Assembly: GCF_000763575.1 (NCBI RefSeq)
Contig: NZ_CP009170.1
Span: 1,429,501-1,493,500, forward strand
Source: Thermoanaerobacter kivui
GTDB lineage: Bacteria; Bacillota; Thermoanaerobacteria; Thermoanaerobacterales; Thermoanaerobacteraceae
DNA length: 64,000 nucleotides
Direction: 5' to 3'
This document shows positions 1 to 64,000 of the stretch, piece after piece (the stretch's first letter is position 1; the number at the start of each line of letters is the position of its first letter). The notes beneath the pieces were generated by a model that was not told where the DNA came from, ran no database searches, and worked only from the letters and a program-made list of their open reading frames with translations. A program made the position numbers and the translations under genes.

Positions 1-41
1 ACTTCTTCCTCCATAGCACCTATTAGTCCAATCTTTTTCAC
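1..41 (-). CDS. mtnN: 5'-methylthioadenosine/S-adenosylhomocysteine nucleosidase, N-terminus only
   Basis: Only the first 13 codons are inside the window; the gene runs off the left edge. A GTG start at 41-39 follows a GGGGG ribosome-binding sequence, and the peptide reads MKKIGLIGAMEEE, the characteristic N-terminus of MTA/SAH nucleosidases, which cleave methylthioadenosine and S-adenosylhomocysteine in methyl-cycle salvage. It lies just beyond the ileS terminator. The call rests on this short conserved stretch. Confidence 0.7.
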   Translation of the reverse strand, partial: MKKIGLIGAMEEE

Positions 42-65
42 ATCACAACCCCCTAATGTTTTAAT

Positions 66-92
66 TTAAAAAGGGGAAAAAATCCCCTTTTT
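66..92 (-). terminator. Rho-independent terminator of ileS
   Basis: On the minus strand AAAAAGGGGA and TCCCCTTTTT form a hairpin whose 3' arm ends in a U-run. The ileS stop codon (93-91) overlaps the start of the hairpin. Confidence 0.75.
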
Positions 93-2889
93 AAACTTGT
101 GTTTGCTGCTCGATATGAGAAGCACATCTTGCACAAATAGTGGGATGCTCCTTTATAGTTCCTACTGTTTCACTGTACATCCAACAACGCTCACACTTTT
201 CTCCTGGCGCATGAGTCACTACAATTTTTAAGTCATAATCTTCGCTAGCATAAGAATTTTGCGGAGCCAATTCTCCAGGTTGATGGAGGACAACCTTTGA
301 GACTATGAACACATAATCAAGGTCATTAAATCCTTTGAAGAAATCGTAAAGCTCTTTGGAAGGATATATGTCTACCTGCGCCTCTAGAGAATGACCTATT
401 TTTTTGTCATTTCTTGCTATCTCAAGAGCTTTTGAAATGTCTTTTCTTACATCAAAGAGTTTTTCCCATTTCTCTATGATGTATGGATTATTATACTTTT
501 CTTGTACTTTAGGCCAATCAGCTAACTGTATACTTTCAACATTGTTTTTGCTGTCATGTTTCATGTATGACCATATTTCTTCAGAAGTAAAAGTAAGCAC
601 CGGTGCTATCAATCTTACAAGAGTGTCTAAAATGATATACAGTGTCGTCTGAGCAGCCCTTCTCTCTTTAGAAGAAGCAGGATAAGTATACAACCTGTCT
701 TTCAAGATGTCAAGGTAGAAGCTGCTCATATCTACAACACAGAAGGTGTGAACTTCATGGAGAAAATCATAGTACCTGTACTCATCAAAAGACTCCGTAA
801 GGTCTTTTACCAGCCTGTCAAGCCTGTACAAAGCCCATTTATCTATTTCAAGCAATTCTTCGTATGGCAACATATCCTTGTCAGGGTCAAAATCGTAAAG
901 ATTGCTTAACAAAAACTTGCTGGTATTGCGTATTTTTCTGTAAGCTTCTGTCATCTGTTTTAAAATCTCTTGCGAAATTCTCATATCAGAAGTAAAGTCT
1001 GCAGAAACAGTCCACAGTCTCAAAATATCTGCCCCGTATTCTTTTATCACATCTGCCGGATCAATGCCATTTCCTAAGGATTTTGACATTTTTCTTCCTT
1101 CACCATCTACCACAAACCCATGCGTCAACACGTTTTTATAAGGTGCTTTGCCACGGGTTGCCACAGATGTCAAAAGAGAAGATTGGAACCAACCTCTGTG
1201 CTGGTCTGAACCTTCAAGGTAAAGCTCTGCTGGCCATTTTAAGTCCGGATGAGTCTCTAACACAGCTGCATGGCTGGAGCCTGAATCAAACCACACATCC
1301 ATTATGTCTGTCTCTTTCCTAAACTTTGTAGAACCACATTCACAGACAGTTCCTTTTGGCAATATCTCCTCAGCTGACATTTCAAACCAAGCATCTGAAC
1401 CTCTTTGCCTAAAAATTTCTTTAACTGCATTTATTGTATCGTCATTTATCAATTCTTTCCCGCACTTTTCACAGTAAAATATAGGAATTGGAACACCCCA
1501 TACCCTTTGCCTTGAGATACACCAGTCGCGTCTATCTCTTACCATATTGGTTATACGTTCTTCTCCCCATGCAGGATACCACTTGACCTCTTTAATTGCT
1601 TTTAAAGCCTCTTGTCTAAAACCTTCAACTGACGCAAACCACTGTTCTGTTGCCCTGAATATTATAGGACTTTTACACCTCCAGCAGTGAGGGTATGAGT
1701 GAGTTATATGTTTTGAAGCAAGAAGTGCATTAACCTTTTTTAAGTCTTCCTTTATGACCTTATTAGCATCTTCATAATACAGACCAGCATAGCCCGGCGC
1801 TTTATCTGTAAAATACCCTTTATCATCTATTGGGTTTAAAGCCTCAAGGCCATATTCCTGCCCTACCAAAAAGTCCTCTTCACCATGACCCGGCGCAGTG
1901 TGAACACATCCAGTACCTGCTTCTAAAGTTACATGCTCTCCTAAGATTATTAAAGAATCTCTGTCATATAAAGGATGGGTAGCCTTCATGCCCTCCAAAT
2001 CTTTTCCTTTAAATACAGCAATTATTTCATAATCTGAAAGGTTAGCTTCTTTCTTTACAGTATCTAACATATTTTTTGCCATTATATATACTTCGTCTCC
2101 AAACTTTGCAAGCGCATAATCAAACACTGGATTTAAAGCAATTGCAAGGTTAGCCGGAATAGTCCATGTAGTAGTTGTCCATATTACAAAATACACATTA
2201 TTAAGATTCTCAACAATTCCCTTGAATTTCCCCAAATCATCTCTAACTCTAAATTTTACATAAATAGAATCAGAGGTTTCATCAAAGTATTCAATTTCCG
2301 CCTCTGCTAAAGCAGTCTCACAGCTGGGGCACCAATATACAGGCTTTAATCCTTTGTAAATATAGCCTTTTTTAGCCATTTCTCCAAATACTTCTATCTG
2401 CTTAGCTTCATATTCAGGATTCAACGTAAGATACGGATTATCCCAATCTCCCCTTACTCCTAATCTCTTAAATTGAGCCTTCTGTTTTTCAATTTGAGAA
2501 TACGCGAAGTCTTTGCACACTTTTCTAAATTCAATAGGACTTACCTCATGCCTTTTTATGCCTAAAGTCTTTATAGCTTGTTGCTCAATGGGAAGGCCGT
2601 GTGTGTCCCATCCTGGCACGTAAGGAGCATCATAACCCCGCATTGTTTTGTACTTTACTATAATGTCTTTTAATACTTTATTCATAGCAGTTCCAAGGTG
2701 TATATCGCCATTGGCATATGGAGGACCATCGTGTAAAATGTACTTTTCTTTACCTTTATTTTTTTCCAAAGTTTTATGATAAATATCCATTTCTTCCCAT
2801 TTTTTTAATATCTCTGGCTCTCTTGTTGGTAAATTCGCCTTCATAGGAAAATCCGTTCTCGGCAAATTAAGTGTCTTATTATAATCCAT
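91..2889 (-). CDS. ileS: isoleucyl-tRNA synthetase
   Basis: Class I synthetase of 932 residues that charges tRNA-Ile in the cytoplasm. The HIGH-type signature is PPYANGDIHLG at residues 56-66 and the KMSKS loop (GRKMSKSLGN) lies near residue 595. The C-terminal zinc-binding CxxC pairs are at about 899/902 and 919/922, as in full-length bacterial enzymes. The ATG is preceded by GAGGAGG. A T-box leader lies directly upstream, so expression should follow uncharged tRNA-Ile. It ends the minus-strand divIVA/ylm block, as in many Firmicutes. Confidence 0.98.
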   Translation of the reverse strand: MDYNKTLNLPRTDFPMKANLPTREPEILKKWEEMDIYHKTLEKNKGKEKYILHDGPPYANGDIHLGTAMNKVLKDIIVKYKTMRGYDAPYVPGWDTHGLPIEQQAIKTLGIKRHEVSPIEFRKVCKDFAYSQIEKQKAQFKRLGVRGDWDNPYLTLNPEYEAKQIEVFGEMAKKGYIYKGLKPVYWCPSCETALAEAEIEYFDETSDSIYVKFRVRDDLGKFKGIVENLNNVYFVIWTTTTWTIPANLAIALNPVFDYALAKFGDEVYIMAKNMLDTVKKEANLSDYEIIAVFKGKDLEGMKATHPLYDRDSLIILGEHVTLEAGTGCVHTAPGHGEEDFLVGQEYGLEALNPIDDKGYFTDKAPGYAGLYYEDANKVIKEDLKKVNALLASKHITHSYPHCWRCKSPIIFRATEQWFASVEGFRQEALKAIKEVKWYPAWGEERITNMVRDRRDWCISRQRVWGVPIPIFYCEKCGKELINDDTINAVKEIFRQRGSDAWFEMSAEEILPKGTVCECGSTKFRKETDIMDVWFDSGSSHAAVLETHPDLKWPAELYLEGSDQHRGWFQSSLLTSVATRGKAPYKNVLTHGFVVDGEGRKMSKSLGNGIDPADVIKEYGADILRLWTVSADFTSDMRISQEILKQMTEAYRKIRNTSKFLLSNLYDFDPDKDMLPYEELLEIDKWALYRLDRLVKDLTESFDEYRYYDFLHEVHTFCVVDMSSFYLDILKDRLYTYPASSKERRAAQTTLYIILDTLVRLIAPVLTFTSEEIWSYMKHDSKNNVESIQLADWPKVQEKYNNPYIIEKWEKLFDVRKDISKALEIARNDKKIGHSLEAQVDIYPSKELYDFFKGFNDLDYVFIVSKVVLHQPGELAPQNSYASEDYDLKIVVTHAPGEKCERCWMYSETVGTIKEHPTICARCASHIEQQTQV

Positions 2890-2924
2890 CGTCCACTACC
2901 TCCTCACATTTTTTAGAATCTAAA

Positions 2925-3180
2925 GTTACTTAAAAAAGAAAACTTCCCGTCAGGGACGAGAAGTTCGCGGTACCACCCTATTTATTAAGACAACGAGTGC
3001 CACTCACTGTCTTAATCACTCATTTTAGATAACGGGAAACCCGGCACAGCTTACTGCAATTTCAGCCTGCAGCTCAGAGGTGATTTTCAGTAGAAACGAA
3101 CTTATTGGCTCGCACCTACCGCCAACTCTCTGGAAGTTGCTTCTACTTACTCGTCCTCATCATAGCTTTTAACAATATTT
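2925..3180 (-). promoter_or_regulatory. T-box leader (isoleucine specifier) with terminator
   Basis: The T-box core AGGGTGGTACCGCG reads on the minus strand at 2979-2966. It is followed by a terminator stem AACTTCTCGTCCC/GGGAAGTT (2965-2941) and a U-rich tract. The upstream half has the long Stem I architecture with AGUA-type and GNUG-like elements. In the internal loop the triplet ATC followed by A (3084-3082) is the expected Ile specifier. Uncharged tRNA-Ile should stabilise the antiterminator and allow ileS transcription. Confidence 0.93.
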
Positions 3181-3188
3181 TTTACACA

Positions 3189-3217
3189 ATTATATAATAC
3201 CACAAGTTTTTCGTCAA
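3189..3217 (-). promoter_or_regulatory. Sigma-A-type promoter of the ileS T-box transcript
   Basis: TTGACG (3217-3212), a 17-base spacer and TATAAT (3194-3189) read on the minus strand just ahead of the T-box leader, a near-consensus vegetative promoter. Confidence 0.8.
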
Positions 3218-3229
3218 TAGTATACATAT

Positions 3230-3475
3230 CTATGCAGTCAGAGCAGATTTCACTTTTACCCCATGAAGACTTCCAAGTTTACCAGTAAGAGCCCCTATTT
3301 CATCCGTTGTACCATCAACTATTAAAGCGATAACCGATACTCCCCTATCTTTATAGGGTATACCCATTCTTCCTACAATAATGTGGCCGTACTCACTCAA
3401 TATGTGATTTACCCTATCCGCCACATTTTCTCTATTTTGAATCAATATTCCAACAACCCCTAATCTATTCTGCAT
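3230..3475 (-). CDS. TM1266-family iron-only hydrogenase system regulator
   Basis: Small protein of about 81 residues (MQNRLGVVGILIQNR...) with the alternating beta-alpha-beta pattern and GIPYKDRGVSVIALIVDG segment of the TM1266 family, named as a putative regulator of [FeFe]-hydrogenase systems. I chose the internal ATG at 3475 because GAGGAGAAGG lies directly before it, while the ATG six codons upstream has no Shine-Dalgarno sequence. The start lies inside the 3' end of divIVA, so the two are probably translationally coupled. No hydrogenase gene is in this window. The regulatory role is known only from association, not from a visible DNA-binding motif. Confidence 0.8.
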   Translation of the reverse strand: MQNRLGVVGILIQNRENVADRVNHILSEYGHIIVGRMGIPYKDRGVSVIALIVDGTTDEIGALTGKLGSLHGVKVKSALTA

Positions 3476-3950
3476 CCTTCTCCTCTTCCTCATCTGGAAT
3501 CAATTCTTTCTCATCTATGGAAAGGATCGCTTCTAATTGTGCTTCTAACAGAGCTTTAAACTTAGCTTTAAAAACATTGAGCTGTTTGCGATACCTTTCT
3601 AATTCCATTCTTATCCTTACAACTTCTTGGTTTGCTTTTTCCAATATTTTTTCTGCATTTTGTTGAGCATTTTGTATTATAAGCTGTGCTTCTTTTTCTG
3701 CATTTCTCTTTAACTCTTCGGCAGTATTTTGAGCGACAATTAGAGTATTATTTAAAGTAGTTTCCATGTTGATATAACTTTGGAGCTTTTCATTCATTAT
3801 GTTAATTCTATCTTTTAACTCTGCATTCTCTTTGTATAATAACTCATAATCTTCCATAATTTTATCCAAAAACTCATCAACTTCTTCTTCATTATAACCC
3901 CTAAAAGACCGCCTAAATTCTTTGTTGTGTATATCCATAGGTGTCAGCAT
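3465..3950 (-). CDS. divIVA: DivIVA-type cell-pole/septum protein
   Basis: Protein of 161 residues opening with MLTPMDIHNKEFRRSFRGYN, the membrane-curvature-binding N-terminal domain of DivIVA. It is followed by a long heptad-rich coiled coil (about residues 30-145) and an acidic tail. DivIVA marks negatively curved membrane at poles and septa and recruits division and sporulation factors. TAGGAGG precedes the ATG. Its position after ylmH/sepF and before ileS is the standard Firmicute order. The 3' end overlaps the hydrogenase-regulator gene by about 11 bases. Confidence 0.95.
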   Translation of the reverse strand: MLTPMDIHNKEFRRSFRGYNEEEVDEFLDKIMEDYELLYKENAELKDRINIMNEKLQSYINMETTLNNTLIVAQNTAEELKRNAEKEAQLIIQNAQQNAEKILEKANQEVVRIRMELERYRKQLNVFKAKFKALLEAQLEAILSIDEKELIPDEEEEKDAE

Positions 3951-3978
3951 ATAAAATTACCTCCTATCTTTTGTAAAA

Positions 3979-4725
3979 CTACATAAACCTCAAAATATGT
4001 ACAGAAAAACGCCCTTTCTTCGTCACACCTTTTACTTCTTCCAATTTAATCCTTCCAAAACCCCTCAAAGAAACAACATCCCCTTCCTTAACTTCTGAAG
4101 AAGGGTCTTCTATGTATTCCCAATTTATTTGAGCCATACCAGATTTTATAAATTCAGAAGCTTTGGTACGCGATATTCCAAAACCTACAGCCACAACACT
4201 ATCAACTCGCAGTGATGCCACTGTAGAAAAAACATCTTTGCATTTTATTTCAGGCTCCATAACATCTTTTAATTCAATTGAAGTAACATTCACTTTTTCT
4301 TTCCCAATTTTTAAAAGACTCATAAGCACATAGGCTTGTACATCTCTGTGCAGCAATACATCACATTTGTCTTCTTTTACAATTATGTCTCCAATCTTTT
4401 GTCTTTTTATCCCCAACCCTAACAGTGAACCTAATACGTCCCTATGAGACAGTTTAGACAAGTTTCCGACAGCTCTTATAGCACAAATAGGAGTCTCCTC
4501 AGGTTTTAAGAAATCCGGATAAATAATTGCTATTTTTCTTTCTGCAGAAGGATAACCTCCCTCAAAATAGTATTGGATTCCTTGATATTGTTCCTTTAAT
4601 GTTGCCTTTTCAAAGAGCTTTTGTTCAGATAAACTCAAAAAATCCGTATATCGCACCTGTTTATTTTTTAAAACACTTTTGACTATGTCTTTAAACCTTG
4701 CTATGTCAAATCCTTTATCCATCAT
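3979..4725 (-). CDS. ylmH: YlmH-type S4-domain RNA-binding protein
   Basis: Protein of 248 residues. The N-terminal two thirds match the YlmH fold, and an S4 RNA-binding domain occupies roughly residues 180-245 (VDSVVAVGFGISRTKASEFI, then VVSLRGFGRIKLEE). In Bacillus YlmH associates with ribosomes and helps resolve stalled translation; that role is inferred by homology. The ATG follows GAGGT and nearly abuts the upstream yggT-like gene (stop at 4727), indicating one operon with sepF and divIVA. Confidence 0.9.
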   Translation of the reverse strand: MMDKGFDIARFKDIVKSVLKNKQVRYTDFLSLSEQKLFEKATLKEQYQGIQYYFEGGYPSAERKIAIIYPDFLKPEETPICAIRAVGNLSKLSHRDVLGSLLGLGIKRQKIGDIIVKEDKCDVLLHRDVQAYVLMSLLKIGKEKVNVTSIELKDVMEPEIKCKDVFSTVASLRVDSVVAVGFGISRTKASEFIKSGMAQINWEYIEDPSSEVKEGDVVSLRGFGRIKLEEVKGVTKKGRFSVHILRFM

Positions 4726-4726
4726 A

Positions 4727-5026
4727 TCAATACCTCATAAGCATTAAAACTAATTTAAAAACTAAGGGACGTACTAAATACTGAATAAGCAAAATTGCCA
4801 GCACAGGTGAAAAATCTATCATTAAATTTCTCCCAATGGGAGACTTAAACTGCAAAGCCCTAAAAGGCTCCAATATGGGATCTGTCACAGCTATCACAAA
4901 ACGAGAAAGTGGATTTGACATATTTTCCATTCTGAGCAAAGACAGTATAACCCTTATCAATATAAGCCAATTAATCACTTCAAAAAAGTAATTTAATGCT
5001 GTCAAAATTGCAAAATTTACAGGCAA
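4727..5026 (-). CDS. ylmG: YggT/YlmG-family membrane protein
   Basis: Protein of 99 residues with hydrophobic segments near residues 5-30 and 70-95 and the family signature NPLSRFVIAVTDPILEPFRAL between them. The start is TTG with GGAGGAAATAATT upstream. YggT/YlmG proteins are small membrane proteins found beside sepF; a role in membrane or nucleoid organisation has been proposed for plastid and bacterial members, but the mechanism is unsettled. It sits between sepF and ylmH in one operon. Confidence 0.9.
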   Translation of the reverse strand: MPVNFAILTALNYFFEVINWLILIRVILSLLRMENMSNPLSRFVIAVTDPILEPFRALQFKSPIGRNLMIDFSPVLAILLIQYLVRPLVFKLVLMLMRY

Positions 5027-5049
5027 AATTATTTCCTCCTTATCTCTAC

Positions 5050-5460
5050 TTAATTTAGGTTATATAAAGAATTTACTTCATCTTTTATGTCACCAGTAAT
5101 GTCAAAATTCTCTGGAGCTACTAAAAATACATATCCAGCCACTTTTTTTATTTCACCATTCAGAGCATAAGCCGCTCCACTTAAAAAGTCAACTACTCTT
5201 TGAGCCTCACTTTTATCCATCTTTTGTAAATCAACAATCACTGGTTTTTTGTTTTTTAATTCATTGCATATATTCATGACTTGTTCAAACTTTTCAGGTT
5301 TTAAAATCAAAACTTTTACTTGTGGCTGTGTGTGAATATTTACAATTTTAGGTTTTCTGTCATAAGGAACAACAGTTTGAGGAGAATATTCGGCTTCTTC
5401 TTCCTCGGTGTCATCAATCCCAAAGAAACTCATTAATTTATCAATTACCTTTGAAGACAT
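5050..5460 (-). CDS. sepF: Cell division protein SepF
   Basis: Protein of 136 residues. An amphipathic N-terminal helix (MSSKVIDKLMSFFGIDD) anchors SepF to membrane, an acidic linker follows, and the conserved SepF core (residues about 50-130) contains VIVDLQKMDKSEAQRVVDFL. SepF forms rings that tether FtsZ filaments to the membrane. I take the ATG at 5460 because GGAGGG lies 7 bases upstream; the TTG just before it is too close. The upstream PLP-protein gene ends at 5464, so the genes are coupled. Confidence 0.95.
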   Translation of the reverse strand: MSSKVIDKLMSFFGIDDTEEEEAEYSPQTVVPYDRKPKIVNIHTQPQVKVLILKPEKFEQVMNICNELKNKKPVIVDLQKMDKSEAQRVVDFLSGAAYALNGEIKKVAGYVFLVAPENFDITGDIKDEVNSLYNLN

Positions 5461-5463
5461 CAA

Positions 5464-6156
5464 TTATCCCTCCATGTTATATAGTCTTGCGCCAAAAATA
5501 GAAGTGCCAATGCGGACGATATTCGCCCCTTCTTCTACTGCTACACAATAATCGTTTGACATACCCATTGATAAAAATTGCGCTTCTACATTGTGTTGTT
5601 TGATTTCTTTTAACCTGTCAAACAACTCTTTCATCTTTTTGAAATAAGGTCTCACTTCTTCCGAAGGAAGGTAAGGAGCTATAGTCATAAGACCTTTAAT
5701 CTTAATATTATCATATTTTTCTATTTCTTTAATAAAATTATTCATTTCTTCGGGAGGAATTCCGTATTTACTCTCCTCTCCCCCTATATTTATTTCCACT
5801 AAGCAATCCATTATGAGACCTTTTTGTTTAGCTCTTTTGTTTATTTCTTCTGCTAGTTTAACTCTGTCTAAAGAATGTATTAATTTAACTTTATCAATAA
5901 CATATTTCACTTTATTAGTTTGCAAATGCCCAATAAAGTGGAAATTGACCTCGTCTTTTAAATGGGGATACTTCTCATTCAACTCTTGAACCTTGTTCTC
6001 ACCTATGTCTGTTATGCCACAGGCAATAGCCTCTTTTATAGTCTCCACTCCAAAAGTCTTGGTAGCCGCTACAATCAATATCTCGTTAGGATTTCGATTT
6101 ACTTTTAATGCATGCTCTCTTATATTTTCTTTTATTTTTTTTATATTTTCACATAT
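5464..6156 (-). CDS. YggS-family pyridoxal-phosphate homeostasis protein, apparent AUA start
   Basis: Fold-type III PLP-binding protein that controls PLP homeostasis, with the PLP lysine in VAATKTFG and signature segments GENKVQE and GLMTIAP. The first usable canonical start is TTG at 6078, but that would drop a conserved N-terminal helix. In the same frame the DNA upstream encodes CENIKKIKENIREHALKVN and NPNEIL, exactly the family's N-terminus. Between the upstream gene's in-frame stop (6177-6175) and 6078 there is no ATG, GTG, TTG or CTG in frame. I therefore mark the likely start as ATA at 6156, 12 bases after a GGGGGG Shine-Dalgarno. The identity is secure; the start is inference. Confidence 0.85.
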   Translation of the reverse strand: MCENIKKIKENIREHALKVNRNPNEILIVAATKTFGVETIKEAIACGITDIGENKVQELNEKYPHLKDEVNFHFIGHLQTNKVKYVIDKVKLIHSLDRVKLAEEINKRAKQKGLIMDCLVEINIGGEESKYGIPPEEMNNFIKEIEKYDNIKIKGLMTIAPYLPSEEVRPYFKKMKELFDRLKEIKQHNVEAQFLSMGMSNDYCVAVEEGANIVRIGTSIFGARLYNMEG

Positions 6157-6174
6157 GCTCGTAGTTATCCCCCC

Positions 6175-7362
6175 TTATTTACTTAAGTAGTCTTCGCCAT
6201 TGGTAGCTATTTCGTCATACAATCTCAATCCAGATATTTTATCTACGCTTTCAACAATAGCATATTTATCATCTGCAGCTTTTACCACAACTTCTTTGAA
6301 AACAGGGTATTTGTTATTTTTTATTACAAAAACGCCTGTTTTACCTTCTTTTTTGACAATGGCAGAGAGAGGTACTTTAAGCCCTCTGTAATCATTAAGT
6401 ATAATTTTCACCCTTACTTTTGTCTCCTTATAAAAGTCTTGATAAGAGTCTATCATATCTATTATCCCTATATATAATTTATCGTCACCTTTGTATGTTT
6501 TTATAACCTTTCCTCGCAATTCATAGTCATAATTCTCAATTAAAATTTTTACATTGCTATTTTCTTTCAGCAGCTTTTCTTCCCTTTCGTTTAAAATCAC
6601 TGCTAAATGCCATTCCAAATTACCTATCACTTTTATAAAAGGATAGTCTTTCTTTATTTCTGTCTCTACCTCTTTAGGTTGTGAATCTACATTTTTCAGT
6701 TTTCTTACATTTAAATTGAACATATTTTTTTCATTAAAAATATGTTCAAAACCATCGAAATAATAACTTACAATTCCCGCTTCAGGTGAATTGATGGTAA
6801 TCATATTTTTTTCTACATACTTTTCTAAATAGTCCTTTTGCTCTTTTAAGTTTTCAATTTTTTGAAGTACCAATGGTCCTTTACTCAAGATTTGCTCTTT
6901 TTTAGCTTTTAATGCTTCAATTCTTTTTTTAATTTTATCTGCCCCAGAGTTATTTTCTTTTAACATATTTTGGCAATTTTCTTCTTCCTTTTTTATCATG
7001 TCATCTAATTTTTGAATATCTGAATAGAAAGGTATATTAGTATCCTGAGTTTTTAATTCCTTTGTCACATCTTCCAACTCCTGTAGTTTCTTTTCATCAA
7101 AATCGGCAGAATAAATTTGTGCTATAGGAGTGCCTTTAGCAACCCTTACTCCACTTGACACAAGTTTTTTTATTTTCCCATCAAAAGGAGAATTTATTAC
7201 CATTTCATTTCTTATAATATACCCTTGAGTATTGAACTCCTCTACCAGATTTCCATATGTTACTACTGTAACTTTATCTTTGTTTGCAAAAGTCGTTACC
7301 GCTAATTTACTTATGTAAACTATCGCCAATAGTATCACTATAATTTTAACTATTCGTTTCAC
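6175..7362 (-). CDS. HlyD-like membrane-anchored adaptor protein
   Basis: Protein of about 395 residues. It has one N-terminal transmembrane helix (about residues 4-21), a biotinyl-lipoyl-like half (INSPFDGKIKKLVSSGVRVAKGTPIAQI), a coiled-coil hairpin of about 100 residues, a second lipoyl half and a beta-rich membrane-proximal domain, the order seen in membrane-fusion proteins. No transporter or outer-membrane partner is nearby and this is a Gram-positive-type genome. A role in envelope assembly or division beside sepF is therefore as likely as export. I chose GTG at 7362 because AGGTGA lies 5 bases upstream. Its stop is six bases before the proposed yggS start. Confidence 0.75.
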   Translation of the reverse strand: MKRIVKIIVILLAIVYISKLAVTTFANKDKVTVVTYGNLVEEFNTQGYIIRNEMVINSPFDGKIKKLVSSGVRVAKGTPIAQIYSADFDEKKLQELEDVTKELKTQDTNIPFYSDIQKLDDMIKKEEENCQNMLKENNSGADKIKKRIEALKAKKEQILSKGPLVLQKIENLKEQKDYLEKYVEKNMITINSPEAGIVSYYFDGFEHIFNEKNMFNLNVRKLKNVDSQPKEVETEIKKDYPFIKVIGNLEWHLAVILNEREEKLLKENSNVKILIENYDYELRGKVIKTYKGDDKLYIGIIDMIDSYQDFYKETKVRVKIILNDYRGLKVPLSAIVKKEGKTGVFVIKNNKYPVFKEVVVKAADDKYAIVESVDKISGLRLYDEIATNGEDYLSK

Positions 7363-7420
7363 ATCACTCACCTATGAATATATTCTATGTAAATCCCGAT
7401 TTTCCTCCTACAAATTTATG

Positions 7421-7448
7421 TATATATTCATTTTATCACAGTTTTCAA
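7421..7448 (-). promoter_or_regulatory. Candidate promoter of the HlyD-like/ylm operon
   Basis: TTGAAA (7448-7443), 16-base spacer and TATATA (7426-7421) on the minus strand, about 60 bases before the HlyD-like start. Reasonable match but unconfirmed. Confidence 0.45.
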
Positions 7449-7498
7449 TATTTTAATAGATAAAACAAAGGAGATGGTATCTTACCACCCCCTTATTT

Positions 7499-7858
7499 TT
7501 ATTCTACCGGTTCCCACCTCGCAGTAAAATGCCTTAATATTAGTGGTTCTTAAGTAAACCTAAAGCCTTTTATTTTATCTCTTCTTGCATAAACTCTTTT
7601 TACAGCCTCTACTATAACATCCATATGGCTGTTAGTGTAAACTCTCCTTGGAATTGTAAGGCGCACAAAATCTAATTTAGGAAGTCTTTCTTTTTTGGTA
7701 ACAGGGTCACGACCAGCAAGCAAGGCACCTACTTCTACAGCTCTAATCCCTGCTTCTATGTAAAGTTCTACGCAAATCGCATGGGAAGGAAATTGCTCTT
7801 TTCTCTTTCAGCAAGGCCACCGTATGTAACAAACCCTTCCATTTTTTACTTCCTCAGC
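7499..7858 (-). pseudogene. Tryptophanase (TnaA-like) remnant
   Basis: The minus strand encodes pieces of the C-terminal part of a PLP-dependent tryptophanase/tyrosine phenol-lyase. MEGFVTYGGLAERE starts at 7842. A change of frame and loss of about 60 residues follows. The next piece opens QFPSHAICVELYIEAGIRAV and continues through LTIPRRVYTNSHMD and DKIKGFRFT. An in-frame TAA then stands where the family has Tyr, followed by EPLILRHFTARWEPVE and the true stop. With an internal deletion, a frameshift and a nonsense codon, and most of the 5' half absent, the gene is dead. RHFTA favours tryptophanase over tyrosine phenol-lyase. Confidence 0.88.
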
Positions 7859-7897
7859 TTGTAATCGTTTAATTGTCTTTTAAAAAAAGAAAAAAAT

Positions 7898-8275
7898 TTA
7901 TTTATGAGCAATAACTTCTATTTCTATAAGAGCACCCTTAGGAAGACTTTTTACTTCAACTAAGGAACGGGCAGGTGGATTGTCTTTAAAATACCTTCCA
8001 TAAATTTCATTAATTTTTGCAAAATTTCCCATGTTAGTGACAAATAGAGTAGCTTTTATGACATTACTGAGATCCATCCCCGCAGCTTTTAAAATCGCTT
8101 TTATGTTTTCTAAAACCCTTTCCGTCTGCGCTTCAATACCTCCTTCTACAAATTCTCCTGTAGCAGGATCAATTGCTATTTGCCCTGACGTGTACAAAAA
8201 GCCGTCTACCATTATAGCTTGAGAATATGGCCCAATAGCTTTTGGAGCAGCATCGGTGTTTATTATGGTTTTCAT
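7898..8275 (-). CDS. ridA: RidA-family enamine/imine deaminase
   Basis: Protein of 125 residues, complete, with the Rid signature ARSLVEVKSLPKGALIEIEVIA near the C-terminus, including the Arg that binds the carboxylate of 2-iminoacids. RidA trimers hydrolyse reactive enamine/imine intermediates released by PLP enzymes such as threonine dehydratase. It sits just upstream of the dead tryptophanase, another PLP enzyme. The ATG follows AAAGGATGGG. It has its own promoter. Confidence 0.95.
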   Translation of the reverse strand: MKTIINTDAAPKAIGPYSQAIMVDGFLYTSGQIAIDPATGEFVEGGIEAQTERVLENIKAILKAAGMDLSNVIKATLFVTNMGNFAKINEIYGRYFKDNPPARSLVEVKSLPKGALIEIEVIAHK

Positions 8276-8333
8276 TTATCCCATCCTTTCAGTAAAAGTG
8301 TTATACAATATTTTAAAAATCAGGTACGTAAAT

Positions 8334-8363
8334 ATTATATCATTAATATTTGCGGCTTTTCAA
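8334..8363 (-). promoter_or_regulatory. Promoter of ridA
   Basis: TTGAAA (8363-8358), 18-base spacer and TATAAT (8339-8334) on the minus strand, about 60 bases before the ridA start. Confidence 0.6.
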
Positions 8364-8493
8364 TATTTTTTAATAATCATAATTTTTTTGCACTCTTTTG
8401 TTCTCAAAAATTTTAATACTAAACCCACTGAAAAATAACGTAATATTGAAATAAAAAGAGAAAAATCTCATTTTCCTTGTGTTTTTTAATGTT

Positions 8494-8571
8494 TTAGACG
8501 GAAAATTGCAGACAAATTTGATTATTTAATCCTAAGATTGTTTCTGAAAGATTAGGACATACATATTCCAC
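8494..8571 (-). CDS. Possible 25-residue small protein after the repeat gene
   Basis: A GTG start at 8571 follows AAGGTGA at good spacing and opens a 25-codon frame (VEYVCPNLSETILGLNNQIC, then LQFSV). It begins 26 bases after the repeat-protein stop, on the same strand. I recognise no family. Two Cys residues are present and there is no signal peptide. It could be a genuine small gene, a remnant or chance. The remaining intergenic DNA (8276-8493) holds only the ridA promoter and A/T-rich sequence. Confidence 0.25.
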   Translation of the reverse strand: MEYVCPNLSETILGLNNQICLQFSV

Positions 8572-8597
8572 GGTAATTCACCTTCTTTTTTATATTT

Positions 8598-10061
8598 TTA
8601 TTTTTTGTCTTTATTTCCATTTATTAGTATTTCAATAATTTTTTCGTTTCGTATTTCTTCTACTGACACTCCATCATTATTAGTCAGTTCCAAGATCTCT
8701 TTGTCTCCTTCAACATCAAATATATATCCTCTACTTGCTTGTATGTGAGCTACACTTTGCCCATTTTTGTCTTTTAACATTAATATTTCTCTTTCTTTCA
8801 CAGGATCAAAATAATATCCGACTGATACTTGCTCATGTGCTACTGTCCAGGCATCATTATTTGTTAACATGAATATTTCTTTGTAGTGATTTGGTACAAT
8901 TTCTTTAATTTTGATTCTTCTCTTTCTTATAAGCATGTGTGCTATCGTGTCTCCTGTTTTTGTATTCGCAGTGTGTTTTAATACGTTTACTATTTCTTCT
9001 TCTTTTAACTCTCTTAATTCTTCCGTTCTCATGTTCCTTATCTGCTGCCATGCAACTGTTTCACCTGTGGAATCACTGATTTTCAAAATATCTTTATCGC
9101 GTACCAAATCGAAAAAGTATCCCTGCAGTACCTGCTCGTGTGCTACTGTGTATCCATCATTATTTGCCAATATTAAAATTTCTTTATCCCTTACTGGGTC
9201 AAATTTGTATCCATTTTTTGCTTGGAAATGGGCAACTGTTAATCCACTTTTGTTTGCTTGCATTAATACTTTTTTGTCGCGAACAGGATCAAATGCGTAT
9301 TTCCCCCGTAATACTTGTATATGGGCTGTTGTCCAACCGTTGTTATCTGCCAACATGAGTATTTCTTTGTCTTTAACAGGATCAAATATATAACCATAAA
9401 AAGCTTGGACATGTGCTACTGTCCAGTTGTTTTTATCTTTCAATGTGAGTATCTCTTTGTCATTGACAGGATCAAATATATAGCCTTTTCGTGCCTGTAT
9501 ATGAGCTACGGTTCTTCCATATTTATCAGCAAGTTTTAATATATCTTTGTCTTTTTTAGGGCTAAAAAAATATCCTTCTTCTGCTTGCTGATGGGCTACT
9601 GCCCAGCCATCATAAGTGGACAGCATTAATATTCCTTTGTCTCTTAGGGTGTCAAAAATGTATCCCCTCTTCGCCTGTTCATGAGCTACTCTCCAACCTT
9701 CCTTATCTGCCAGCATTAATATTCCTTTATCGCAAACAGGATCAAAAAAGTGACCCTTTTTTGCTTGTATATGTGCTACCGTTTGCCTTTTTTTATCTGT
9801 TATCATTAATATTTCTTTGTCACGTATCGGGTCAAATCTATATCCGCATGACGCCTGCACATGTGCCACAGTTTCTCCGTTGATGCTCTTTAACATTAAT
9901 ATGTCTTTATCACGAACAGGATCAAATCGGTATCCGTTTTTTGCCTGCTCATGGGCTATTGTCCAGCCTCTTTCATTTTTTAGATTTAATATTTTTTTCT
10001 CTTTTTGCGGATCGAAGCGATATCCGTCACTTAATAATTTATAAGCCTCTTGGTATTTCAC
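8598..10061 (-). CDS. Protein made of an ankyrin-like 30-residue tandem repeat
   Basis: About 487 residues with no signal peptide or membrane segment. After a 12-residue lead-in, eleven consecutive repeats of about 30 residues follow. Consensus: GY.FDP..DK-IL-L at the front and -G-TVAH-QA at the back. A 70-residue interruption (charged, EELRELKEEEIVNVLKH and GDTIAHMLIRKRRIK) comes next, then two more repeats and a short acidic/basic tail. The G-T-AH--A pattern and the period resemble ankyrin repeats, but the GYxFDPVRDKEIL block is not canonical. One unit is 31 residues (GKYAFDP). The GTG at 10061 has AGAGGTG correctly placed. Function is unknown; repeat solenoids usually bind proteins. Neighbours are ridA and the VWA/MoxR pair. 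Confidence 0.8.
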   Translation of the reverse strand: MKYQEAYKLLSDGYRFDPQKEKKILNLKNERGWTIAHEQAKNGYRFDPVRDKDILMLKSINGETVAHVQASCGYRFDPIRDKEILMITDKKRQTVAHIQAKKGHFFDPVCDKGILMLADKEGWRVAHEQAKRGYIFDTLRDKGILMLSTYDGWAVAHQQAEEGYFFSPKKDKDILKLADKYGRTVAHIQARKGYIFDPVNDKEILTLKDKNNWTVAHVQAFYGYIFDPVKDKEILMLADNNGWTTAHIQVLRGKYAFDPVRDKKVLMQANKSGLTVAHFQAKNGYKFDPVRDKEILILANNDGYTVAHEQVLQGYFFDLVRDKDILKISDSTGETVAWQQIRNMRTEELRELKEEEIVNVLKHTANTKTGDTIAHMLIRKRRIKIKEIVPNHYKEIFMLTNNDAWTVAHEQVSVGYYFDPVKEREILMLKDKNGQSVAHIQASRGYIFDVEGDKEILELTNNDGVSVEEIRNEKIIEILINGNKDKK

Positions 10062-10093
10062 TGTATTCACCTCTTTTTCCCTCTTTACTATTA

Positions 10094-10122
10094 TTTTTAA
10101 TCTGTAGAGTTTAAAATGTCAA
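10094..10122 (-). promoter_or_regulatory. Candidate promoter of the repeat-protein gene
   Basis: TTGACA (10122-10117) with a 17-base spacer to TAAAAA (10099-10094) on the minus strand. The -35 is perfect and the -10 is weak. The rest of the gap (10123-10365) shows no convincing gene or structured RNA. Confidence 0.5.
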
Positions 10123-10365
10123 TTTTTTTTGCTGGTTTTTTAATTTTACGGTCAAACCCAAATTTTTCTATAAAAATCCCTTGAACTAGAATCAGATGTT
10201 TTTATCACCACTACTAGACATGTTTCATCAATATTGGTTAGTATAATAGAGTTACATTCATTGTATAAAGTTTCTAATAATGATATTGTGCTCTAATCTA
10301 AAAAGCAAAGACAGATATCCAGAAAATACCCACCCCAACTCTTGACAACGAACCTATAAAAAAAT

Positions 10366-10396
10366 AAGAGCAGTATCCAAAAAAGATACTACTCTT
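10366..10396 (-). terminator. Terminator hairpin at the end of the VWA gene
   Basis: AAGAGTAGTATC (10396-10385) pairs with GATACTGCTCTT (10377-10366) with one mismatch and is followed by TATTTTTTT on the minus strand. The VWA stop codon (10391-10389) lies inside the 5' arm. Confidence 0.65.
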
Positions 10397-11609
10397 TTAT
10401 CACAACCTTTTTGGCCCACCTTGGTACTTCTACATCTTCGTTGTTTATAAGCCCAATTATTATTTTCATCTTTGGTGGTGGATTATCAGGCCATGATGTA
10501 TAGCCATCTGTTAAAACCACACAGATATTTGGACGTGGTTTTAACTTTGCTGCTGCTTCAATTCCTTTTTCCATATTTGTCCCACCTCCACCCTTTAAAT
10601 TAATTTGTTTTATGTTTGTTATTTTGTCGACAACATGTACGTTGTAGTCGCAGGCAATGTATTTTATTCCTTCTCTTAATCCCATAGATTTTAATATACC
10701 GTCAATTTCTGCAAGTGCCTGCGACAACATGTTGTCTGACATACTGCCTGACGTGTCGACAACAACTGCAACACTTGGTGTAGGCTGTCTTAGGAAAGGC
10801 AGGACAACATTTTGTATTGTACTTTGTCTCCTTGATGGACGACTGTATGAATAATCCACCATGCCTGATATTGTTGCAGCTGCATTCCTTACAACAGAAG
10901 CAAGTTCTTTTCTCCAATTAATTTTGGGTTTTAATTTTTCTTCTGCCCAGCGTGTTAGATGTGCTGGAACAGCGCCTATATCTTTTGATGCTTCTGCTTT
11001 TATTGCAGTTGCTACTTCTTTTCTAATAATTTCTTGCTCTGCACTTGAAATACCCGGGGTTTCTTTATCTGTATCTGGGAGTTCCCACGGTTCGGGCTGT
11101 CCTGTTGCAATTGAACCGCACCTCCCTGCTGCAGGCTGTGGTATGTTTCCCTCTTTTTGATCATTGGCAGTAGGGGAATTCCAAGCTGAGGATGTGTTTT
11201 GTTTTTCCATAATTTTTTCTGCGTATTCTTCGGCAAGGAGTTTTGGGGGCAGCCCTAACTTTTCAGGAGTTATCGTTTCTTCTGGAAGTTTTATTTTTTC
11301 TGCTAAGATGTCGTCGTTTATTTCTGCATCGGCTGCAATGTTTGCAATGTCTGGCGGAAAGTTTACAAGTCTGTTTGCATGATCCCTCAGCATGTGGAGA
11401 GTTTGGTGATACAAAATACCCATGATCTCTTCTATGCTCCATATATTTTCTACTGCAGGATCATAATATAACCGCCATCTTCTGTCTACTGCCATCGTTC
11501 CTAGCCCTGGCTTTTCAACAGTCTGCAGAGCCCACAGAGCTGAGGCAAGGTACGGCCTTTCTTGAATAAGCCTGAACCTTGCAGCCTGCATTTTTGGAGG
11601 TAACAGCAT
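10389..11609 (-). CDS. VWA-like protein with DUF2201-type metallopeptidase-like N-domain
   Basis: Protein of 406 residues. The N-terminal region (about 1-130) resembles the putative metallopeptidase domain of DUF2201 proteins, but the expected HExxH reads HQTLH at residues 68-72, with a further His at 77. The catalytic Glu is therefore replaced by Gln. A low-complexity linker (about 135-195) leads to a C-terminal von Willebrand A-like domain with MIDAS motif DTSGS at 285-289 and GGGGTN near 345. It lies downstream of a MoxR ATPase, the usual partner of such VWA proteins in metal-dependent assembly or remodelling. The ATG follows GGAGAGGG. The target is unknown. Confidence 0.85.
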   Translation of the reverse strand: MLLPPKMQAARFRLIQERPYLASALWALQTVEKPGLGTMAVDRRWRLYYDPAVENIWSIEEIMGILYHQTLHMLRDHANRLVNFPPDIANIAADAEINDDILAEKIKLPEETITPEKLGLPPKLLAEEYAEKIMEKQNTSSAWNSPTANDQKEGNIPQPAAGRCGSIATGQPEPWELPDTDKETPGISSAEQEIIRKEVATAIKAEASKDIGAVPAHLTRWAEEKLKPKINWRKELASVVRNAAATISGMVDYSYSRPSRRQSTIQNVVLPFLRQPTPSVAVVVDTSGSMSDNMLSQALAEIDGILKSMGLREGIKYIACDYNVHVVDKITNIKQINLKGGGGTNMEKGIEAAAKLKPRPNICVVLTDGYTSWPDNPPPKMKIIIGLINNEDVEVPRWAKKVVIKE

Positions 11610-11924
11610 AAAAACCCTCTCCTTTTGTAAAAAGAGGAATTCAAAATTATAAAAAAATTACTGAATTCCCCTTAATTTCACTTTAAAAAGTTTTAAAACA
11701 GCAAAAATATTTCTGCTGTTTCTCTCGTCTTTCATTTATTAAATTTCTTAAACAAGTAATTTTAAAATAATTAACATGCTTTATGCTTTCTGCATGTTCC
11801 AAAAAAACATTTTAAGGATTTTACAGACTACCTCTTTATAGAAAAGAGAAATTATGTCGGCAATCTTTTTAATTATATTCTTATTATACCATGTTTTTTA
11901 AAAAACAATAAAAAAGAGAGCATG
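11610..11924 (-). other. Structured intergenic region between moxR-like and VWA genes
   Basis: There is no open frame of note in these 315 bases. On the minus strand I see several short inverted repeats: AACAGCA/TTGCTGTT with a following U-rich stretch (about 11697-11722), AACATGC/GCATGTT (about 11774-11800), CTCTTTT/ATAAAGAG over the promoter, and a TGTTTTTTAAAAAACA palindrome just past the moxR stop. They could be terminator, attenuator or decay-protection structures. Confidence 0.4.
11835..11863 (-). promoter_or_regulatory. Candidate promoter of the VWA gene
   Basis: TTGCCG (11863-11858), 17-base spacer and TATAAA (11840-11835) on the minus strand. It implies a separate transcript with a leader of about 220 bases. 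Confidence 0.5.
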
Positions 11925-13016
11925 TCAGATCAGTCCTGCAGTTTTTAGGAGCGTGACGAATTCCTGTATCTGCTTCGTTGGCAGCGGGAAGTCTTTCTGT
12001 CTTGCAGTGATGAGGATCCTGATCGCCCCTGCTGCTATGTCCCGTCCTCCCTGCTTGGCTGCCTCTCCTAATATCTCCCAAGCTGCAAGCCATCTTTCTT
12101 TTGTCGGCTTTTCTACAACAGCCTGGGCTACACCAGCCAATACTGCATAGGCCTTATCGCCGCGAGTCGGAAGCTTAAAGCTCGCGGGATTTTTTAAAAG
12201 GTCTTCTGGGTTGGGCAGATCTAAATCCTTTACCCAAGCTAGAAATTCTATCGCTGTTCCTTCCCCTATACAGCCTGCAGTAAGGATGATTTTTACATCT
12301 TCATCTGCTCCAGCAGCATCACTTGCTGTCATCAAGTAGGCGGTCATTTCCCATGAACGTCGTGACGCCCATGCACGGCCAGCATAGCTCTCCTCCTTTG
12401 GTAGCTGATGAAGCAGCTGTGGGCGAGCATGTATGAATGCTGCAATAAGGTTCTTTGTCTTTGCTAACCCCTTCTTCCAATCTTTTGGAAGAAGGGGTAT
12501 ATTTTCTTTTTCTTTCTTAAAGTCTATTACGAAGTCTTCTACCCACTCACTAGCGTTGGGTTTCCAATCTATGTGACAGAACCTGTTAGCCAGCGCTGGT
12601 GTCAAGTCCCATCCGTATGCTGCCTGCTGAGGTGGATTAGCAGCTGCCACTACTGCTATGCCGTCAGGCAGTTTCAAATCGCCCACTACTCTATCTAGGA
12701 CGACTCTTAACAAAGCTGCCTGAACAGCCGGCGGAGCAGTGGAAATCTCGTCTAGAAATAAAAGTCCTTCTCCTGCCTCCGCCAACCTTTTTGCCCATGC
12801 AGGCGGCGCCATTTTTGCTTCCCCGTTGACTATGATGGGAAGCCCTGAGAAGTCGCTCGGTTCCCGTATAGAGGCTATTACTGTTTCCACTGGGATGCCG
12901 AGCTGTTCTCCCAGCGAAATAATAAAAGATGTTTTGCCTGTTCCAGGATCTCCCCATAAAATAACAGGCACTTTTGCCTGTACTGCCAATGCCACTGCAA
13001 TTTTTTCCTTACCCAT
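11925..13016 (-). CDS. MoxR-type AAA+ ATPase
   Basis: Protein of 363 residues. Walker A is GDPGTGKT at 22-29, Walker B LLFLDEIS near 90-97, sensor 1 VVAAANPP near 125, and the arginine-finger region follows ALANRF. MoxR ATPases act as chaperone-like remodellers with VWA-domain partners, here encoded downstream on the same strand. The C-terminal 150 residues form the helical lid and an extension. AAAGGAGG lies before the ATG. GC content and codon use look somewhat higher than in neighbouring genes, as in the VWA gene, which suggests lateral acquisition of the pair (inference). Confidence 0.9.
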   Translation of the reverse strand: MGKEKIAVALAVQAKVPVILWGDPGTGKTSFIISLGEQLGIPVETVIASIREPSDFSGLPIIVNGEAKMAPPAWAKRLAEAGEGLLFLDEISTAPPAVQAALLRVVLDRVVGDLKLPDGIAVVAAANPPQQAAYGWDLTPALANRFCHIDWKPNASEWVEDFVIDFKKEKENIPLLPKDWKKGLAKTKNLIAAFIHARPQLLHQLPKEESYAGRAWASRRSWEMTAYLMTASDAAGADEDVKIILTAGCIGEGTAIEFLAWVKDLDLPNPEDLLKNPASFKLPTRGDKAYAVLAGVAQAVVEKPTKERWLAAWEILGEAAKQGGRDIAAGAIRILITARQKDFPLPTKQIQEFVTLLKTAGLI

Positions 13017-13124
13017 TTAAAATTCCTCCTTTCTAAACTTGAATTCGGCAGGTAAGATATCGAAAGTTGCAATCATCCAATGGACAACATACCTTTTTAA
13101 GCATCTCTTCCCCCCCCCACAATT

Positions 13125-13961
13125 TTAATCAACAAAATCAAGGCTTATATCAAGACTTTCAACCGAATGAGTAATTGCTCCAACAGAAATTATATCCACA
13201 CCTGTTTTTGCAATCTCTTCAATATTCTCAAGAGTAACATTTCCAGAGGCTTCAATCAAAACCCTGCCTTCCGCCAGTAAAACAGCTTCTTTCAATTGAT
13301 CAATAGTAAAGTGGTCAAGCATGATAATATCTGCTCCTGCCTCTAACGCTTCCTTGAACTCATCAATGTTTCTTACTTCAACCTCAACTTTCATAGTATG
13401 TGGAATGCTCTTTTTTGCGCTTGCAATAGCCTCTTTTATACTTCCAACAGCTTTTATATGATTATCCTTTATCAATACTGCATCAGATAAAGAATACCTA
13501 TGATTCTTACCACCACCTATAAATACCGCATATTTATCAAGCATTCGTAAAAGTGGCATTGTCTTTCTTGTTTCTGTCACAACCGCTTTATAGTTCTTTA
13601 TTTTCTCTGCATATTTGTTTGTCATTGTAGCAATTCCACTCATCCTTTGAATAAGATTTAAAGCCAATCTCTCTCCTTTTAGAATTGCTCTAGAATTTCC
13701 TTGAATCTTGGCAATAATCTCTCCCTTTTTTATCCTATCTCCATCTTTTTTCAACTTCTCAAATCTTATATTCTCATCCAACAAAAAAAATACTCTCTTT
13801 GCTACATCTATTCCACATAAAATCCCATCTTCTTTAACCTTTAAAATGGCATCTGAAACGCTTTCGTCAGGTATTAGCAAATCGGTTGTTATATCTCCAT
13901 ATGGCATGTCCTCTAAAAGTGCCTCTTTTATCAATCTATCAATGGCAATAAAGTTAAGCAT
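13125..13961 (-). CDS. nadC: Nicotinate-nucleotide pyrophosphorylase (quinolinate phosphoribosyltransferase)
   Basis: Protein of 278 residues, complete. It converts quinolinate and PRPP to nicotinate mononucleotide, CO2 and PPi. Signatures seen: GDITTDLL, LNLIQRMSGIAT, TRKTMPLLRMLDKYAV and EVEVRN. The ATG overlaps the end of nadB, so translation is coupled. Last gene of the de novo NAD operon. A run of nine G residues lies just beyond the stop on this strand. Confidence 0.97.
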   Translation of the reverse strand: MLNFIAIDRLIKEALLEDMPYGDITTDLLIPDESVSDAILKVKEDGILCGIDVAKRVFFLLDENIRFEKLKKDGDRIKKGEIIAKIQGNSRAILKGERLALNLIQRMSGIATMTNKYAEKIKNYKAVVTETRKTMPLLRMLDKYAVFIGGGKNHRYSLSDAVLIKDNHIKAVGSIKEAIASAKKSIPHTMKVEVEVRNIDEFKEALEAGADIIMLDHFTIDQLKEAVLLAEGRVLIEASGNVTLENIEEIAKTGVDIISVGAITHSVESLDISLDFVD

Positions 13962-15600
13962 TTACATCAATTACCTCCCAACCATTTAAGCAAAATGTAA
14001 GATGCTTTTTCCAATTAGTATCATCCTGTTGTGGAAAGTCGTATCTATAATGAGAACCTCTGCTTTCTTCTCTCGTCAATGCTGCTTGAACAATTGGGTA
14101 CGCTACTGTGAGCATATTATAAAACTCTATCTCTTTTAAAGTTTGGAGTTTTTTATTTTTTAGATAGTCTAACTTAATTATTAAAAAATCCAAAAGGTTT
14201 CTTAAACCATCTTTTTCCCTAACTATTCCTGCTTGAGAACTCATCTTTTCTCTTAGCAGCTCAGTTTCGGAAATTATATCTAAGTTGACATTTTCATACT
14301 CTTCTTTGTGACTAATAATAGAAGTAATTTTTAGACTTCCCACTTGATGATTATTAATAAACTGTGCAATTCTTCGACCAAAGACCAAACCCTCTAAAAG
14401 TGAGTTAGATGCTAGTCTATTTGCGCCATGGACCATTGTCCCTGCAGCTTCACCGCATACAAACAGGTTCTCAACTGTGGTCCTTCCATTTTCGTCTGAT
14501 AACACACCACCCATACTATAATGCTGAGCAGGAGCTACTGGTATTCTTTCTTTGGTTATATCCAATCCTAACTTGATACAATTACTGTATATGTTAGGAA
14601 ACCTTCTTTTTATAAACTCCTTGTCAAGATGAGTGACATCTAAAAAAACATTTTCAGCATTTGTCTTTTGCATTTCAAAATAAATAGATCTTGCAACAAC
14701 ATCTCGCGGAGCTAGTTCGGCTAAAGGATGGTAGTTTGACATAAATCTCTCGCCTTTGATATTGTATAGTATCCCACCTTCTCCTCTGACCGCCTCTGAG
14801 ATTAAAAAGCTCTTGTTCATTGGATGAAATAAAACAGTGGGATGGAACTGCACAAACTCCATATCAACAACTTTTGCACCACATCTTATAGCTACAGCAC
14901 AACCATCACCAGTGGTTACCTCAGGATTTGTAGTGTATTTATATAAATACCCATATCCACCAGATGCTAATACTATATATTTTGCAAATAGAATTAAATT
15001 CTTTTCCTTTTGCGAGAGCAAAACACCTACGGCAGTATTGTCAATTGTTATTATATCTACTAAAAATGTATTTTCAAAAACTGTAACATTTTCATATGTC
15101 TTTAATTTCAAGCCCAAATGCTCTGAGATAATTCTTCCTGTTGCATCGCCGCTTGCATGAATTATTCTTTTTCTGCTATGAGCTCCTTCTTGACCTAAAA
15201 CAATTTCGCCTTCATCATCCAAATCAAAAGGAATCCTCATATTTAACAAGATCTCTATATTAAGTAGAGCTTCATCTACTAATATTCTTACCATTTTGGA
15301 GCTGCACAAGCCAGCCCCTGCCTTGATAGTGTCCATATAATGGATATCTGGACTATCATCGCTGCTAATGGGTGCTGCAATACCACCCTGAGCAAGGGTG
15401 GTATTGCTAATCTGAATTGTTTCTTTAGTAACCATGGCAACCTTTAGCCTTCTGTCAAGGTTGACAGCAGTATATAGCCCCGCCACCCCAGTTCCTATAA
15501 TCACAACATCAAATGTGGCTATATCATCTTTTTTTATATCAAAATCCCAAACATATCTTTTTATATCTATCAATTCAATCATCTCCATAAACTTAACCAA
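13954..15600 (-). CDS. nadB: L-aspartate oxidase
   Basis: FAD-dependent enzyme of up to 548 residues that oxidises aspartate to iminoaspartate for NadA. The Rossmann FAD motif [17 protein letters not shown] lies near residue 31, the [11 protein letters not shown] segment follows, and the [10 protein letters not shown]-like motif is present as [10 protein letters not shown]. Several starts are possible (TTG 15600, ATG 15588, TTG 15573). All overlap the nadA end or lie just beyond it, and none has a clear Shine-Dalgarno, so the start is uncertain. In an anaerobe the electron acceptor is probably fumarate rather than oxygen (family knowledge). Confidence 0.95.
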
Positions 15601-16504
15601 TTTGAAGCATCTTTCTTAATGCTCTTTGAGCACCCTCTAAAACATTCTCATCCACATTTATCTCATATCTTTCATACAGCAAAGCCTCTCTTAGAGAGGT
15701 TAATGTTATCTTTTTCATGTTCGGACAAACCATTCCCGGATGAAGGAGATAAAATTCCTTTTCAGGGTTTAGCTTTTTCAGACTATATAAAACCCCCGTT
15801 TCTGTACCTATGATGAATTCCTTTGCAGATGAAGATGTTGCAAAATCAATTATCTGTTTAGTACTGCCAACAAAGTCAGCAAGCTCAACAACCTCTTCTC
15901 TACATTCAGGATGAACCAAAAGCAGTGCATCTGGGTAAGCAGACTTTGCCTTTAAGACATCCTCCTTTTTGATTTTATAGTGTGTAATGCAAAAGCCTTC
16001 CCACAAAATTATATCCTTCTCAGGAACATTTTTCTTTACGAATAACCCCAAATTTTTATCTGGCAAAAAAATGATCTTGTTATTTGGAATATTCCTCACT
16101 ACCTTAATGGCATTTGAGGAAGTGCATATAACATCCGATTTTGCTTTAACAGAAGCAGGAGAATTAATATAACACACTATTGAATAATCAGGATACTTTT
16201 CTTTTAATCTGTCCACATCATCAGCTGTAATCATGTCAGCTAGGGGACATCCTGCATCGATCTCGGGTAGCAAAACCTTTTTTTGTGGTGATAATATCTT
16301 TGCACTTTCGGCCATAAAATGGACCCCACAAAATACTATAACATTTTCCTCTCTTTCAGCACAAACTTTGCTAAGGTAAAACGAATCACCCACAAAATCA
16401 GCAATCTCCTGCACATCATCAATTTGGTAATTATGCGCTACTATTATTGCATTTTTTTGTTTTTTTAAATTGAATATCACTTCTTTTAAGGTATTCATAT
16501 CCAA
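15593..16504 (-). CDS. nadA: Quinolinate synthase A
   Basis: Protein of 303 residues that condenses iminoaspartate with dihydroxyacetone phosphate to quinolinate. The three conserved Cys that ligate the oxygen-labile [4Fe-4S] cluster are visible in FCGVHFMAE (about 79), WEGFCITHY (about 171) and [11 protein letters not shown] (about 261). The start is TTG after AAAGGTAG. It overlaps nadB and heads the nadABC operon. Confidence 0.97.
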
Positions 16505-16539
16505 TTAAATCACTACCTTTAATCTAAAATTTTATTTTT

Positions 16540-16568
16540 AATATAACACTTATTTATAATAAATTCAA
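16540..16568 (-). promoter_or_regulatory. Promoter of nadABC
   Basis: TTGAAT (16568-16563), 17-base spacer and TATATT (16545-16540) on the minus strand, about 36 bases before the nadA start. The spacer contains ATAAGTGT; I could not assign a NiaR operator with confidence. Confidence 0.55.
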
Positions 16569-16598
16569 TATTCCAAACCAACCTAAGCTACTTTTGAT

Positions 16599-16832
16599 TT
16601 ATATCATATAATCCAAATACCCCTGCAAAATATAGGTGGCTACTAACTTATCAACCACCTTTCTTTTAGCTCGCCAGGTAAGCTTATCATCTAAAATACG
16701 CTCAACAGCCTTGGTTGAAAATCTCTCATCCCATTTCACAACCTCAAGCATCGACGTTTTCATCGCACCAAAGTACGTTGGGCCAGAGGAATGGTATACG
16801 GCCTTGACATGACCGACGAAATGCTTATACCC
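16599..16832 (-). pseudogene. RuvX/YqgF-like C-terminal remnant
   Basis: Directly after the activase stop codon the same frame stays open for about 77 codons. The second half reads VVKWDERFSTKAVERIL, then RAKRKVVDKLVATYILQGYL. This matches the C-terminal end of the RuvX/YqgF Holliday-junction resolvase-like family (V-WDER-ST, RKK-DK-A---LQGYL). The catalytic N-terminal Asp region is missing, and the first part (GPTYFGAMKTSML) does not fit the family. No start codon with a ribosome-binding site is seen. I read it as a truncated relic. Confidence 0.65.
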
Positions 16833-18455
16833 TCATTTGCCCTCAAGTGAAATTAGTGCTGCTCCAAGTGCTCCAATAATCTGTGGTTCAAATGGAATTA
16901 TAAGTTTTTCGCCGAGCCTGCTTTCGATGGCGTAAACTACTCCCTGATTTTTGGCAACGCCCCCTGTCATCATGTATTTTCCCTTTCTCCCTATTCTGTC
17001 GACCAGGGAAACTGCTTTTGAAGCAACGGCTTTATTGAGGGCATGTATTATATCCCTTTGATCTTTATTTTGCGCAATAAGAGATATTACTTCTGATTCT
17101 GCAAATACAGTGCACATACTGGTAATCGTGATATTCTCTTTTACTTCCTTATGGACTTTTGCCATTTCTTCTATTGAAATGCCTAACGTTCTCGCCATTA
17201 CTTCAAGAAACCGGCCTGTCCCTGCTGAACATTTGTCATTCATTACAAAATCAATGACATTGCCGCTGTCATCTAACCTTATCACTTTGCTATCCTGTCC
17301 GCCTATATCTATAACAGTTCTAACAGTATTGTCTATAAAAAATGCGCCTTTGCCGTGACAGGTAATTTCAGTTACAATTCTATCTGCAAAGGGAATGCTT
17401 ACTCTTCCATACCCTGTTGCTACTATTGATGTAATATCCTTTTCTTGAAGTCCTGCATTATTTAAAGCAATTTCAAAAGCTTTAAAAGCACTTTCTAGAG
17501 CTTTAGGACCTGTTGGAATAATAGAATATGATATTATGTTTTTGTTTTCGTCGATTATAACTACATTTGTAGAAGTAGAGCCACTATCCACTCCTACAAA
17601 ATATCCCTTCTTGGCTCTCTGTTTTTCCATCTTTTTGATACCGGTTGATTCCAAAAAGGCATCTATTCTTGTTAAAATCTGTCCGCTATTTGAATCGTTA
17701 TAGTCAGTTTCAATTTTTAAAAGTGGGAGGTCTGCTTTGCTTTTGAGTTCAGCATACTCATAGGAATAAAAATCACAGAACTTTATGGTATTGTATATTA
17801 TCCCCTTCAATTCTTTATTGATTAACTTGCTTCGATCTTCTGCCATTCTCATACAGGGTGTTAAATTGAGAAGCGATTCCGCATAGCTTTTTAATAAATT
17901 ATCTTTTGCTTCAATATTGAATACTCTTTCTTCAGCTGTGCAGGTAAAATTTATTACGTTTGCTGTACAAGAATTTATGATTTTTTCTATAACATCATCT
18001 TTAAGCCTCGCACCTAATATAGCAATACTTTCAGCAGATTGTTTTTCTTTATTAAAAGACTTGCTTTCTAGAATTTTTAGCAAATTCTCTTCAGCAAAAT
18101 TCTTGTTTTTAAAGGCCTGATACGCTTCCATAAATTCAATTATTTCATTGTAAAAAAGATCTATTGCGAGAGGATCTTTTTTTCTGGGCAGGTCCAGAAG
18201 ATGGATAAATTTTACTTTATCTTTTAATACATCATAAAGCCTTTTTATACTATCACAACACGCAGTTAATATAACCTCTTCAATATTATTTTCAATTATA
18301 TTTTCCAAAACCCCTTTTGCAAAACTGCACATATTTGAATGAATCAGTGCTTCAGCACGCTCGTGAGACTTATATCCTGAATCAAGTCTTACCGGTTCTT
18401 CTCCAAAGGCTTCGATTATTTCTACAGGCGTGTATTTGCAAATGTACCCTATCAA
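16833..18455 (-). CDS. Fusion of 2-hydroxyacyl-CoA dehydratase D-like domain and ATP-dependent activase
   Basis: Protein of 540 residues from TTG at 18455, chosen because GGAGGTG lies 4-5 bases upstream. Residues 1 to about 265 resemble the HgdB/BcrB dehydratase subunit (TACCDSIKRLY, then FCDFYSYEY). From about residue 280 an ASKHA-fold activase follows: GVDSGSTSTNVV, DIGGQDSKVI and the two cluster-ligating Cys in NDKCSAGTGRF and SMCTVFAESEV. Activases inject an electron into the dehydratase using ATP and a bridging [4Fe-4S] cluster. The start overlaps the end of the next gene upstream by design. The substrate cannot be told from sequence. Confidence 0.88.
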   Translation of the reverse strand: MIGYICKYTPVEIIEAFGEEPVRLDSGYKSHERAEALIHSNMCSFAKGVLENIIENNIEEVILTACCDSIKRLYDVLKDKVKFIHLLDLPRKKDPLAIDLFYNEIIEFMEAYQAFKNKNFAEENLLKILESKSFNKEKQSAESIAILGARLKDDVIEKIINSCTANVINFTCTAEERVFNIEAKDNLLKSYAESLLNLTPCMRMAEDRSKLINKELKGIIYNTIKFCDFYSYEYAELKSKADLPLLKIETDYNDSNSGQILTRIDAFLESTGIKKMEKQRAKKGYFVGVDSGSTSTNVVIIDENKNIISYSIIPTGPKALESAFKAFEIALNNAGLQEKDITSIVATGYGRVSIPFADRIVTEITCHGKGAFFIDNTVRTVIDIGGQDSKVIRLDDSGNVIDFVMNDKCSAGTGRFLEVMARTLGISIEEMAKVHKEVKENITITSMCTVFAESEVISLIAQNKDQRDIIHALNKAVASKAVSLVDRIGRKGKYMMTGGVAKNQGVVYAIESRLGEKLIIPFEPQIIGALGAALISLEGK

Positions 18456-18477
18456 TTTTTCACCTCCAGAAAGATTG

Positions 18478-19728
18478 CTAAAGCATTTCAAGAAAGGCTT
18501 CGAGCCTCGTCCTATTCTGTCCCTCTTGATTATTTCTTTTGTCTACACAATCCCCATCTAAATAAAGAAATGGAATACCCAATTCTGAAGCAAGATTTTT
18601 AATTATAAACGTTCCACCCATGGACTGCTTACAACCCAAATGACAAAACTGTATAATGCCGTCCGGTTTTATTTTTTCTATCAGTTCTTTGATTCTTGCA
18701 ACTTTTCTATTTATTTCACCATTAAAAGAGTTTAAGATAAGCTTTTCAGCGATTCCCTTGAAAGGGTCGTTTTCATCAATTTCATCAAGAAAATCATAAT
18801 TTAAGTCACTACCAGCAATGTGAAATTTATCGCTGAAGTTAAAGTAATCTTTAAAATTTTTCTCAAATATAGGAAGAAGATGTATAAAAAATATACTTTT
18901 TCCATTTTTTTCAGGAGCTCTTTTTATATCCTCAACTAGCATTTCATAAAAATGTAATATTTCCTTGCTTCCAATGAATACATGGGATGCAAAAAGCATA
19001 TACATTTCAAAGGTCATAGTAGGTAAAGATCTTTTTTCTCCCGCATAATTTAAATACTCTCTCATAAGTGCTCTTGTTTTATTTTCCGTTTTTACAACTT
19101 CCCTCAATTTATCAGTATCAAGCTTTCTGTTAAAGACTTCCTCAAGCTTTTCCGCCACTTCTAAAAGTTGTTTTTTTACATACACTACAGCGTCTTTAGA
19201 ATATTTATAAGGAATATCAATAATGTACAGTGGAACCCCGTGCTTTTTTGAAAGATACTTGAAAGTAGGTATATTCGCATCACAGATCATGGAAGTAGTC
19301 ATCATAAATTTAGGTTTTTTGAGAATATTAAGCTCACTGGCTCCTATAAAAGTTTTATGGTAACTGCATAAAGTATTTGACATGCCTCTCGATTCGGCAG
19401 TATCAATAAGATAATCTTCGATAAAAAAGCCTGACATGAAAGAAGAATATGCTTCAATAAATAAGGGTTTTATGTCCATAGCAATCAAAAATTCAGAGGG
19501 TGCAAAGAGGTTTACCCAAGCAGAATTTTGAGGATTTGCTAAAGAATCTTTTATGCTTTTTATAGAGTATTTATTTAGGTAATGAAGAGATCTGGGAATC
19601 CTTTTGTCTTTGAAAAAGCTCACATAATAGTAAGCAGAGGTAAGACCAAAATTTATTAGCTTATTTACTTTTTCCGGTCTATCCATATTATCTTTTATAA
19701 TATTGGTATAAATCTTTACTGTATCCAT
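18478..19728 (-). CDS. 2-hydroxyacyl-CoA dehydratase D-component-like protein
   Basis: Protein of 416 residues of the HgdB/FldC family. Conserved Cys-containing segments include SNTLCSYHKTF, MTTSMICDAN and the C-terminal IIQFCHLGCKQSMGG that contributes cluster ligands. Such subunits form the radical-ketyl dehydratase acting on 2-hydroxyacyl-CoA or, in relatives, aromatic-CoA substrates. It precedes the fused activase protein; together they look like a minimal two-gene dehydratase system. No CoA-transferase or ligase is adjacent. Possible roles include amino-acid fermentation or a housekeeping function of the uncharacterised subfamily. Confidence 0.88.
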   Translation of the reverse strand: MDTVKIYTNIIKDNMDRPEKVNKLINFGLTSAYYYVSFFKDKRIPRSLHYLNKYSIKSIKDSLANPQNSAWVNLFAPSEFLIAMDIKPLFIEAYSSFMSGFFIEDYLIDTAESRGMSNTLCSYHKTFIGASELNILKKPKFMMTTSMICDANIPTFKYLSKKHGVPLYIIDIPYKYSKDAVVYVKKQLLEVAEKLEEVFNRKLDTDKLREVVKTENKTRALMREYLNYAGEKRSLPTMTFEMYMLFASHVFIGSKEILHFYEMLVEDIKRAPEKNGKSIFFIHLLPIFEKNFKDYFNFSDKFHIAGSDLNYDFLDEIDENDPFKGIAEKLILNSFNGEINRKVARIKELIEKIKPDGIIQFCHLGCKQSMGGTFIIKNLASELGIPFLYLDGDCVDKRNNQEGQNRTRLEAFLEML

Positions 19729-19808
19729 TTTATCACTACCCCGTAAACTCCCCTTCCTTACAGAAGTGGTTTTTTCAATCGATATTTATTTCTCATCTCC
19801 TAGATAAT

Positions 19809-19950
19809 TTATTTTGCCATTTCTCTAAGCATTCTTTCTTCCTCATTTTCAGACTCAGGTAAAGTAACATTATGCGGCGCTGGTCTTCCATTTTCATCTA
19901 CATGAATAAAAGTAGCAAAACCTAAGATGCGCAATGCCTATTTTATTCAT
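19809..19950 (-). pseudogene. Acyl-CoA thioesterase (hotdog) remnant
   Basis: An ATG at 19950 with AAAGGAGGG upstream reads MNKIGIAH. After a one-base frame change it continues GFATFIHVDENGRPAP, then NVTLPESENEEERMLREMAK and a stop. The second part matches the C-terminal strand and tail of YkhA/BFIT-type acyl-CoA hydrolases. About 100 residues of the hotdog core are missing, so this is an internal deletion with a frameshift. The stretch 19951-20110 holds nothing I can identify. Confidence 0.7.
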
Positions 19951-20110
19951 AATTTTGCCCTCCTTTAAATTAAATTCTATTCATTTAGCAAAAGAATGTA
20001 AAATCCCTTAATTCAATATTACCACAGTTTCTAAGATTTTGCATATGTTACGTTTACTAATTAATGTTTTCACTGAAAAGTTTTTAAATCCTTGTATAAA
20101 AAATCTTTAA

Positions 20111-20150
20111 AATAAAAATCGCCTACCTCCTTTTCATTTAGAGGTAAGCG
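20111..20150 (-). terminator. Terminator after tRNA-Pro
   Basis: GCTTACCTC and GAGGTAGGC form a stem with one G-U pair and an 11-base loop, followed by GATTTTTATTTT on the minus strand. Confidence 0.75.
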
Positions 20151-20168
20151 GTACTATGCTGTAAATAC

Positions 20169-20244
20169 TGGTCTGAGTGGGGGGACTTGAACCCCCGGCC
20201 TCCAGAACCCCATTCTGGCGCGCTACCAGCTGCGCCACACCCAG
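20169..20244 (-). tRNA. tRNA-Pro (anticodon GGG)
   Basis: A 76-base cloverleaf with encoded CCA. Acceptor CTGGGTG/CACTCAG (one G-U), D stem GCGC/GCGC, anticodon stem CCAGA/TCTGG with loop ATGGGGT, T stem GGGGG/CCCCC with TTCAAGT loop. C1-G72 and discriminator A73 fit bacterial tRNA-Pro identity. GGG reads CCC and CCU. Confidence 0.97.
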
Positions 20245-20262
20245 AAACTTTGTTCAGTTTTT

Positions 20263-20291
20263 ATTATAAACGAGATAAAGGAAAAAATCAA
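20263..20291 (-). promoter_or_regulatory. Promoter of tRNA-Pro
   Basis: TTGATT (20291-20286), 17-base spacer and TATAAT (20268-20263) on the minus strand, 18 bases before the tRNA 5' end. Confidence 0.75.
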
Positions 20292-20295
20292 TAGC

Positions 20296-21774
20296 TTAAA
20301 TGATTATGAAGATTATTCCGCCTCCCCTGTCATTTACTACTCTTTCTAATGTATCTCTTAGTTTATGGCTCAAGTTTTCGGGAATAGCACCAATTTTGTT
20401 CTGCATCCCCTCTTTTACAAGGTCACTTAAAGTCTTTCCAAAAATATTTGACTGCCAAATTTTTTCTGGGTCGTTCTCAAACTGTTCTGTCAGATATTTT
20501 ACAAAATCTTCACTTTGCTTTTCTGTCCCTACAACTGGCGATACTTCTGCTGTAATATCAGTTCTAAATATGTGATATGAAGGAGCAGAAGCCTTAAGCC
20601 TTACCGCAAATCGCCCACCTTGCCTTACTATTTCAGGTTTGTCAAATTTCATGTCATCAAGGCTTGCAGGCACTACTCCAACACCTGTTTTTTCAGCTTG
20701 TAAAAAGGCTTCTTTAACTCTATCATACTGCCTTTTGGCATAGGCCAGCTCTTTCATCATTGTCATTAATTCTTTATCCCCATGAATTTCAAGTCCGCTT
20801 TCATCACTCAATATCTTGAAAAATAAACCTTCCTGCGTTTTTATTTCAATATTTGCACACCCTTCGCCTGGAGTTATATTTTTTACAAACACTTCAGAAA
20901 AGTTTTCATTTACCTTAAGACCACCAACTAATTTAGGTATATGCCTTAATCTAAACAAATCTTTTATGTTTTCTTTTACAGTCTCCATTATGCTTTGTTT
21001 AAGCCAATGGGTTTTATCAAGAGCATCTACCCATTTAGGCAAATCAATTGCAATCTCCCGTATGGGAAATTCAAACAAAACTTTTTCTAAAATAGAATAA
21101 ATATCCGGCATTTCCATTTGGAGGATATTCAATACAACTACAGGCACATCGTATCTCTTTTCAAGCTCTTTTGCTAAATTAATTGTCTCTGGATTTTGTG
21201 GATGAGTTGTATTTAGTACTATAATAAAAGGTTTATTTAGTTCTTTTAACTCTTTTACTACCCTTTCTTCAGCTTCTACATAATTTTCTCTAGGTATTTC
21301 AGTTATGCTTCCATCAGTAGTAATTACTAGTCCTATTGTAGAATGGTCACTTATCACCTTTTTTGTTCCTATTTCCGCCGCTTCTTCAAAAGGTATTTCA
21401 TAATCATACCAAGGAGTAGAAACCATGCGCGGTTTATCGCCCTCCATATAACCCAGTGCACCTTTTACCATATATCCTACACAATCTACTAATCTTACTT
21501 TAAACCTCGTGTTTTCATTAATTGTTATTTCTACCGCCTTTTCAGGAACAAATTTAGGCTCAGTAGTCATTATGGTTTTGCCTGCTGCACTTTGTGGCAA
21601 TTCATCTTTTATTCTCTCTTTTTGGGGAGCATTTTCTATGTATGGCAGTACTAATATATCCATAAATCGCTTAATAAAAGTCGATTTACCTGTTCTCACC
21701 GGGCCTACTACTCCTATGTAGATATCCCCTTGTGTTCTTTCTGCAATATTTTTATAGATATCGTAGTTTTCCAA
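20296..21774 (-). CDS. spoIVA: Stage IV sporulation protein A (spore coat ATPase)
   Basis: Protein of 492 residues, the same length as Bacillus SpoIVA. It has a P-loop GVVGPVRTGKST near residue 20, a Walker B-like VDCVGYMVKGA and the conserved C-terminal tail ending GGGIIFIII. SpoIVA polymerises on the forespore outer membrane using ATP and forms the basement layer of the coat. A longer frame opens 16 codons upstream, but TTG at 21774 has AAGGAGGG at correct distance and gives the family N-terminus (ENYDIYKNIAERTQGDIY). A sigma-E-type promoter lies upstream. Confidence 0.97.
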   Translation of the reverse strand: MENYDIYKNIAERTQGDIYIGVVGPVRTGKSTFIKRFMDILVLPYIENAPQKERIKDELPQSAAGKTIMTTEPKFVPEKAVEITINENTRFKVRLVDCVGYMVKGALGYMEGDKPRMVSTPWYDYEIPFEEAAEIGTKKVISDHSTIGLVITTDGSITEIPRENYVEAEERVVKELKELNKPFIIVLNTTHPQNPETINLAKELEKRYDVPVVVLNILQMEMPDIYSILEKVLFEFPIREIAIDLPKWVDALDKTHWLKQSIMETVKENIKDLFRLRHIPKLVGGLKVNENFSEVFVKNITPGEGCANIEIKTQEGLFFKILSDESGLEIHGDKELMTMMKELAYAKRQYDRVKEAFLQAEKTGVGVVPASLDDMKFDKPEIVRQGGRFAVRLKASAPSYHIFRTDITAEVSPVVGTEKQSEDFVKYLTEQFENDPEKIWQSNIFGKTLSDLVKEGMQNKIGAIPENLSHKLRDTLERVVNDRGGGIIFIII

Positions 21775-21844
21775 CCCATTTCCCTCCTTTTTATATACCC
21801 ATATCCTTTTCTTCTCACTCATATATATATGCTTTAACAGTACA

Positions 21845-21872
21845 TTTATATGTAAAAAATATTGAAATATGA
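21845..21872 (-). promoter_or_regulatory. Sigma-E-type promoter of spoIVA
   Basis: TCATATT (21872-21866), 13-base spacer and CATATAAA (21852-21845) on the minus strand match the mother-cell sigma-E consensus (KMATATT, CATAYAMT) at all but the last base. The -35 borders the U-run of the gpsA terminator. spoIVA is sigma-E-dependent in Bacillus. Confidence 0.6.
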
Positions 21873-21895
21873 TAAAAACTCCGGAAATCCCGGAG
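21872..21895 (-). terminator. Terminator of gpsA
   Basis: CTCCGG/CCGGAG hairpin with a 5-base loop followed by TTTTTAT on the minus strand, starting two bases after the gpsA stop. Confidence 0.8.
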
Positions 21896-21896
21896 A

Positions 21897-22889
21897 TTAA
21901 ATGTCTTCCATCTCATGTTTTTTGTTTCTCGTCATCAGACTGTAAACTGCATCAAGAGCATTTTTTCCTTCAAAAAGTATAGAGTATATTTCTTTAGTTA
22001 TTGGCATTTCTATTTTATGAATTTGAGAAAGTTTATAGGCGGATTTTGTAGTATTAACTCCTTCTACTACCATTCCTATTTCTTTTAACGCATCTTCAAG
22101 ACTTTTACCTTTTCCTATAAGTATCCCTGCTCTTCTATTTCGTGAAAACATACTGGTACAAGTGACAATAAGATCGCCAACCCCCGATAACCCCAAAAAC
22201 GTCAATGGGTCAGAACCTAACGCAACACCCAAACGAGTGATTTCCGCAAGACCCCTTGTCATAAGAGCAGCTTTAGTATTGTCGCCAAATCCAAGGCCAT
22301 CTGAAATTCCAGCTCCAAGAGCTATTATATTCTTTAAAGCTCCTCCTAATTCTACTCCTACCACGTCTTTGTTTATATACAATCTAAAGTTTTCATCCAT
22401 AAAGGCATCTTGCACTACCTCGCAAGCTTTGACATTATCAGAAGCTAAAACACAAGCTGTAGGAATTTGCCTGACTACTTCCTCAGCATGACTAGGACCT
22501 GACAAAATAACTACATCATTTGAAAGATATTCTTTTATGACTTCAGACATTCTTTTTAAAGTGGAAGTCTCTATTCCCTTTGCAAGATTTACCACAATAG
22601 AGTTTTTATCAATTACCTCTTTTAATTTTTTCGATATCTCTCTCACAGCATGAGAAGGTACTGCGATTACTACAATCGATGAATTTTCTGCAGCTTCTTC
22701 CAAATCTGTTGTAATGTAAATTTCTTGAGGAATATCAACATCAAGATATTTTTTATTATGACGAGTAGACACAATTTCCTCAAACTGATTTTTATCTCTC
22801 ATCCACAATGTAATTTGATGCCCAAGTCGGTTTAAGTGTATCGCTATAGCTGTTCCCCAACTTCCCGCACCTAATACTGATATTTTCAT
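21897..22889 (-). CDS. gpsA: Glycerol-3-phosphate dehydrogenase [NAD(P)+]
   Basis: Protein of 330 residues that makes sn-glycerol-3-phosphate from dihydroxyacetone phosphate for phospholipid synthesis. N-terminal Rossmann motif [12 protein letters not shown], the KGIE segment (NLAKGIET) and the catalytic-lysine region [18 protein letters not shown] are clear. ATG at 22889 is chosen because AAAGGA lies 8 bases upstream. The upstream gene plsY uses its product. Confidence 0.97.
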
Positions 22890-22904
22890 GACCACATTCC
22901 TTTC

Positions 22905-23501
22905 TCATTTTATTTCCGTCTTTTGTCCAAGCTTGGATTCTGTTCCAGTCAGCAAACGTTTTATATTGGAACGGTGTTGGAAAATTGCTAAAGATGCCAG
23001 AATAAGCGAAAATATAAATATTTGTGTTGAATCCCAAAAGATTGCATTTAAAAGCACAAAAGTAACCGTCCCTGTTATGGACCCTAAAGATACGTATTTT
23101 GTCAAAACAACTACTGTAACCCCAATTGCTAAGGCTATGAGCCCTAAAATAGGGCTTACAGTCATTATAACTCCAATGCTTGTAGCAATTCCTTTTCCAC
23201 CTTTAAATTTTAAAAACACAGGCCAGTTATGACCGCATACCACTGCTATTCCTGCAATCATAGCACCAGTATTACCTATTAAATACTTACCGATTAATAC
23301 GGCTATTACTCCTTTTAACACATCCAATGCAAAAACAGGAGCTGCAGCTTTATATCCTAATACTCTCAAAACATTAGTAGCTCCTGCATTTCCACTTCCA
23401 TAATTGCGAATGTCTATATTTCGCGTGTATTTTGTAAAAATATATGCATTGTTTATACAACCAATCAAATAAGCAATGATGGCCGTTAAAACAGCGTACA
23501 T
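22905..23501 (-). CDS. plsY: Acyl-phosphate:glycerol-3-phosphate acyltransferase PlsY
   Basis: Integral membrane protein of 198 residues with about five helices. The PlsY motifs [13 protein letters not shown] (about residues 35-47) and [12 protein letters not shown] (about 100-111) are present. It transfers an acyl group from acyl-phosphate to glycerol-3-phosphate, the first step of phosphatidic acid synthesis. Same operon as gpsA, 15 bases apart. Confidence 0.97.
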
Positions 23502-23520
23502 ATTTCCCCCCCTTTCTCTT

Positions 23521-24840
23521 TTAATTTTCTCCTCTTTTTCTAGTAGAAATCACAACAGGTACCCCTTCAAAGCCAAAATTTTGTCTTAATGTATTCTCAA
23601 TAAATCTTAAATAGGAAAAATGCATCTGCTCTGGTTCATTGACAAATACTACAAAAGAAGGTGGCTTAATTCCTACTTGTGAAGTATAATATATTTTTAA
23701 TGGTTTGCCCTTATCAGCAGGTGGCGGAAACATAAGCATAGCTTCATTTAGCACATTATTTAAAAGACCAGTAGTAATTCTTTTATTATATTCCTCCCAC
23801 ACTTTATCTACAGTCTCTAAAACTCTGTGTACTCTTTGCCCTGTTTTTGCTGAAATAAATAGTATAGGAGCAAAAGATATAAAAGATAGTTTTTCTCTTA
23901 CCATCTTAGTATACTCATTAACAGTATTATTATCTTTTTTTATTGCATCCCATTTATTAACAACTATGATGATTCCTTTTCCATTCTCAAACGCATATCC
24001 TGCTATTTTAGTGTCCTGTTCTGTTGGACCTTCTGTAGCATCTATCATCAAAAGGCATATATCAGACCTTTCAATTGCAGCTAAAGCTCTTAGTACACTG
24101 TACCTTTCTATAGATTCGCTAATTCTACTTTTTCTACGTATCCCTGCTGTATCAATAAGAACATAGTTCTTCCCATCTTTTGAAAAAGGAGTATCTATTG
24201 CATCCCGTGTAGTGCCAGGTATGTTACTGACTATTACCCTTTCTTCTCCTAATATTTTGTTAACTAGTGAGGATTTCCCCACATTAGGTTTGCCAATAAC
24301 AGCAATTTTAATTGTCTCTTCAGTGTATTCTAACTCTTCCTGTGGCAATTTTTTTACTACTTCATCTAAAAGTTCTCCAATTCCCAACCCATTTGAAGCT
24401 GAAATAGGAATGGGATTCCCTAATCCAAGCCTAAAAAAGTCATAATAAGTATAGGGAAGTTCTTTAAAATTGTCCACTTTGTTGCATACTAAAATCACTT
24501 CTTTTTTTGTCCTTCTTAAAATATTTGCTATTTCTTCATCTTCTGGCATTAAACCTTCTTTTGCATCAACTAAAAATAATATTACGTCAGAAGTATCAAT
24601 TGCTGCTTCTACTTGTAAACGGACTTTTGAAAAGAGAATATCTTCAGCATTTGGGTCTAAACCTCCTGTGTCTACTAATATAAATTTTTTGTCCAGCCAT
24701 TCTGCATTACCGTATATTCTATCCCTTGTAACTCCTGGTTTGTCTTCAACAATAGAAATTCTCTTTCCCATAATCTTATTAAAAAGAGTAGATTTACCCA
24801 CATTTGGCCTACCTACAATACTCACCATTGCACCTGCCAT
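23521..24840 (-). CDS. der: Ribosome-assembly GTPase Der (EngA)
   Basis: Protein of 439 residues with two tandem GTPase domains (GRPNVGKST near residue 8 and GKPNVGKSS near 183) and a C-terminal KH-like domain, the Der architecture needed for 50S maturation. A longer frame is open upstream, but ATG at 24840 with AAGGTG at 7 bases gives the family start ([15 protein letters not shown]). It lies four bases after the DUF512 gene, so the two are co-transcribed. Confidence 0.97.
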
Positions 24841-24844
24841 ACTA

Positions 24845-26152
24845 TCACCTTCCACTCTGTATCTTTTGTAAAAATTCTTTTCCATCCACTGGTGAAACCA
24901 TAATTTGTGCACCAAGTTCCTTTTCTACTTCCTCAACTGTCGTGTCATCAAGAAAAACATTTGAACTTTCTCTTAACATGACATCAGGAATAATCAGTCT
25001 TTCTCCATTTACTTTGCCTTTCAACTGATTTATTATATCTCTTCCAACTATAAGACCTGCCACCGTAATATTGTGGCCAAAAAAATCATTATATATTTTT
25101 TTGACTTTTATATTAAATCCTATTTCTCGTAATTCTCTTGCTAAATCTTCCATAAAATTATAAGCCGCTACCCCTGTCAAAACAATGTATTTAGTTTTGT
25201 TTATATCTTTAACTTTTAATCTTTTTAAGCTTTTTTTAAATTGATGCTTAAACAATGCCATAAGTCCTACACCATTTTCTATTTGAGGAAATCCTTCATA
25301 ATGAGAATAACCTGGTATAGGAATATTGGACATCACATAAAATTCATCTGACAAAAAAACAAAAGAAGAACTTAATTCTTTTTTTAATTTCTTTTGCCAA
25401 AAAGATACTTGTTCAACTACTTTTACTGCTTTTTCTTTATCAAAAAGCTCAAGTTTATATAGATTTTGCCTGTGGTCTGTAAGGCCAACAGGAACAACAG
25501 CTACAGATTTTACTCCGGGATATAATTTCGCCAAGTCTTTTATAGTTTTGTCAAGAATTTCTCCATCATTTATTCCCGGACATAGTACAATCTGACAATG
25601 TATCTCAATACCGTTGTTTACAAGCCTTGTTAATTTATTGACTATCCCTTTTCCATTTGGATTATTCAGTATCTTTACTCTTATATCGTCGTCTGTTGCA
25701 TGAACTGAAATGTACAAAGGAGAAAGTTTATATTTTATAACTCTATCTATATCCTCTTCTGTCATATTGGTCATTGTGATAAAATTTCCCTGCAAAAAGG
25801 AAAGTCTATAATCGTCATCTTTAAATAAAAGAGACTTGCGAACGCCTTTTGGCAACTGGTCAATAAAACAAAAGATACATTTATTTCTACAATGTTTAGG
25901 TTTGTCAATTATATCTTCTTCAAAGATTATCCCTAAATCTTCATCGTAATCTTTTTCTATTTCAAAAAGATACATCTCTCCCGTGGGCTTTTCAATCTCC
26001 AATTTTATAAGCTCATTCGCCATTTCAAACCGGTAATCTATTATATCAATTATTTTTTTGCCGTTTAATGTAACAAGACTATCTCCTTTTTGTATACCTA
26101 AATCCCAAGCTATGCTTCCTTTTATGACATCCTTTATCATTATTTTATGCAT
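24845..26152 (-). CDS. DUF512 radical-SAM/PDZ protein
   Basis: Protein of 435 residues. A PDZ-like N-terminus (IKGSIAWDLGIQKGDSLVTLNG) is followed by a Cys motif CRNKCIFCFIDQLP near residue 92, typical of a [4Fe-4S] radical-SAM-like domain, and then the DUF512 region, where DSG-type elements (GVAAYNFMEDLARE) and LIVGRDI occur. The family is found next to der in Clostridia; its reaction is unknown. TAGGAGG precedes the ATG. Confidence 0.88.
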   Translation of the reverse strand: MHKIMIKDVIKGSIAWDLGIQKGDSLVTLNGKKIIDIIDYRFEMANELIKLEIEKPTGEMYLFEIEKDYDEDLGIIFEEDIIDKPKHCRNKCIFCFIDQLPKGVRKSLLFKDDDYRLSFLQGNFITMTNMTEEDIDRVIKYKLSPLYISVHATDDDIRVKILNNPNGKGIVNKLTRLVNNGIEIHCQIVLCPGINDGEILDKTIKDLAKLYPGVKSVAVVPVGLTDHRQNLYKLELFDKEKAVKVVEQVSFWQKKLKKELSSSFVFLSDEFYVMSNIPIPGYSHYEGFPQIENGVGLMALFKHQFKKSLKRLKVKDINKTKYIVLTGVAAYNFMEDLARELREIGFNIKVKKIYNDFFGHNITVAGLIVGRDIINQLKGKVNGERLIIPDVMLRESSNVFLDDTTVEEVEKELGAQIMVSPVDGKEFLQKIQSGR

Positions 26153-26210
26153 ATCTTTCCTCCTAATTTAACTCCCCTCTTTTCAATTATGAATTAATCC
26201 TATTAATACG

Positions 26211-26690
26211 TCAAGACCTTATTTGAAACTTTGTTTTAACATCAGTTACTAATTTTACGAAATTGTTATATTTTTTCAATATGCCATAGACTGTTATAGG
26301 TCTACCTAAAAAGATAATTCCTAAGCGCCTTGACGTAATACCTCCAATCTTTGTAGTAAGTCCTATGGTAGGAAGTGCATCTACCACCAATATGTCCTTT
26401 TTTGAAATTCCATATAAAGACAAAAAACTGTAAATGGCTTTTGTCACTATTTTTCTGCCATTTCTTGCTCCTACAATATACACTTCATTCCCAAATTCAT
26501 CTTTCCCCATATAAAAAAGAGTGCCAATTTCATTGTTGGAAGTTTTATCATAATGAGGAAGAGATATTATCTCTTCATAAGTAGGCACTCTGTCAGTAGG
26601 AAGCAATCCCACGTGTATAGAAGCAGCAACAACAGATGAATGAGCACTACCGTAACACATGTACACTATAACCACAACATGCCACCTCAT
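26211..26690 (-). CDS. DUF3189 family protein (first copy)
   Basis: Protein of 159 residues opening VVVIVYMCYGSAHSSVVAASIHVGLLP, the DUF3189 N-terminus, with EIGTLFYMGKDEFGNEVYIVG in the middle. No known activity. The ATG overlaps the stop of the preceding DUF3189 gene by four bases (ATGA), so they are coupled and probably act together. Confidence 0.8.
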   Translation of the reverse strand: MRWHVVVIVYMCYGSAHSSVVAASIHVGLLPTDRVPTYEEIISLPHYDKTSNNEIGTLFYMGKDEFGNEVYIVGARNGRKIVTKAIYSFLSLYGISKKDILVVDALPTIGLTTKIGGITSRRLGIIFLGRPITVYGILKKYNNFVKLVTDVKTKFQIRS

Positions 26691-27118
26691 AGTATTTTTT
26701 TATAGCGTTCTACAAAACCCCTCACGTCATTATACCTTAACAAATAATAACTATACAAAAAATTGTCTACTATTTTTCTTAAACTTGGATTTTTTCTCAA
26801 TGTCATGAGCAATTTAAAAAATTTTAAGTCATAATGAGATGTATCTATAAAAATTACATCATCTTCTATCTTGAAAATTTCCATTAGACCATACAATGTC
26901 CTTTTAATGTTTTCACTGAAACCTTTCATTCCTATTACAAAAACTTCATTTTGATTGTCATCAGCACCCATAAATCTTATCTCGCCGTAATCAATCTCTA
27001 ACAAATAAGGTATTTTAAAAAATTCCTCTTTTTCAATTTTATGTTTGTCGTTTAAGTGGATATAGGCGCAAATAGGGGAAAAATAGCAACCGTAATAACT
27101 GTAGTATATCACTTTCAT
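26687..27118 (-). CDS. DUF3189 family protein (second copy)
   Basis: Protein of 143 residues from ATG 27118 (AGGTGGT upstream). The order of elements mirrors its neighbour: MKVIYYSYYGCYFSPICAYI at the start, then EIRFMGADDNQNEVFVIGMKG. Sequence divergence between the two copies is high, consistent with a heteromeric pair. Function unknown; linked to the YIEGIA and SpoIIP-like genes. Confidence 0.75.
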   Translation of the reverse strand: MKVIYYSYYGCYFSPICAYIHLNDKHKIEKEEFFKIPYLLEIDYGEIRFMGADDNQNEVFVIGMKGFSENIKRTLYGLMEIFKIEDDVIFIDTSHYDLKFFKLLMTLRKNPSLRKIVDNFLYSYYLLRYNDVRGFVERYKKIL

Positions 27119-27127
27119 AAACACCAC

Positions 27128-27331
27128 CTAATATTGTTTGACTAAAATAAAGACCCCATTTTCAAGGTCATGGGCAGCTGCTTTAAAGATTCTGCTTAAA
27201 TACATAGAAATTCTCTGTTGTTCTTCTTCGTTTTCTACATAAATAATAGGAGCAGTACCACTTGAAACATTATCTTTGGCGTTTTTCAATGCCACTATAG
27301 CTATTATATATCCTGTTAAATGTATTTCCAT
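27128..27331 (-). CDS. Capping-complex-like small subunit for the YIEGIA protein
   Basis: Protein of 67 residues (MEIHLTGYIIAIVALKNAKD...). Its size and position immediately after the YIEGIA-family gene match the small subunit annotated as a capping complex partner in sporulating Firmicutes. GAGGTGATAAA precedes the ATG. The role is assigned by context and length more than by motifs. Confidence 0.65.
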   Translation of the reverse strand: MEIHLTGYIIAIVALKNAKDNVSSGTAPIIYVENEEEQQRISMYLSRIFKAAAHDLENGVFILVKQY

Positions 27332-27340
27332 TTTATCACC

Positions 27341-28246
27341 TCAGCCAATAGTTTTTCTCGCTGCTCTGGATTTAGAAGGATATTTTCTTACTGTTTCAAT
27401 GGCAGGTACGTTTTTTATAATCTCCACAAAAGCATCTATATCAGGATTCATAGCTACCATCACGACTATGACATCTCCATTTTTGTTGTTATTCATTGTA
27501 AGAGGTGCCAATTCAGGTGTGTCAATGTTCATTTTAAGCCCTAATTGGTTGGCAGCTTCATGGAGAATAGCCTGCCTTATCCCCAAATTATTTATAGAAA
27601 TCAAGCTGTCCAGTCCCTTAGGTCTTATTACCACCGCCATCCCAAATTTTTCTATAATTTCTCTTCCTTCTTTTAAGCCAATATCTGCAAGCACAACATC
27701 TTCTACACATAAAAGAGGTCCTTTAAAAACAATTTTAGAAGGTATAACCTCAGCTATATCTCTTATATATGCCGTCTTCATCACATAGCGGGACAAATAA
27801 ATAGCTATACCTCCTATAATCACCCCTATGATTACGCTTTTGGAAAGGTAAACAACCAAAGAAGTAAAAGCAGCAACAGCCATAGCGATGTAATTTCTCG
27901 CTTCAAAAATTTTTGCTATGTTCTCTATATAAGCAGCACCTCTTGGAACCAGCTCAGTTGCTTCCATTTTTTCAAGGCTGGCCCTTTCTATTTCTCTCAC
28001 TCCTTTAAATTGCTGTGCTGCCAAAGCCAAAAAAGTGACAGCTGTATACTGCTTTTCAATTAAAGCGGGTACTGAAAAAGCTCCTAAGGCAGCAGAAATC
28101 AATCCCAGCGTAAGGTGAGTCATATACCCTTGCGGATAAGTGGGGTATTGTCTGTAATCTACCCGCAGATAAATAAGGCGAGCAATTGTCCCCAAAACAA
28201 TTCCGCAAACTACAATATTTATATACAATGAATGATTTATGCTCAT
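27341..28246 (-). CDS. YIEGIA-family membrane protein (sporulation-linked)
   Basis: Protein of 301 residues with N-terminal and central membrane helices (about 8-25, 45-65, 115-150) and a cytoplasmic C-terminal domain. The family's name motif appears here as YIENIA. Members are conserved in endospore formers and lie beside der/spoIVA genes; a link to Bacillus YphB (SeaA) is my inference. The start overlaps the spoIIP-like stop by four bases. Confidence 0.75.
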   Translation of the reverse strand: MSINHSLYINIVVCGIVLGTIARLIYLRVDYRQYPTYPQGYMTHLTLGLISAALGAFSVPALIEKQYTAVTFLALAAQQFKGVREIERASLEKMEATELVPRGAAYIENIAKIFEARNYIAMAVAAFTSLVVYLSKSVIIGVIIGGIAIYLSRYVMKTAYIRDIAEVIPSKIVFKGPLLCVEDVVLADIGLKEGREIIEKFGMAVVIRPKGLDSLISINNLGIRQAILHEAANQLGLKMNIDTPELAPLTMNNNKNGDVIVVMVAMNPDIDAFVEIIKNVPAIETVRKYPSKSRAARKTIG

Positions 28247-29388
28247 GGCCTATCTCCTTTTTTTCTTTTAAATTTACCTAAATAACTAGCAAATTCTTTT
28301 CGAGTAGCTTTTGAAAACTTGTGGTACATCTCTCTCCCCCCTGTGCTTAAAAACATAAATCCAACAGCAGATACCACTACAACTCCAACTAAAATCCATA
28401 TGGCTGTTGTTGCGGCTCTGTTTTGACCAGGCAACGGCTTTTGAGTTTTTGTCACTGCTCCCACTTGTTTTTGTTCATCAGAACCATAAAGTGCCTTAGT
28501 CAATATATCCGCTATCAGAGATGCAGAGACCTCAGCTCTCTCTCTTGTATGAGAATAAGTGCCAAATTCCAATAGCAAAGAGTTGGGAGTCAAATCTTGA
28601 TTAAAATCTCCTTTGCCAAAAAATACATCTTTAATTATGTTGGGATATGTCTTGTCCGCCATTGCTTTTATTCTGTAAGCAAGCTGTTGATTTGCTTTTA
28701 GATTAGGATTTGTGCGCCCTAAAACGATTCTCACACCTGTCGCGTTTTTTCCTGCAATCTTCCTTATATACTCTTCCAATGGAACAGCATCTCTATGAAC
28801 GTCTAAAAGCAAATCCGGTTTAAAATCTTTTAAAAGTTTTACTGCTCCTGACCTTGAACGGGCGTACGCCATCGCATCATGAGGTAAATAAAGGGTTCTA
28901 TCTATTTTCACTTTCACCCCTTTTGCTTCTAAAGCCTTCTGTAAAGCAACATCAACCTTGTATATCCCTCCGTGACCGTTTATGCTGGCAGCACCATCTG
29001 AAGGAAGATAGGATTCATCACTATGAGTGGAATATATAGCTATTCTCTTCTCTCCTGTGTTTTCTGCAACTGCCATAGCTTGAGAAATTTCTTCTATGTC
29101 TACTTCAGGAAGTTTTTCTGTCCTTAAGTATTTCGCATAAGCAATTTTCTCTGTCTTATCTACTTTTGTTATTTCATAAAGCTTGTTATCACTGGACAAA
29201 TACCTGTCTCCTTTATACACATCTATTGCAGTTCTAAATAGCATTTTATCGGATTTTTCTTCATATACAGTGTAATATCCATGCTCTTGTGAAGTTTTTT
29301 TCTCTGCATAAGCATTAAAAGTTATACCTAACAGAAAAATAGCAATTAACCCAAATATAATAATTTTAATCCTTTTTGTCTCTTTCAT
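28243..29388 (-). CDS. SpoIIP-family peptidoglycan amidase
   Basis: Protein of 381 residues. An N-terminal signal/anchor helix (about 7-25) precedes the SpoIIP catalytic domain with IYSTHSDESYLP, LLDVHRDA and LLLEFGTYSHTRERA carrying the zinc His/Glu residues. A C-terminal transmembrane helix (about 320-345) and basic tail follow. SpoIIP removes stem peptides in the septal wall during engulfment. The C-terminal anchor is unlike classical SpoIIP, so this may be a paralogue. ATG 29388 follows GAGGGTG, and the gene overlaps the DUF1614 gene. Confidence 0.85.
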   Translation of the reverse strand: MKETKRIKIIIFGLIAIFLLGITFNAYAEKKTSQEHGYYTVYEEKSDKMLFRTAIDVYKGDRYLSSDNKLYEITKVDKTEKIAYAKYLRTEKLPEVDIEEISQAMAVAENTGEKRIAIYSTHSDESYLPSDGAASINGHGGIYKVDVALQKALEAKGVKVKIDRTLYLPHDAMAYARSRSGAVKLLKDFKPDLLLDVHRDAVPLEEYIRKIAGKNATGVRIVLGRTNPNLKANQQLAYRIKAMADKTYPNIIKDVFFGKGDFNQDLTPNSLLLEFGTYSHTRERAEVSASLIADILTKALYGSDEQKQVGAVTKTQKPLPGQNRAATTAIWILVGVVVVSAVGFMFLSTGGREMYHKFSKATRKEFASYLGKFKRKKGDRP

Positions 29389-30070
29389 TTTTCTCACCCT
29401 CTTTTCTCTCCTCTGGATTTATAAGACTGCTGGTCATACCTGTTTTTGGTTCAAGGTGTTTTTTGGAAGTTCCTCCTTGTATTTTTTCTCTCGTCTCTCC
29501 TATCACTTCAGACAAAAATACTGCTATTATCATTGATATGACAACAGAATCAAAAAAACCTGCTCCTCCTATAGGCACTGCTCCTTTTGTCCCTGTCCAA
29601 TAATTTGAAATTGCCTGCATTATATTAGCTAATATTATCCCCATCACACCTGCAATAAAAGCACTTCTCCTGGACCTTGAAAATAGATACGCTATTAACC
29701 CGCCTACAATACCGTAAATATAATTTGGTTCAATAACCATTGCCTCTGGTTCAGCAGGAAGTATCCTTCCTGCAATAAAGACTGCTATTCCTGCTACAAT
29801 TGCCACCACTACTCCATTTACTTTTTCCCTTGTGCTCTCTGCTTTTATAAAAAGATATACACATACAGCTGTTGGAATAATGGCACCGCCAATATTTACA
29901 GAAACCGCTTTTGTTATAGGAATATTGGGTAGCAAAGTGCCAATTATCATACCAATTATTATCAAAAAAGCCCAAGTATCCGTCATTTTCATTCTATCCA
30001 AAACTCTATGGGCGAAACCAAACAAAATGAATAATCCAAGTATAGAAAGCAAAATGTAACTTAAAGGCAT
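29366..30070 (-). CDS. DUF1614 membrane protein
   Basis: Protein of 234 residues with six or seven hydrophobic helices across residues 1-190 and a hydrophilic charged tail that ends in KNERDKKD. The GIIGTLLPNIPI-like and GGAGFFDSVVISMIIAV segments match DUF1614. ATG 30070 is chosen because AAGGAG lies 8 bases upstream. First gene of the der/sporulation operon after the phoU terminator; function unknown. Confidence 0.8.
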   Translation of the reverse strand: MPLSYILLSILGLFILFGFAHRVLDRMKMTDTWAFLIIIGMIIGTLLPNIPITKAVSVNIGGAIIPTAVCVYLFIKAESTREKVNGVVVAIVAGIAVFIAGRILPAEPEAMVIEPNYIYGIVGGLIAYLFSRSRRSAFIAGVMGIILANIMQAISNYWTGTKGAVPIGGAGFFDSVVISMIIAVFLSEVIGETREKIQGGTSKKHLEPKTGMTSSLINPEERKEGEKNERDKKD

Positions 30071-30123
30071 CAAAATCACTCCTTAACTTATTTTCTTAAA
30101 AATATGTTTTACACAAACCAAAA

Positions 30124-30178
30124 AAAATATACAAAAAGCGCCCACTTCCTTAAAAGTGAGCGCTTTTTGTATATTTTT
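30124..30178. terminator. Long bidirectional terminator after phoU
   Basis: A near-perfect inverted repeat with arms of about 23 bases (core ACAAAAAGCGC/GCGCTTTTTGT) flanked by A- and T-runs. It separates the pst/pho operon from the DUF1614 operon on the same strand, and the phoU stop lies at its edge. Confidence 0.85.
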
Positions 30179-30830
30179 AATTTAAATCTATATGCTCTCC
30201 AGTATCCAAGTAAATTACCCATTCGCATATATTAGTAGCATGGTCAGCAATTCTTTCTAGATATCGCGCTACAAACAAAAATTGTGTTGCCTGGTCGATG
30301 TTTCTTGGATCTTCCATCATATAAGTTAAGAGTTCTCTGAAGATTTGCTTATAAAGAGCATCGACTATATCATCCTTTTCACCGATTGTCTTTGCAAGGT
30401 CTAAGTCCTGTCTAACATATGAATCCAGTGACATTTTTACCATTTCCCTCACAATATCAGCCATTCTGGGAATATCTATCAAAGGCTTTATATATTTTTG
30501 GTGAGCAATCCTCAAAGTAGTTTTTGCTATATCCACTGCATGGTCTGCCATTCTTTCCAAGTCTGTAACAATTTTAAGGCCCGTCAAAACTATTCTCAAA
30601 TCCCTTGCAATCGGCTGCTGTGTCACCATGATTTTGGCACACTTATTGTCAATTTCTACTTCCATTTTGTCTATTCTGTCGTCGTCATCTATAACTTTTT
30701 GAGCCAACTCTGTATCATGGTTCACTAAAGAAGCAATGGCATTAGCTATCGCTTCTTCTACAAGACTTCCCATTTTCAATACGTCATAATGAAGTTCCTC
30801 TAATTCCTTTTCAAAATGGGTACGATTCAC
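30177..30830 (-). CDS. phoU: Phosphate-signalling protein PhoU
   Basis: Protein of 217 residues, all helical, with the two repeated PhoU motifs (DRIDKMEVEIDNKC near 55 and a second related copy, DDIVDALYKQIF, near 155) that bind metal clusters. PhoU links Pst transporter state to the PhoR kinase. GTG at 30830 is chosen because AAAGGAGG lies just upstream; the longer frame would overlap pstB. Confidence 0.96.
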   Translation of the reverse strand: MNRTHFEKELEELHYDVLKMGSLVEEAIANAIASLVNHDTELAQKVIDDDDRIDKMEVEIDNKCAKIMVTQQPIARDLRIVLTGLKIVTDLERMADHAVDIAKTTLRIAHQKYIKPLIDIPRMADIVREMVKMSLDSYVRQDLDLAKTIGEKDDIVDALYKQIFRELLTYMMEDPRNIDQATQFLFVARYLERIADHATNICEWVIYLDTGEHIDLN

Positions 30831-30843
30831 ATTTCCACCTCCT

Positions 30844-31593
30844 TTAACCGAATCTTCCAGTAATGTAATCCTCCGTCCTTTTATCTTTGGGATTGTAGAA
30901 TACCCTGTCTGTAGGACCACTCTCTATCAATTCTCCGTTTAAGAAAAACGCTGTGTAGTCTGACACTCTTCCCGCTTGCTGCATGTTATGAGTAACTATT
31001 ATTATTGTATATTTATTCTTCAACTCATCAATTAATTCTTCTATCTTCATAGTAGATATGGGGTCTAATGCAGAGGTAGGCTCGTCCATCAAAATGACTT
31101 CTGGCTCTATCGCTAATGTCCTAGCTATGCAAAGCCTTTGTTGCTGACCACCGGATAAGCCAAGAGCTGATTTGTGTAACCTGTCCTTTACCTCATCCCA
31201 TAAAGCAGCAGCCACCAAACTCATTTCAACAATTTCATTCAGTTTTTTCTTGTCTTTAATGCCGTGAATTCTCGGACCATACGCTACATTGTCATAAACA
31301 GTCATAGGAAAAGGATTAGGCTTTTGGAAAACCATTCCCACTTTTTTTCTAAGTTCGATAACATCCACTTCTTTGTATATGTCTTGTCCATCGAGCAAAA
31401 CTGTTCCCTTTATTTTAACTCCTTCTATAAGGTCGTTCATCCTGTTTAGAGTGCGAATAAAGGTGGATTTACCACAGCCAGAAGGACCTATGAGAGCCAA
31501 AACGCTATTTTCTTCTACATCCAAATTTATTTTTTTAAGGGCTTGAACTTCGCCATAAAACAAGTCCAAATCTCTGACCTGTATTTTTTTCAT
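30844..31593 (-). CDS. pstB: Phosphate ABC transporter ATPase
   Basis: Protein of 249 residues. Walker [10 protein letters not shown] (about 35), signature [13 protein letters not shown] (about 148), Walker [14 protein letters not shown] and the switch His in VTHNMQQA are intact. It energises PstC-PstA phosphate import at the membrane. The gene ends 13 bases before phoU. Confidence 0.98.
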
Positions 31594-31634
31594 TTACCAG
31601 CTATTCCCCTTTCTCTTAAGCATATTATACCATT

Positions 31635-32522
31635 TTATTTTTCTCCTGTCATTCTTTTATATAAAATACTTCCTAACCATCGCGCAAGAATGTTAAAAAT
31701 CAGTACCATCAACAGCAAAACTGCAGCAGCTCCGTCTGCAATTTGCCGCGTATCAGGTGCCAAACCTTCGCTATTTATTTTCCATATATATACAGCCAAT
31801 GTTTCCGCAGGTCTAAAAATGTTCAAAGGCGAAGTAGGACTCGAAGGATTTAAGTTTGAAAAAATCAAAGCAGGGCTGCTCATACCAGCAGTATATAGGA
31901 GTGCAGCAGCTTCTCCAAAAATTCTTCCCGCCGTCAAAATTATTCCTGTTATAATACCTGGCATAGCAGTAGGTATTACGACCTTAACAATTGTCTGCCA
32001 TTTTGTAGAACCCAAAGCGTAACTTGCCTCCCTTAAACTGTTTGGCACACTTCTTATAGAATCTTCACTAACTCTTGTCATAACGGGAAGATTCAAAACC
32101 GTAAGAGCAAGAGCCCCTGCGATAAGAGAATATCCCCAGCCAGTCATATTTACAAATACCAAAAGCCCAAAGAGTCCCACCACAATTGAGGGCATAGAAG
32201 ATAAAGTTTCTGTAGACAATCTTATGACCTCTGTCAATAGTCCCGGTCTTGCATATTCTGCCATATAAATTCCTGCACCTATGCCAATAGGCACAGAAAT
32301 TATAAGAGTTACTACTAATAACTCTAATGAATTAAATAATTGTGGTCCTATACCGCCACCTGCCTCCATGAATTTAGGCGGTGATGTTAAAAAATTTATA
32401 TTAAGTTGTGTTCTTCCCTGGTATAATATATAGCCTATCAGCGAAATTAAAAACAAAATTAAAACAACTGCTACAGCGTAAAAATATATAGTAGCAATTT
32501 TATCGTACAATTTCGACTTCAT
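31635..32522 (-). CDS. pstA: Phosphate ABC transporter permease PstA
   Basis: Protein of 295 residues with six transmembrane helices and the EAA loop EASYALGSTKWQTIVKVVIPTA near residue 195 that contacts PstB. The ATG overlaps the pstC stop by four bases. Confidence 0.97.
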   Translation of the reverse strand: MKSKLYDKIATIYFYAVAVVLILFLISLIGYILYQGRTQLNINFLTSPPKFMEAGGGIGPQLFNSLELLVVTLIISVPIGIGAGIYMAEYARPGLLTEVIRLSTETLSSMPSIVVGLFGLLVFVNMTGWGYSLIAGALALTVLNLPVMTRVSEDSIRSVPNSLREASYALGSTKWQTIVKVVIPTAMPGIITGIILTAGRIFGEAAALLYTAGMSSPALIFSNLNPSSPTSPLNIFRPAETLAVYIWKINSEGLAPDTRQIADGAAAVLLLMVLIFNILARWLGSILYKRMTGEK

Positions 32523-33418
32523 TTATACATCCCCCTCCTGCCCACTAATTTGATTATGATGATAAAGGTAAAGGATATTAAAAGAAGCAGTAATGCCAAA
32601 GACCAGAGGGCATCGTTCCACACAGAACCCATCACTGTATTTGCCATGTCCATTGTAATTATAGAAGTTATTGTGCTCATGGGTTCTAAAAAGGATTTAG
32701 GGATTACTGGCCTATTACCTATGACCATCTGCACTGCTAATGCTTCACCAAATGCCCTTGCTAACCCCAACACAACAGCAGTTAATATGCCTGGCTTTGC
32801 GGCAGGAAGGATTACATTTTTAATTGTCTGCCACCTTGTAGCACCAAGAGCATAACTGGCTTCTCTTATCTCAACAGGTAGTGACCTTATAGCATCAGCG
32901 CTGACACTTGTAATGGTGGGAAGAGTCATAATAGTGAGAACTAATATACCTGCCAACAAACTAAACCCCAAGCCTCCAAAATGTTTGCTTATAAAAGGAA
33001 CCAATACTGTAAGGCCAACCCAACCGTATACAACAGAGGGAATGCCTACAAAAATTTCAATAGCAGGTTGTAATATCTTTTGACCTAATTTTTTTGCAAT
33101 TTCCACCATGAATATCGCAGAAGAGATACCGAGAGGTGCACTTATCATAATAGCAAAAACAGAAACGAGAATAGAGCCTAATATAAATTGCAGCGAACCG
33201 ACAGCAGGAACATCTCTATCAGGCCTCCATGTGGTAGAAAACAAAAATTCCTTTACAGAAATACCATCTTTTATGAATGTAGAAAGCCCTTTAGATGTTA
33301 CAAAGTAAAAGAGAGAAATAGTGATAATTATTAAAAGCAAAGCGGATATAAAAACGATAAATCTCCCCAACGCATCCGCCACTTTTCGTTTTTTTTCATA
33401 AGTTTTATCTATTGTCAT
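32519..33418 (-). CDS. pstC: Phosphate ABC transporter permease PstC
   Basis: Protein of 299 residues with six helices and an EAA loop EIREASYALGATRWQTIKNV. First gene after the IS insertion. Its Shine-Dalgarno GGGGG precedes the ATG. It should now be transcribed from the duplicated Pho-box copy at 33482-33525, with a TATGAT/GATAAT -10 near 33455. Confidence 0.97.
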   Translation of the reverse strand: MTIDKTYEKKRKVADALGRFIVFISALLLIIITISLFYFVTSKGLSTFIKDGISVKEFLFSTTWRPDRDVPAVGSLQFILGSILVSVFAIMISAPLGISSAIFMVEIAKKLGQKILQPAIEIFVGIPSVVYGWVGLTVLVPFISKHFGGLGFSLLAGILVLTIMTLPTITSVSADAIRSLPVEIREASYALGATRWQTIKNVILPAAKPGILTAVVLGLARAFGEALAVQMVIGNRPVIPKSFLEPMSTITSIITMDMANTVMGSVWNDALWSLALLLLLISFTFIIIIKLVGRRGMYK

Positions 33419-33473
33419 TCTATATCCCCCATTTAAATAAATATAATGGCGCTCATATTATCATAACAGTTTA

Positions 33474-33550
33474 AAAAAAAACATTCATTAAATTTATGTT
33501 AAATGAATGTTAAATCTATGTTAAATTTACACTCCGTATAAAAAAGAACT
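33474..33550. repeat. 77-bp direct repeat, pstC-side copy
   Basis: Identical over 77 bases to 35527-35603 and abutting the IS end. It carries four Pho boxes and half of the pstS terminator stem. Long target duplications are known for IS1634 elements. Confidence 0.92.
33482..33525 (-). promoter_or_regulatory. PhoP box array controlling pstCAB-phoU
   Basis: Four direct repeats at exact 11-base spacing on the minus strand: TTTAACATAGA, TTTAACATTCA, TTTAACATAAA, TTTAATGAATG. This matches the TTAACA-type PhoP site of Firmicutes. It lies inside the IS target duplication, 60-110 bases before pstC. Confidence 0.8.
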
Positions 33551-33630
33551 CTTGACTTTGTCAGTTTGAAACCCAAAAGGCTTGGGAATACAGGTATTGA
33601 CAAAAAATGGGCGTGAAATTTGTCACTACA

Positions 33631-35328
33631 TTACTTTCTCATGCTAATTAATTCCATGCCTTCCTCATATGTAATGAAATTTTTTGGTGCTTTTATTTTC
33701 ATCACCTTCAATATGTTTTCAGCTTCCTCCTCTATCTTTTGTTTGATTAAATATTTCTTCCCATTTATCTCTATCTCCACAAAATTCATTGAACCTATCG
33801 CTTCTTTTATTCTATCACTGCTTAATTCTTTCCCCTTAGACCTCAAGCTGTATTCTAAAGTTCTTTCCAGTAAAAATGCTAAATAGCACACAACAAAATG
33901 CCCTCTTATCCTTTTCTCCGTCCAGTGAAATATTGGTCTTACATTAAGACAACTTTTCATTACTCTGAAAGACTGCTCTATCTTCCATAAATCATGATAT
34001 GCATTCAAAACTTCTGTCACACTCATTTCTTTCTTGCTGGTCTGAATTGCATAAAAACCGTCAAATTTCTCATCCCTCTTTATTGCTTCTTCATCCAGTA
34101 CATATTCTTCTGATTCGGAAATGCGTCTTAAATATTTCCTTCCGCCTCTCTTTTCTGCTGCCCTTACATTGCCGGGCCTTTCTAAAAGTTCTTTTGCTTT
34201 TTCTACTAGCCTTTGCCTCTCTTCTTTATCTTTTCTGGCCCTCTTGCTTGAATAGGTTATTATTAGATTCTCAGGTATCTTGAATATTTCCCCTTCTCCC
34301 GTTTTGATAATATTCTCTCTTTCTATGACCTTGAATCTAAACTCTTCCCCAAATATTTCTCTGTCAAATCTCCACTTTTTCTCCTCAAGAACTTGATATC
34401 CCTCTTCATCAAATACTCTATCTAAAATCTCTTTACTCATGTTTTTCAGTCTGCTTGCCACAATGTAGTCGTATCCCGCTTCTTTTATCAGCTTTAAATT
34501 AAGTTTACTGTTAAGGCCTTTGTCTGCAACTATTATTACTTGGTCTATGCAGAATTTCTCTTTCAGTTTCCTCAAAATTTCTATCATGGTCTTGCTGTCA
34601 ACAGTGTCTCCTGGAAACAATTCATATCCAACTGGTCTTCCTTCTTTATCTACAAGCATCCCCATTACCACTTGTACCTCATTTACCTTGTTATCCTTGC
34701 TAAATCCAAAATCCCTTAAGTTATCTTGCTTAATGCTTTCAAAGTAAAATGTTGTCACATCATAAAAAACAACATCAACTACCATGTTAAATAAATCTCT
34801 ATTCTTGTGATAAAGGTATAGCTCCAAATCCTCTTTTATCTGGGCTAGAATATCTAATCCCCTGTACAGCTGATTTAAATCAATATCTTCTTCAAATCCA
34901 AAGTATCTGTTTTTGCGGTAATACGTCTGAAGTTTGCTTACTGGTTGAATTAATCTTTGTACTGTCATCAAAAACGTCACTTCATCAATGTCAAACTTTA
35001 TGCTGGAATTTTGAGAAATATACTGTTTGAGGAATTTATCTATTTCAAGCTTTTCCCAAAGTTTTCTATACACAATATATCCCCAGTTTTTAATAATCCC
35101 TTCTGAAACATCTTCTGGAAAAAGCTTGATGGAACCTGTTTCTTCACTGGAACTTAAAAATATTTTTTGCAATTTATCTACAAGATTAATGAAAGAAGGG
35201 TCATTTTTGAGTTCATCAATTCTACCGAGATTAAGCAAGACTTTTTGCTTTATTTTACCATTTTCGCGATAATTATGGACAATTTTGGCATACTCATAGC
35301 CACCAGCTTTAGTTATTTTGAGAAACAT
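33631..35328 (-). CDS. IS1634-family DDE transposase
   Basis: Protein of 565 residues, no stops or frameshifts. The N-terminus (GYEYAKIVHNYRENGKIKQK) and the central DDE region (FYDVTTFYFES with catalytic Asp, VIIVADKGLNS with second Asp, and DGFYAIQTSKKEMSVTEVLN leading to the Glu-containing YHDLWKIEQSFRVMKS) fit the IS1634/IS4-superfamily type. An IS-internal terminator lies upstream, shielding it from pstS readthrough. Confidence 0.93.
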   Translation of the reverse strand: MFLKITKAGGYEYAKIVHNYRENGKIKQKVLLNLGRIDELKNDPSFINLVDKLQKIFLSSSEETGSIKLFPEDVSEGIIKNWGYIVYRKLWEKLEIDKFLKQYISQNSSIKFDIDEVTFLMTVQRLIQPVSKLQTYYRKNRYFGFEEDIDLNQLYRGLDILAQIKEDLELYLYHKNRDLFNMVVDVVFYDVTTFYFESIKQDNLRDFGFSKDNKVNEVQVVMGMLVDKEGRPVGYELFPGDTVDSKTMIEILRKLKEKFCIDQVIIVADKGLNSKLNLKLIKEAGYDYIVASRLKNMSKEILDRVFDEEGYQVLEEKKWRFDREIFGEEFRFKVIERENIIKTGEGEIFKIPENLIITYSSKRARKDKEERQRLVEKAKELLERPGNVRAAEKRGGRKYLRRISESEEYVLDEEAIKRDEKFDGFYAIQTSKKEMSVTEVLNAYHDLWKIEQSFRVMKSCLNVRPIFHWTEKRIRGHFVVCYLAFLLERTLEYSLRSKGKELSSDRIKEAIGSMNFVEIEINGKKYLIKQKIEEEAENILKVMKIKAPKNFITYEEGMELISMRK

Positions 35329-35446
35329 ATGGCATCACCTTTATGTTAGTTTATTACATTATACTACAAAAAGTGAATATGGTCAAGTATTATGGCAATA
35401 ATTAGGAGTAAAATTGTCCCTACAGTTTTGAAAAATTTTTTAACCC

Positions 35447-35477
35447 TAAAAACAAAAAACCCTTGAAAATCAAGGGT
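35447..35477 (-). terminator. IS-internal terminator upstream of transposase
   Basis: ACCCTTGA/TCAAGGGT hairpin with a 3-base loop followed by TTTTTTG on the minus strand, near the IS end facing pstS. Confidence 0.7.
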
Positions 35478-35526
35478 CTGATATTTTTTACCAGCCTAAA
35501 AATGGCCTCCAACTGACAAAGTCGAG

Positions 35527-35603
35527 AAAAAAAACATTCATTAAATTTATGTTAAATGAATGTTAAATCTATGTTAAATTTACACTCCGTATAAAAAAGA
35601 ACT
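35527..35603. repeat. 77-bp direct repeat, pstS-side copy
   Basis: Second copy of the target duplication, identical to 33474-33550. It retains four Pho boxes (35535-35578) that now point into the IS. Confidence 0.92.
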
Positions 35604-35628
35604 GACGCATGTGCCAGTTCTTTTTTAT
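35591..35628 (-). terminator. Terminator of pstS
   Basis: ATAAAAAAGAACTG and CAGTTCTTTTTTAT form a 14-bp stem with a 10-base loop, just after the pstS stop. Its distal arm lies in the duplicated segment. Confidence 0.8.
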
Positions 35629-35633
35629 ACCCT

Positions 35634-36515
35634 TTATTTTGTTTTCATCTCAGTAATTGGGACAAATCCTAATTTTGTAAGAGGTCCTTTTTGTACTTCA
35701 TCTGAAATCATATAATCTAAGAAGGCTTTAACTGCTCCAGTAGGTTCTCCTTTTGTGTACATGTGTTCATATGACCAAATTGGGTACTTGCCGTCTATTA
35801 TGTTTTGAGCTGTCGGCTCTACTCCTTCGTATTTCAATACTTTTATCGTATCATCCAAGTAGGAGAAAGCGAGATAGCTTATAGCACCTTTTGTATCTGC
35901 TACTGCTTTTTTAACTGTTCCAGATGAGTCCTCTGTCAATGCAACACCTTGTGCTTCTTCCTGTCCTTTTAATACAACTTTTTTGAATGTAGCGCGAGTT
36001 CCTGAACTTGCAGGTCTGTTAATAATTACTATCTTCATGTCAGGTCCGCCGACTTCTTTCCAGTTAGTTATTTTGCCTGTAAAGATATCTACCAATTGCT
36101 GTTGAGTTAAGCTGTCAACTGTAACGTCTTTGTTCACAACTACCGCAAAACCTACAACTGCAACTTTATGATCTACTAAAGACTTTGCATCTATACCTGA
36201 TTTTTCTTCAGCAAAAATATCTGAATTTCCAATATCAATTGCACCCTGAGCTACCTGTGTCAACCCTGTACCGCTGCCACCGCCTTGAACAGTTATTGAT
36301 ACATTAGGATGTTTTTCCATAAACATTTTAGCAGCTTGTTCAACTAAGGGCTGCAATGCCGTAGAACCAGCAATTGTTATGTTACCCGAAAGATTGTCAG
36401 AAGTACTGTCAGAAGTATTTTCACTGTTTGATTTTGAACCACAAGCAGCAGCTGTAAAAAGGCTTACAATGAGTAAAGTCACGATTGCAATTTTAGTAAA
36501 TCTCTTATTTAACAT
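35634..36515 (-). CDS. pstS: Phosphate-binding lipoprotein PstS
   Basis: Protein of 293 residues. A lipoprotein signal with lipobox TAAAC puts the lipidated Cys at residue 25, followed by a Ser/Asn-rich linker and a periplasmic-binding fold with phosphate-contact segments AGSTALQPL, GGGSGTGL and RPASSGTRATF. It captures phosphate outside the cell for PstCAB. GGAGGTG precedes the ATG. A Pho-box array lies upstream, overlapping the end of phoR. Confidence 0.97.
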   Translation of the reverse strand: MLNKRFTKIAIVTLLIVSLFTAAACGSKSNSENTSDSTSDNLSGNITIAGSTALQPLVEQAAKMFMEKHPNVSITVQGGGSGTGLTQVAQGAIDIGNSDIFAEEKSGIDAKSLVDHKVAVVGFAVVVNKDVTVDSLTQQQLVDIFTGKITNWKEVGGPDMKIVIINRPASSGTRATFKKVVLKGQEEAQGVALTEDSSGTVKKAVADTKGAISYLAFSYLDDTIKVLKYEGVEPTAQNIIDGKYPIWSYEHMYTKGEPTGAVKAFLDYMISDEVQKGPLTKLGFVPITEMKTK

Positions 36516-36562
36516 TACACTAAAGCACCTCCAAAGCTTTTCAAAAATTTTTGTACAAGTAC

Positions 36563-36617
36563 ATTGTAACAGTTCATTGTAAAGTCAATATTAAGTTATT
36601 GTTAAGTCTTTGTTAAA
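36563..36617 (-). promoter_or_regulatory. PhoP box array and -10 of pstS
   Basis: Direct 11-base repeats TTTAACAAAGA, CTTAACAATAA, CTTAATATTGA, CTTTACAATGA (36617-36574) lead to TACAAT (36568-36563). The array starts inside the 3' end of phoR. Confidence 0.8.
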
Positions 36618-37972
36618 TCAGATTTATTTAATTTTATGATAAATTTCGTCCCTTTCCCTACTTCGCTTTCTACAAAAATTTCTCCTTTCATAGATTCGAC
36701 AATGTGTTTAACTATAGCAAGGCCTAAGCCAGTACCTCCTAATTTTCTTGAACGGCTTTTATCAACACGATAAAACCTTTCAAAAAGACGCGGAATATTT
36801 TCTTTTGCGATTCCTATACCACTGTCTTCTACTGTGATAATTATTTTATCATTGGTCTCAGAAGTTGATACCTTGACAAATCCTCCTTCAGGAGTGTACT
36901 TTATGCCATTGTCTATAAGGTTAATAATCATTTGATGGAATCTATCTTTGCTTGTATTTATTACTAAACCTTCACAATTTAAATCTTTCATTAAAGTTAT
37001 ATTTTTAGTTTTTGCGACCTTGTCCATTATATACAGTATGTCTTCAATCTCTTTATCCAATTTAATATCTTCTATTGGAAAACCTTCTTTGACATTTTCT
37101 ATTTCTGAAAGTGTTAGTATATCGTTTATAAGCCTCGTAAGTCTCTCTGATTCGAAGTCAATTATGTCTAAGAACTTGTCTCTCGTCTGAGGGTTGTCTA
37201 TAGCCCCACTTCTCAGTGTTTCAATAAATCCCCTAATGGAAGTAAGAGGAGTTCTTAGTTCATGAGACACATTTGCAACAAATTCGCTTCTTATCTTTTC
37301 TAACCTTCTCATTTCTGTTATATCGTCTATTATCAACACAAAACCTAAATTTTGATGGGAAATCGGATGAACAATAGGACTTGTATATATTTTGAGGTGC
37401 TTATTAAAGATATTTAATTCCAAACTTTTGGAAGGGGAATTTTTATTCTTTATCATGTCCTCAAAGAAGTCATGCAGTTTACTGTTTCTAATGACTTCTA
37501 ATATATGCTTTCCAATTAGTTTCTTTTCTTTTATATTTAAAATTTTTTTAGCAGCGTCATTTATAAGCAATATCTTTTCATTGTTGTCAAAAGCTATAAC
37601 CCCATTTACTATGCTCTTTAAAATGGCTTCCAATTTTGCATTTCTGTCGTTTAACTCTTCTATAGTTTCTCTTAGTTTATAAGACATAGTATTTATTGCA
37701 ATGGAAAGCTGTTTTATTTCATCAATAGAATTGTTTTCAAGTTTATGACTGTATATCCCATTAGCAATATCTTTAGTAACTTCAGTGATTTCTTTAATAG
37801 GTTCTATTATGCTTTTGATAAATTTATAGCCAAAAATATTTGTTATGAAAAGCCCTAGTAAAATTGCAAAAATAAATCGCCCGTAAGGTACATAACCCAA
37901 AAAAAATATTCCCGGAACAAAAATACCTAACAAGCTTATCAAAAAATATCGATAATAGGACTTTTTTAACAT
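36602..37972 (-). CDS. phoR: Phosphate-regulon sensor histidine kinase PhoR
   Basis: Protein of 456 residues. Two closely spaced N-terminal membrane helices (about 8-50, no large extracellular domain) precede a HAMP domain, a PAS domain (about 105-215), HisKA with phospho-acceptor His in FVANVSHELRTPLTSIRG (about 233) and an HATPase_c domain with N, G1 and G2 boxes (LIDNGIKYT, VEDSGIGI, GGTGLGLAIV). It phosphorylates PhoP at low phosphate. It follows phoP by 12 bases. Confidence 0.95.
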   Translation of the reverse strand: MLKKSYYRYFLISLLGIFVPGIFFLGYVPYGRFIFAILLGLFITNIFGYKFIKSIIEPIKEITEVTKDIANGIYSHKLENNSIDEIKQLSIAINTMSYKLRETIEELNDRNAKLEAILKSIVNGVIAFDNNEKILLINDAAKKILNIKEKKLIGKHILEVIRNSKLHDFFEDMIKNKNSPSKSLELNIFNKHLKIYTSPIVHPISHQNLGFVLIIDDITEMRRLEKIRSEFVANVSHELRTPLTSIRGFIETLRSGAIDNPQTRDKFLDIIDFESERLTRLINDILTLSEIENVKEGFPIEDIKLDKEIEDILYIMDKVAKTKNITLMKDLNCEGLVINTSKDRFHQMIINLIDNGIKYTPEGGFVKVSTSETNDKIIITVEDSGIGIAKENIPRLFERFYRVDKSRSRKLGGTGLGLAIVKHIVESMKGEIFVESEVGKGTKFIIKLNKSDLTKT

Positions 37973-37984
37973 TACGCTTCACCT

Positions 37985-38677
37985 TTATCCTTTTAATTTA
38001 TAACCAATACCCCTTACAGTTTCAATGTACACAGGTGACTTGTCATCATCTTCTATCTTTTTCCTTAAATGCCTTATATGAACGTCAACAGTCCTGGTTT
38101 CTCCTGCATATTCATATCCCCATACCTTGTCCAAAAGATAATCTCTCGTCAACACTTTGCCCATGTTTTGAGATAAAAGCTTTAAAAGTTCAAACTCTTT
38201 TAAAGTAAGCTCTAAAACTTTTCCCTTTTTATAAACCACATGCTTACCTGTATCTATGACTATATCTCCAAATTTTATTATCTCTTCTTTTTCTTCTTCT
38301 GTTTGCTGTGATCGCCGAAGAACAGCTTTAATTCGCGCCAGCAACTCTCTTACACTAAAAGGCTTTGTTATATAGTCGTCTGCTCCCAGTTCTAACCCCA
38401 ATACTTTATCAAACTCTTCACTTTTTGCCGTCAACATTATTATAGGAATGTTTTTGGTATCTTCACTGCGCTTTAAAATTTTACATATCTCTAAACCATC
38501 AACATCTGGCAGCATTAAATCTAATATCACCAAATCAGGCCTTACCTCAAAACACTTTTCCAATCCTTCTTTTCCATTTTCAGAAGTGACTACATTATAT
38601 CCTGCCGCCTCAAGATTATACCTTAAAAGTTCCAGTATGTGGACCTCGTCTTCTATAACCAATACAGTTTGTGCCAT
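37985..38677 (-). CDS. phoP: Phosphate-regulon response regulator PhoP (PhoB-type)
   Basis: Protein of 230 residues of the OmpR/PhoB family. The receiver domain has Asp acceptor in LVILDLMLPDVDG (about residue 53) and switch Lys in YITKPFSVREL (about 103); the C-terminal winged helix (about 132-228) has RTVDVHIRHLRKKI as recognition helix. It should bind the 11-base TTAACA repeats found before pstS and pstC. The GGAGGTG Shine-Dalgarno is strong. Confidence 0.96.
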   Translation of the reverse strand: MAQTVLVIEDEVHILELLRYNLEAAGYNVVTSENGKEGLEKCFEVRPDLVILDLMLPDVDGLEICKILKRSEDTKNIPIIMLTAKSEEFDKVLGLELGADDYITKPFSVRELLARIKAVLRRSQQTEEEKEEIIKFGDIVIDTGKHVVYKKGKVLELTLKEFELLKLLSQNMGKVLTRDYLLDKVWGYEYAGETRTVDVHIRHLRKKIEDDDKSPVYIETVRGIGYKLKG

Positions 38678-38691
38678 TTTGACACCTCCAG

Positions 38692-38720
38692 AATATAAAG
38701 CTTGTTCGACTTTTTGTCAA
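38692..38720 (-). promoter_or_regulatory. Promoter of phoPR
   Basis: TTGACA (38720-38715), 17-base spacer and TATATT (38697-38692) on the minus strand. The spacer holds AGTCGAA, one base from the Spo0A core TGTCGAA; that may be chance. Confidence 0.75.
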
Positions 38721-38729
38721 AAAATTATT

Positions 38730-39206
38730 TTAGGATTGTTCTTTTTTGGCTTCATTCTCTTTAAGAAGTTTTTTTAATTCGTCCATAAAAGTATTTATGT
38801 CTTTAAATTGCCTGTACACTGAAGCAAACCTGACGTAGGCCACTTCATCAACATTTTTAAGTTTTTCCATTACCATTTCTCCTATTTCAGCAGTAGTTAT
38901 TTCTCTTTCCATTGAATTTATTATCTTTCTGTCTATTTCATCTGTTATCTCTTCCAAAAGTTTTATTGGAACTGGCCTCTTTTCACAGGCTTTTATCATA
39001 CCTTTTAGTATTTTATCCCTATCATAAACTTCGCGACTATTATCTTTTTTTATAACAAGTATTGGTAATTGTTCCACTTTTTCATAAGTCGTAAAACGCT
39101 TGCCGCATTTTAAACACTCTCTTCTGCGCCTTATGGATGTATTGTCATCTGTAGGACGAGAATCTATGACTTTAGAATCAGGGTACCCACAATAAGGGCA
39201 TTTCAT
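38730..39206 (-). CDS. nrdR: Transcriptional repressor NrdR
   Basis: Protein of 158 residues. The N-terminal zinc ribbon has CPYCG (3-6) and CLKCG (31-34), followed by [16 protein letters not shown] and an ATP-cone domain (about 46-136). NrdR represses ribonucleotide reductase genes according to ATP/dATP balance. It has its own promoter. Confidence 0.97.
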
Positions 39207-39242
39207 TTTATTACCTCCAAAGATTCTTAATTGTTTAATAAA

Positions 39243-39271
39243 ATTATAATAAACTTATTTTTAATAGTCAA
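39243..39271 (-). promoter_or_regulatory. Promoter of nrdR
   Basis: TTGACT (39271-39266), 17-base spacer and TATAAT (39248-39243) on the minus strand, directly downstream of ymxH. Confidence 0.8.
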
Positions 39272-39273
39272 AC

Positions 39274-39519
39274 TTAAGTCTTTACGTCTTTTAAATCTAC
39301 TAATATGACATCAGTACCTATTTTTTTAATAGAATCCCATGACAAATATAATTCTACATCTTTGCTGAAAATTCTAAAAAATTTGCTTTCTTTTGGAAGT
39401 ACAATTCCTTCTACTCTTCCTTCTTCAAGGTTAACCTCTATGTCAATGATATTGCCCAATTTTTCACCTGTATTTATGTCTATCACGTCTTTATCTCTCA
39501 ATTCAGAAGCCTTAACCAC
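39274..39519 (-). CDS. ymxH: YlmC/YmxH-family PRC-barrel sporulation protein
   Basis: Protein of 81 residues forming a single PRC-barrel (MVKASELRDKDVIDINTGEK, then GNIIDIEVNLEEGRVEGIVLP). Small PRC-barrel proteins of this family lie next to sigG in endospore formers. GTG start after GGGGGAAG. The specific role is unknown. Confidence 0.88.
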   Translation of the reverse strand: MVKASELRDKDVIDINTGEKLGNIIDIEVNLEEGRVEGIVLPKESKFFRIFSKDVELYLSWDSIKKIGTDVILVDLKDVKT

Positions 39520-39556
39520 TTTAACTTCCCCCTCTATGACTTTTCTTTAAATTATA

Positions 39557-39593
39557 TGAAAAAATCTAGCTTATCATTCCTGATAAGCTAGAT
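39557..39593 (-). terminator. Terminator of sigG
   Basis: Perfect 13-bp stem ATCTAGCTTATCA/TGATAAGCTAGAT with a GGAA loop, then TTTTTTC on the minus strand. The sigG stop codon (39590-39588) lies inside the stem. Confidence 0.85.
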
Positions 39594-40358
39594 GTACTTT
39601 CTCACGTGATTTAAAGCCGCTTTTTCTAATCTTGAAACCTGTGCTTGAGATATTCCTATCTCTTTTGCTACCTCCATTTGGGTTTTACCCTCAAAAAATC
39701 TCAGTGTCAATATCAATTTCTCCCTTTCGTTAAGTTTTTGTATCGCCTCCTTTAAAGCAATTTTTTCTAACCAAACTTCGTCAATATTCTTGTCATCGCT
39801 CACTTGATCCATCACATAAATAGCATCTCCACCATCATGATATATAGGTTCAAACAAAGAAACCGGTTCCTGAATAGCATCGAGAGCCATCACTACTTCT
39901 TCTCTCGGAATATTGAGCTCTTTTGCTATTTCAGTAACTGTAGGTTCTTTGGAATTTTCTGAAACTAATTTATCCCTCACTTGCAATGCTTTGTAAGCTA
40001 TATCTCTTAAAGACCTACTCACTCTTATAGGATTGTTATCTCTTAAGTACCTTCGTATTTCACCAATTATCATGGGAACAGCATAAGTTGAAAATTTCAC
40101 GTTTTGATTTAAATCAAAATTGTCTATTGCTTTTATAAGCCCTATACATCCCACCTGGAACAAATCATCTACATACTCTCCACGATTATTAAACCGTTGA
40201 ATGACACTTAAAACCAGCCTCAAATTGCCATTTATAAACTCTTCTCTCGCTTTTTTATCGCCTTTTTTCATTCTCATCAATAGTTCTTTTTGTTTAGATG
40301 GTTTTAAAACAGGTAATTTTGCAGTATTTACACCGCATATTTCAACTTTATTATTCAT
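39588..40358 (-). CDS. sigG: Late forespore sigma factor G
   Basis: Sigma-70 family protein of 256 residues with region 1.2-2 (RMKKGDKKAREEFINGNLRLVL..., VDDLFQVGCIGLIKAIDNFD), region 3 (VRVSRSLRDIAYKALQ) and region 4 (LTLRFFEGKTQMEVAKEIGIS). The N-terminus VEICGVNTAKLPVL is diagnostic for SigG. It drives late forespore genes. A sigma-F-type promoter lies upstream and the gene follows sigE. Confidence 0.97.
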   Translation of the reverse strand: MNNKVEICGVNTAKLPVLKPSKQKELLMRMKKGDKKAREEFINGNLRLVLSVIQRFNNRGEYVDDLFQVGCIGLIKAIDNFDLNQNVKFSTYAVPMIIGEIRRYLRDNNPIRVSRSLRDIAYKALQVRDKLVSENSKEPTVTEIAKELNIPREEVVMALDAIQEPVSLFEPIYHDGGDAIYVMDQVSDDKNIDEVWLEKIALKEAIQKLNEREKLILTLRFFEGKTQMEVAKEIGISQAQVSRLEKAALNHVRKYI

Positions 40359-40390
40359 AATTCCTGCCTCCAGATGTTTAGCTTATTAAC

Positions 40391-40419
40391 AGTATTACCG
40401 GCAGGACAAAAAAATATAC
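40391..40419 (-). promoter_or_regulatory. Sigma-F/G-type promoter of sigG
   Basis: GTATA (40419-40415), 15-base spacer and GGTAATACT (40399-40391) on the minus strand match the forespore consensus GYATA-N15-GGNNANANT at every defined position. This agrees with sigma-F control of sigG in Bacillus. Confidence 0.7.
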
Positions 40420-40440
40420 AACAAAGCATTTCTTTTGGTT

Positions 40441-41166
40441 TTAAACTAACTTATTAATTTCTTTTTTTAATCTTTTTAAAATCTTTTTTTCCAATCTAGA
40501 AATATAAGACTGAGAAATACCCAACATGTCTGCCACTTCCTTTTGAGTTTTTTCTGAACCTCCTTCTAATCCAAATCTCAAACCTATTATCTTTTTTTCT
40601 CTGTCAGGCAGTCTTTTTAAAGCTGAATCCAACAATTGTTTATCTACTTCGTCTTCTATGTATTTATATACCGCTTCGTTATCTGTACCTAAAATATCAG
40701 AAAGTAAAAGCTCATTCCCATCCCAGTCTACATTTAAAGGCTCATCAAAAGAAACTTCTAATTTTGTCTTGCTGTTTCTCCTCAAATACATCAAAATTTC
40801 ATTTTCTATACACCTTGAAGCATAAGTTGCCAGCTTTATCTTTTTGTTAGGATTAAAAGTATTAATCGCTTTGATAAGTCCGATAGTGCCAATAGATATC
40901 AAATCTTCTATACCTACTCCTGTATTTTCAAACTTCTTTGCAATATATACCACCAATCTTAAATTTCTCTCAATTAACATCGTCTTAGCATCGTTATCCC
41001 CTTTTTCCATTTTAGAGATCAAATACGATTCCTCATCGCTGGTAAGAGGGGGTGGTAACGCTTCACTGCCTCCGATGTAGAATATGACTTCTGACAAATC
41101 AAAAAATCTTAATATTTTCTCCCAAAAAATTAACATTTCCATTTTTATTTTGGTTCTAAGTTTCAC
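40441..41166 (-). CDS. sigE: Mother-cell sigma factor E (pro-form)
   Basis: Protein of 241 residues. The N-terminal pro-sequence ([20 protein letters not shown], about 25-30 residues, amphipathic) precedes [17 protein letters not shown], where SpoIIGA is expected to cleave. Sigma regions 2 ([19 protein letters not shown]), 3 and 4 ([22 protein letters not shown]) follow. GTG at 41166 fits the GGAGGG spacing; an ATG two codons earlier is too close. It directly follows spoIIGA. Confidence 0.97.
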
Positions 41167-41179
41167 TGCCATCCCTCCA

Positions 41180-42037
41180 TCAACTCAAAATTTCAGGTGC
41201 AATCAAAGCTGCATAATCTCCATATTTGTTGAGTTTGCTTTGGTATACTCCTATAATTACATCCCTTATCTCTTTTTTTTCTTCTTCTATCACCAATTTA
41301 TCAGGCCTAAATCCTACCATCATTCCTTTGTTTTGGCCAACTGACATAAAAGGAATCAATCTTAATCTATTAATCCACTTTTCTTCTTGAAACATTTCAG
41401 AGACTTTATCAAAATCTCCTATATCATCCTCAGATAAATTTCCTAATGTTTTAGGAAGTAAATCTTTTATTGCTCTAAATTCAACAACTACCACAGGCAA
41501 CTTAGTCAATGGGTCATACAGCCTATTTCCTGTGTCAAGTAGTGCTTTAATCTGCGCATGATTTTCTAATACCTCTATTCTGATGTTGTAAATCAATTTG
41601 TCATTCCTCGATTTCCTGACTATATACTCCCAATTAGTGTAAAGCAGCAAAATCGCCATTAAAAATCCCATCACTATGACATTTAAATCAAATTTCACCA
41701 TATATAAAAGAGCAAAGATTGCTCCTCCTATTAAGAAAGATATCATGTAAAATACAGCTAAAACTCTTAAAAATTCTTTTAATGTTTTTGGATTAAATGC
41801 CATATATATTATTAAGAAGGATAAAACAATTTTAGCTGTAACTGAATAAATGATTTTATAGGGCAACAAAAAAAATAGCACGACGTATGAAGCGCCTACT
41901 GATGCCCCTAAAAAAAGTTTTATGTAATTAGTTGGTCTTTTAGAAAATTTTTTAGTCAAAATGAGGATGACGTAGTTAATTATTAAGTTTTCAAAGAAAA
42001 TAACATCTAAGTACATTTGGACCATCCCCGGGGACAT
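41180..42037 (-). CDS. spoIIGA: Sigma-E processing peptidase SpoIIGA
   Basis: Protein of 285 residues. Five N-terminal transmembrane helices (about residues 8-155) anchor it in the sporulation septum, and a C-terminal aspartic-protease-like domain has the catalytic motif [14 protein letters not shown] near residue 170. It cleaves pro-sigma-E after a forespore signal. ATG 42037 has AAGGATG upstream; internal ATGs at 42025 and 42016 are alternatives. Ends 13 bases before sigE. Confidence 0.95.
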
Positions 42038-42084
42038 ATTTCATCCTTATACAATGTATATTCACCAACAATTATTTTATTCAT

Positions 42085-42106
42085 ATTATAAAACAAAGAT
42101 GACAAA
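42085..42106 (-). promoter_or_regulatory. Possible Spo0A-box/promoter region of spoIIGA-sigE
   Basis: TATAAT (42090-42085) is preceded by TTTGTCATC (42106-42098), which shares TTTGTC with the 0A box TTTGTCGAA. No good -35 is at 17 bases, as in Spo0A-activated spoIIG promoters. Tentative. Confidence 0.4.
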
Positions 42107-42157
42107 TTTATTGTAATATTTTGGAATAAAAATAAGTTTATTTTTGTAGAATTGTGA

Positions 42158-42191
42158 TAAAAAAATTCTGCAAAGAAACCTTTGCAGAATT
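42158..42191 (-). terminator. Terminator of ftsZ
   Basis: Perfect 12-bp stem AATTCTGCAAAG/CTTTGCAGAATT with a 4-base loop, then TTTTTT on the minus strand. It begins at the last base of the ftsZ stop and separates the dcw operon from spoIIGA. Confidence 0.85.
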
Positions 42192-43264
42192 CACCGTCTT
42201 CCTCTTCTCAAAAATGTAGGTATATCCAAGTCATCAGTATCTATTGTGTTTTCTAATTTTACATCTCCAGGCATTACTTCTTTTTTCTTTTCTTGTTCTT
42301 TTGCTTTGTCTCGGCCTTCAAAACCAGTAGCTATGACAGTAATTCTTATTTGGTCTTCTAAAGTTTCATCTATAACTGCACCAAAGATTATATTTGCATC
42401 AGGGTCAGCCGTTTCGTATATGAAATTAGCTGCTTCATTGACTTCAAAAATAGTTAAATTCGGTCCTCCTGCTATGTTAAGCAGTATTCCTCTTGAACCT
42501 TGTATTGAAGTTTCTAAGAGAGGACTTTGTATCGCCTGTTTCGCTGCCTCGGTAGCCTTGTTTTCTCCTGATGCTATTCCTATTCCCATGTGAGCAAGGC
42601 CTGTATTCATCATAATGGTTTTTACGTCAGCAAAGTCAACGTTCACAAGCCCAGGAACTGCTATAAGGTCAGATATTCCCTGTACACCCTGCCTTAAAAC
42701 ATCGTCTGCCAATTTAAAAGCATCTATCATAGAAGTCTTCTTTTCTACAACTTGAAGCAATCTGTCATTTGGAATAGTGATAAGAGCATCCACATGTTTT
42801 TTAAGTTCTTCAATGCCCATTTCCGCATGAGCCATGCGCTTTCTTCCTTCAAAAGTGAAAGGCTTTGTCACAACTCCCACTGTTAAAATCCCTAACTCTT
42901 TAGCTATTTCTGCTACAATTGGTGCAGCACCTGTACCAGTACCTCCACCCATACCGGAAGTGATAAATATCATATCGGCTCCTTTTATAACTCTTTCTAT
43001 CTCTTCTCTGGATTCTTCTGCGGCTTTTTTGCCAATTTCAGGATTAGCACCTGCTCCTAATCCTTTTGTCAATTTTTCACCGATTTGTATTTTGGTTTCA
43101 GCTTTAGATAAGTAAAGCGCTTGCTTATCAGTATTAATCACTATAAATTCAACACCTTTAAGACCAGCTTCTATCATTCGATTTACAGCATTACCGCCTC
43201 CACCGCCAACTCCTATAACTTTTATGACGGCAAATTGTTCCATATCAGTTTCAATACCTATCAC
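42191..43264 (-). CDS. ftsZ: Cell division protein FtsZ
   Basis: Tubulin-like GTPase of 357 residues that forms the Z ring. GTP-binding motif [12 protein letters not shown] lies near residue 105 and the T7 synergy loop NVDFADV near 208. The C-terminal conserved peptide is [11 protein letters not shown], which binds FtsA and SepF. GTG start after GAGGAGGG. Last gene of the dcw series, 15 bases after ftsA. Confidence 0.98.
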
Positions 43265-43279
43265 AAAAAACCCTCCTCT

Positions 43280-44506
43280 TTACGCCCAAAAATCGCTGAA
43301 TAACTCCTTTATTTTATCTACTAGTTTAGAACTCTTTTTTTCTTTTTTATCACTACTTTGAACATTATACATAAATCTTTTGTTTTTGTAAACATATTTT
43401 ACCACTCCAACCCCTGCTGAGTAAATAGGAGTTGAAACACCAATATTTTGTGGAGAACCAATTCGGACATTTCTGTTAAATATCCTTTGCGCTAATTCTA
43501 TATTGCCTTTCAAAAAAGAGATACCTCCACCAGTTATAACCACATTTGTAACTATATCTTCTAAAACTTTTACCTCTTCTAACCTATCATATACAAGCAT
43601 TAAAAGTTCAGAAACCCTTGCCTCTATTATATCAGCTATTTCATTAACATTGGTGGTAACATTACCTCTACCTGCTAAATTAGTAATTTTTATAGGTTCC
43701 AACTTCTCCTCTGGAACTTTTTCTAAGGTGCCGTATCTTTTCTTAATGTTTTCGGCTTCTTCGAATGAAATCTTTAACCCAATTGACAAATCATTAGTTA
43801 TATGCCCGCCCCCCACCGCTATCATAGATGAATAAATGAGGTTTCCATACTTAAAAACAGAAATGTCCGTTACTCCTGCACCCACATCTATTAAAGCAGC
43901 CCCCAACTCCTTTTCATCTCTCAAAAGAACTGCTTCCGATGTAGCCAAAGGTCCTACAATTATACCCTCTACTTCCAAGCCAGCTTTTTTGACGCATTTT
44001 TCTATATTTTGAATGGCTGTTACACTTCCTGTAACTACAGCAGCATTTACCTCCAGTCTTATCCCCGCCATTCCAACAGGGTCCTTTATTTCCCCATATC
44101 CGTCTACTATGTATTCTAAAGGTATGACGTCTATGATTTCTTTATCTGAAGGGATAGCGATAATTTTAGCAGCTTGTAGGACCCTTTCTACATCTTGCTT
44201 GGAAATTTCTTTATCTTCTCGAGATACAGCAACAACTCCATTATTTTTGTATATAGTTGTCAATCCCCCATATATTTTTAAATAAACAGAAGAAACCTTT
44301 TGGTTCGCCATTCTCTCTGCTTGCTCTACAGATTTTTTTATGGAATATGCTGTTTCATCTATATCTACAATAACTCCTTTTTTTACCCCTTTACAGGGAT
44401 AATACCCAATACCAATAATATGCAGTTCCCCGTTTTTATCCCCTTCTCCGATGATTGTACACACTTTAGATGTACCAATGTCTAATCCAACTATTAAATC
44501 GCCCAT
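43280..44506 (-). CDS. ftsA: Cell division protein FtsA
   Basis: Actin-like protein of 408 residues with GLDIGTSKVCTIIGE at the N-terminus, the inserted 1C domain, ALIDVGAGVTDISVF as phosphate-2 motif and VVITGGGISFLKG as adenosine motif. The C-terminal amphipathic membrane helix (VDKIKELFSDFW) follows a basic linker. It anchors FtsZ to membrane. ATG 44506 is at correct distance from GGAGGAT. Confidence 0.97.
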   Translation of the reverse strand: MGDLIVGLDIGTSKVCTIIGEGDKNGELHIIGIGYYPCKGVKKGVIVDIDETAYSIKKSVEQAERMANQKVSSVYLKIYGGLTTIYKNNGVVAVSREDKEISKQDVERVLQAAKIIAIPSDKEIIDVIPLEYIVDGYGEIKDPVGMAGIRLEVNAAVVTGSVTAIQNIEKCVKKAGLEVEGIIVGPLATSEAVLLRDEKELGAALIDVGAGVTDISVFKYGNLIYSSMIAVGGGHITNDLSIGLKISFEEAENIKKRYGTLEKVPEEKLEPIKITNLAGRGNVTTNVNEIADIIEARVSELLMLVYDRLEEVKVLEDIVTNVVITGGGISFLKGNIELAQRIFNRNVRIGSPQNIGVSTPIYSAGVGVVKYVYKNKRFMYNVQSSDKKEKKSSKLVDKIKELFSDFWA

Positions 44507-44531
44507 TACCAAATCCTCCTTCAGGAGACTG

Positions 44532-44876
44532 CTATCTTTTTCTCATCTTCTCTATCACATATCTCCTTATATATGCAAAATTGACAAACAGCCTGCTTCC
44601 AAAAACAAATATTGCAGCAAGATATATAGGAACTCCTAATACATCACCAATGTAAGCAAGGCCTCCTGCCAATATGGCATTCCCAAAAAAGCCAGTTATA
44701 AAAATAAGGTTGTCAAATTTTTGTTCAAGACTTGCTCTTATGCCACCGAAAACTGAGTCTAAGGCTGCAAGAATGGCAACAGATAAATATGAAACGTAAA
44801 CTGCGGGAATATTAATCGGCAAGATGAAGCCAATAGCCAGTCCCAACAATAAGCTAACTATTATAATCAATACCAT
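44532..44876 (-). CDS. sbp: Small basic (Sbp, DUF1290) membrane protein
   Basis: Protein of 114 residues with three hydrophobic helices (about 1-20, 25-45, 60-95) and a basic C-terminus. It matches the Sbp family found between ftsQ and ftsA in Firmicutes (SVAILAALDSVFGGIRA). Function unknown. The ATG overlaps the DUF881 stop by one base. Confidence 0.88.
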   Translation of the reverse strand: MVLIIIVSLLLGLAIGFILPINIPAVYVSYLSVAILAALDSVFGGIRASLEQKFDNLIFITGFFGNAILAGGLAYIGDVLGVPIYLAAIFVFGSRLFVNFAYIRRYVIEKMRKR

Positions 44877-45598
44877 TATTTGTTCTCTCCTTCAACCACA
44901 GGTTTTGCATAACGGAATTTTATCACGCCGTCATATTTTTTAATTATGATTTTATCAGATTTTTTAATATTTACCTCTATGCCCCAAGTAGATAGAGTCT
45001 CCACTACTCCACCTTTTAACTTAAGAGCTGCTTCCAAAGTATCTGGGTCTCCAATAGCCTTAAAAACATATGGAGCCGCAAATCTTACTGAATTGACATT
45101 AACAGTAGGTCCTACACATCTTATCTCTGAAGTAGCGATAAGCCTCTGATCATTTAATGATATTGCTTCTGCGCCAGCAGCTCTCAATTCATTGGCAACT
45201 TTTAATAAATCCTCATCATGAACCAAAAACAAATTAGGGTCTTGCCCTGGAGGGACAGCCTGTTTGCTGTCATTTATAGTGACAATTACTCCAGGTCCTT
45301 GAAGGTCAGTAAGGCCTGCCAACGCCTTATACTTTTCCACATCATTTTTTAAAGCTTGTGTCACTACACTAGTTTTAGAGGAAGCCTCTTCATAACTATT
45401 TATTTTAGCTTCTAATTCATTAATCTGCTTCAAAAGAGCTTCTTTTTCCAACTGAACCTCTTTTAACTGTGCTGCCAGTTCCTCAGCTCTTTGCACAGTA
45501 ACTGCTCCACTCTTTTTTACTATTCTAAATTGAGTAGAAAGCATGATTCCTAAAACAATGCAAACAAATGCTACTGATATATAAACACTTTTTTTCAT
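44876..45598 (-). CDS. DUF881 (YlxW/YlxX-like) protein
   Basis: Protein of 240 residues. One N-terminal membrane helix (4-21), a coiled coil (about 35-75) and an extracytoplasmic DUF881 domain (LTDLQGPGVIVTINDS, AEAISLNDQRLIATSEIRCVGP). Bacillus has two such genes beside sbp; only one is here. Presumed envelope or division role. Confidence 0.88.
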   Translation of the reverse strand: MKKSVYISVAFVCIVLGIMLSTQFRIVKKSGAVTVQRAEELAAQLKEVQLEKEALLKQINELEAKINSYEEASSKTSVVTQALKNDVEKYKALAGLTDLQGPGVIVTINDSKQAVPPGQDPNLFLVHDEDLLKVANELRAAGAEAISLNDQRLIATSEIRCVGPTVNVNSVRFAAPYVFKAIGDPDTLEAALKLKGGVVETLSTWGIEVNIKKSDKIIIKKYDGVIKFRYAKPVVEGENK

Positions 45599-45614
45599 AA
45601 GTACCTCCCGTCCT

Positions 45615-46334
45615 CTATGGCAAAAAAACCGGATTATTATCTCCTGTAACCTGGATTGTGCCTTTATGATAACCTTTATTAGTTAGATCCTTTAATATTA
45701 ATTCGACAAATTTAAAAGAATACTTAATGTCATAAGGATTATTAAAAGATACATTTATGCCGCTTTTCGTTGTAAGCACAATATGATTTTCATTAATATA
45801 AGTTATTTGCGCACAAAAATTAGTATTTTCTATGAGTCCTAAAAGTTCCCCTAAATAATTTTTTTCAAATACATCACTCAATCTTTTCCCTATTTCATAC
45901 TTATCCACTTTTATCCCTACAAGAAGCGGAAGCGAAGGATTGTACACATCCTTTTTAACAACAACCCCTTCCTTGTCAATCATTAAATAATTTACCTTAT
46001 CTTGTACTTGGGCTACTATGCGCCTTTCTTTCACCCTTATCTCAACAGTGCGAGGATATTTTATCTCTACTTTGCTTTCTTTTATATAAGGACTATTAAG
46101 TAAATTTTTTTCTATTCTACCGGGATTTACTTTAAAAATATTCATGCCATAATTTATGCCTGCTAACTCTTTAATATCATTATAAGACAAAATTTGATTG
46201 CCCACAACTTTTATAGTATCTATTTTAAAATAACTTGATTTAAACATAAATATGTAAACAAATACTACTAATGCTATAATAAAGACTAACACAAAAAATT
46301 TTTTCTTTTTTTTCACAGCATTATTACTTGCCAT
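45615..46334 (-). CDS. ftsQ: Cell division protein FtsQ/DivIB
   Basis: Protein of 239 residues. A basic cytoplasmic tail with KKKKK precedes a single transmembrane helix (about 13-31), then a POTRA domain (FKIDTIKVVGNQILSYNDIKELAG) and beta domain. Part of the FtsQLB divisome subcomplex. ATG 46334 lies after GGGGATGG; the longer frame adds eight residues without support. Confidence 0.93.
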   Translation of the reverse strand: MASNNAVKKKKKFFVLVFIIALVVFVYIFMFKSSYFKIDTIKVVGNQILSYNDIKELAGINYGMNIFKVNPGRIEKNLLNSPYIKESKVEIKYPRTVEIRVKERRIVAQVQDKVNYLMIDKEGVVVKKDVYNPSLPLLVGIKVDKYEIGKRLSDVFEKNYLGELLGLIENTNFCAQITYINENHIVLTTKSGINVSFNNPYDIKYSFKFVELILKDLTNKGYHKGTIQVTGDNNPVFLP

Positions 46335-46391
46335 AAAACCATCCCCTGCTTGTACCATTTTATTCTATGTGTAAAACAGCATAAAGCTGTT

Positions 46392-47645
46392 TTACACAAT
46401 TCTTACTATATCCCCTCCCACACTCATCAATGCGGCTTCTAAAGCTTCATATCCTCTATCTATATGCTCAGCCTCTTCTACAATAGTAGTACCTTGTGCT
46501 CCAAGTCCAGCAATGACTAACGCCGCACCCCCTCTTAAGTCTCTTGCTACCACTTTGGCTCCCATCAATTTTTCAGTTCCACGTATTACTGCTACTCTCC
46601 CATCTACTTTTATGCCTGCTCCCATTCTTATCAGTTCTTCTGTATATTTAAATCTATTGTCAAATATCGTCTCTGTCACAATAGACGTTCCATTGGCGAT
46701 GGAAAGTACAGCAACCATTTGGGGCTGCAAATCTGTGGGAAAGCCAGGGTATGGCAATGTCACAATCATGTCAACAGCTTTTGGTCGCTTATTGCACACA
46801 ATTTTTATATAATCATTCCCTGTAAATATCTCGCACCCTGTTTCTCTCAACTTAGAAAGCAAAGGCTCCAAATGTTCTTTTAATGCATTTGTAACCGTCA
46901 GCTCTCCTTGTGTCATCGCAGCTGCACAAAGGTAAGTACCTGCCACAATCCTATCGGGAATTATGGTATACTCTGTGTCATGTAGCTTTTTAACTCCCTC
47001 AATGACTATAGTATTGGTACCAGCACCAGATATTTTTGCTCCCATGGAGTTTAAAAAATTTTGTAAATCTTCTATTTCAGGCTCTTTTGCCGCATTTCTT
47101 ATGATTGTAACCCCTTCTGCTTTAACAGCTGCCAACATTATATTTTCAGTTGCACCTACGCTGGGGAGGTCTAAATGTATTTCACTTCCTTTCACTTTTG
47201 CTCCTTCACAGCGAATATAGCCATAAGATTCTTCTATTTTAACCCCCAATTTCCTTAAACCCTTAAGGTGCAAATCTATGGGCCTGTGGCCTATATCACA
47301 ACCACCGGGAAAGCTCATTAAAGCACTTCTATTTCTTGATATAAGTGCTCCCATCAAAAATATGGAGGACCTCATAGTTCTCATTAAATTATCTGGTATT
47401 TCACTGTCTTTTACATCTTTCGCATCTATTATTATGTCATTCCCTTTAAAAGTAATCTTACATCCCAAATGCTCTAAAATTTCTATCATAGAATAAACAT
47501 CTTTTAATCTGGGGCAATCGTGTAAAACACAAGTACCTTCATTTAAAATTGATGCTGCAAGGATGGGTAAAACGGAATTTTTAGCACCACTTACTCTCAA
47601 CTCGCCATACAGCCTATTCCCTCCATTAATTTTGAATTTCCCCAT
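46392..47645 (-). CDS. murA: UDP-N-acetylglucosamine 1-carboxyvinyltransferase
   Basis: Protein of 417 residues catalysing the first committed step of peptidoglycan synthesis. N-terminal GGNRLYGELRVSGAKNSVLP and the loop SFPGGCDIGHRPIDLH are seen; the Cys in GGC is the phosphoenolpyruvate-adduct residue and target of fosfomycin. GGGGTGATAAG precedes the ATG. Located between murG and ftsQ. Confidence 0.97.
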   Translation of the reverse strand: MGKFKINGGNRLYGELRVSGAKNSVLPILAASILNEGTCVLHDCPRLKDVYSMIEILEHLGCKITFKGNDIIIDAKDVKDSEIPDNLMRTMRSSIFLMGALISRNRSALMSFPGGCDIGHRPIDLHLKGLRKLGVKIEESYGYIRCEGAKVKGSEIHLDLPSVGATENIMLAAVKAEGVTIIRNAAKEPEIEDLQNFLNSMGAKISGAGTNTIVIEGVKKLHDTEYTIIPDRIVAGTYLCAAAMTQGELTVTNALKEHLEPLLSKLRETGCEIFTGNDYIKIVCNKRPKAVDMIVTLPYPGFPTDLQPQMVAVLSIANGTSIVTETIFDNRFKYTEELIRMGAGIKVDGRVAVIRGTEKLMGAKVVARDLRGGAALVIAGLGAQGTTIVEEAEHIDRGYEALEAALMSVGGDIVRIV

Positions 47646-47718
47646 CTTATCACCCCTAAAATTTATACAGGTTACACCATATACTATGCATAAATAAGAT
47701 GGGGTGTTACATAAAGTA

Positions 47719-48813
47719 TTATGTTATGCTTTTTATGAGCTTGTATATTTTCTCCGCAGCATCAATTTTAGAGATTTTTTTCGCATTTTCTTTCATACCC
47801 AAAAGTACAGAAGAATTGTTTAAAAGGTAGTTTATTTTGTCATACAGCCCTTGGGCTGTTAAGTCTTTTTCCAATATGACATAGGCAGCACCTGCTCTTT
47901 CCAGCACTCTTGCATTGTATTCTTGGTGATTGTTTGCAACATAAGGAGAAGGCACTAAAATAGAAGCAACTCCTTTCGCAGTAATTTCAGCCAAAGTTAT
48001 GGCACCAGCCCTACACACCATAATGTCTGCAGCCGCATATACATCCTCCATATTATGGCAGTAGGGAATTATCTTCACAGATTCTTCCAAGTTTAAGTTA
48101 TCATTTTTAATCTTTTCTAACACTTTCTCATATTGATTAGTGCCAGTAATCATCAAAACCTGAAGGTTTTTGTTTTTCATTTTTATAAGTTTTACCATGA
48201 TAAAATTAATCTTTTCTGCTCCTCTGCTTCCACCTACTGAAACTACCAGTGGTTTATCAGGCGAAAAACCTAACCTCTTCATCCCTTCTAACCTATCTGT
48301 CTCAAAAAGCTCTTTTCTTATGGGGTTTCCTGTAACAACCACTTTTTCTTTGTTTTTAAAATATTTTACTGACTCTTCAAAGCTTACCGCCACTACTTTA
48401 ACAAACCTTGACAATATTTTATTGGTAAGCCCTGGAAAAGCGTTCTGCTCGTGTATTAAGGTAGTTATCCCTCTTAGCGCTGCCATCATTAAGACCGGTC
48501 CACAGACATAGCCTCCAGTTCCAATCACTACATCAGGCTTAAACTCTTTTAAAATTTTATTCGCCTCTTTTAACCCAATAATAGCCTTGTGTACAGTTTT
48601 CAAAGTATCTAACGACAATTTTCTTTTAAATCCTTGAGCAGTAATTGTCTTTAATTCAAAACCTTCCCTTGGCACTAATTCATTTTCTAAACCTTTTTTT
48701 GTGCCTACAAACAAAATTTGTGCATCTTTTTCATTTTTTAGGATTTCTTTAGCAATTGCTATGGCAGGATAAATATGTCCTCCTGTGCCGCCACCTGCAA
48801 ACAAATATTTCAA
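47719..48813 (-). CDS. murG: Lipid II synthase MurG
   Basis: GT-B glycosyltransferase of 364 residues that adds GlcNAc to lipid I at the inner membrane face. Motifs GGGTGGHIYPAIAIA (N-terminus), SVGGSRGAEKINF and VCRAGAITLAEI (donor-binding) are present. TTG start with GGAGCTG upstream, six bases after ftsW. Confidence 0.97.
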   Translation of the reverse strand: MKYLFAGGGTGGHIYPAIAIAKEILKNEKDAQILFVGTKKGLENELVPREGFELKTITAQGFKRKLSLDTLKTVHKAIIGLKEANKILKEFKPDVVIGTGGYVCGPVLMMAALRGITTLIHEQNAFPGLTNKILSRFVKVVAVSFEESVKYFKNKEKVVVTGNPIRKELFETDRLEGMKRLGFSPDKPLVVSVGGSRGAEKINFIMVKLIKMKNKNLQVLMITGTNQYEKVLEKIKNDNLNLEESVKIIPYCHNMEDVYAAADIMVCRAGAITLAEITAKGVASILVPSPYVANNHQEYNARVLERAGAAYVILEKDLTAQGLYDKINYLLNNSSVLLGMKENAKKISKIDAAEKIYKLIKSIT

Positions 48814-48819
48814 CTGTCA

Positions 48820-49926
48820 TCAGCTCCTATCCAAATTCGCATATCGAGAAATATTCAAAAGTATCCCAACCCCTGCCATCATAATAACTGTCGAAGTACC
48901 GCCATAACTTATAAAGGGGAGTGATACACCTGTTGCAGGCATTGAAGAAGTCACAACTGCCACGTTAATGAGAGTTTGAACTCCTATAAGGCTAGTGATA
49001 CCAGTCGCAACCAGGCACCCAAACATGTCAGGAGCTTTTGCAGCAACTCTTAGCCCTCTCAAGATTAAATATAAAAACAGCAAAAGAATGGTAACTGTAC
49101 CTATTAAACCTAACTCTTCACCTATTATTGAAAAAATAAAGTCATTTTGTGGCATAGGTAAATACATAAATTTCTGTCTGCTTCTACCAAGTCCTACACC
49201 AAATAAACCGCCAGAACCTAAAGCATAAAGGGACTGCACGATTTGATAGCCAGATTTTTGAATGTCTTGCCAAGGATTCAAAAAAGTAAATACCCTTTCT
49301 CTGATGTATTCAAACGATGAAAAAACTACAGCAGCTGCAACAACCCCCAACCCAAACAAAGTTATCATAAAAGAGATTCTCGCACCGGCAACAAAAAGAA
49401 TTATGACAGCTATTATAAATATTGTGCCAGCTGTACTGAAATTGGGCTGTAACATTATAAGGACGAAAAACAATCCTGCCAGTCCTAAGACTGGTACAAC
49501 GCCCTTTTTAAAACTCTTTGCATATTCAGGATGTTTATCAAAGTACTTAGCCAAATATATAATCAAAGCGTATTTTGCTAATTCAGAAGGTTGAAGGGTA
49601 AAGTTTCCAATTCCTATCCAACGAGTCGCATTGTACCTCTCCACACCAATACCTGGAATCAAGACTGCAATGAGCAATGCTATTGATATTGCAAGAAAAG
49701 GTCCTGCTAACTTCTTTAAAATGACATAATCCAAATTCATCATAAAAGACATAGCGAAAAAGCCCAGTATTACCCACATCAATTGCCTTTTTAAAAAGTA
49801 AAAAGAATCATTGTAAGTATAATAAGCACTGGCAGAACTGGCACTAAAAACCATTATAACCCCTATGGAAACAAGTATTAAGACTGTCAACAGTATACTA
49901 TAATCAACAGGGTATCTTTTTTTCAT
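48820..49926 (-). CDS. ftsW: SEDS peptidoglycan glycosyltransferase FtsW (SpoVE-like)
   Basis: Protein of 368 residues with ten hydrophobic helices. SEDS signatures seen: VFSASSASAY, RWIGIGNFTLQPSELAKYALI (with the catalytic-region Glu/Lys area) and PATGVSLPFISYGGTS near the C-terminus. It polymerises septal glycan with the class B PBP encoded upstream. In sporulators the same position may serve SpoVE; one gene cannot be told from the other by sequence alone. Confidence 0.95.
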   Translation of the reverse strand: MKKRYPVDYSILLTVLILVSIGVIMVFSASSASAYYTYNDSFYFLKRQLMWVILGFFAMSFMMNLDYVILKKLAGPFLAISIALLIAVLIPGIGVERYNATRWIGIGNFTLQPSELAKYALIIYLAKYFDKHPEYAKSFKKGVVPVLGLAGLFFVLIMLQPNFSTAGTIFIIAVIILFVAGARISFMITLFGLGVVAAAVVFSSFEYIRERVFTFLNPWQDIQKSGYQIVQSLYALGSGGLFGVGLGRSRQKFMYLPMPQNDFIFSIIGEELGLIGTVTILLLFLYLILRGLRVAAKAPDMFGCLVATGITSLIGVQTLINVAVVTSSMPATGVSLPFISYGGTSTVIMMAGVGILLNISRYANLDRS

Positions 49927-49930
49927 TCTT

Positions 49931-51295
49931 TTACCTCCTCAACTCTGCCACTGCCTTTTTAAAAACCTTACCTCTTTCTTCAAAGTTTTTAAACATATCC
50001 CAACTAGCACAAGCGGGTGACAAAAGTACGCTATCCCCTCTCATAGCATTTTCATAAGCTTTTTTAACAGCCTCCTCCAAAGTATTTGCAAAGATAATAT
50101 TGGATTCGAGATAAGAATGCTTAACCGCCGTATCTCTGATTTTTTTCGCAGTTTGCCCTATCAGTATTAGTTTTTTGACCTTTTCACCAAAAGCTTTTAC
50201 AAATTCATCAAATTCACTGCCTTTGTCGTAACCGCCAGCAATCAATATTATAGGCGTTTTTAATGCCTGTATCGCTTTAATAGAAGCATCTGGATTAGTC
50301 CCCTTTGAATCATTGTAAAACTTTATCCCCTCTATTTCATCTACAAACTCAATGCGGTGTTCTACCCCTTTAAAAGTTTTTAAAGTGTGCGCAATAGTAT
50401 TTGCATCAATTCCTGCAATGTAAGCCATTGAAGAAGCTGCCAAAGCATTCTCTAAATTGTGCTCCCCTGGAATATAGATATCTTCTACATCAATAATCTT
50501 TTCAAGAGAGCCTTCAAAGCTTATGTAAATACTGCCATCTTTTACATAAGCACCTTCTTCTAAAATTTTCTTTTTGCTAAAAGGAAAGACTTTGCATTTT
50601 GCCTTTTTCGCCAAACTTAACACAACTTCATCATCGTAATTTAACACAGTATATTCATTTTCACCTTGATTTTCAAAGATTCTCCCTTTTACATCTCTGT
50701 AGTTTTCAAAAGTCTTGTGCCTGTTTAAATGGTCTGGAGTTATGTTGATTATGCAACTTATTTTAGGTCTAAATTCTTTTACAGTCTCTAATTGAAAACT
50801 GCTGATTTCCGCAACTATTGCATCTTTCTCTGTAGCCGTTGTGGTAACGTAAATAAGAGGATAACCTATATTTCCTGCAACATACACATTTTTTCCAGCA
50901 TTTTTAAAGATTTCTCCCAGCAAAGAAGTAGTGGTAGTTTTGCCATTAGTACCCGTTATGGCGTAAATCGGTCCTTTAGAAAATCTATACGCAAATTCTA
51001 CTTCCCCTAATACCTCAATTCCTAAGGTTTGTGCCTCTTTCACCAACTCAGAATCAACAGGCACACCAGGGCTTATGACGACCAAATCCACTCCCTTTAA
51101 TGTGTCCCTTTTAAACTTTCCAAACTTAAACTCAATGGGCAAACTCTCTATTTCTGCTATATTATCTTTAAGAAAAGCATAGTCCTTTTCATCATAAGCA
51201 ATCACATGGGCTTTTAAATCTATCAATACTTTGCATAAAGCAATTCCACTAAGTCCCAATCCTGCCACAAAAACCTTTTTGTTTCTAACTTCCAT
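49931..51295 (-). CDS. murD: UDP-N-acetylmuramoylalanine-D-glutamate ligase
   Basis: Protein of 454 residues. N-terminal Rossmann VFVAGLGLSGIALCKVL, ATP loop AITGTNGKTTTTSLLGE near residue 115 and C-terminal DSKGTNPDAS are intact. Adds D-Glu to UDP-MurNAc-L-Ala. Spaced 11 bases from mraY. Confidence 0.97.
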   Translation of the reverse strand: MEVRNKKVFVAGLGLSGIALCKVLIDLKAHVIAYDEKDYAFLKDNIAEIESLPIEFKFGKFKRDTLKGVDLVVISPGVPVDSELVKEAQTLGIEVLGEVEFAYRFSKGPIYAITGTNGKTTTTSLLGEIFKNAGKNVYVAGNIGYPLIYVTTTATEKDAIVAEISSFQLETVKEFRPKISCIINITPDHLNRHKTFENYRDVKGRIFENQGENEYTVLNYDDEVVLSLAKKAKCKVFPFSKKKILEEGAYVKDGSIYISFEGSLEKIIDVEDIYIPGEHNLENALAASSMAYIAGIDANTIAHTLKTFKGVEHRIEFVDEIEGIKFYNDSKGTNPDASIKAIQALKTPIILIAGGYDKGSEFDEFVKAFGEKVKKLILIGQTAKKIRDTAVKHSYLESNIIFANTLEEAVKKAYENAMRGDSVLLSPACASWDMFKNFEERGKVFKKAVAELRR

Positions 51296-51306
51296 ATATT
51301 ACACTC

Positions 51307-52257
51307 CTAACTTAAGCTATAAAATGACAAAAATAAGGCAATTAAAGTGACAAGCCAAAAAGTGTACACAACCCTTTCTTCTTGCCAACCTGACAGTTCA
51401 AAATGATGGTGCAAAGGACTCATTTTAAAAACCCTTTTGCCAAAAAATCTAAAAGATATAACCTGAATTATCACAGAAAGCGCTTCAGCCACATATATAA
51501 TACCTAAAAGCGGTAAAATTAAAGGAAGTTTAGTCAAGACCGCAATAGTGCTGACAGCACCACCGATAGCTAAGGAACCAGTATCTCCCATAAAAACTTC
51601 CGCCGGATGTCTGTTGTACCTTAAAAAACCTAACAATGCTCCTGTAAAAGCGGCGCTGAAAGCACCATAAGTAATATTGTTTAAAAAAAGAGAAACAAGA
51701 GTAAAAAAAGCCATTACAATAGAAGAAACTCCTGCTGCCAATCCATCCAGACCATCTGTCAGATTTACACTGTTTACAGTCCCAACTATTATAAAAACCA
51801 TAAGAGGAATATAATAAATCCCAAGGTCTATGTTTGTCTTTAAAAAAGGAATTATTACGTCACTGCCAACATATTGTTTTGCAAAATAAGAAATTACAAT
51901 TGCCAGCAAAAACTGCCCAATCAGTTTTTCTCTCGCTCTTAAGCCCAATGGCCTTTTTAAATGCACTTTTAAAAAGTCATCTGCAAAGCCTATGAGCCCA
52001 TAACCCAAAATTGCCAAAAGCAAAATTCCCATGTACTTATTCCAGGGAGAAAATATTAATGTGGTAATAGTAGCTGCCGCTACAAACATTATTCCTCCCA
52101 TGGTGGGAGTTCCGGATTTTTTTAAATGAGTTTTGGGTCCATCTTCCCTTACGCTTTGTCCAAACTTTAACTTCCTAAGATATGGAATAAAAATAGGCCC
52201 TGCTGCTAAAGTCAAAGCAAAAGTGACAATCGTAGCCAACATTATCTTTTGCATCAT
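51307..52257 (-). CDS. mraY: Phospho-N-acetylmuramoyl-pentapeptide transferase
   Basis: Integral membrane enzyme of 316 residues with about ten helices. Conserved GTPTMGG, FADDFLK (Asp-Asp motif), NLTDGLDGLA and the HHHFE loop (SPLHHHFELSG) are visible. Forms lipid I from UDP-MurNAc-pentapeptide and undecaprenyl phosphate. Confidence 0.98.
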   Translation of the reverse strand: MMQKIMLATIVTFALTLAAGPIFIPYLRKLKFGQSVREDGPKTHLKKSGTPTMGGIMFVAAATITTLIFSPWNKYMGILLLAILGYGLIGFADDFLKVHLKRPLGLRAREKLIGQFLLAIVISYFAKQYVGSDVIIPFLKTNIDLGIYYIPLMVFIIVGTVNSVNLTDGLDGLAAGVSSIVMAFFTLVSLFLNNITYGAFSAAFTGALLGFLRYNRHPAEVFMGDTGSLAIGGAVSTIAVLTKLPLILPLLGIIYVAEALSVIIQVISFRFFGKRVFKMSPLHHHFELSGWQEERVVYTFWLVTLIALFLSFYSLS

Positions 52258-52258
52258 T

Positions 52259-53644
52259 TCACTTTACCCTCTCCTGCAAATGGTGTACAATTTGTTCCAT
52301 TTTCATGCCTCGTGATCCTTTTACCAAAATTAAATCCCCTTCTTTAATAATGCTATCTAAAACTTTATTTGCTTCTTCATTGTTTTTGCATATAAAGATA
52401 TTACTGCTGTTCATTCCACAGATTTTTGCTTCTTCTGCGATGTATTTTGCAAAATTCCCTGATGTTACTAACACATCGATACCGCATTCTAACACAAACT
52501 TTCCTATATCCTTATGAGCCTCTTTAGAATATTCTCCTAATTCCAACATATCTCCTAAAACTGCAACTTTTCTTTTGGAATCTAAATCCCTCAAAACAGT
52601 TAGTGCAGCCTTCATAGAATCAGGATTTGCATTGTAGGCATCGTCAATAATCTTAATTTTGCCACCATCTATTATATTAAGCCTCATTTTTTCAGGCTTA
52701 AATTCTCTTAAAGCATCAGCCATATCCTCCACACTTACTCCAAATTCTAAGCCGACACAGATAGCAGCAAGGGAATTATACACATTGTGCATCCCCGGAA
52801 TAGAAAGCTCTACTCTTTTTTCTAACTCTCTAACTTTTAAAACGTACCTAACGCCTCTTTCATCTTTTTCTATGTTATAAGCTTTAACATCGCCATTTGT
52901 TATTCCATATTTATAATATTTTCCTCGATAAGTTTGAGGAAGTCTTACAAGCATGTCATCATCAGCGTTTAGTACAATCACGTTATTTTCGCCAAAGTCC
53001 TCAATTAGCTCCGCTTTGGCTTTTAATATGTTTTCTCTTGAACCTAATTTTTCAATGTGTGCTACTCCTATATTAGTAAAAACAGCTACTTGTGGTTTTG
53101 CAATTTCTTTTAACCTTTTTATTTCGCCAATGCCACTCATTCCCATTTCCACTACTGCTATTTGGTGATAACTTTCCAGCCTAAAAATAGTGAGGGGCAA
53201 TCCTATTTCATTGTTGAAGTTTCCCCCTGTCTTGAGAACTGCATACTTTTTAGATAACACTTCAGCAATCATATCCTTGGTGGTGGTCTTGCCACTGCTC
53301 CCTGTTACTGCAATAAACGGTATATCAAACTTTTTTCTATAATAAGCCGCTATTTCATGAAAAGCAGTCAAAGTATCTTTTACATAAATAACTGCTACAG
53401 TAGTATCTTTCAAAAGCTCGACATTTCTTAAATCAGCAGTAATCACAGCAACAGCGCCACTAGATACCGCATCTTTCACAAAATCTTCTCCATCAAACCT
53501 TTCTCCTTTTAAAGGTACAAATAACTCTCCTTTTGTTATTTTTCTAGAATCTGTCGAAATCCCTGTAATTTTAACATTTGTATTTCCATTTACCAATTTA
53601 CCTTCTACTGCATTTATAAGTTCTTTAACTAAAAGTTCCATCAT
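52259..53644 (-). CDS. murF: UDP-MurNAc-tripeptide D-alanyl-D-alanine ligase
   Basis: Protein of 461 residues with ATP loop AVTGSSGKTTTKDMIAEVL near residue 112 and DDAYNANPDSMKAAL in the C-terminal domain. Adds D-Ala-D-Ala to complete the pentapeptide. Overlaps the murE stop by four bases. Confidence 0.97.
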   Translation of the reverse strand: MMELLVKELINAVEGKLVNGNTNVKITGISTDSRKITKGELFVPLKGERFDGEDFVKDAVSSGAVAVITADLRNVELLKDTTVAVIYVKDTLTAFHEIAAYYRKKFDIPFIAVTGSSGKTTTKDMIAEVLSKKYAVLKTGGNFNNEIGLPLTIFRLESYHQIAVVEMGMSGIGEIKRLKEIAKPQVAVFTNIGVAHIEKLGSRENILKAKAELIEDFGENNVIVLNADDDMLVRLPQTYRGKYYKYGITNGDVKAYNIEKDERGVRYVLKVRELEKRVELSIPGMHNVYNSLAAICVGLEFGVSVEDMADALREFKPEKMRLNIIDGGKIKIIDDAYNANPDSMKAALTVLRDLDSKRKVAVLGDMLELGEYSKEAHKDIGKFVLECGIDVLVTSGNFAKYIAEEAKICGMNSSNIFICKNNEEANKVLDSIIKEGDLILVKGSRGMKMEQIVHHLQERVK

Positions 53645-55092
53645 TTACTACCGCCTTCAGATAAAATTTCCTTGACTATTTCTCTTTCATCAAAGGGAAT
53701 TACTTTGTCTTTTATAACTTGATAAGTTTCATGTCCTTTGCCTGCAAGTATTACCACATCATCTTTTTTAGCTATAGACAAAGCATAACGTATTGCCTCT
53801 TTTCTATCTTCTATTATTGTATAGGGACAATTTGTCTTTTTTATACCCTCTTCTATTTGTAAAATTATCTCCATCGGGTTTTCTGAGCGGGGATTGTCAG
53901 AAGTGAGTATGCAAAAATCGGCATATCGACCAGCCACTTCTCCCATCAAAGGCCTCTTCAACTTATCCCTGTCTCCTCCACAGCCAAATAAAAGTATCTT
54001 TCTCCCTGTTTTATATTCATTAAGTGCCTCCATTATGTTCTTTATCCCATCTGGTGTGTGAGCATAATCTATGATTACGTGAAAATCTCTGCCAGTCTCT
54101 ACAAGTTCGAATCTTCCTTTTACTGTCACTTTACTCAATGCCTCTTTTATGATGGGAAGAGTAATTCCAAGAAAATCAGCAACTGTAATTGCTGCTAAAG
54201 CATTGTACACACTAAACAAACCGGGAATTTTCAAAAGCATCTCCTCTTTTTTATCTTCAATCTGCACTTTGAATTTAACACCGTTCAAACTATTTTGTAT
54301 GTCTTTTGCCATCACATAAGCAAAGTCTTTTATGCCATAAGTCAAAACCTTCGCTTTAGAGCTTTCAATCATCATAGAAGAATACTTGTCATCTATATTT
54401 ATCACAGAAGCCTGTTTTGCCATTTTAAAGAGCTTACTCTTTGTCTTTGCATATTCTTCCATATTTTTATGGAAATCTAAATGGTCTTGAGACAAGTTAG
54501 TAAAAACAGCTATATCAAATTCACACTCATCTACTCTGTTTAAAGCTAAAGAATGAGATGATACCTCCATAACCACATACTTAGCACCTTTGTTTACCAT
54601 TACGCTGAAAAGCTCTTGTAAATCCAAAGATTCTGGTGTAGTATGGACAGAAGGTATCACTTCATCCCCAATCATGTTTTGTATAGTACCTACCAATCCC
54701 ACTTTGTTATTTTGACTTTCCAAAATCGACTTTAACATATAAGTAACAGAGGTTTTTCCGTTTGTACCTGTTATACCGATGAGGATAAGTTTACTGGTGG
54801 GATTTTTGTAAAAATTAGCGGCTATTTTAGCCATTGCAGCTTTTGCATCTTCTACTAAAACAGTAGTCACGCCAGGGTATTCTTTTACTTCTCTATCTGC
54901 TACCACAGCAATAGCTCCATTTTTTATGGCATCTTCAATGTAAAGAGCGCCATCCGTATTAAACCCCTTTATGGCAATAAACAAGTATTTGCTTTTTGCC
55001 TTTCTCGAATCATAGCAGACACCGTTTATGTCAATATTGGGATTTCCTTTTATCTCACATTTAACCCCTTTTAAAATTTCTGTAAGTTTCAT
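53641..55092 (-). CDS. murE: UDP-MurNAc-dipeptide ligase MurE
   Basis: Protein of 483 residues. ATP loop GITGTNGKTSVTYMLKSIL lies near residue 110 and the substrate-specifying motif is DNPRSENP near 408. DNPR is the meso-diaminopimelate signature, so the wall is of the DAP type. ATG 55092 has GAGGAGG at 7 bases; a longer frame runs 34 codons upstream without a Shine-Dalgarno and is rejected. Confidence 0.97.
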   Translation of the reverse strand: MKLTEILKGVKCEIKGNPNIDINGVCYDSRKAKSKYLFIAIKGFNTDGALYIEDAIKNGAIAVVADREVKEYPGVTTVLVEDAKAAMAKIAANFYKNPTSKLILIGITGTNGKTSVTYMLKSILESQNNKVGLVGTIQNMIGDEVIPSVHTTPESLDLQELFSVMVNKGAKYVVMEVSSHSLALNRVDECEFDIAVFTNLSQDHLDFHKNMEEYAKTKSKLFKMAKQASVINIDDKYSSMMIESSKAKVLTYGIKDFAYVMAKDIQNSLNGVKFKVQIEDKKEEMLLKIPGLFSVYNALAAITVADFLGITLPIIKEALSKVTVKGRFELVETGRDFHVIIDYAHTPDGIKNIMEALNEYKTGRKILLFGCGGDRDKLKRPLMGEVAGRYADFCILTSDNPRSENPMEIILQIEEGIKKTNCPYTIIEDRKEAIRYALSIAKKDDVVILAGKGHETYQVIKDKVIPFDEREIVKEILSEGGSK

Positions 55093-55162
55093 GTTAGGCC
55101 TCCTCGCAAAAATATATACCACTAATAGTATAGCACAATTATAAATTTTGCATAGAGTATGT

Positions 55163-57238
55163 TTAATTTTCCTTTGGCCTAAACTCCACTTCAATAGTTT
55201 CTCCTTTTTTTACCACAGTACCTTCTAAAGGAACTTGTCGTACCGCAAATCCGTTGCCTTTTATCTTTATTTTAAGTCCTAATGAATTCAATAATTCCGC
55301 TGCTTCTTTTACGCTTTTACCTGTCAAGTCAGGAACAATGACATTTTCTTCCCCATAGTCATTTAAATACAAAATGACTGTTGTATTTTCTTCAACTATC
55401 GCACCCGGTTTAGGCATTTGGTCAAAAACGGTATTCCCTCTGCCTTCCACAATAAATCTAAGTTTATTAGAAATCAGCACATTTTGTGCTTCATAAAGTT
55501 TCATATTCCTCACATTAGGCACTTCTACCAAAGGAGCCTTTTCTATTCCTCTTGGCTTAACCTCCAAATATCTTAAAGTATCCTCTAAAATGCTTTTTAC
55601 TACAGGAGCCGCTAACTGACTACCAAAGTGGGATTCTGGATTGTTTGGCTCATCTATTACCACCAATGCTATGACTTTTGGGTCATCAGCTGGTGCAAAG
55701 CCCAAAAAAGAGGCTACATATTTGCCAGGCATGTATTTTTCAGTTGTACCAGTTTTTCCTGCTACATCAAAACCTTCTATATAACCTGTTCTACCTGTTC
55801 CTTCTGAAACAACGCTTTTTAATATCTCTCTCATGGTAGCAGAAGTTTTCTCTGAAATTACCTGCCTTACCACTTTTGGTTTAAATTCTTTTATTACATT
55901 TCCGCTTGAATCTACAATTGATTTGACAATGAGAGGTTGCATCAATTTTCCACCGTTGGCTATAGCAGATACAGCCGTAATCATCTGCAAAGGAGTCACC
56001 GCAATACCTTGACCAAAAGAGTTAGTTGCAAGCTCTACAGGACCTATATTGCTCTCTGGCATCACAAGACCGGGAGCTTCTCCCGGAAGAAGTATCCCTG
56101 TTTTTTGTCCAAATCCAAATGCGTGTATGTATTTATAAAGCTTTTCTACTCCCAACCTTTGACTTAAAGTCACAAAAACCACGTTACAAGAATTTTGTAC
56201 TCCTTGAACAAAGGTCTCACTTCCGTGGGTAGCCCAGCAATTTATCCTATGCCCTGCCACCATTATGTAACCTGGGTCATAAAACTGTTCATCCAGCCTT
56301 ACTACTCCTTCCTCCAACGCTGCAGAAGCAGTGATTGTTTTAAATACAGAACCTGGTTCATAGGAATCTGATATGGCTTTATTTCTCCATAATTTAAACC
56401 ATTCTTCCTCTTGCCCTGCAAAAGGGTCATTTGGGTCATAATTAGGTCTATTAGCTAAGGCAAGTATTTCCCCCGTATTAGGGTCCATAACAATAGCTAC
56501 TACCCCTTTAGAAGGCTTTGATTGAACCATCGCTTGGTTAAGAGCTTTTTCAGTAAAATGCTGAATCGTCTCATCAATTGTAAGAACTACGTTATACCCT
56601 TGCATCGGTTCACAATACTCTTCTTCTCCAATATTCATTTTTCTTCCTATCGCGTCAATTGGCGTTGAAATTCTTCCCGGAATACCTCTTAAGAAATTGT
56701 CAAAGACCAATTCAATGCCGTCTAAGCCTTGATTATCAATTCCAGTAAATCCTAATACGTGACAAGCTAAATTTCTGTCTGGATAATATCTCTTCATATC
56801 TTCAGAAACAATTATTCCTTCTATGTTCAATTTCCTTATCTCATTCGCTTTGTCATCATCAACTTTTTTAGCAATCAGCACTTCTTGCATATTTTTGTTT
56901 GAAATCTTTTTTACTACCTCATCTTTGTCCAAATTTAATATTCTTGACAACGCTTCAGCTACCATTTCTTTTTGAGATTCTTTTATCTCTTTAGAAATAA
57001 CACTTATTTTATTTGCACTTACATTTTCTGCAAGCACTTTTCCATTTCTATCAAATATGATTCCCCTTTTAGGAGTCACTGATACGTCTAAAGTCCATTG
57101 AGGAAGTGCCATTTTCTGATACTCTTCACTTTTGACAATTTGTATCCAAAAAAGCCGAACTGCAAGCCCAAATATCGCTACTGAAGATAAAAAAAGCAAA
57201 AAAAGGATTCTTCTTTTTACAGATATGTTCGGATATAT
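55163..57238 (-). CDS. spoVD: SpoVD-type class B penicillin-binding protein, apparent AUA start
   Basis: About 691 residues. N-terminal membrane helix, dimerisation domain, transpeptidase with SxxK (GSVFKTITAS), SxN (SCN in QNSCNVVFV) and KTG (AGKTGTTEKY), then two PASTA domains (about 575-630 and 635-688), as in SpoVD. The first canonical in-frame start (TTG 57199) lies inside the membrane helix and lacks a Shine-Dalgarno. The frame stays open upstream to an in-frame TAA at 57241. It encodes YPNISVKRRILFLLFLS, matching the SpoVD N-terminus, and the only codon spaced correctly (7 bases) from GGAGGG is ATA at 57238. Identity firm; start inferred. Confidence 0.9.
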   Translation of the reverse strand: MYPNISVKRRILFLLFLSSVAIFGLAVRLFWIQIVKSEEYQKMALPQWTLDVSVTPKRGIIFDRNGKVLAENVSANKISVISKEIKESQKEMVAEALSRILNLDKDEVVKKISNKNMQEVLIAKKVDDDKANEIRKLNIEGIIVSEDMKRYYPDRNLACHVLGFTGIDNQGLDGIELVFDNFLRGIPGRISTPIDAIGRKMNIGEEEYCEPMQGYNVVLTIDETIQHFTEKALNQAMVQSKPSKGVVAIVMDPNTGEILALANRPNYDPNDPFAGQEEEWFKLWRNKAISDSYEPGSVFKTITASAALEEGVVRLDEQFYDPGYIMVAGHRINCWATHGSETFVQGVQNSCNVVFVTLSQRLGVEKLYKYIHAFGFGQKTGILLPGEAPGLVMPESNIGPVELATNSFGQGIAVTPLQMITAVSAIANGGKLMQPLIVKSIVDSSGNVIKEFKPKVVRQVISEKTSATMREILKSVVSEGTGRTGYIEGFDVAGKTGTTEKYMPGKYVASFLGFAPADDPKVIALVVIDEPNNPESHFGSQLAAPVVKSILEDTLRYLEVKPRGIEKAPLVEVPNVRNMKLYEAQNVLISNKLRFIVEGRGNTVFDQMPKPGAIVEENTTVILYLNDYGEENVIVPDLTGKSVKEAAELLNSLGLKIKIKGNGFAVRQVPLEGTVVKKGETIEVEFRPKEN

Positions 57239-57249
57239 TTATATCCCTC

Positions 57250-57693
57250 CTATCTGTTTAAAACCCCCAATATCCTCATGAAAAAGTTACTCCTTTCAAC
57301 ATTTTTATCTTCAGGTTTTTGATTTTTAGCGACAGTATCTATTTTCCCAACATTTACATACACAACTTGGCTTTCATCCGGCTGTTGCATTCCCAATTTA
57401 TCTTTCGCGATTTTTTCAATTCTAACAGGATCGCTCATAGCAGCAATTTTGGCTTTTAACTGTTGATTCAAATTTTCAGTATATCGTATATTTTCCTCCA
57501 TTTTATCAAGTGCAATTGACTTCTGATAAATTACCGCATATCTAAAAAGTATCATAACACTTAAAGAACCTACAAAAAGTATTAATGCCAAATTCTTTAA
57601 CTTTTTCTTCTTTTTAGATTTTTTGACTTGTCCCGTTTTCTCTGAGGTATACGGGGGATATTCATAATTATAATCTCTTTGTGCTACTATCAA
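57250..57693 (-). CDS. ftsL: FtsL-like divisome protein
   Basis: Protein of 147 residues. A lysine-rich cytoplasmic tail, one transmembrane helix (about 34-53) and an extracytoplasmic leucine-zipper segment (about 60-95) match FtsL/septum-formation-initiator proteins. TTG start follows GGAGGTAG. Position between rsmH and the class B PBP is the canonical ftsL slot. Sequence conservation in this family is low. Confidence 0.85.
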   Translation of the reverse strand: MIVAQRDYNYEYPPYTSEKTGQVKKSKKKKKLKNLALILFVGSLSVMILFRYAVIYQKSIALDKMEENIRYTENLNQQLKAKIAAMSDPVRIEKIAKDKLGMQQPDESQVVYVNVGKIDTVAKNQKPEDKNVERSNFFMRILGVLNR

Positions 57694-57721
57694 TTTATTC
57701 TACCTCCACTCCTTTTAGAAC

Positions 57722-58648
57722 TTACAGTTTTTCCGCCACTCTAAGTTTTGCACTGCGGGATCGCGGGTTTACCTCCAGCTCTTCTTTGGAAGACATAACT
57801 GGTTTTTTAGTTATTATCTTTATAAGAGGCTTCTTGCCACAGGTACACGGCATTTTAGGCGGGCAAATACATGGCTTTTCTAATCTTTTAAAAGTGTTCT
57901 TTACTATTCTGTCTTCCAAAGAATGGAATGTTATTATTGCGATACGACCTTTCCCCCTTAATACCTCCACCATATCTTCAATTGCTTTATCAAGGTCTTT
58001 AAGTTCTTCGTTAACCTCTATTCTTATCGCCTGAAAAGTTCTTTTTGCAGGATGAGGCCCTTCTCTTCTGGCAGATGCCGGAATCGCATTTTTTATAATC
58101 TCTACCAGCTGAAATGTAGTCTTTATCTCGGATTTTTTTCTCGCCTCCACGATGAATTTCGCTATTCGCGATGCCCATTTTTCTTCACCGTATTCTTTTA
58201 TCACTCTTTCTAATTCTTCCTCTGAATACTTGTTTACAACATCATAAGCAGAAAAAGGCGATTCTTTATCCATTCTCATATCCAGCGGCGCATCCTTCAT
58301 GTATGAAAATCCTCGTTGAGTTTCATCCAACTGGTAAGAAGACACTCCAAGGTCAAGAAGTATTCCATCCACTTTGTCAATTTTTAAATTCTTAAGTATT
58401 TCCTTTATATTTTTGAAATTGTCGTTTACGTAATAGACATTTTTGTAGTCTTTAAGTCTCTCTTTTGCTGCATTTATAGCGTCTATATCTCTGTCTATTG
58501 CAATTAGTCTGCCTGCTTTAAGTCTTTTTAAAATTTCCTCGGAGTGACCTCCCCCACCCAATGTTCCATCAACATAAATCCCATCCGCTTTTATGTTTAA
58601 ATATTCAATTGATTCCTTTAACAAAACGCTTTTGTGTACGTACTCCAT
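57722..58648 (-). CDS. rsmH: 16S rRNA m4C1402 methyltransferase RsmH
   Basis: SAM-dependent methyltransferase of 308 residues (formerly MraW). Motif [17 protein letters not shown] near residue 24, [14 protein letters not shown] near 97 and [10 protein letters not shown] near 245 are present. Second gene of the dcw series. Confidence 0.97.
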
Positions 58649-58657
58649 CTCTCACAC

Positions 58658-59101
58658 CTATATGTTTAAATCATCAAGATGCTCTGCAATTTCTTCAAAA
58701 GAAACATCCATATTGTTGGAATATTCTTCCCAGACCTCTCTGCTCCATATTTCAACCCTCGTAGAAACGCCTATAAATATGACGTCTTTTTCTATTTTTG
58801 CGTGGCTTCTCAAATTTGCTGGTATAAGTATTCTTCCCTGTTTGTCAATTTCGCATTCCACAGCTCCTGCAAGGAAAAATCTTGTAAAAGCCCTTGCGTC
58901 TTTCTTTGTAAGTGGTAGAGTTTTAAGCTTGGCCTCAATATTCTTCCACTCTTCCAACGAGTAAACAAACAAGCAATTGTCCAGCCCTTTTGTCAATACA
59001 AACCTATCCCCCAGTTCTTCTCTAAACTTGGCAGGTATTATAACTCTTCCTTTTGCATCAATCGTGTGTTCATACTGGCCCATCAACATGTAAAACACCA
59101 A
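58658..59101 (-). CDS. mraZ: Transcriptional regulator MraZ
   Basis: Protein of 147 residues with two AbrB-like swapped-hairpin repeats, each with the [14 protein letters not shown] or [13 protein letters not shown] signature. MraZ binds repeats ahead of its own operon. GTG 59101 has AAAGGA at 7 bases; the ATG four codons later, which gives the textbook start, has none that close. A GTGG repeat array lies just upstream. Confidence 0.96.
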
Positions 59102-59111
59102 ACTTTCCTTT

Positions 59112-59146
59112 CACATTCTACCACTTACCACCACATTACACCACTT
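59112..59146 (-). promoter_or_regulatory. Probable MraZ operator (10-bp GTGG repeats)
   Basis: On the minus strand AAGTGGTGTA, ATGTGGTGGT, AAGTGGTAGA and ATGTG follow one another at exact 10-base spacing directly before mraZ. MraZ is known to bind short repeats of this type spaced by one helical turn. I could not fix the -10/-35 elements with confidence. Confidence 0.65.
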
Positions 59147-59204
59147 AATATGTTATTCTATATAAATTCAAAAAATCCTGCTAAATTTTAATAAAAAAAA
59201 TAAA

Positions 59205-59233
59205 AAAAATAAAAAATCAGGCATTACGCCTGA
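59205..59233 (-). terminator. Terminator of the M16 peptidase pair
   Basis: TCAGGC/GCCTGA hairpin with TTTTTTATTTTTTTT after it on the minus strand. The stop codon of the second peptidase gene lies in the loop. Confidence 0.75.
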
Positions 59234-60507
59234 CCCTTAATTGGATTTATCACAGAAAGCACGCTATTTTGTTCTTGCAAATGAATTTCAAACCTCTTAA
59301 CAACATCTTCAAAAGTTAGACTGTAAAGCACATCTATATAATCTAATAAATTTATTTCCTTCATGTAAAGATTAATAAAGCTATAGGCGATACTGTCTAC
59401 TGAATTAAAAGTCCTTAAAAATTTCCCCACATATTTTTTCTTAATGCGCTCAAAATCTTCTTTTATTAAAAATTGAGGATTTTTTATAGCCTCTAAAATC
59501 ATATCCCTTACTTTATATGGGTCTTTGGATTGTCCTCCTACTATTGAATAGCCGTAATCTATTTCACCACCGTAGTCAAAACTAAAGGTACTGTCAATAA
59601 GCCCTTCATTGTACAGTTTCTCATACAAGTCAGAGCTTCTTCCTAACACCATTTCAAGACATATCTGGGTTTCTAAACTCTTTTTTAAGAGATTTTTGCT
59701 GCCGAAGCCTACATCAGTGTCTTTAAAACCCAAATTAAAAAGCGGAATTGAAACCTGCATATCTTGAACTACTTGATTTTTGTAAACGCTCAAAGGTTCA
59801 TCTGGATATATCCTTTTTATCTCCCCTAGTTTTTTCTTTTGGCTTACATTTTCTTTAATAACATCAATCGTCTTATCGACATCTATATCCCCTACCGCAA
59901 ATAACACCATGTTTTCAGGATGATAAAAAGTATTGTAACATTTGTATAAAATTTCCTTGTTTATTTTTGATATAGACTCAATAGTACCTGCTATGTCTTT
60001 TCGCACTGGATGCACATGGTAAAGAGCTTCAAGGGCGTTAAAATAAACTCTCCAATTGGGGTCATCTTGGTACATCCTTATTTCTTGCGCTATTATTCCC
60101 TTCTCTTTCTCAACATTTTCATCTGTAAAATAAGGATTTTGTACAAATTTCACTAAAAGCTTTAAATTATCATAAAAATTTTCTGTACTGGCAAATAAAT
60201 AAGCCGTTGTAGTAAAATTAGTATAAGCATTTGCTGAAGCCCCTAATTTTGAAAACTGTTCAAAAACGCTTCCCTCTTCCTCCTCAAACATTTTATGCTC
60301 TAAAAAATGGGCAACACCATCCGGCACTTCAGTAACATCTTTTTCTCCAGGAACTACAAATTTACTGTCGTTAGAACCAAAATGAGTAGCAAATATGGCA
60401 AACTGCTTGGTATAACCTCTTTTAGGCATTATATAGACTTTTAAACCGTTCTCCAATTCTTCTAAAAATATTTTTTCATCTATCGTCTTATTGTACAATT
60501 GCCGCAT
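59224..60507 (-). CDS. ymfH: M16-family zinc peptidase (YmfH-like)
   Basis: Protein of 427 residues. The inverted zinc motif HFLEH (in VAHFLEHKMFEEEEG, about residue 67) and downstream Glu are present, so this is the catalytic member. Its partner gene lies two bases upstream. The YmfF/YmfH type pair forms a heteromeric clamshell peptidase; the natural substrate is unknown. Confidence 0.93.
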   Translation of the reverse strand: MRQLYNKTIDEKIFLEELENGLKVYIMPKRGYTKQFAIFATHFGSNDSKFVVPGEKDVTEVPDGVAHFLEHKMFEEEEGSVFEQFSKLGASANAYTNFTTTAYLFASTENFYDNLKLLVKFVQNPYFTDENVEKEKGIIAQEIRMYQDDPNWRVYFNALEALYHVHPVRKDIAGTIESISKINKEILYKCYNTFYHPENMVLFAVGDIDVDKTIDVIKENVSQKKKLGEIKRIYPDEPLSVYKNQVVQDMQVSIPLFNLGFKDTDVGFGSKNLLKKSLETQICLEMVLGRSSDLYEKLYNEGLIDSTFSFDYGGEIDYGYSIVGGQSKDPYKVRDMILEAIKNPQFLIKEDFERIKKKYVGKFLRTFNSVDSIAYSFINLYMKEINLLDYIDVLYSLTFEDVVKRFEIHLQEQNSVLSVINPIKGQA

Positions 60508-60509
60508 TA

Positions 60510-61775
60510 TTAGCCCTCCCTCTTATTCGTCATAAAGTATACTGTATCAAGCTTTACCTTTTTTGCAACTTCTACAACATCCTCTTTTGTAACGGCTTCT
60601 ACTTTTTTAATAAACTCATCTATATCCACATCACTACCTGCTATTTTTTGCGATAAATAATAATCCGATTTAGAAGTTGCATTATCTTTCATAGCATTCA
60701 TTGAAGTTTTTAAAGCTTTTACAGTAGATTCTAATTCATAATCTGTTACATTGCCTTTTTCAATGTCTTTAAGCTGCTGATTTATTATGTCAAGAGCTTT
60801 GTTGTAATTTTCTATTTCGATACCACAACTTACCACCATCAATCCTTTAAACCTTTCCAAACGGGAATAAGCATAATAGGCAAGGCTTGCTTTTTCTCTA
60901 ACATTCATAAAGAGCTTTGAAAAAGGTCCTCCTCCAAGAACCCCACTGTATATAAGCAATGAATAATACTCTTCACTGTTAGGCAGTACATTAGTCCTAA
61001 AACCAAGAGTAAGTTTGCCTTGCGTGACATCCAGTTTGTCTGTAACGTATTTTACTTCTTTCACTTCTTTATATATATTTGCCACTGGAATTTGTAATAT
61101 TTGGCCTCTTTTAATTTCAAAATACTTCCTAAAAACATTTTCTACATAGTTAGGTTCAACATTTCCTACAACGTATATATCGATTGGCAATGTATCAATA
61201 CAATTTTGATAATACTGATACAATTTCTTTTCATCAATAAAGTCCAAGTCCTCTGTACTTCCCAATTCAAAAATAGCAAAAGGTTCCCCTTTGCACATTT
61301 CCTCAAAACAGCGATCCACCGCATATTTTGTTTTATCATTAATTCTCGAATTTATTAAATTTTTATGAATTTCCTTTTCTTGTAATACATAGTCTTTATT
61401 AAAAGCATTGTCCTCAACAAGGGGGTTAAAAATCAAATCTTTTAAAAATCTAACACCCTCTTCTAATATGTTTTCATTTATGTAATCCTCTTGAGGCATT
61501 TCTAACCTGTACTGCTGAAGGTGTCTTTCCCCTTTTTTGTAAACAGAGACAGCCATGGTGGTGCCGTATAGGTTTTCCAAGTATTTAACCATCTCTTTAT
61601 AAGTTTTAATATTTAAAGTACCTCTTTTTAACACAGAAGGTATCAAAGCATATTTGGTCGTATCACTTCCCAGCTGATTATGTACATATAGATTAATCGT
61701 TACAGTCTTAAATTTATCAGTTGTATCTATGTATAAATTTATTCCATCCCCAATCTGTTTTCCAATTAAACCCAT
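60510..61775 (-). CDS. ymfF: M16-family non-catalytic partner (YmfF-like)
   Basis: Protein of 421 residues with the M16 fold (GLIGKQIGDGINLYI..., later LDVTQGKLTLGFRTNV and GGGPFSKLFMNVREK) but no HxxEH at the expected position, where SVLKRGTLNIKTYKEM stands. It presumably completes the active-site chamber with YmfH. ATG 61775 with AAGGAG at 8 bases is chosen over the GTG three codons upstream. Confidence 0.92.
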   Translation of the reverse strand: MGLIGKQIGDGINLYIDTTDKFKTVTINLYVHNQLGSDTTKYALIPSVLKRGTLNIKTYKEMVKYLENLYGTTMAVSVYKKGERHLQQYRLEMPQEDYINENILEEGVRFLKDLIFNPLVEDNAFNKDYVLQEKEIHKNLINSRINDKTKYAVDRCFEEMCKGEPFAIFELGSTEDLDFIDEKKLYQYYQNCIDTLPIDIYVVGNVEPNYVENVFRKYFEIKRGQILQIPVANIYKEVKEVKYVTDKLDVTQGKLTLGFRTNVLPNSEEYYSLLIYSGVLGGGPFSKLFMNVREKASLAYYAYSRLERFKGLMVVSCGIEIENYNKALDIINQQLKDIEKGNVTDYELESTVKALKTSMNAMKDNATSKSDYYLSQKIAGSDVDIDEFIKKVEAVTKEDVVEVAKKVKLDTVYFMTNKREG

Positions 61776-61813
61776 ACATTTCACTCCTTCTAAAATAATC
61801 CAATTATCTTTTT

Positions 61814-61842
61814 ATTATATGATAATTGTAACACAAAGTCAA
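61814..61842 (-). promoter_or_regulatory. Promoter of the M16 pair
   Basis: TTGACT (61842-61837), 17-base spacer and TATAAT (61819-61814) on the minus strand. Confidence 0.8.
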
Positions 61843-61845
61843 TAA

Positions 61846-61876
61846 TACATAAACCCGGGGAAAAACCCCCAGGTTT
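61846..61876 (-). terminator. Terminator of the YhcN-like gene
   Basis: AACCTGGGGG and CCCCGGGTT form a GC-rich hairpin with a T-rich loop; the following sequence TATGTATT is only weakly U-rich. Confidence 0.55.
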
Positions 61877-61879
61877 TTG

Positions 61880-62434
61880 CTACATACCAGGTGTAATTCG
61901 TTTTATAATTTCTGATATTTGTTTTGCAAATTCAGAAACTGGTCTTCCCGCAGAAATTCCTCTGGCAATGTTGTCTATTCTTTTGTACAAGTCTGGGTCG
62001 GCAGTTATATAAACTCTTTTTATAGCCTTATCAGTATCTTTAACAGTCTTTTCCACTTTCTTTTTTATATCTGTCTCATGTGCTCCTTGCACCCTTGCCT
62101 TCATATCTATACCTACAAGGGCATTACTACCTGATACTACCACAGTCGCCTTATTTACCTCTGGAATTTTAGCAACATTTGAAGCTATTTTAGCTGCCCT
62201 CGCACTTTCTGGAGTAGGCTTTCTCACAGGGGTTGGAGCCGGCACTGTTGGTGTTCTAGGTACAGGTGTTGTATACCCTGGAGCTGTTTTAGAAGGTGCA
62301 GGAGTCGTCCTTGTAGGCGCCGGGGTATAACGTGCAGGAGTAGGCTTTTTAGTCGCAGTTTTGCATCCTGCCATTGACGTCATTATCATTATCCCAATGA
62401 GAATTATTGTTATAATATTTTTTATTTTTTTCAA
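61880..62434 (-). CDS. YhcN/YlaJ-family sporulation lipoprotein
   Basis: Protein of 184 residues. Lipoprotein signal with lipobox SMAGC (Cys about 24), a Thr/Pro/Ala-rich linker of about 50 residues (repeated TP.P units) and a C-terminal YhcN domain (NKATVVVSGSNALVGIDM, KRVYITADPDLYKRI). Members sit in the spore inner membrane and affect germination. TTG 62434 has GAGGAGGTG at 7 bases; the longer frame is unsupported. Upstream, TTCATA-N17-CATAATA resembles a forespore sigma-G promoter, but weakly. Confidence 0.85.
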   Translation of the reverse strand: MKKIKNIITIILIGIMIMTSMAGCKTATKKPTPARYTPAPTRTTPAPSKTAPGYTTPVPRTPTVPAPTPVRKPTPESARAAKIASNVAKIPEVNKATVVVSGSNALVGIDMKARVQGAHETDIKKKVEKTVKDTDKAIKRVYITADPDLYKRIDNIARGISAGRPVSEFAKQISEIIKRITPGM

Positions 62435-62516
62435 AGCTATGCACCTCCTCAAAATATATTTTTGCACTTTTATTAAAAAGTATTATGCTAAATTATGGAA
62501 TTTTTATGAAAAACAT

Positions 62517-62545
62517 TTGAAAAAATTTTGTGAGTAATATATAAT
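62517..62545 (+). promoter_or_regulatory. Promoter of ychF
   Basis: TTGAAA (62517-62522), 17-base spacer and TATAAT (62540-62545) on the plus strand, 31 bases before the start codon. Confidence 0.8.
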
Positions 62546-62576
62546 GCATATGTAAAACTATTGGAGGGAAGATGAA

Positions 62577-63668
62577 ATGGAAATAGGAATTGTTGGACTA
62601 CCTAACGTCGGTAAAAGCACTTTGTTTAACGCAATTACAAAAGCAGGTGCAGAATGTGCAAATTACCCCTTTTGCACTATTGATCCAAATGTCGGAATTG
62701 TATCTGTGCCTGATGAAAGGTTAGATTTTTTAGCTAAAATTGAAAATCCGCAAAAAGTCATACCTGCAACAATCAAATTTGTAGACATAGCAGGTTTAGT
62801 AAAAGGCGCCAGTAAAGGTGAGGGTTTAGGAAATAAATTTCTTTCTCATATTAGGGAAGTTGATGCTATATTAAACGTGGTAAGATGCTTTGAAGATAGC
62901 AACATTGTCCATGTAGAAGGAAGTATTGATCCTATAAGAGATGTTGAAATAATAACTTTAGAGCTTATACTTGCTGACATGGAAGTTATTGAAAGGCGTC
63001 TTCAAAAAACATCAAAACTTGCGCGAAATGATAAAAAAGCAGCCTTTGAAGTGGAAGTACTTGAAAAAATAAAAAAAGGATTAGATGAAGGGAAACCTGT
63101 AAGGGCTCTTCAATTTACCGAAGAAGAAAAAAGTTTTGTAAGTCAACTTATGTTGCTTACCTATAAACCTGTTATGTATGTAGCAAATATATCAGAAGAA
63201 GACTTAATTTCAGGTGAAGAAAATCAATATGTAAAGCAACTAAAAGAATATGCTGAAAATGAGAATTCCCAAGTTTTAGTTATAAGTGCAAAAATTGAAG
63301 AAGAATTAGCTTCTTTAAGTGATGAAGAAAGAAATGAACTTTTGAGAGAATACGGCCTTGCCGAACCTGGCCTTAACAACATAATAAGGCATGGTTACTC
63401 TCTCCTTGGACTTATAACCTTTTTCACCGCTGGACCAAAAGAAGTCCACGCTTGGACAATAAAAAAAGGCACAAAAGCACCTCAAGCAGCAGGAAAAATT
63501 CATTCAGACTTTGAAAAAGGGTTTATAAGGGCAGAAGTAATTTCTTATAAGGATTTAGTAAAGGCTGGCTCTCAGACTGCAGCAAGAGAGATGGGGCTCA
63601 TGAGGCTGGAAGGAAAAGATTACGTAATGCAAGACGGAGATGTAGTAGTTTTTAGGTTTAACGTATAA
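62577..63668 (+). CDS. ychF: Redox-regulated ATPase/GTPase YchF
   Basis: Protein of 363 residues, the only confident plus-strand gene. P-loop GLPNVGKST at 6-14, DIAGLVKGASKGEGLGNKFL (switch II), a coiled-coil insertion and a C-terminal TGS domain (about 275-360). The NxxE-type NKxD replacement typical of YchF, which prefers ATP, fits NISEED near 205. The TTGGAGGGAAG Shine-Dalgarno is strong. Cytoplasmic, ribosome-associated. The 3' flank (63669-63740) holds only a short AAAGCGC/GCGCTTT repeat without a U-run. Confidence 0.97.
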   Translation: MEIGIVGLPNVGKSTLFNAITKAGAECANYPFCTIDPNVGIVSVPDERLDFLAKIENPQKVIPATIKFVDIAGLVKGASKGEGLGNKFLSHIREVDAILNVVRCFEDSNIVHVEGSIDPIRDVEIITLELILADMEVIERRLQKTSKLARNDKKAAFEVEVLEKIKKGLDEGKPVRALQFTEEEKSFVSQLMLLTYKPVMYVANISEEDLISGEENQYVKQLKEYAENENSQVLVISAKIEEELASLSDEERNELLREYGLAEPGLNNIIRHGYSLLGLITFFTAGPKEVHAWTIKKGTKAPQAAGKIHSDFEKGFIRAEVISYKDLVKAGSQTAAREMGLMRLEGKDYVMQDGDVVVFRFNV

Positions 63669-63740
63669 AAAGCGCTTTATGCGCTTTCAGACTGTAGATA
63701 AAATCATATTTAAAAAATCATATTTAATAAGTCTCTGCTT

Positions 63741-64000
63741 TTATGCGCAAGGTGCAGGTTCACCAGATTCTTCATCATAAACATCAACTATTTTTCCCTC
63801 TGCCCCCCGTTTTTATTGCTTCTAAAATTTCTTCTGTATTTACTTCTGCATTTATAAGCTCTGAAGGAATAAATTTCATACCAAGCTTCAAGCCAAACTT
63901 AACAGGGTTATAAGGTATTGCTATATTTACTTTTAATTTATTAGTAGCAGTGTCATGAACTTTTACTCTCATCCACTTGTAATTTCCTCTTTGGCCTACT
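63741..64000 (-). pseudogene. SHOCT-like/YvlB-type protein, partial and frameshifted
   Basis: The gene enters from the right edge. In-window sequence reads VGQRGNYKWMRVKVHDTATN, then KVNIAIPYNPVKFGLKLGM and EEILEAIKTGGRGK. Here the frame ends early (NS, stop), whereas a shift of one base in the AAAAA run at about 63793 would give IVDVYDEESGEPAPCA and a stop at 63741. The family ends in GKIVDVEDEE, so one extra A is the likely cause. It could be a real mutation, a sequencing artefact or a slippery site. The 5' end is outside the window. Confidence 0.6.

Follow-up and report, generated by a model that had tools for sequence, protein, structure and literature searches.

A probable AUA start codon, conserved across a bacterial family, in the spoVD-type gene of Thermoanaerobacter kivui

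The minus strand of the 64,000-nucleotide stretch of DNA analysed here (the window; positions 1,429,501–1,493,500 of Thermoanaerobacter kivui DSM 2030) carries a dcw cluster in the order mraZ, mraW, ftsL, a spoVD-type gene, murE, murF, mraY and murD. The genes ftsL and spoVD were named by profile match, and the remaining loci are taken to be mraZ, mraW, murE, murF, mraY and murD because we recognized their translations. The genome was reported at 2.397 Mbp (PMC4320612), and the assembly used here is a single contig of 2,397,824 bp (PMC11895483).

The protein encoded between ftsL and murE scores 746 bits against TIGR02214, the NCBIfam equivalog for SpoVD (cut-off, 688 bits), which upholds the identification as spoVD made in a first-pass annotation of this DNA. 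It contains the Pfam domains PF03717, PF00905 and PF03793, corresponding to a dimerization domain, a transpeptidase domain and two PASTA domains, and a basic KRR tail precedes its predicted membrane helix. The term ‘sporulation PBP’ is a family name that comes with TIGR02214. Because T. kivui reportedly does not produce mature spores (PMC12056078), the protein could act in septation rather than in sporulation, and the fact that both the gene and its AUA codon are intact in this organism hints at a vegetative, septal role. The spoVD frame of T. thermocopriae is interrupted near codon 255–258 (loci L042, L025 and L037); this assembly is a draft, so the break may reflect either a sequencing error or decay. 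The upstream gene, ftsL, starts with TTG (57693) in all five genomes compared, and the neighbouring septal genes ftsL and spoVD thus each have a conserved weak start. The features of the locus are collected in Table 1.

Table 1. Features around the spoVD start, in window coordinates.
Feature	Position	Strand	Remarks
spoVD-type class B PBP, 691 aa	55163..57238	−	Between ftsL and murE; TIGR02214; PF03717, PF00905, PF03793
ftsL	57250..57693	−	TIGR02209 over cut-off; TTG start; stop TAG 57252–57250 overlaps the spoVD SD
Predicted N-terminal membrane helix, codons 11–29	57152..57208	−	Hydropathy maximum here in 20/20 genomes
Probable spoVD start codon, AUA	57236..57238	−	TAA in frame directly upstream; ATA in 20/20 genomes
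In-frame TAA closing the upstream frame	57239..57241	−	Directly before ATA
Shine–Dalgarno (SD) sequence AGGAGG	57246..57251	−	7 nt before AUA; AGGRGG in 20/20
TTG codon 14, first canonical in-frame codon, rejected as start	57197..57199	−	TTA in 9/19; inside helix
Candidate RNA hairpin around the SD and AUA, suggestive only	57219..57257	−	Folding, shuffling, consensus

On the minus strand, the start region consists of aaacagaTAGGAGGGATATAA followed directly by ATA TAT CCG AAC ATA TCT GTA AAA AGA AGA ATC CTT TTT TTG, so that AGGAGG (57251–57246) is separated by GATATAA from the ATA at 57238. Because TAA stands directly before this ATA, a canonical start further upstream is impossible in T. kivui. 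The first-pass annotation had proposed initiation at AUA from the TAA at 57241–57239, the ATA at 57238 and the first canonical codon at TTG 57199 (codon 14), and the sequence agrees with it on each. The GGAGGG that it had taken as the ribosome-binding site occupies 57250–57245 with 6 nt between it and ATA, and the core AGGAGG has the 7-nt spacer.

We compared the spoVD start across 20 genomes from three genera, comprising T. kivui and 19 relatives, with Thermoanaerobacter wiegelii, T. thermocopriae and Caldanaerobacter subterraneus among the named loci. The first-pass annotation had raised the question of whether ATA is conserved in orthologues or replaced there by ATG; it is conserved, with codon 1 being ATA in all 20 genomes. 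The motif AGGRGG precedes it with a 7–8-nt spacer in every genome, as does the FtsL stop TAG, which lies at −14 or −15 from the ATA and overlaps the SD, and a stop stands in frame directly before the ATA in 15 of the 20. Codons 2, 4, 5 and 7, by contrast with codon 1, vary freely. The alignment has 22 columns in which isoleucine is invariant, and codon 1 is the only one encoded by a single codon, the other 21 mixing ATA, ATT and ATC. By parsimony on the gene tree, each of the other fully aligned invariant isoleucine columns has undergone 1–4 third-position changes (mean, 2.0). For codon 1, the chance of zero changes is P(0) of about 0.14 in this synonymous test alone, and the invariance is therefore supporting evidence and not proof, being weak by itself.

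From these alignments, the best reading is that the AUA start is ancestral to the family and has been kept by selection. The AUA could instead be a real but neutral start that drift fixed in the ancestor of the family and that the strong SD and reinitiation from ftsL made tolerable. Such a history would suit an AT-rich genome (35% G+C; PMC4320612) and a gene that is intact even in T. kivui, which lacks mature spores (PMC12056078). We consider it unlikely, however, because a single transition from ATA to ATG would restore a strong start and yet is seen in none of the 20 genomes, whereas synonymous isoleucine codons elsewhere in spoVD change freely.

Other genes of the window, the closest paralogue and more distant orthologues provide points of comparison. 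A survey of other AUA starts covered the window and the syntenic stretches of four relatives (40 window genes). Thirty of the 40 share an SD and an NTG start in all genomes compared, and spoVD alone, among the exceptions listed, has an invariant ATA without a shared NTG; the others listed have a shared or nearby NTG and involve a poor SD, alignment gaps or a broken frame in one relative. The gene at 41183–42040 was a further exception in the survey, in addition to those listed. Separately, a murA-like gene in one relative (G011; L095–L098) has no canonical start in frame and a nearby ATG in another frame, the offset appearing as if caused by a small length change.

A second spoVD-like PBP occurs across the family genomes; in T. 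kivui it is a 559-aa open frame without a PASTA match region (G000:C1:1694177–1695901), and the open frame is shorter in a few genomes. This paralogue starts with TTG, GTG or ATG in all 18 genomes examined. A candidate AUA start in the T. kivui copy (AGGGGTTAGA-ATA-AAA-TTG) was rejected: its ATA is not conserved, and a conserved TTG/GTG/ATG follows two codons on. The orthologue of spoVD itself starts with GTG or TTG in each of four outgroup genomes from sister families of the same order. Across the rest of the phylum we sampled 60 spoVD-type genes, of which 59 carry a canonical in-frame start where one is expected; an SD precedes 56 of these starts, and the start of the sixtieth gene was not placed. 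The infC start, in turn, is an invariant ATT in all 20 family genomes, behind AGGAGGTG or a near-identical sequence, so the family does make use of near-cognate initiation in the classical IF3 case. In T. kivui, infC lies at about 1,523,570 (G000:C1; L068); across the 20 genomes (L067–L086), its ATT stands behind AGGAGGTG(C/T)GTATTT.

Translation might alternatively begin at TTG 57199, leaving the upstream codons untranslated. This is the first canonical codon in frame in the window, and a gene caller limited to ATG, GTG and TTG would pick it. We regard such a start as very improbable. As the first-pass annotation had argued, it would be a poor one, having no SD and lying inside the predicted membrane helix, so that the basic tail would be missing. 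Moreover, 9 of the 19 relatives have TTA in place of TTG at codon 14, and this position mostly lacks an SD. The 13 codons that precede it had been read as the N terminus of SpoVD, and they are indeed conserved as protein, with the segment K(R/K)RILF, and match the outgroup N termini.

Nor do the relatives offer a better-placed canonical codon. No in-frame NTG lies between the upstream stop and the ATA in any of the 20 genomes. The first in-frame NTG is codon 34 in two relatives (G005 and G007) and codon 43 in five (G008, G009, G001, G002 and G004), and a start at either position would remove the membrane anchor; in two further genomes (G006 and G017) the first 80 codons contain none. For eight of nine congeners, the next downstream canonical start is past the membrane helix or absent. 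Where an in-frame NTG does occur among the family genomes, the first one falls within or beyond the membrane helix, with one exception: in G011, TTG is already found at codon 2, with a spacing from the SD that would allow initiation, and this genome could therefore start there.

The proximity of the FtsL stop, just 14–15 nt upstream of spoVD and in the same frame in several genomes, could be taken to suggest an FtsL–SpoVD fusion produced by stop readthrough or ribosomal frameshift. We rejected this as extremely improbable, because the relative frame varies among genomes with the position of the stop (−14 or −15) and because the same-frame genomes usually have a second stop directly before the ATA; the strong SD between the two genes also argues against it. 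Finally, a sequencing error for ATG at 57238 can be ruled out, because ONT and Illumina resequencing of a DSM 2030 isolate, for which every small difference was listed (PMC11895483), lists no difference near genome position 1,486,738 (window position 57238), so that the ATG envisaged in the first-pass annotation was not seen, and because the identical codon recurs in the 19 other assemblies, 20 independent assemblies in all.

The ATA in 20 of 20 genomes, the lack of a usable canonical start, the conserved SD and the NTG starts of the paralogue and outgroups thus strongly support, at the level of sequence comparison, initiation of spoVD at AUA 57238 and not at TTG 57199. We further think it highly likely that this AUA is a real, selected near-cognate start of the infC/ccpN type that probably acts as a translational brake. 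Under this model, the initiator fMet-tRNA would read AUA as a near-cognate codon with a third-position mismatch. Third-position mismatches at initiation are normally rejected by IF3. The strong SD (AGGAGG, 7 nt) would hold the 30S subunit at the AUA, and 30S subunits set free at the ftsL stop, which overlaps the SD, probably assist initiation through translational coupling. Together, the SD and the ftsL-derived subunits may offset the mismatch to give a low, steady output of SpoVD, with initiation expected to be inefficient and sensitive to IF3. A fixed brake of this kind most likely sets a low transpeptidase dose relative to the operon neighbours; its surroundings are division genes expressed constitutively, and making more transpeptidase than FtsL and its partners can match may be harmful.

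Reporter data from Staphylococcus aureus give an idea of the possible magnitude: in poor medium the AUA starts of ccpN and citZ yield about 10% of the AUG output, and in rich medium the ccpN start reaches as much as 30% (PMC13009471). By analogy, lowered or conditional translation of spoVD is plausible, and weakness of a start does not by itself imply regulation. The papers searched contained neither ribosome profiling nor N-terminal peptides nor reporter assays for the species considered here. Published genetic tools for T. kivui, as cited in PMC11895483, make the proposed role of AUA directly testable.

The start region may also be structured. In T. kivui, the 70 nt around the spoVD start fold with an energy of −17.6 kcal/mol (z-score, −3.6), which is lower than at any of the 51 SD-bearing starts in the window. 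Congeners have a similar stem, and members of the second genus (g2) have a different one (UGCUGGUGA/UCACCAAGCA) over the same place, so that the two main genera of the family would use different base pairs. Shuffle z-scores in the relatives are mostly near −2, with some near 0 or above, and the hairpin is moderate in most relatives and weak or not significant in five (G003, G004, G005, G011 and G013). The consensus fold in the genus has 13 pairs without compensatory change, and compensatory change is found at one pair in the g2/g3 set and at none in g1. Because it is weak or not significant in those five relatives, we do not claim a hairpin over the SD and AUA, and treat it as a lead that is only suggestive. 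More speculatively, the AUA, the overlap of the ftsL stop with the SD, and a hairpin pairing the end of ftsL with the opening codons of spoVD might form one dosage device that ties the septal transpeptidase to FtsL output in this thermophilic family; we put this forward tentatively and think it rather doubtful. In such a device, only ribosomes that finish ftsL would open the spoVD site, and the status of IF3 or the growth state would set the rate at which AUA is accepted.

To our knowledge, few bacterial genes (infC and ccpN) are on record as having a chromosomal AUA start kept by selection. A conserved near-cognate start in spoVD or any other dcw gene is not reported in the papers searched, and spoVD would add a membrane enzyme of the central division and cell-wall operon to this list. 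The persistence of AUA throughout the family suggests that near-cognate starts can set enzyme dose. There is also a practical consequence for annotation, as gene callers limited to ATG, GTG and TTG will miss SpoVD or shorten it so that the membrane anchor is cut.

Comparison with known systems places the spoVD start among a small set of relatives. In S. aureus, ribosome profiling has demonstrated conserved AUA starts for infC and ccpN (PMC13009471). The infC gene, with its AUU or AUA start, resembles spoVD in combining a lineage-conserved near-cognate AUN codon with a strong SD; however, infC encodes IF3, the very factor that proofreads the infC start codon, and SpoVD cannot autoregulate in this way. 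The ccpN gene of S. aureus and Bacillus subtilis (PMC13009471) is similar in having a conserved AUA behind a strong, well-spaced SD, likewise in Bacillota, but encodes a transcription repressor instead of a membrane cell-wall enzyme, and its AUA was demonstrated by ribosome profiling and reporters, whereas that of spoVD is predicted by sequence comparison. Escherichia coli pcnB offers a further parallel, through its citation in PMC13009471 (Binns and Masters 2002), as an AUU start that limits enzyme dose, although the codon, gene and phylum all differ. Compared with other SpoVD and dcw class B PBPs (TIGR02214), the T. kivui gene has the same domains, operon place and N-terminal membrane anchor, and it is the start codon that sets it apart, spoVD-type genes elsewhere in the phylum having a canonical start in 59 of the 60 sampled. 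Conserved near-cognate starts are thus already known, and the spoVD case is notable for its age, spanning a whole family, and for its place.
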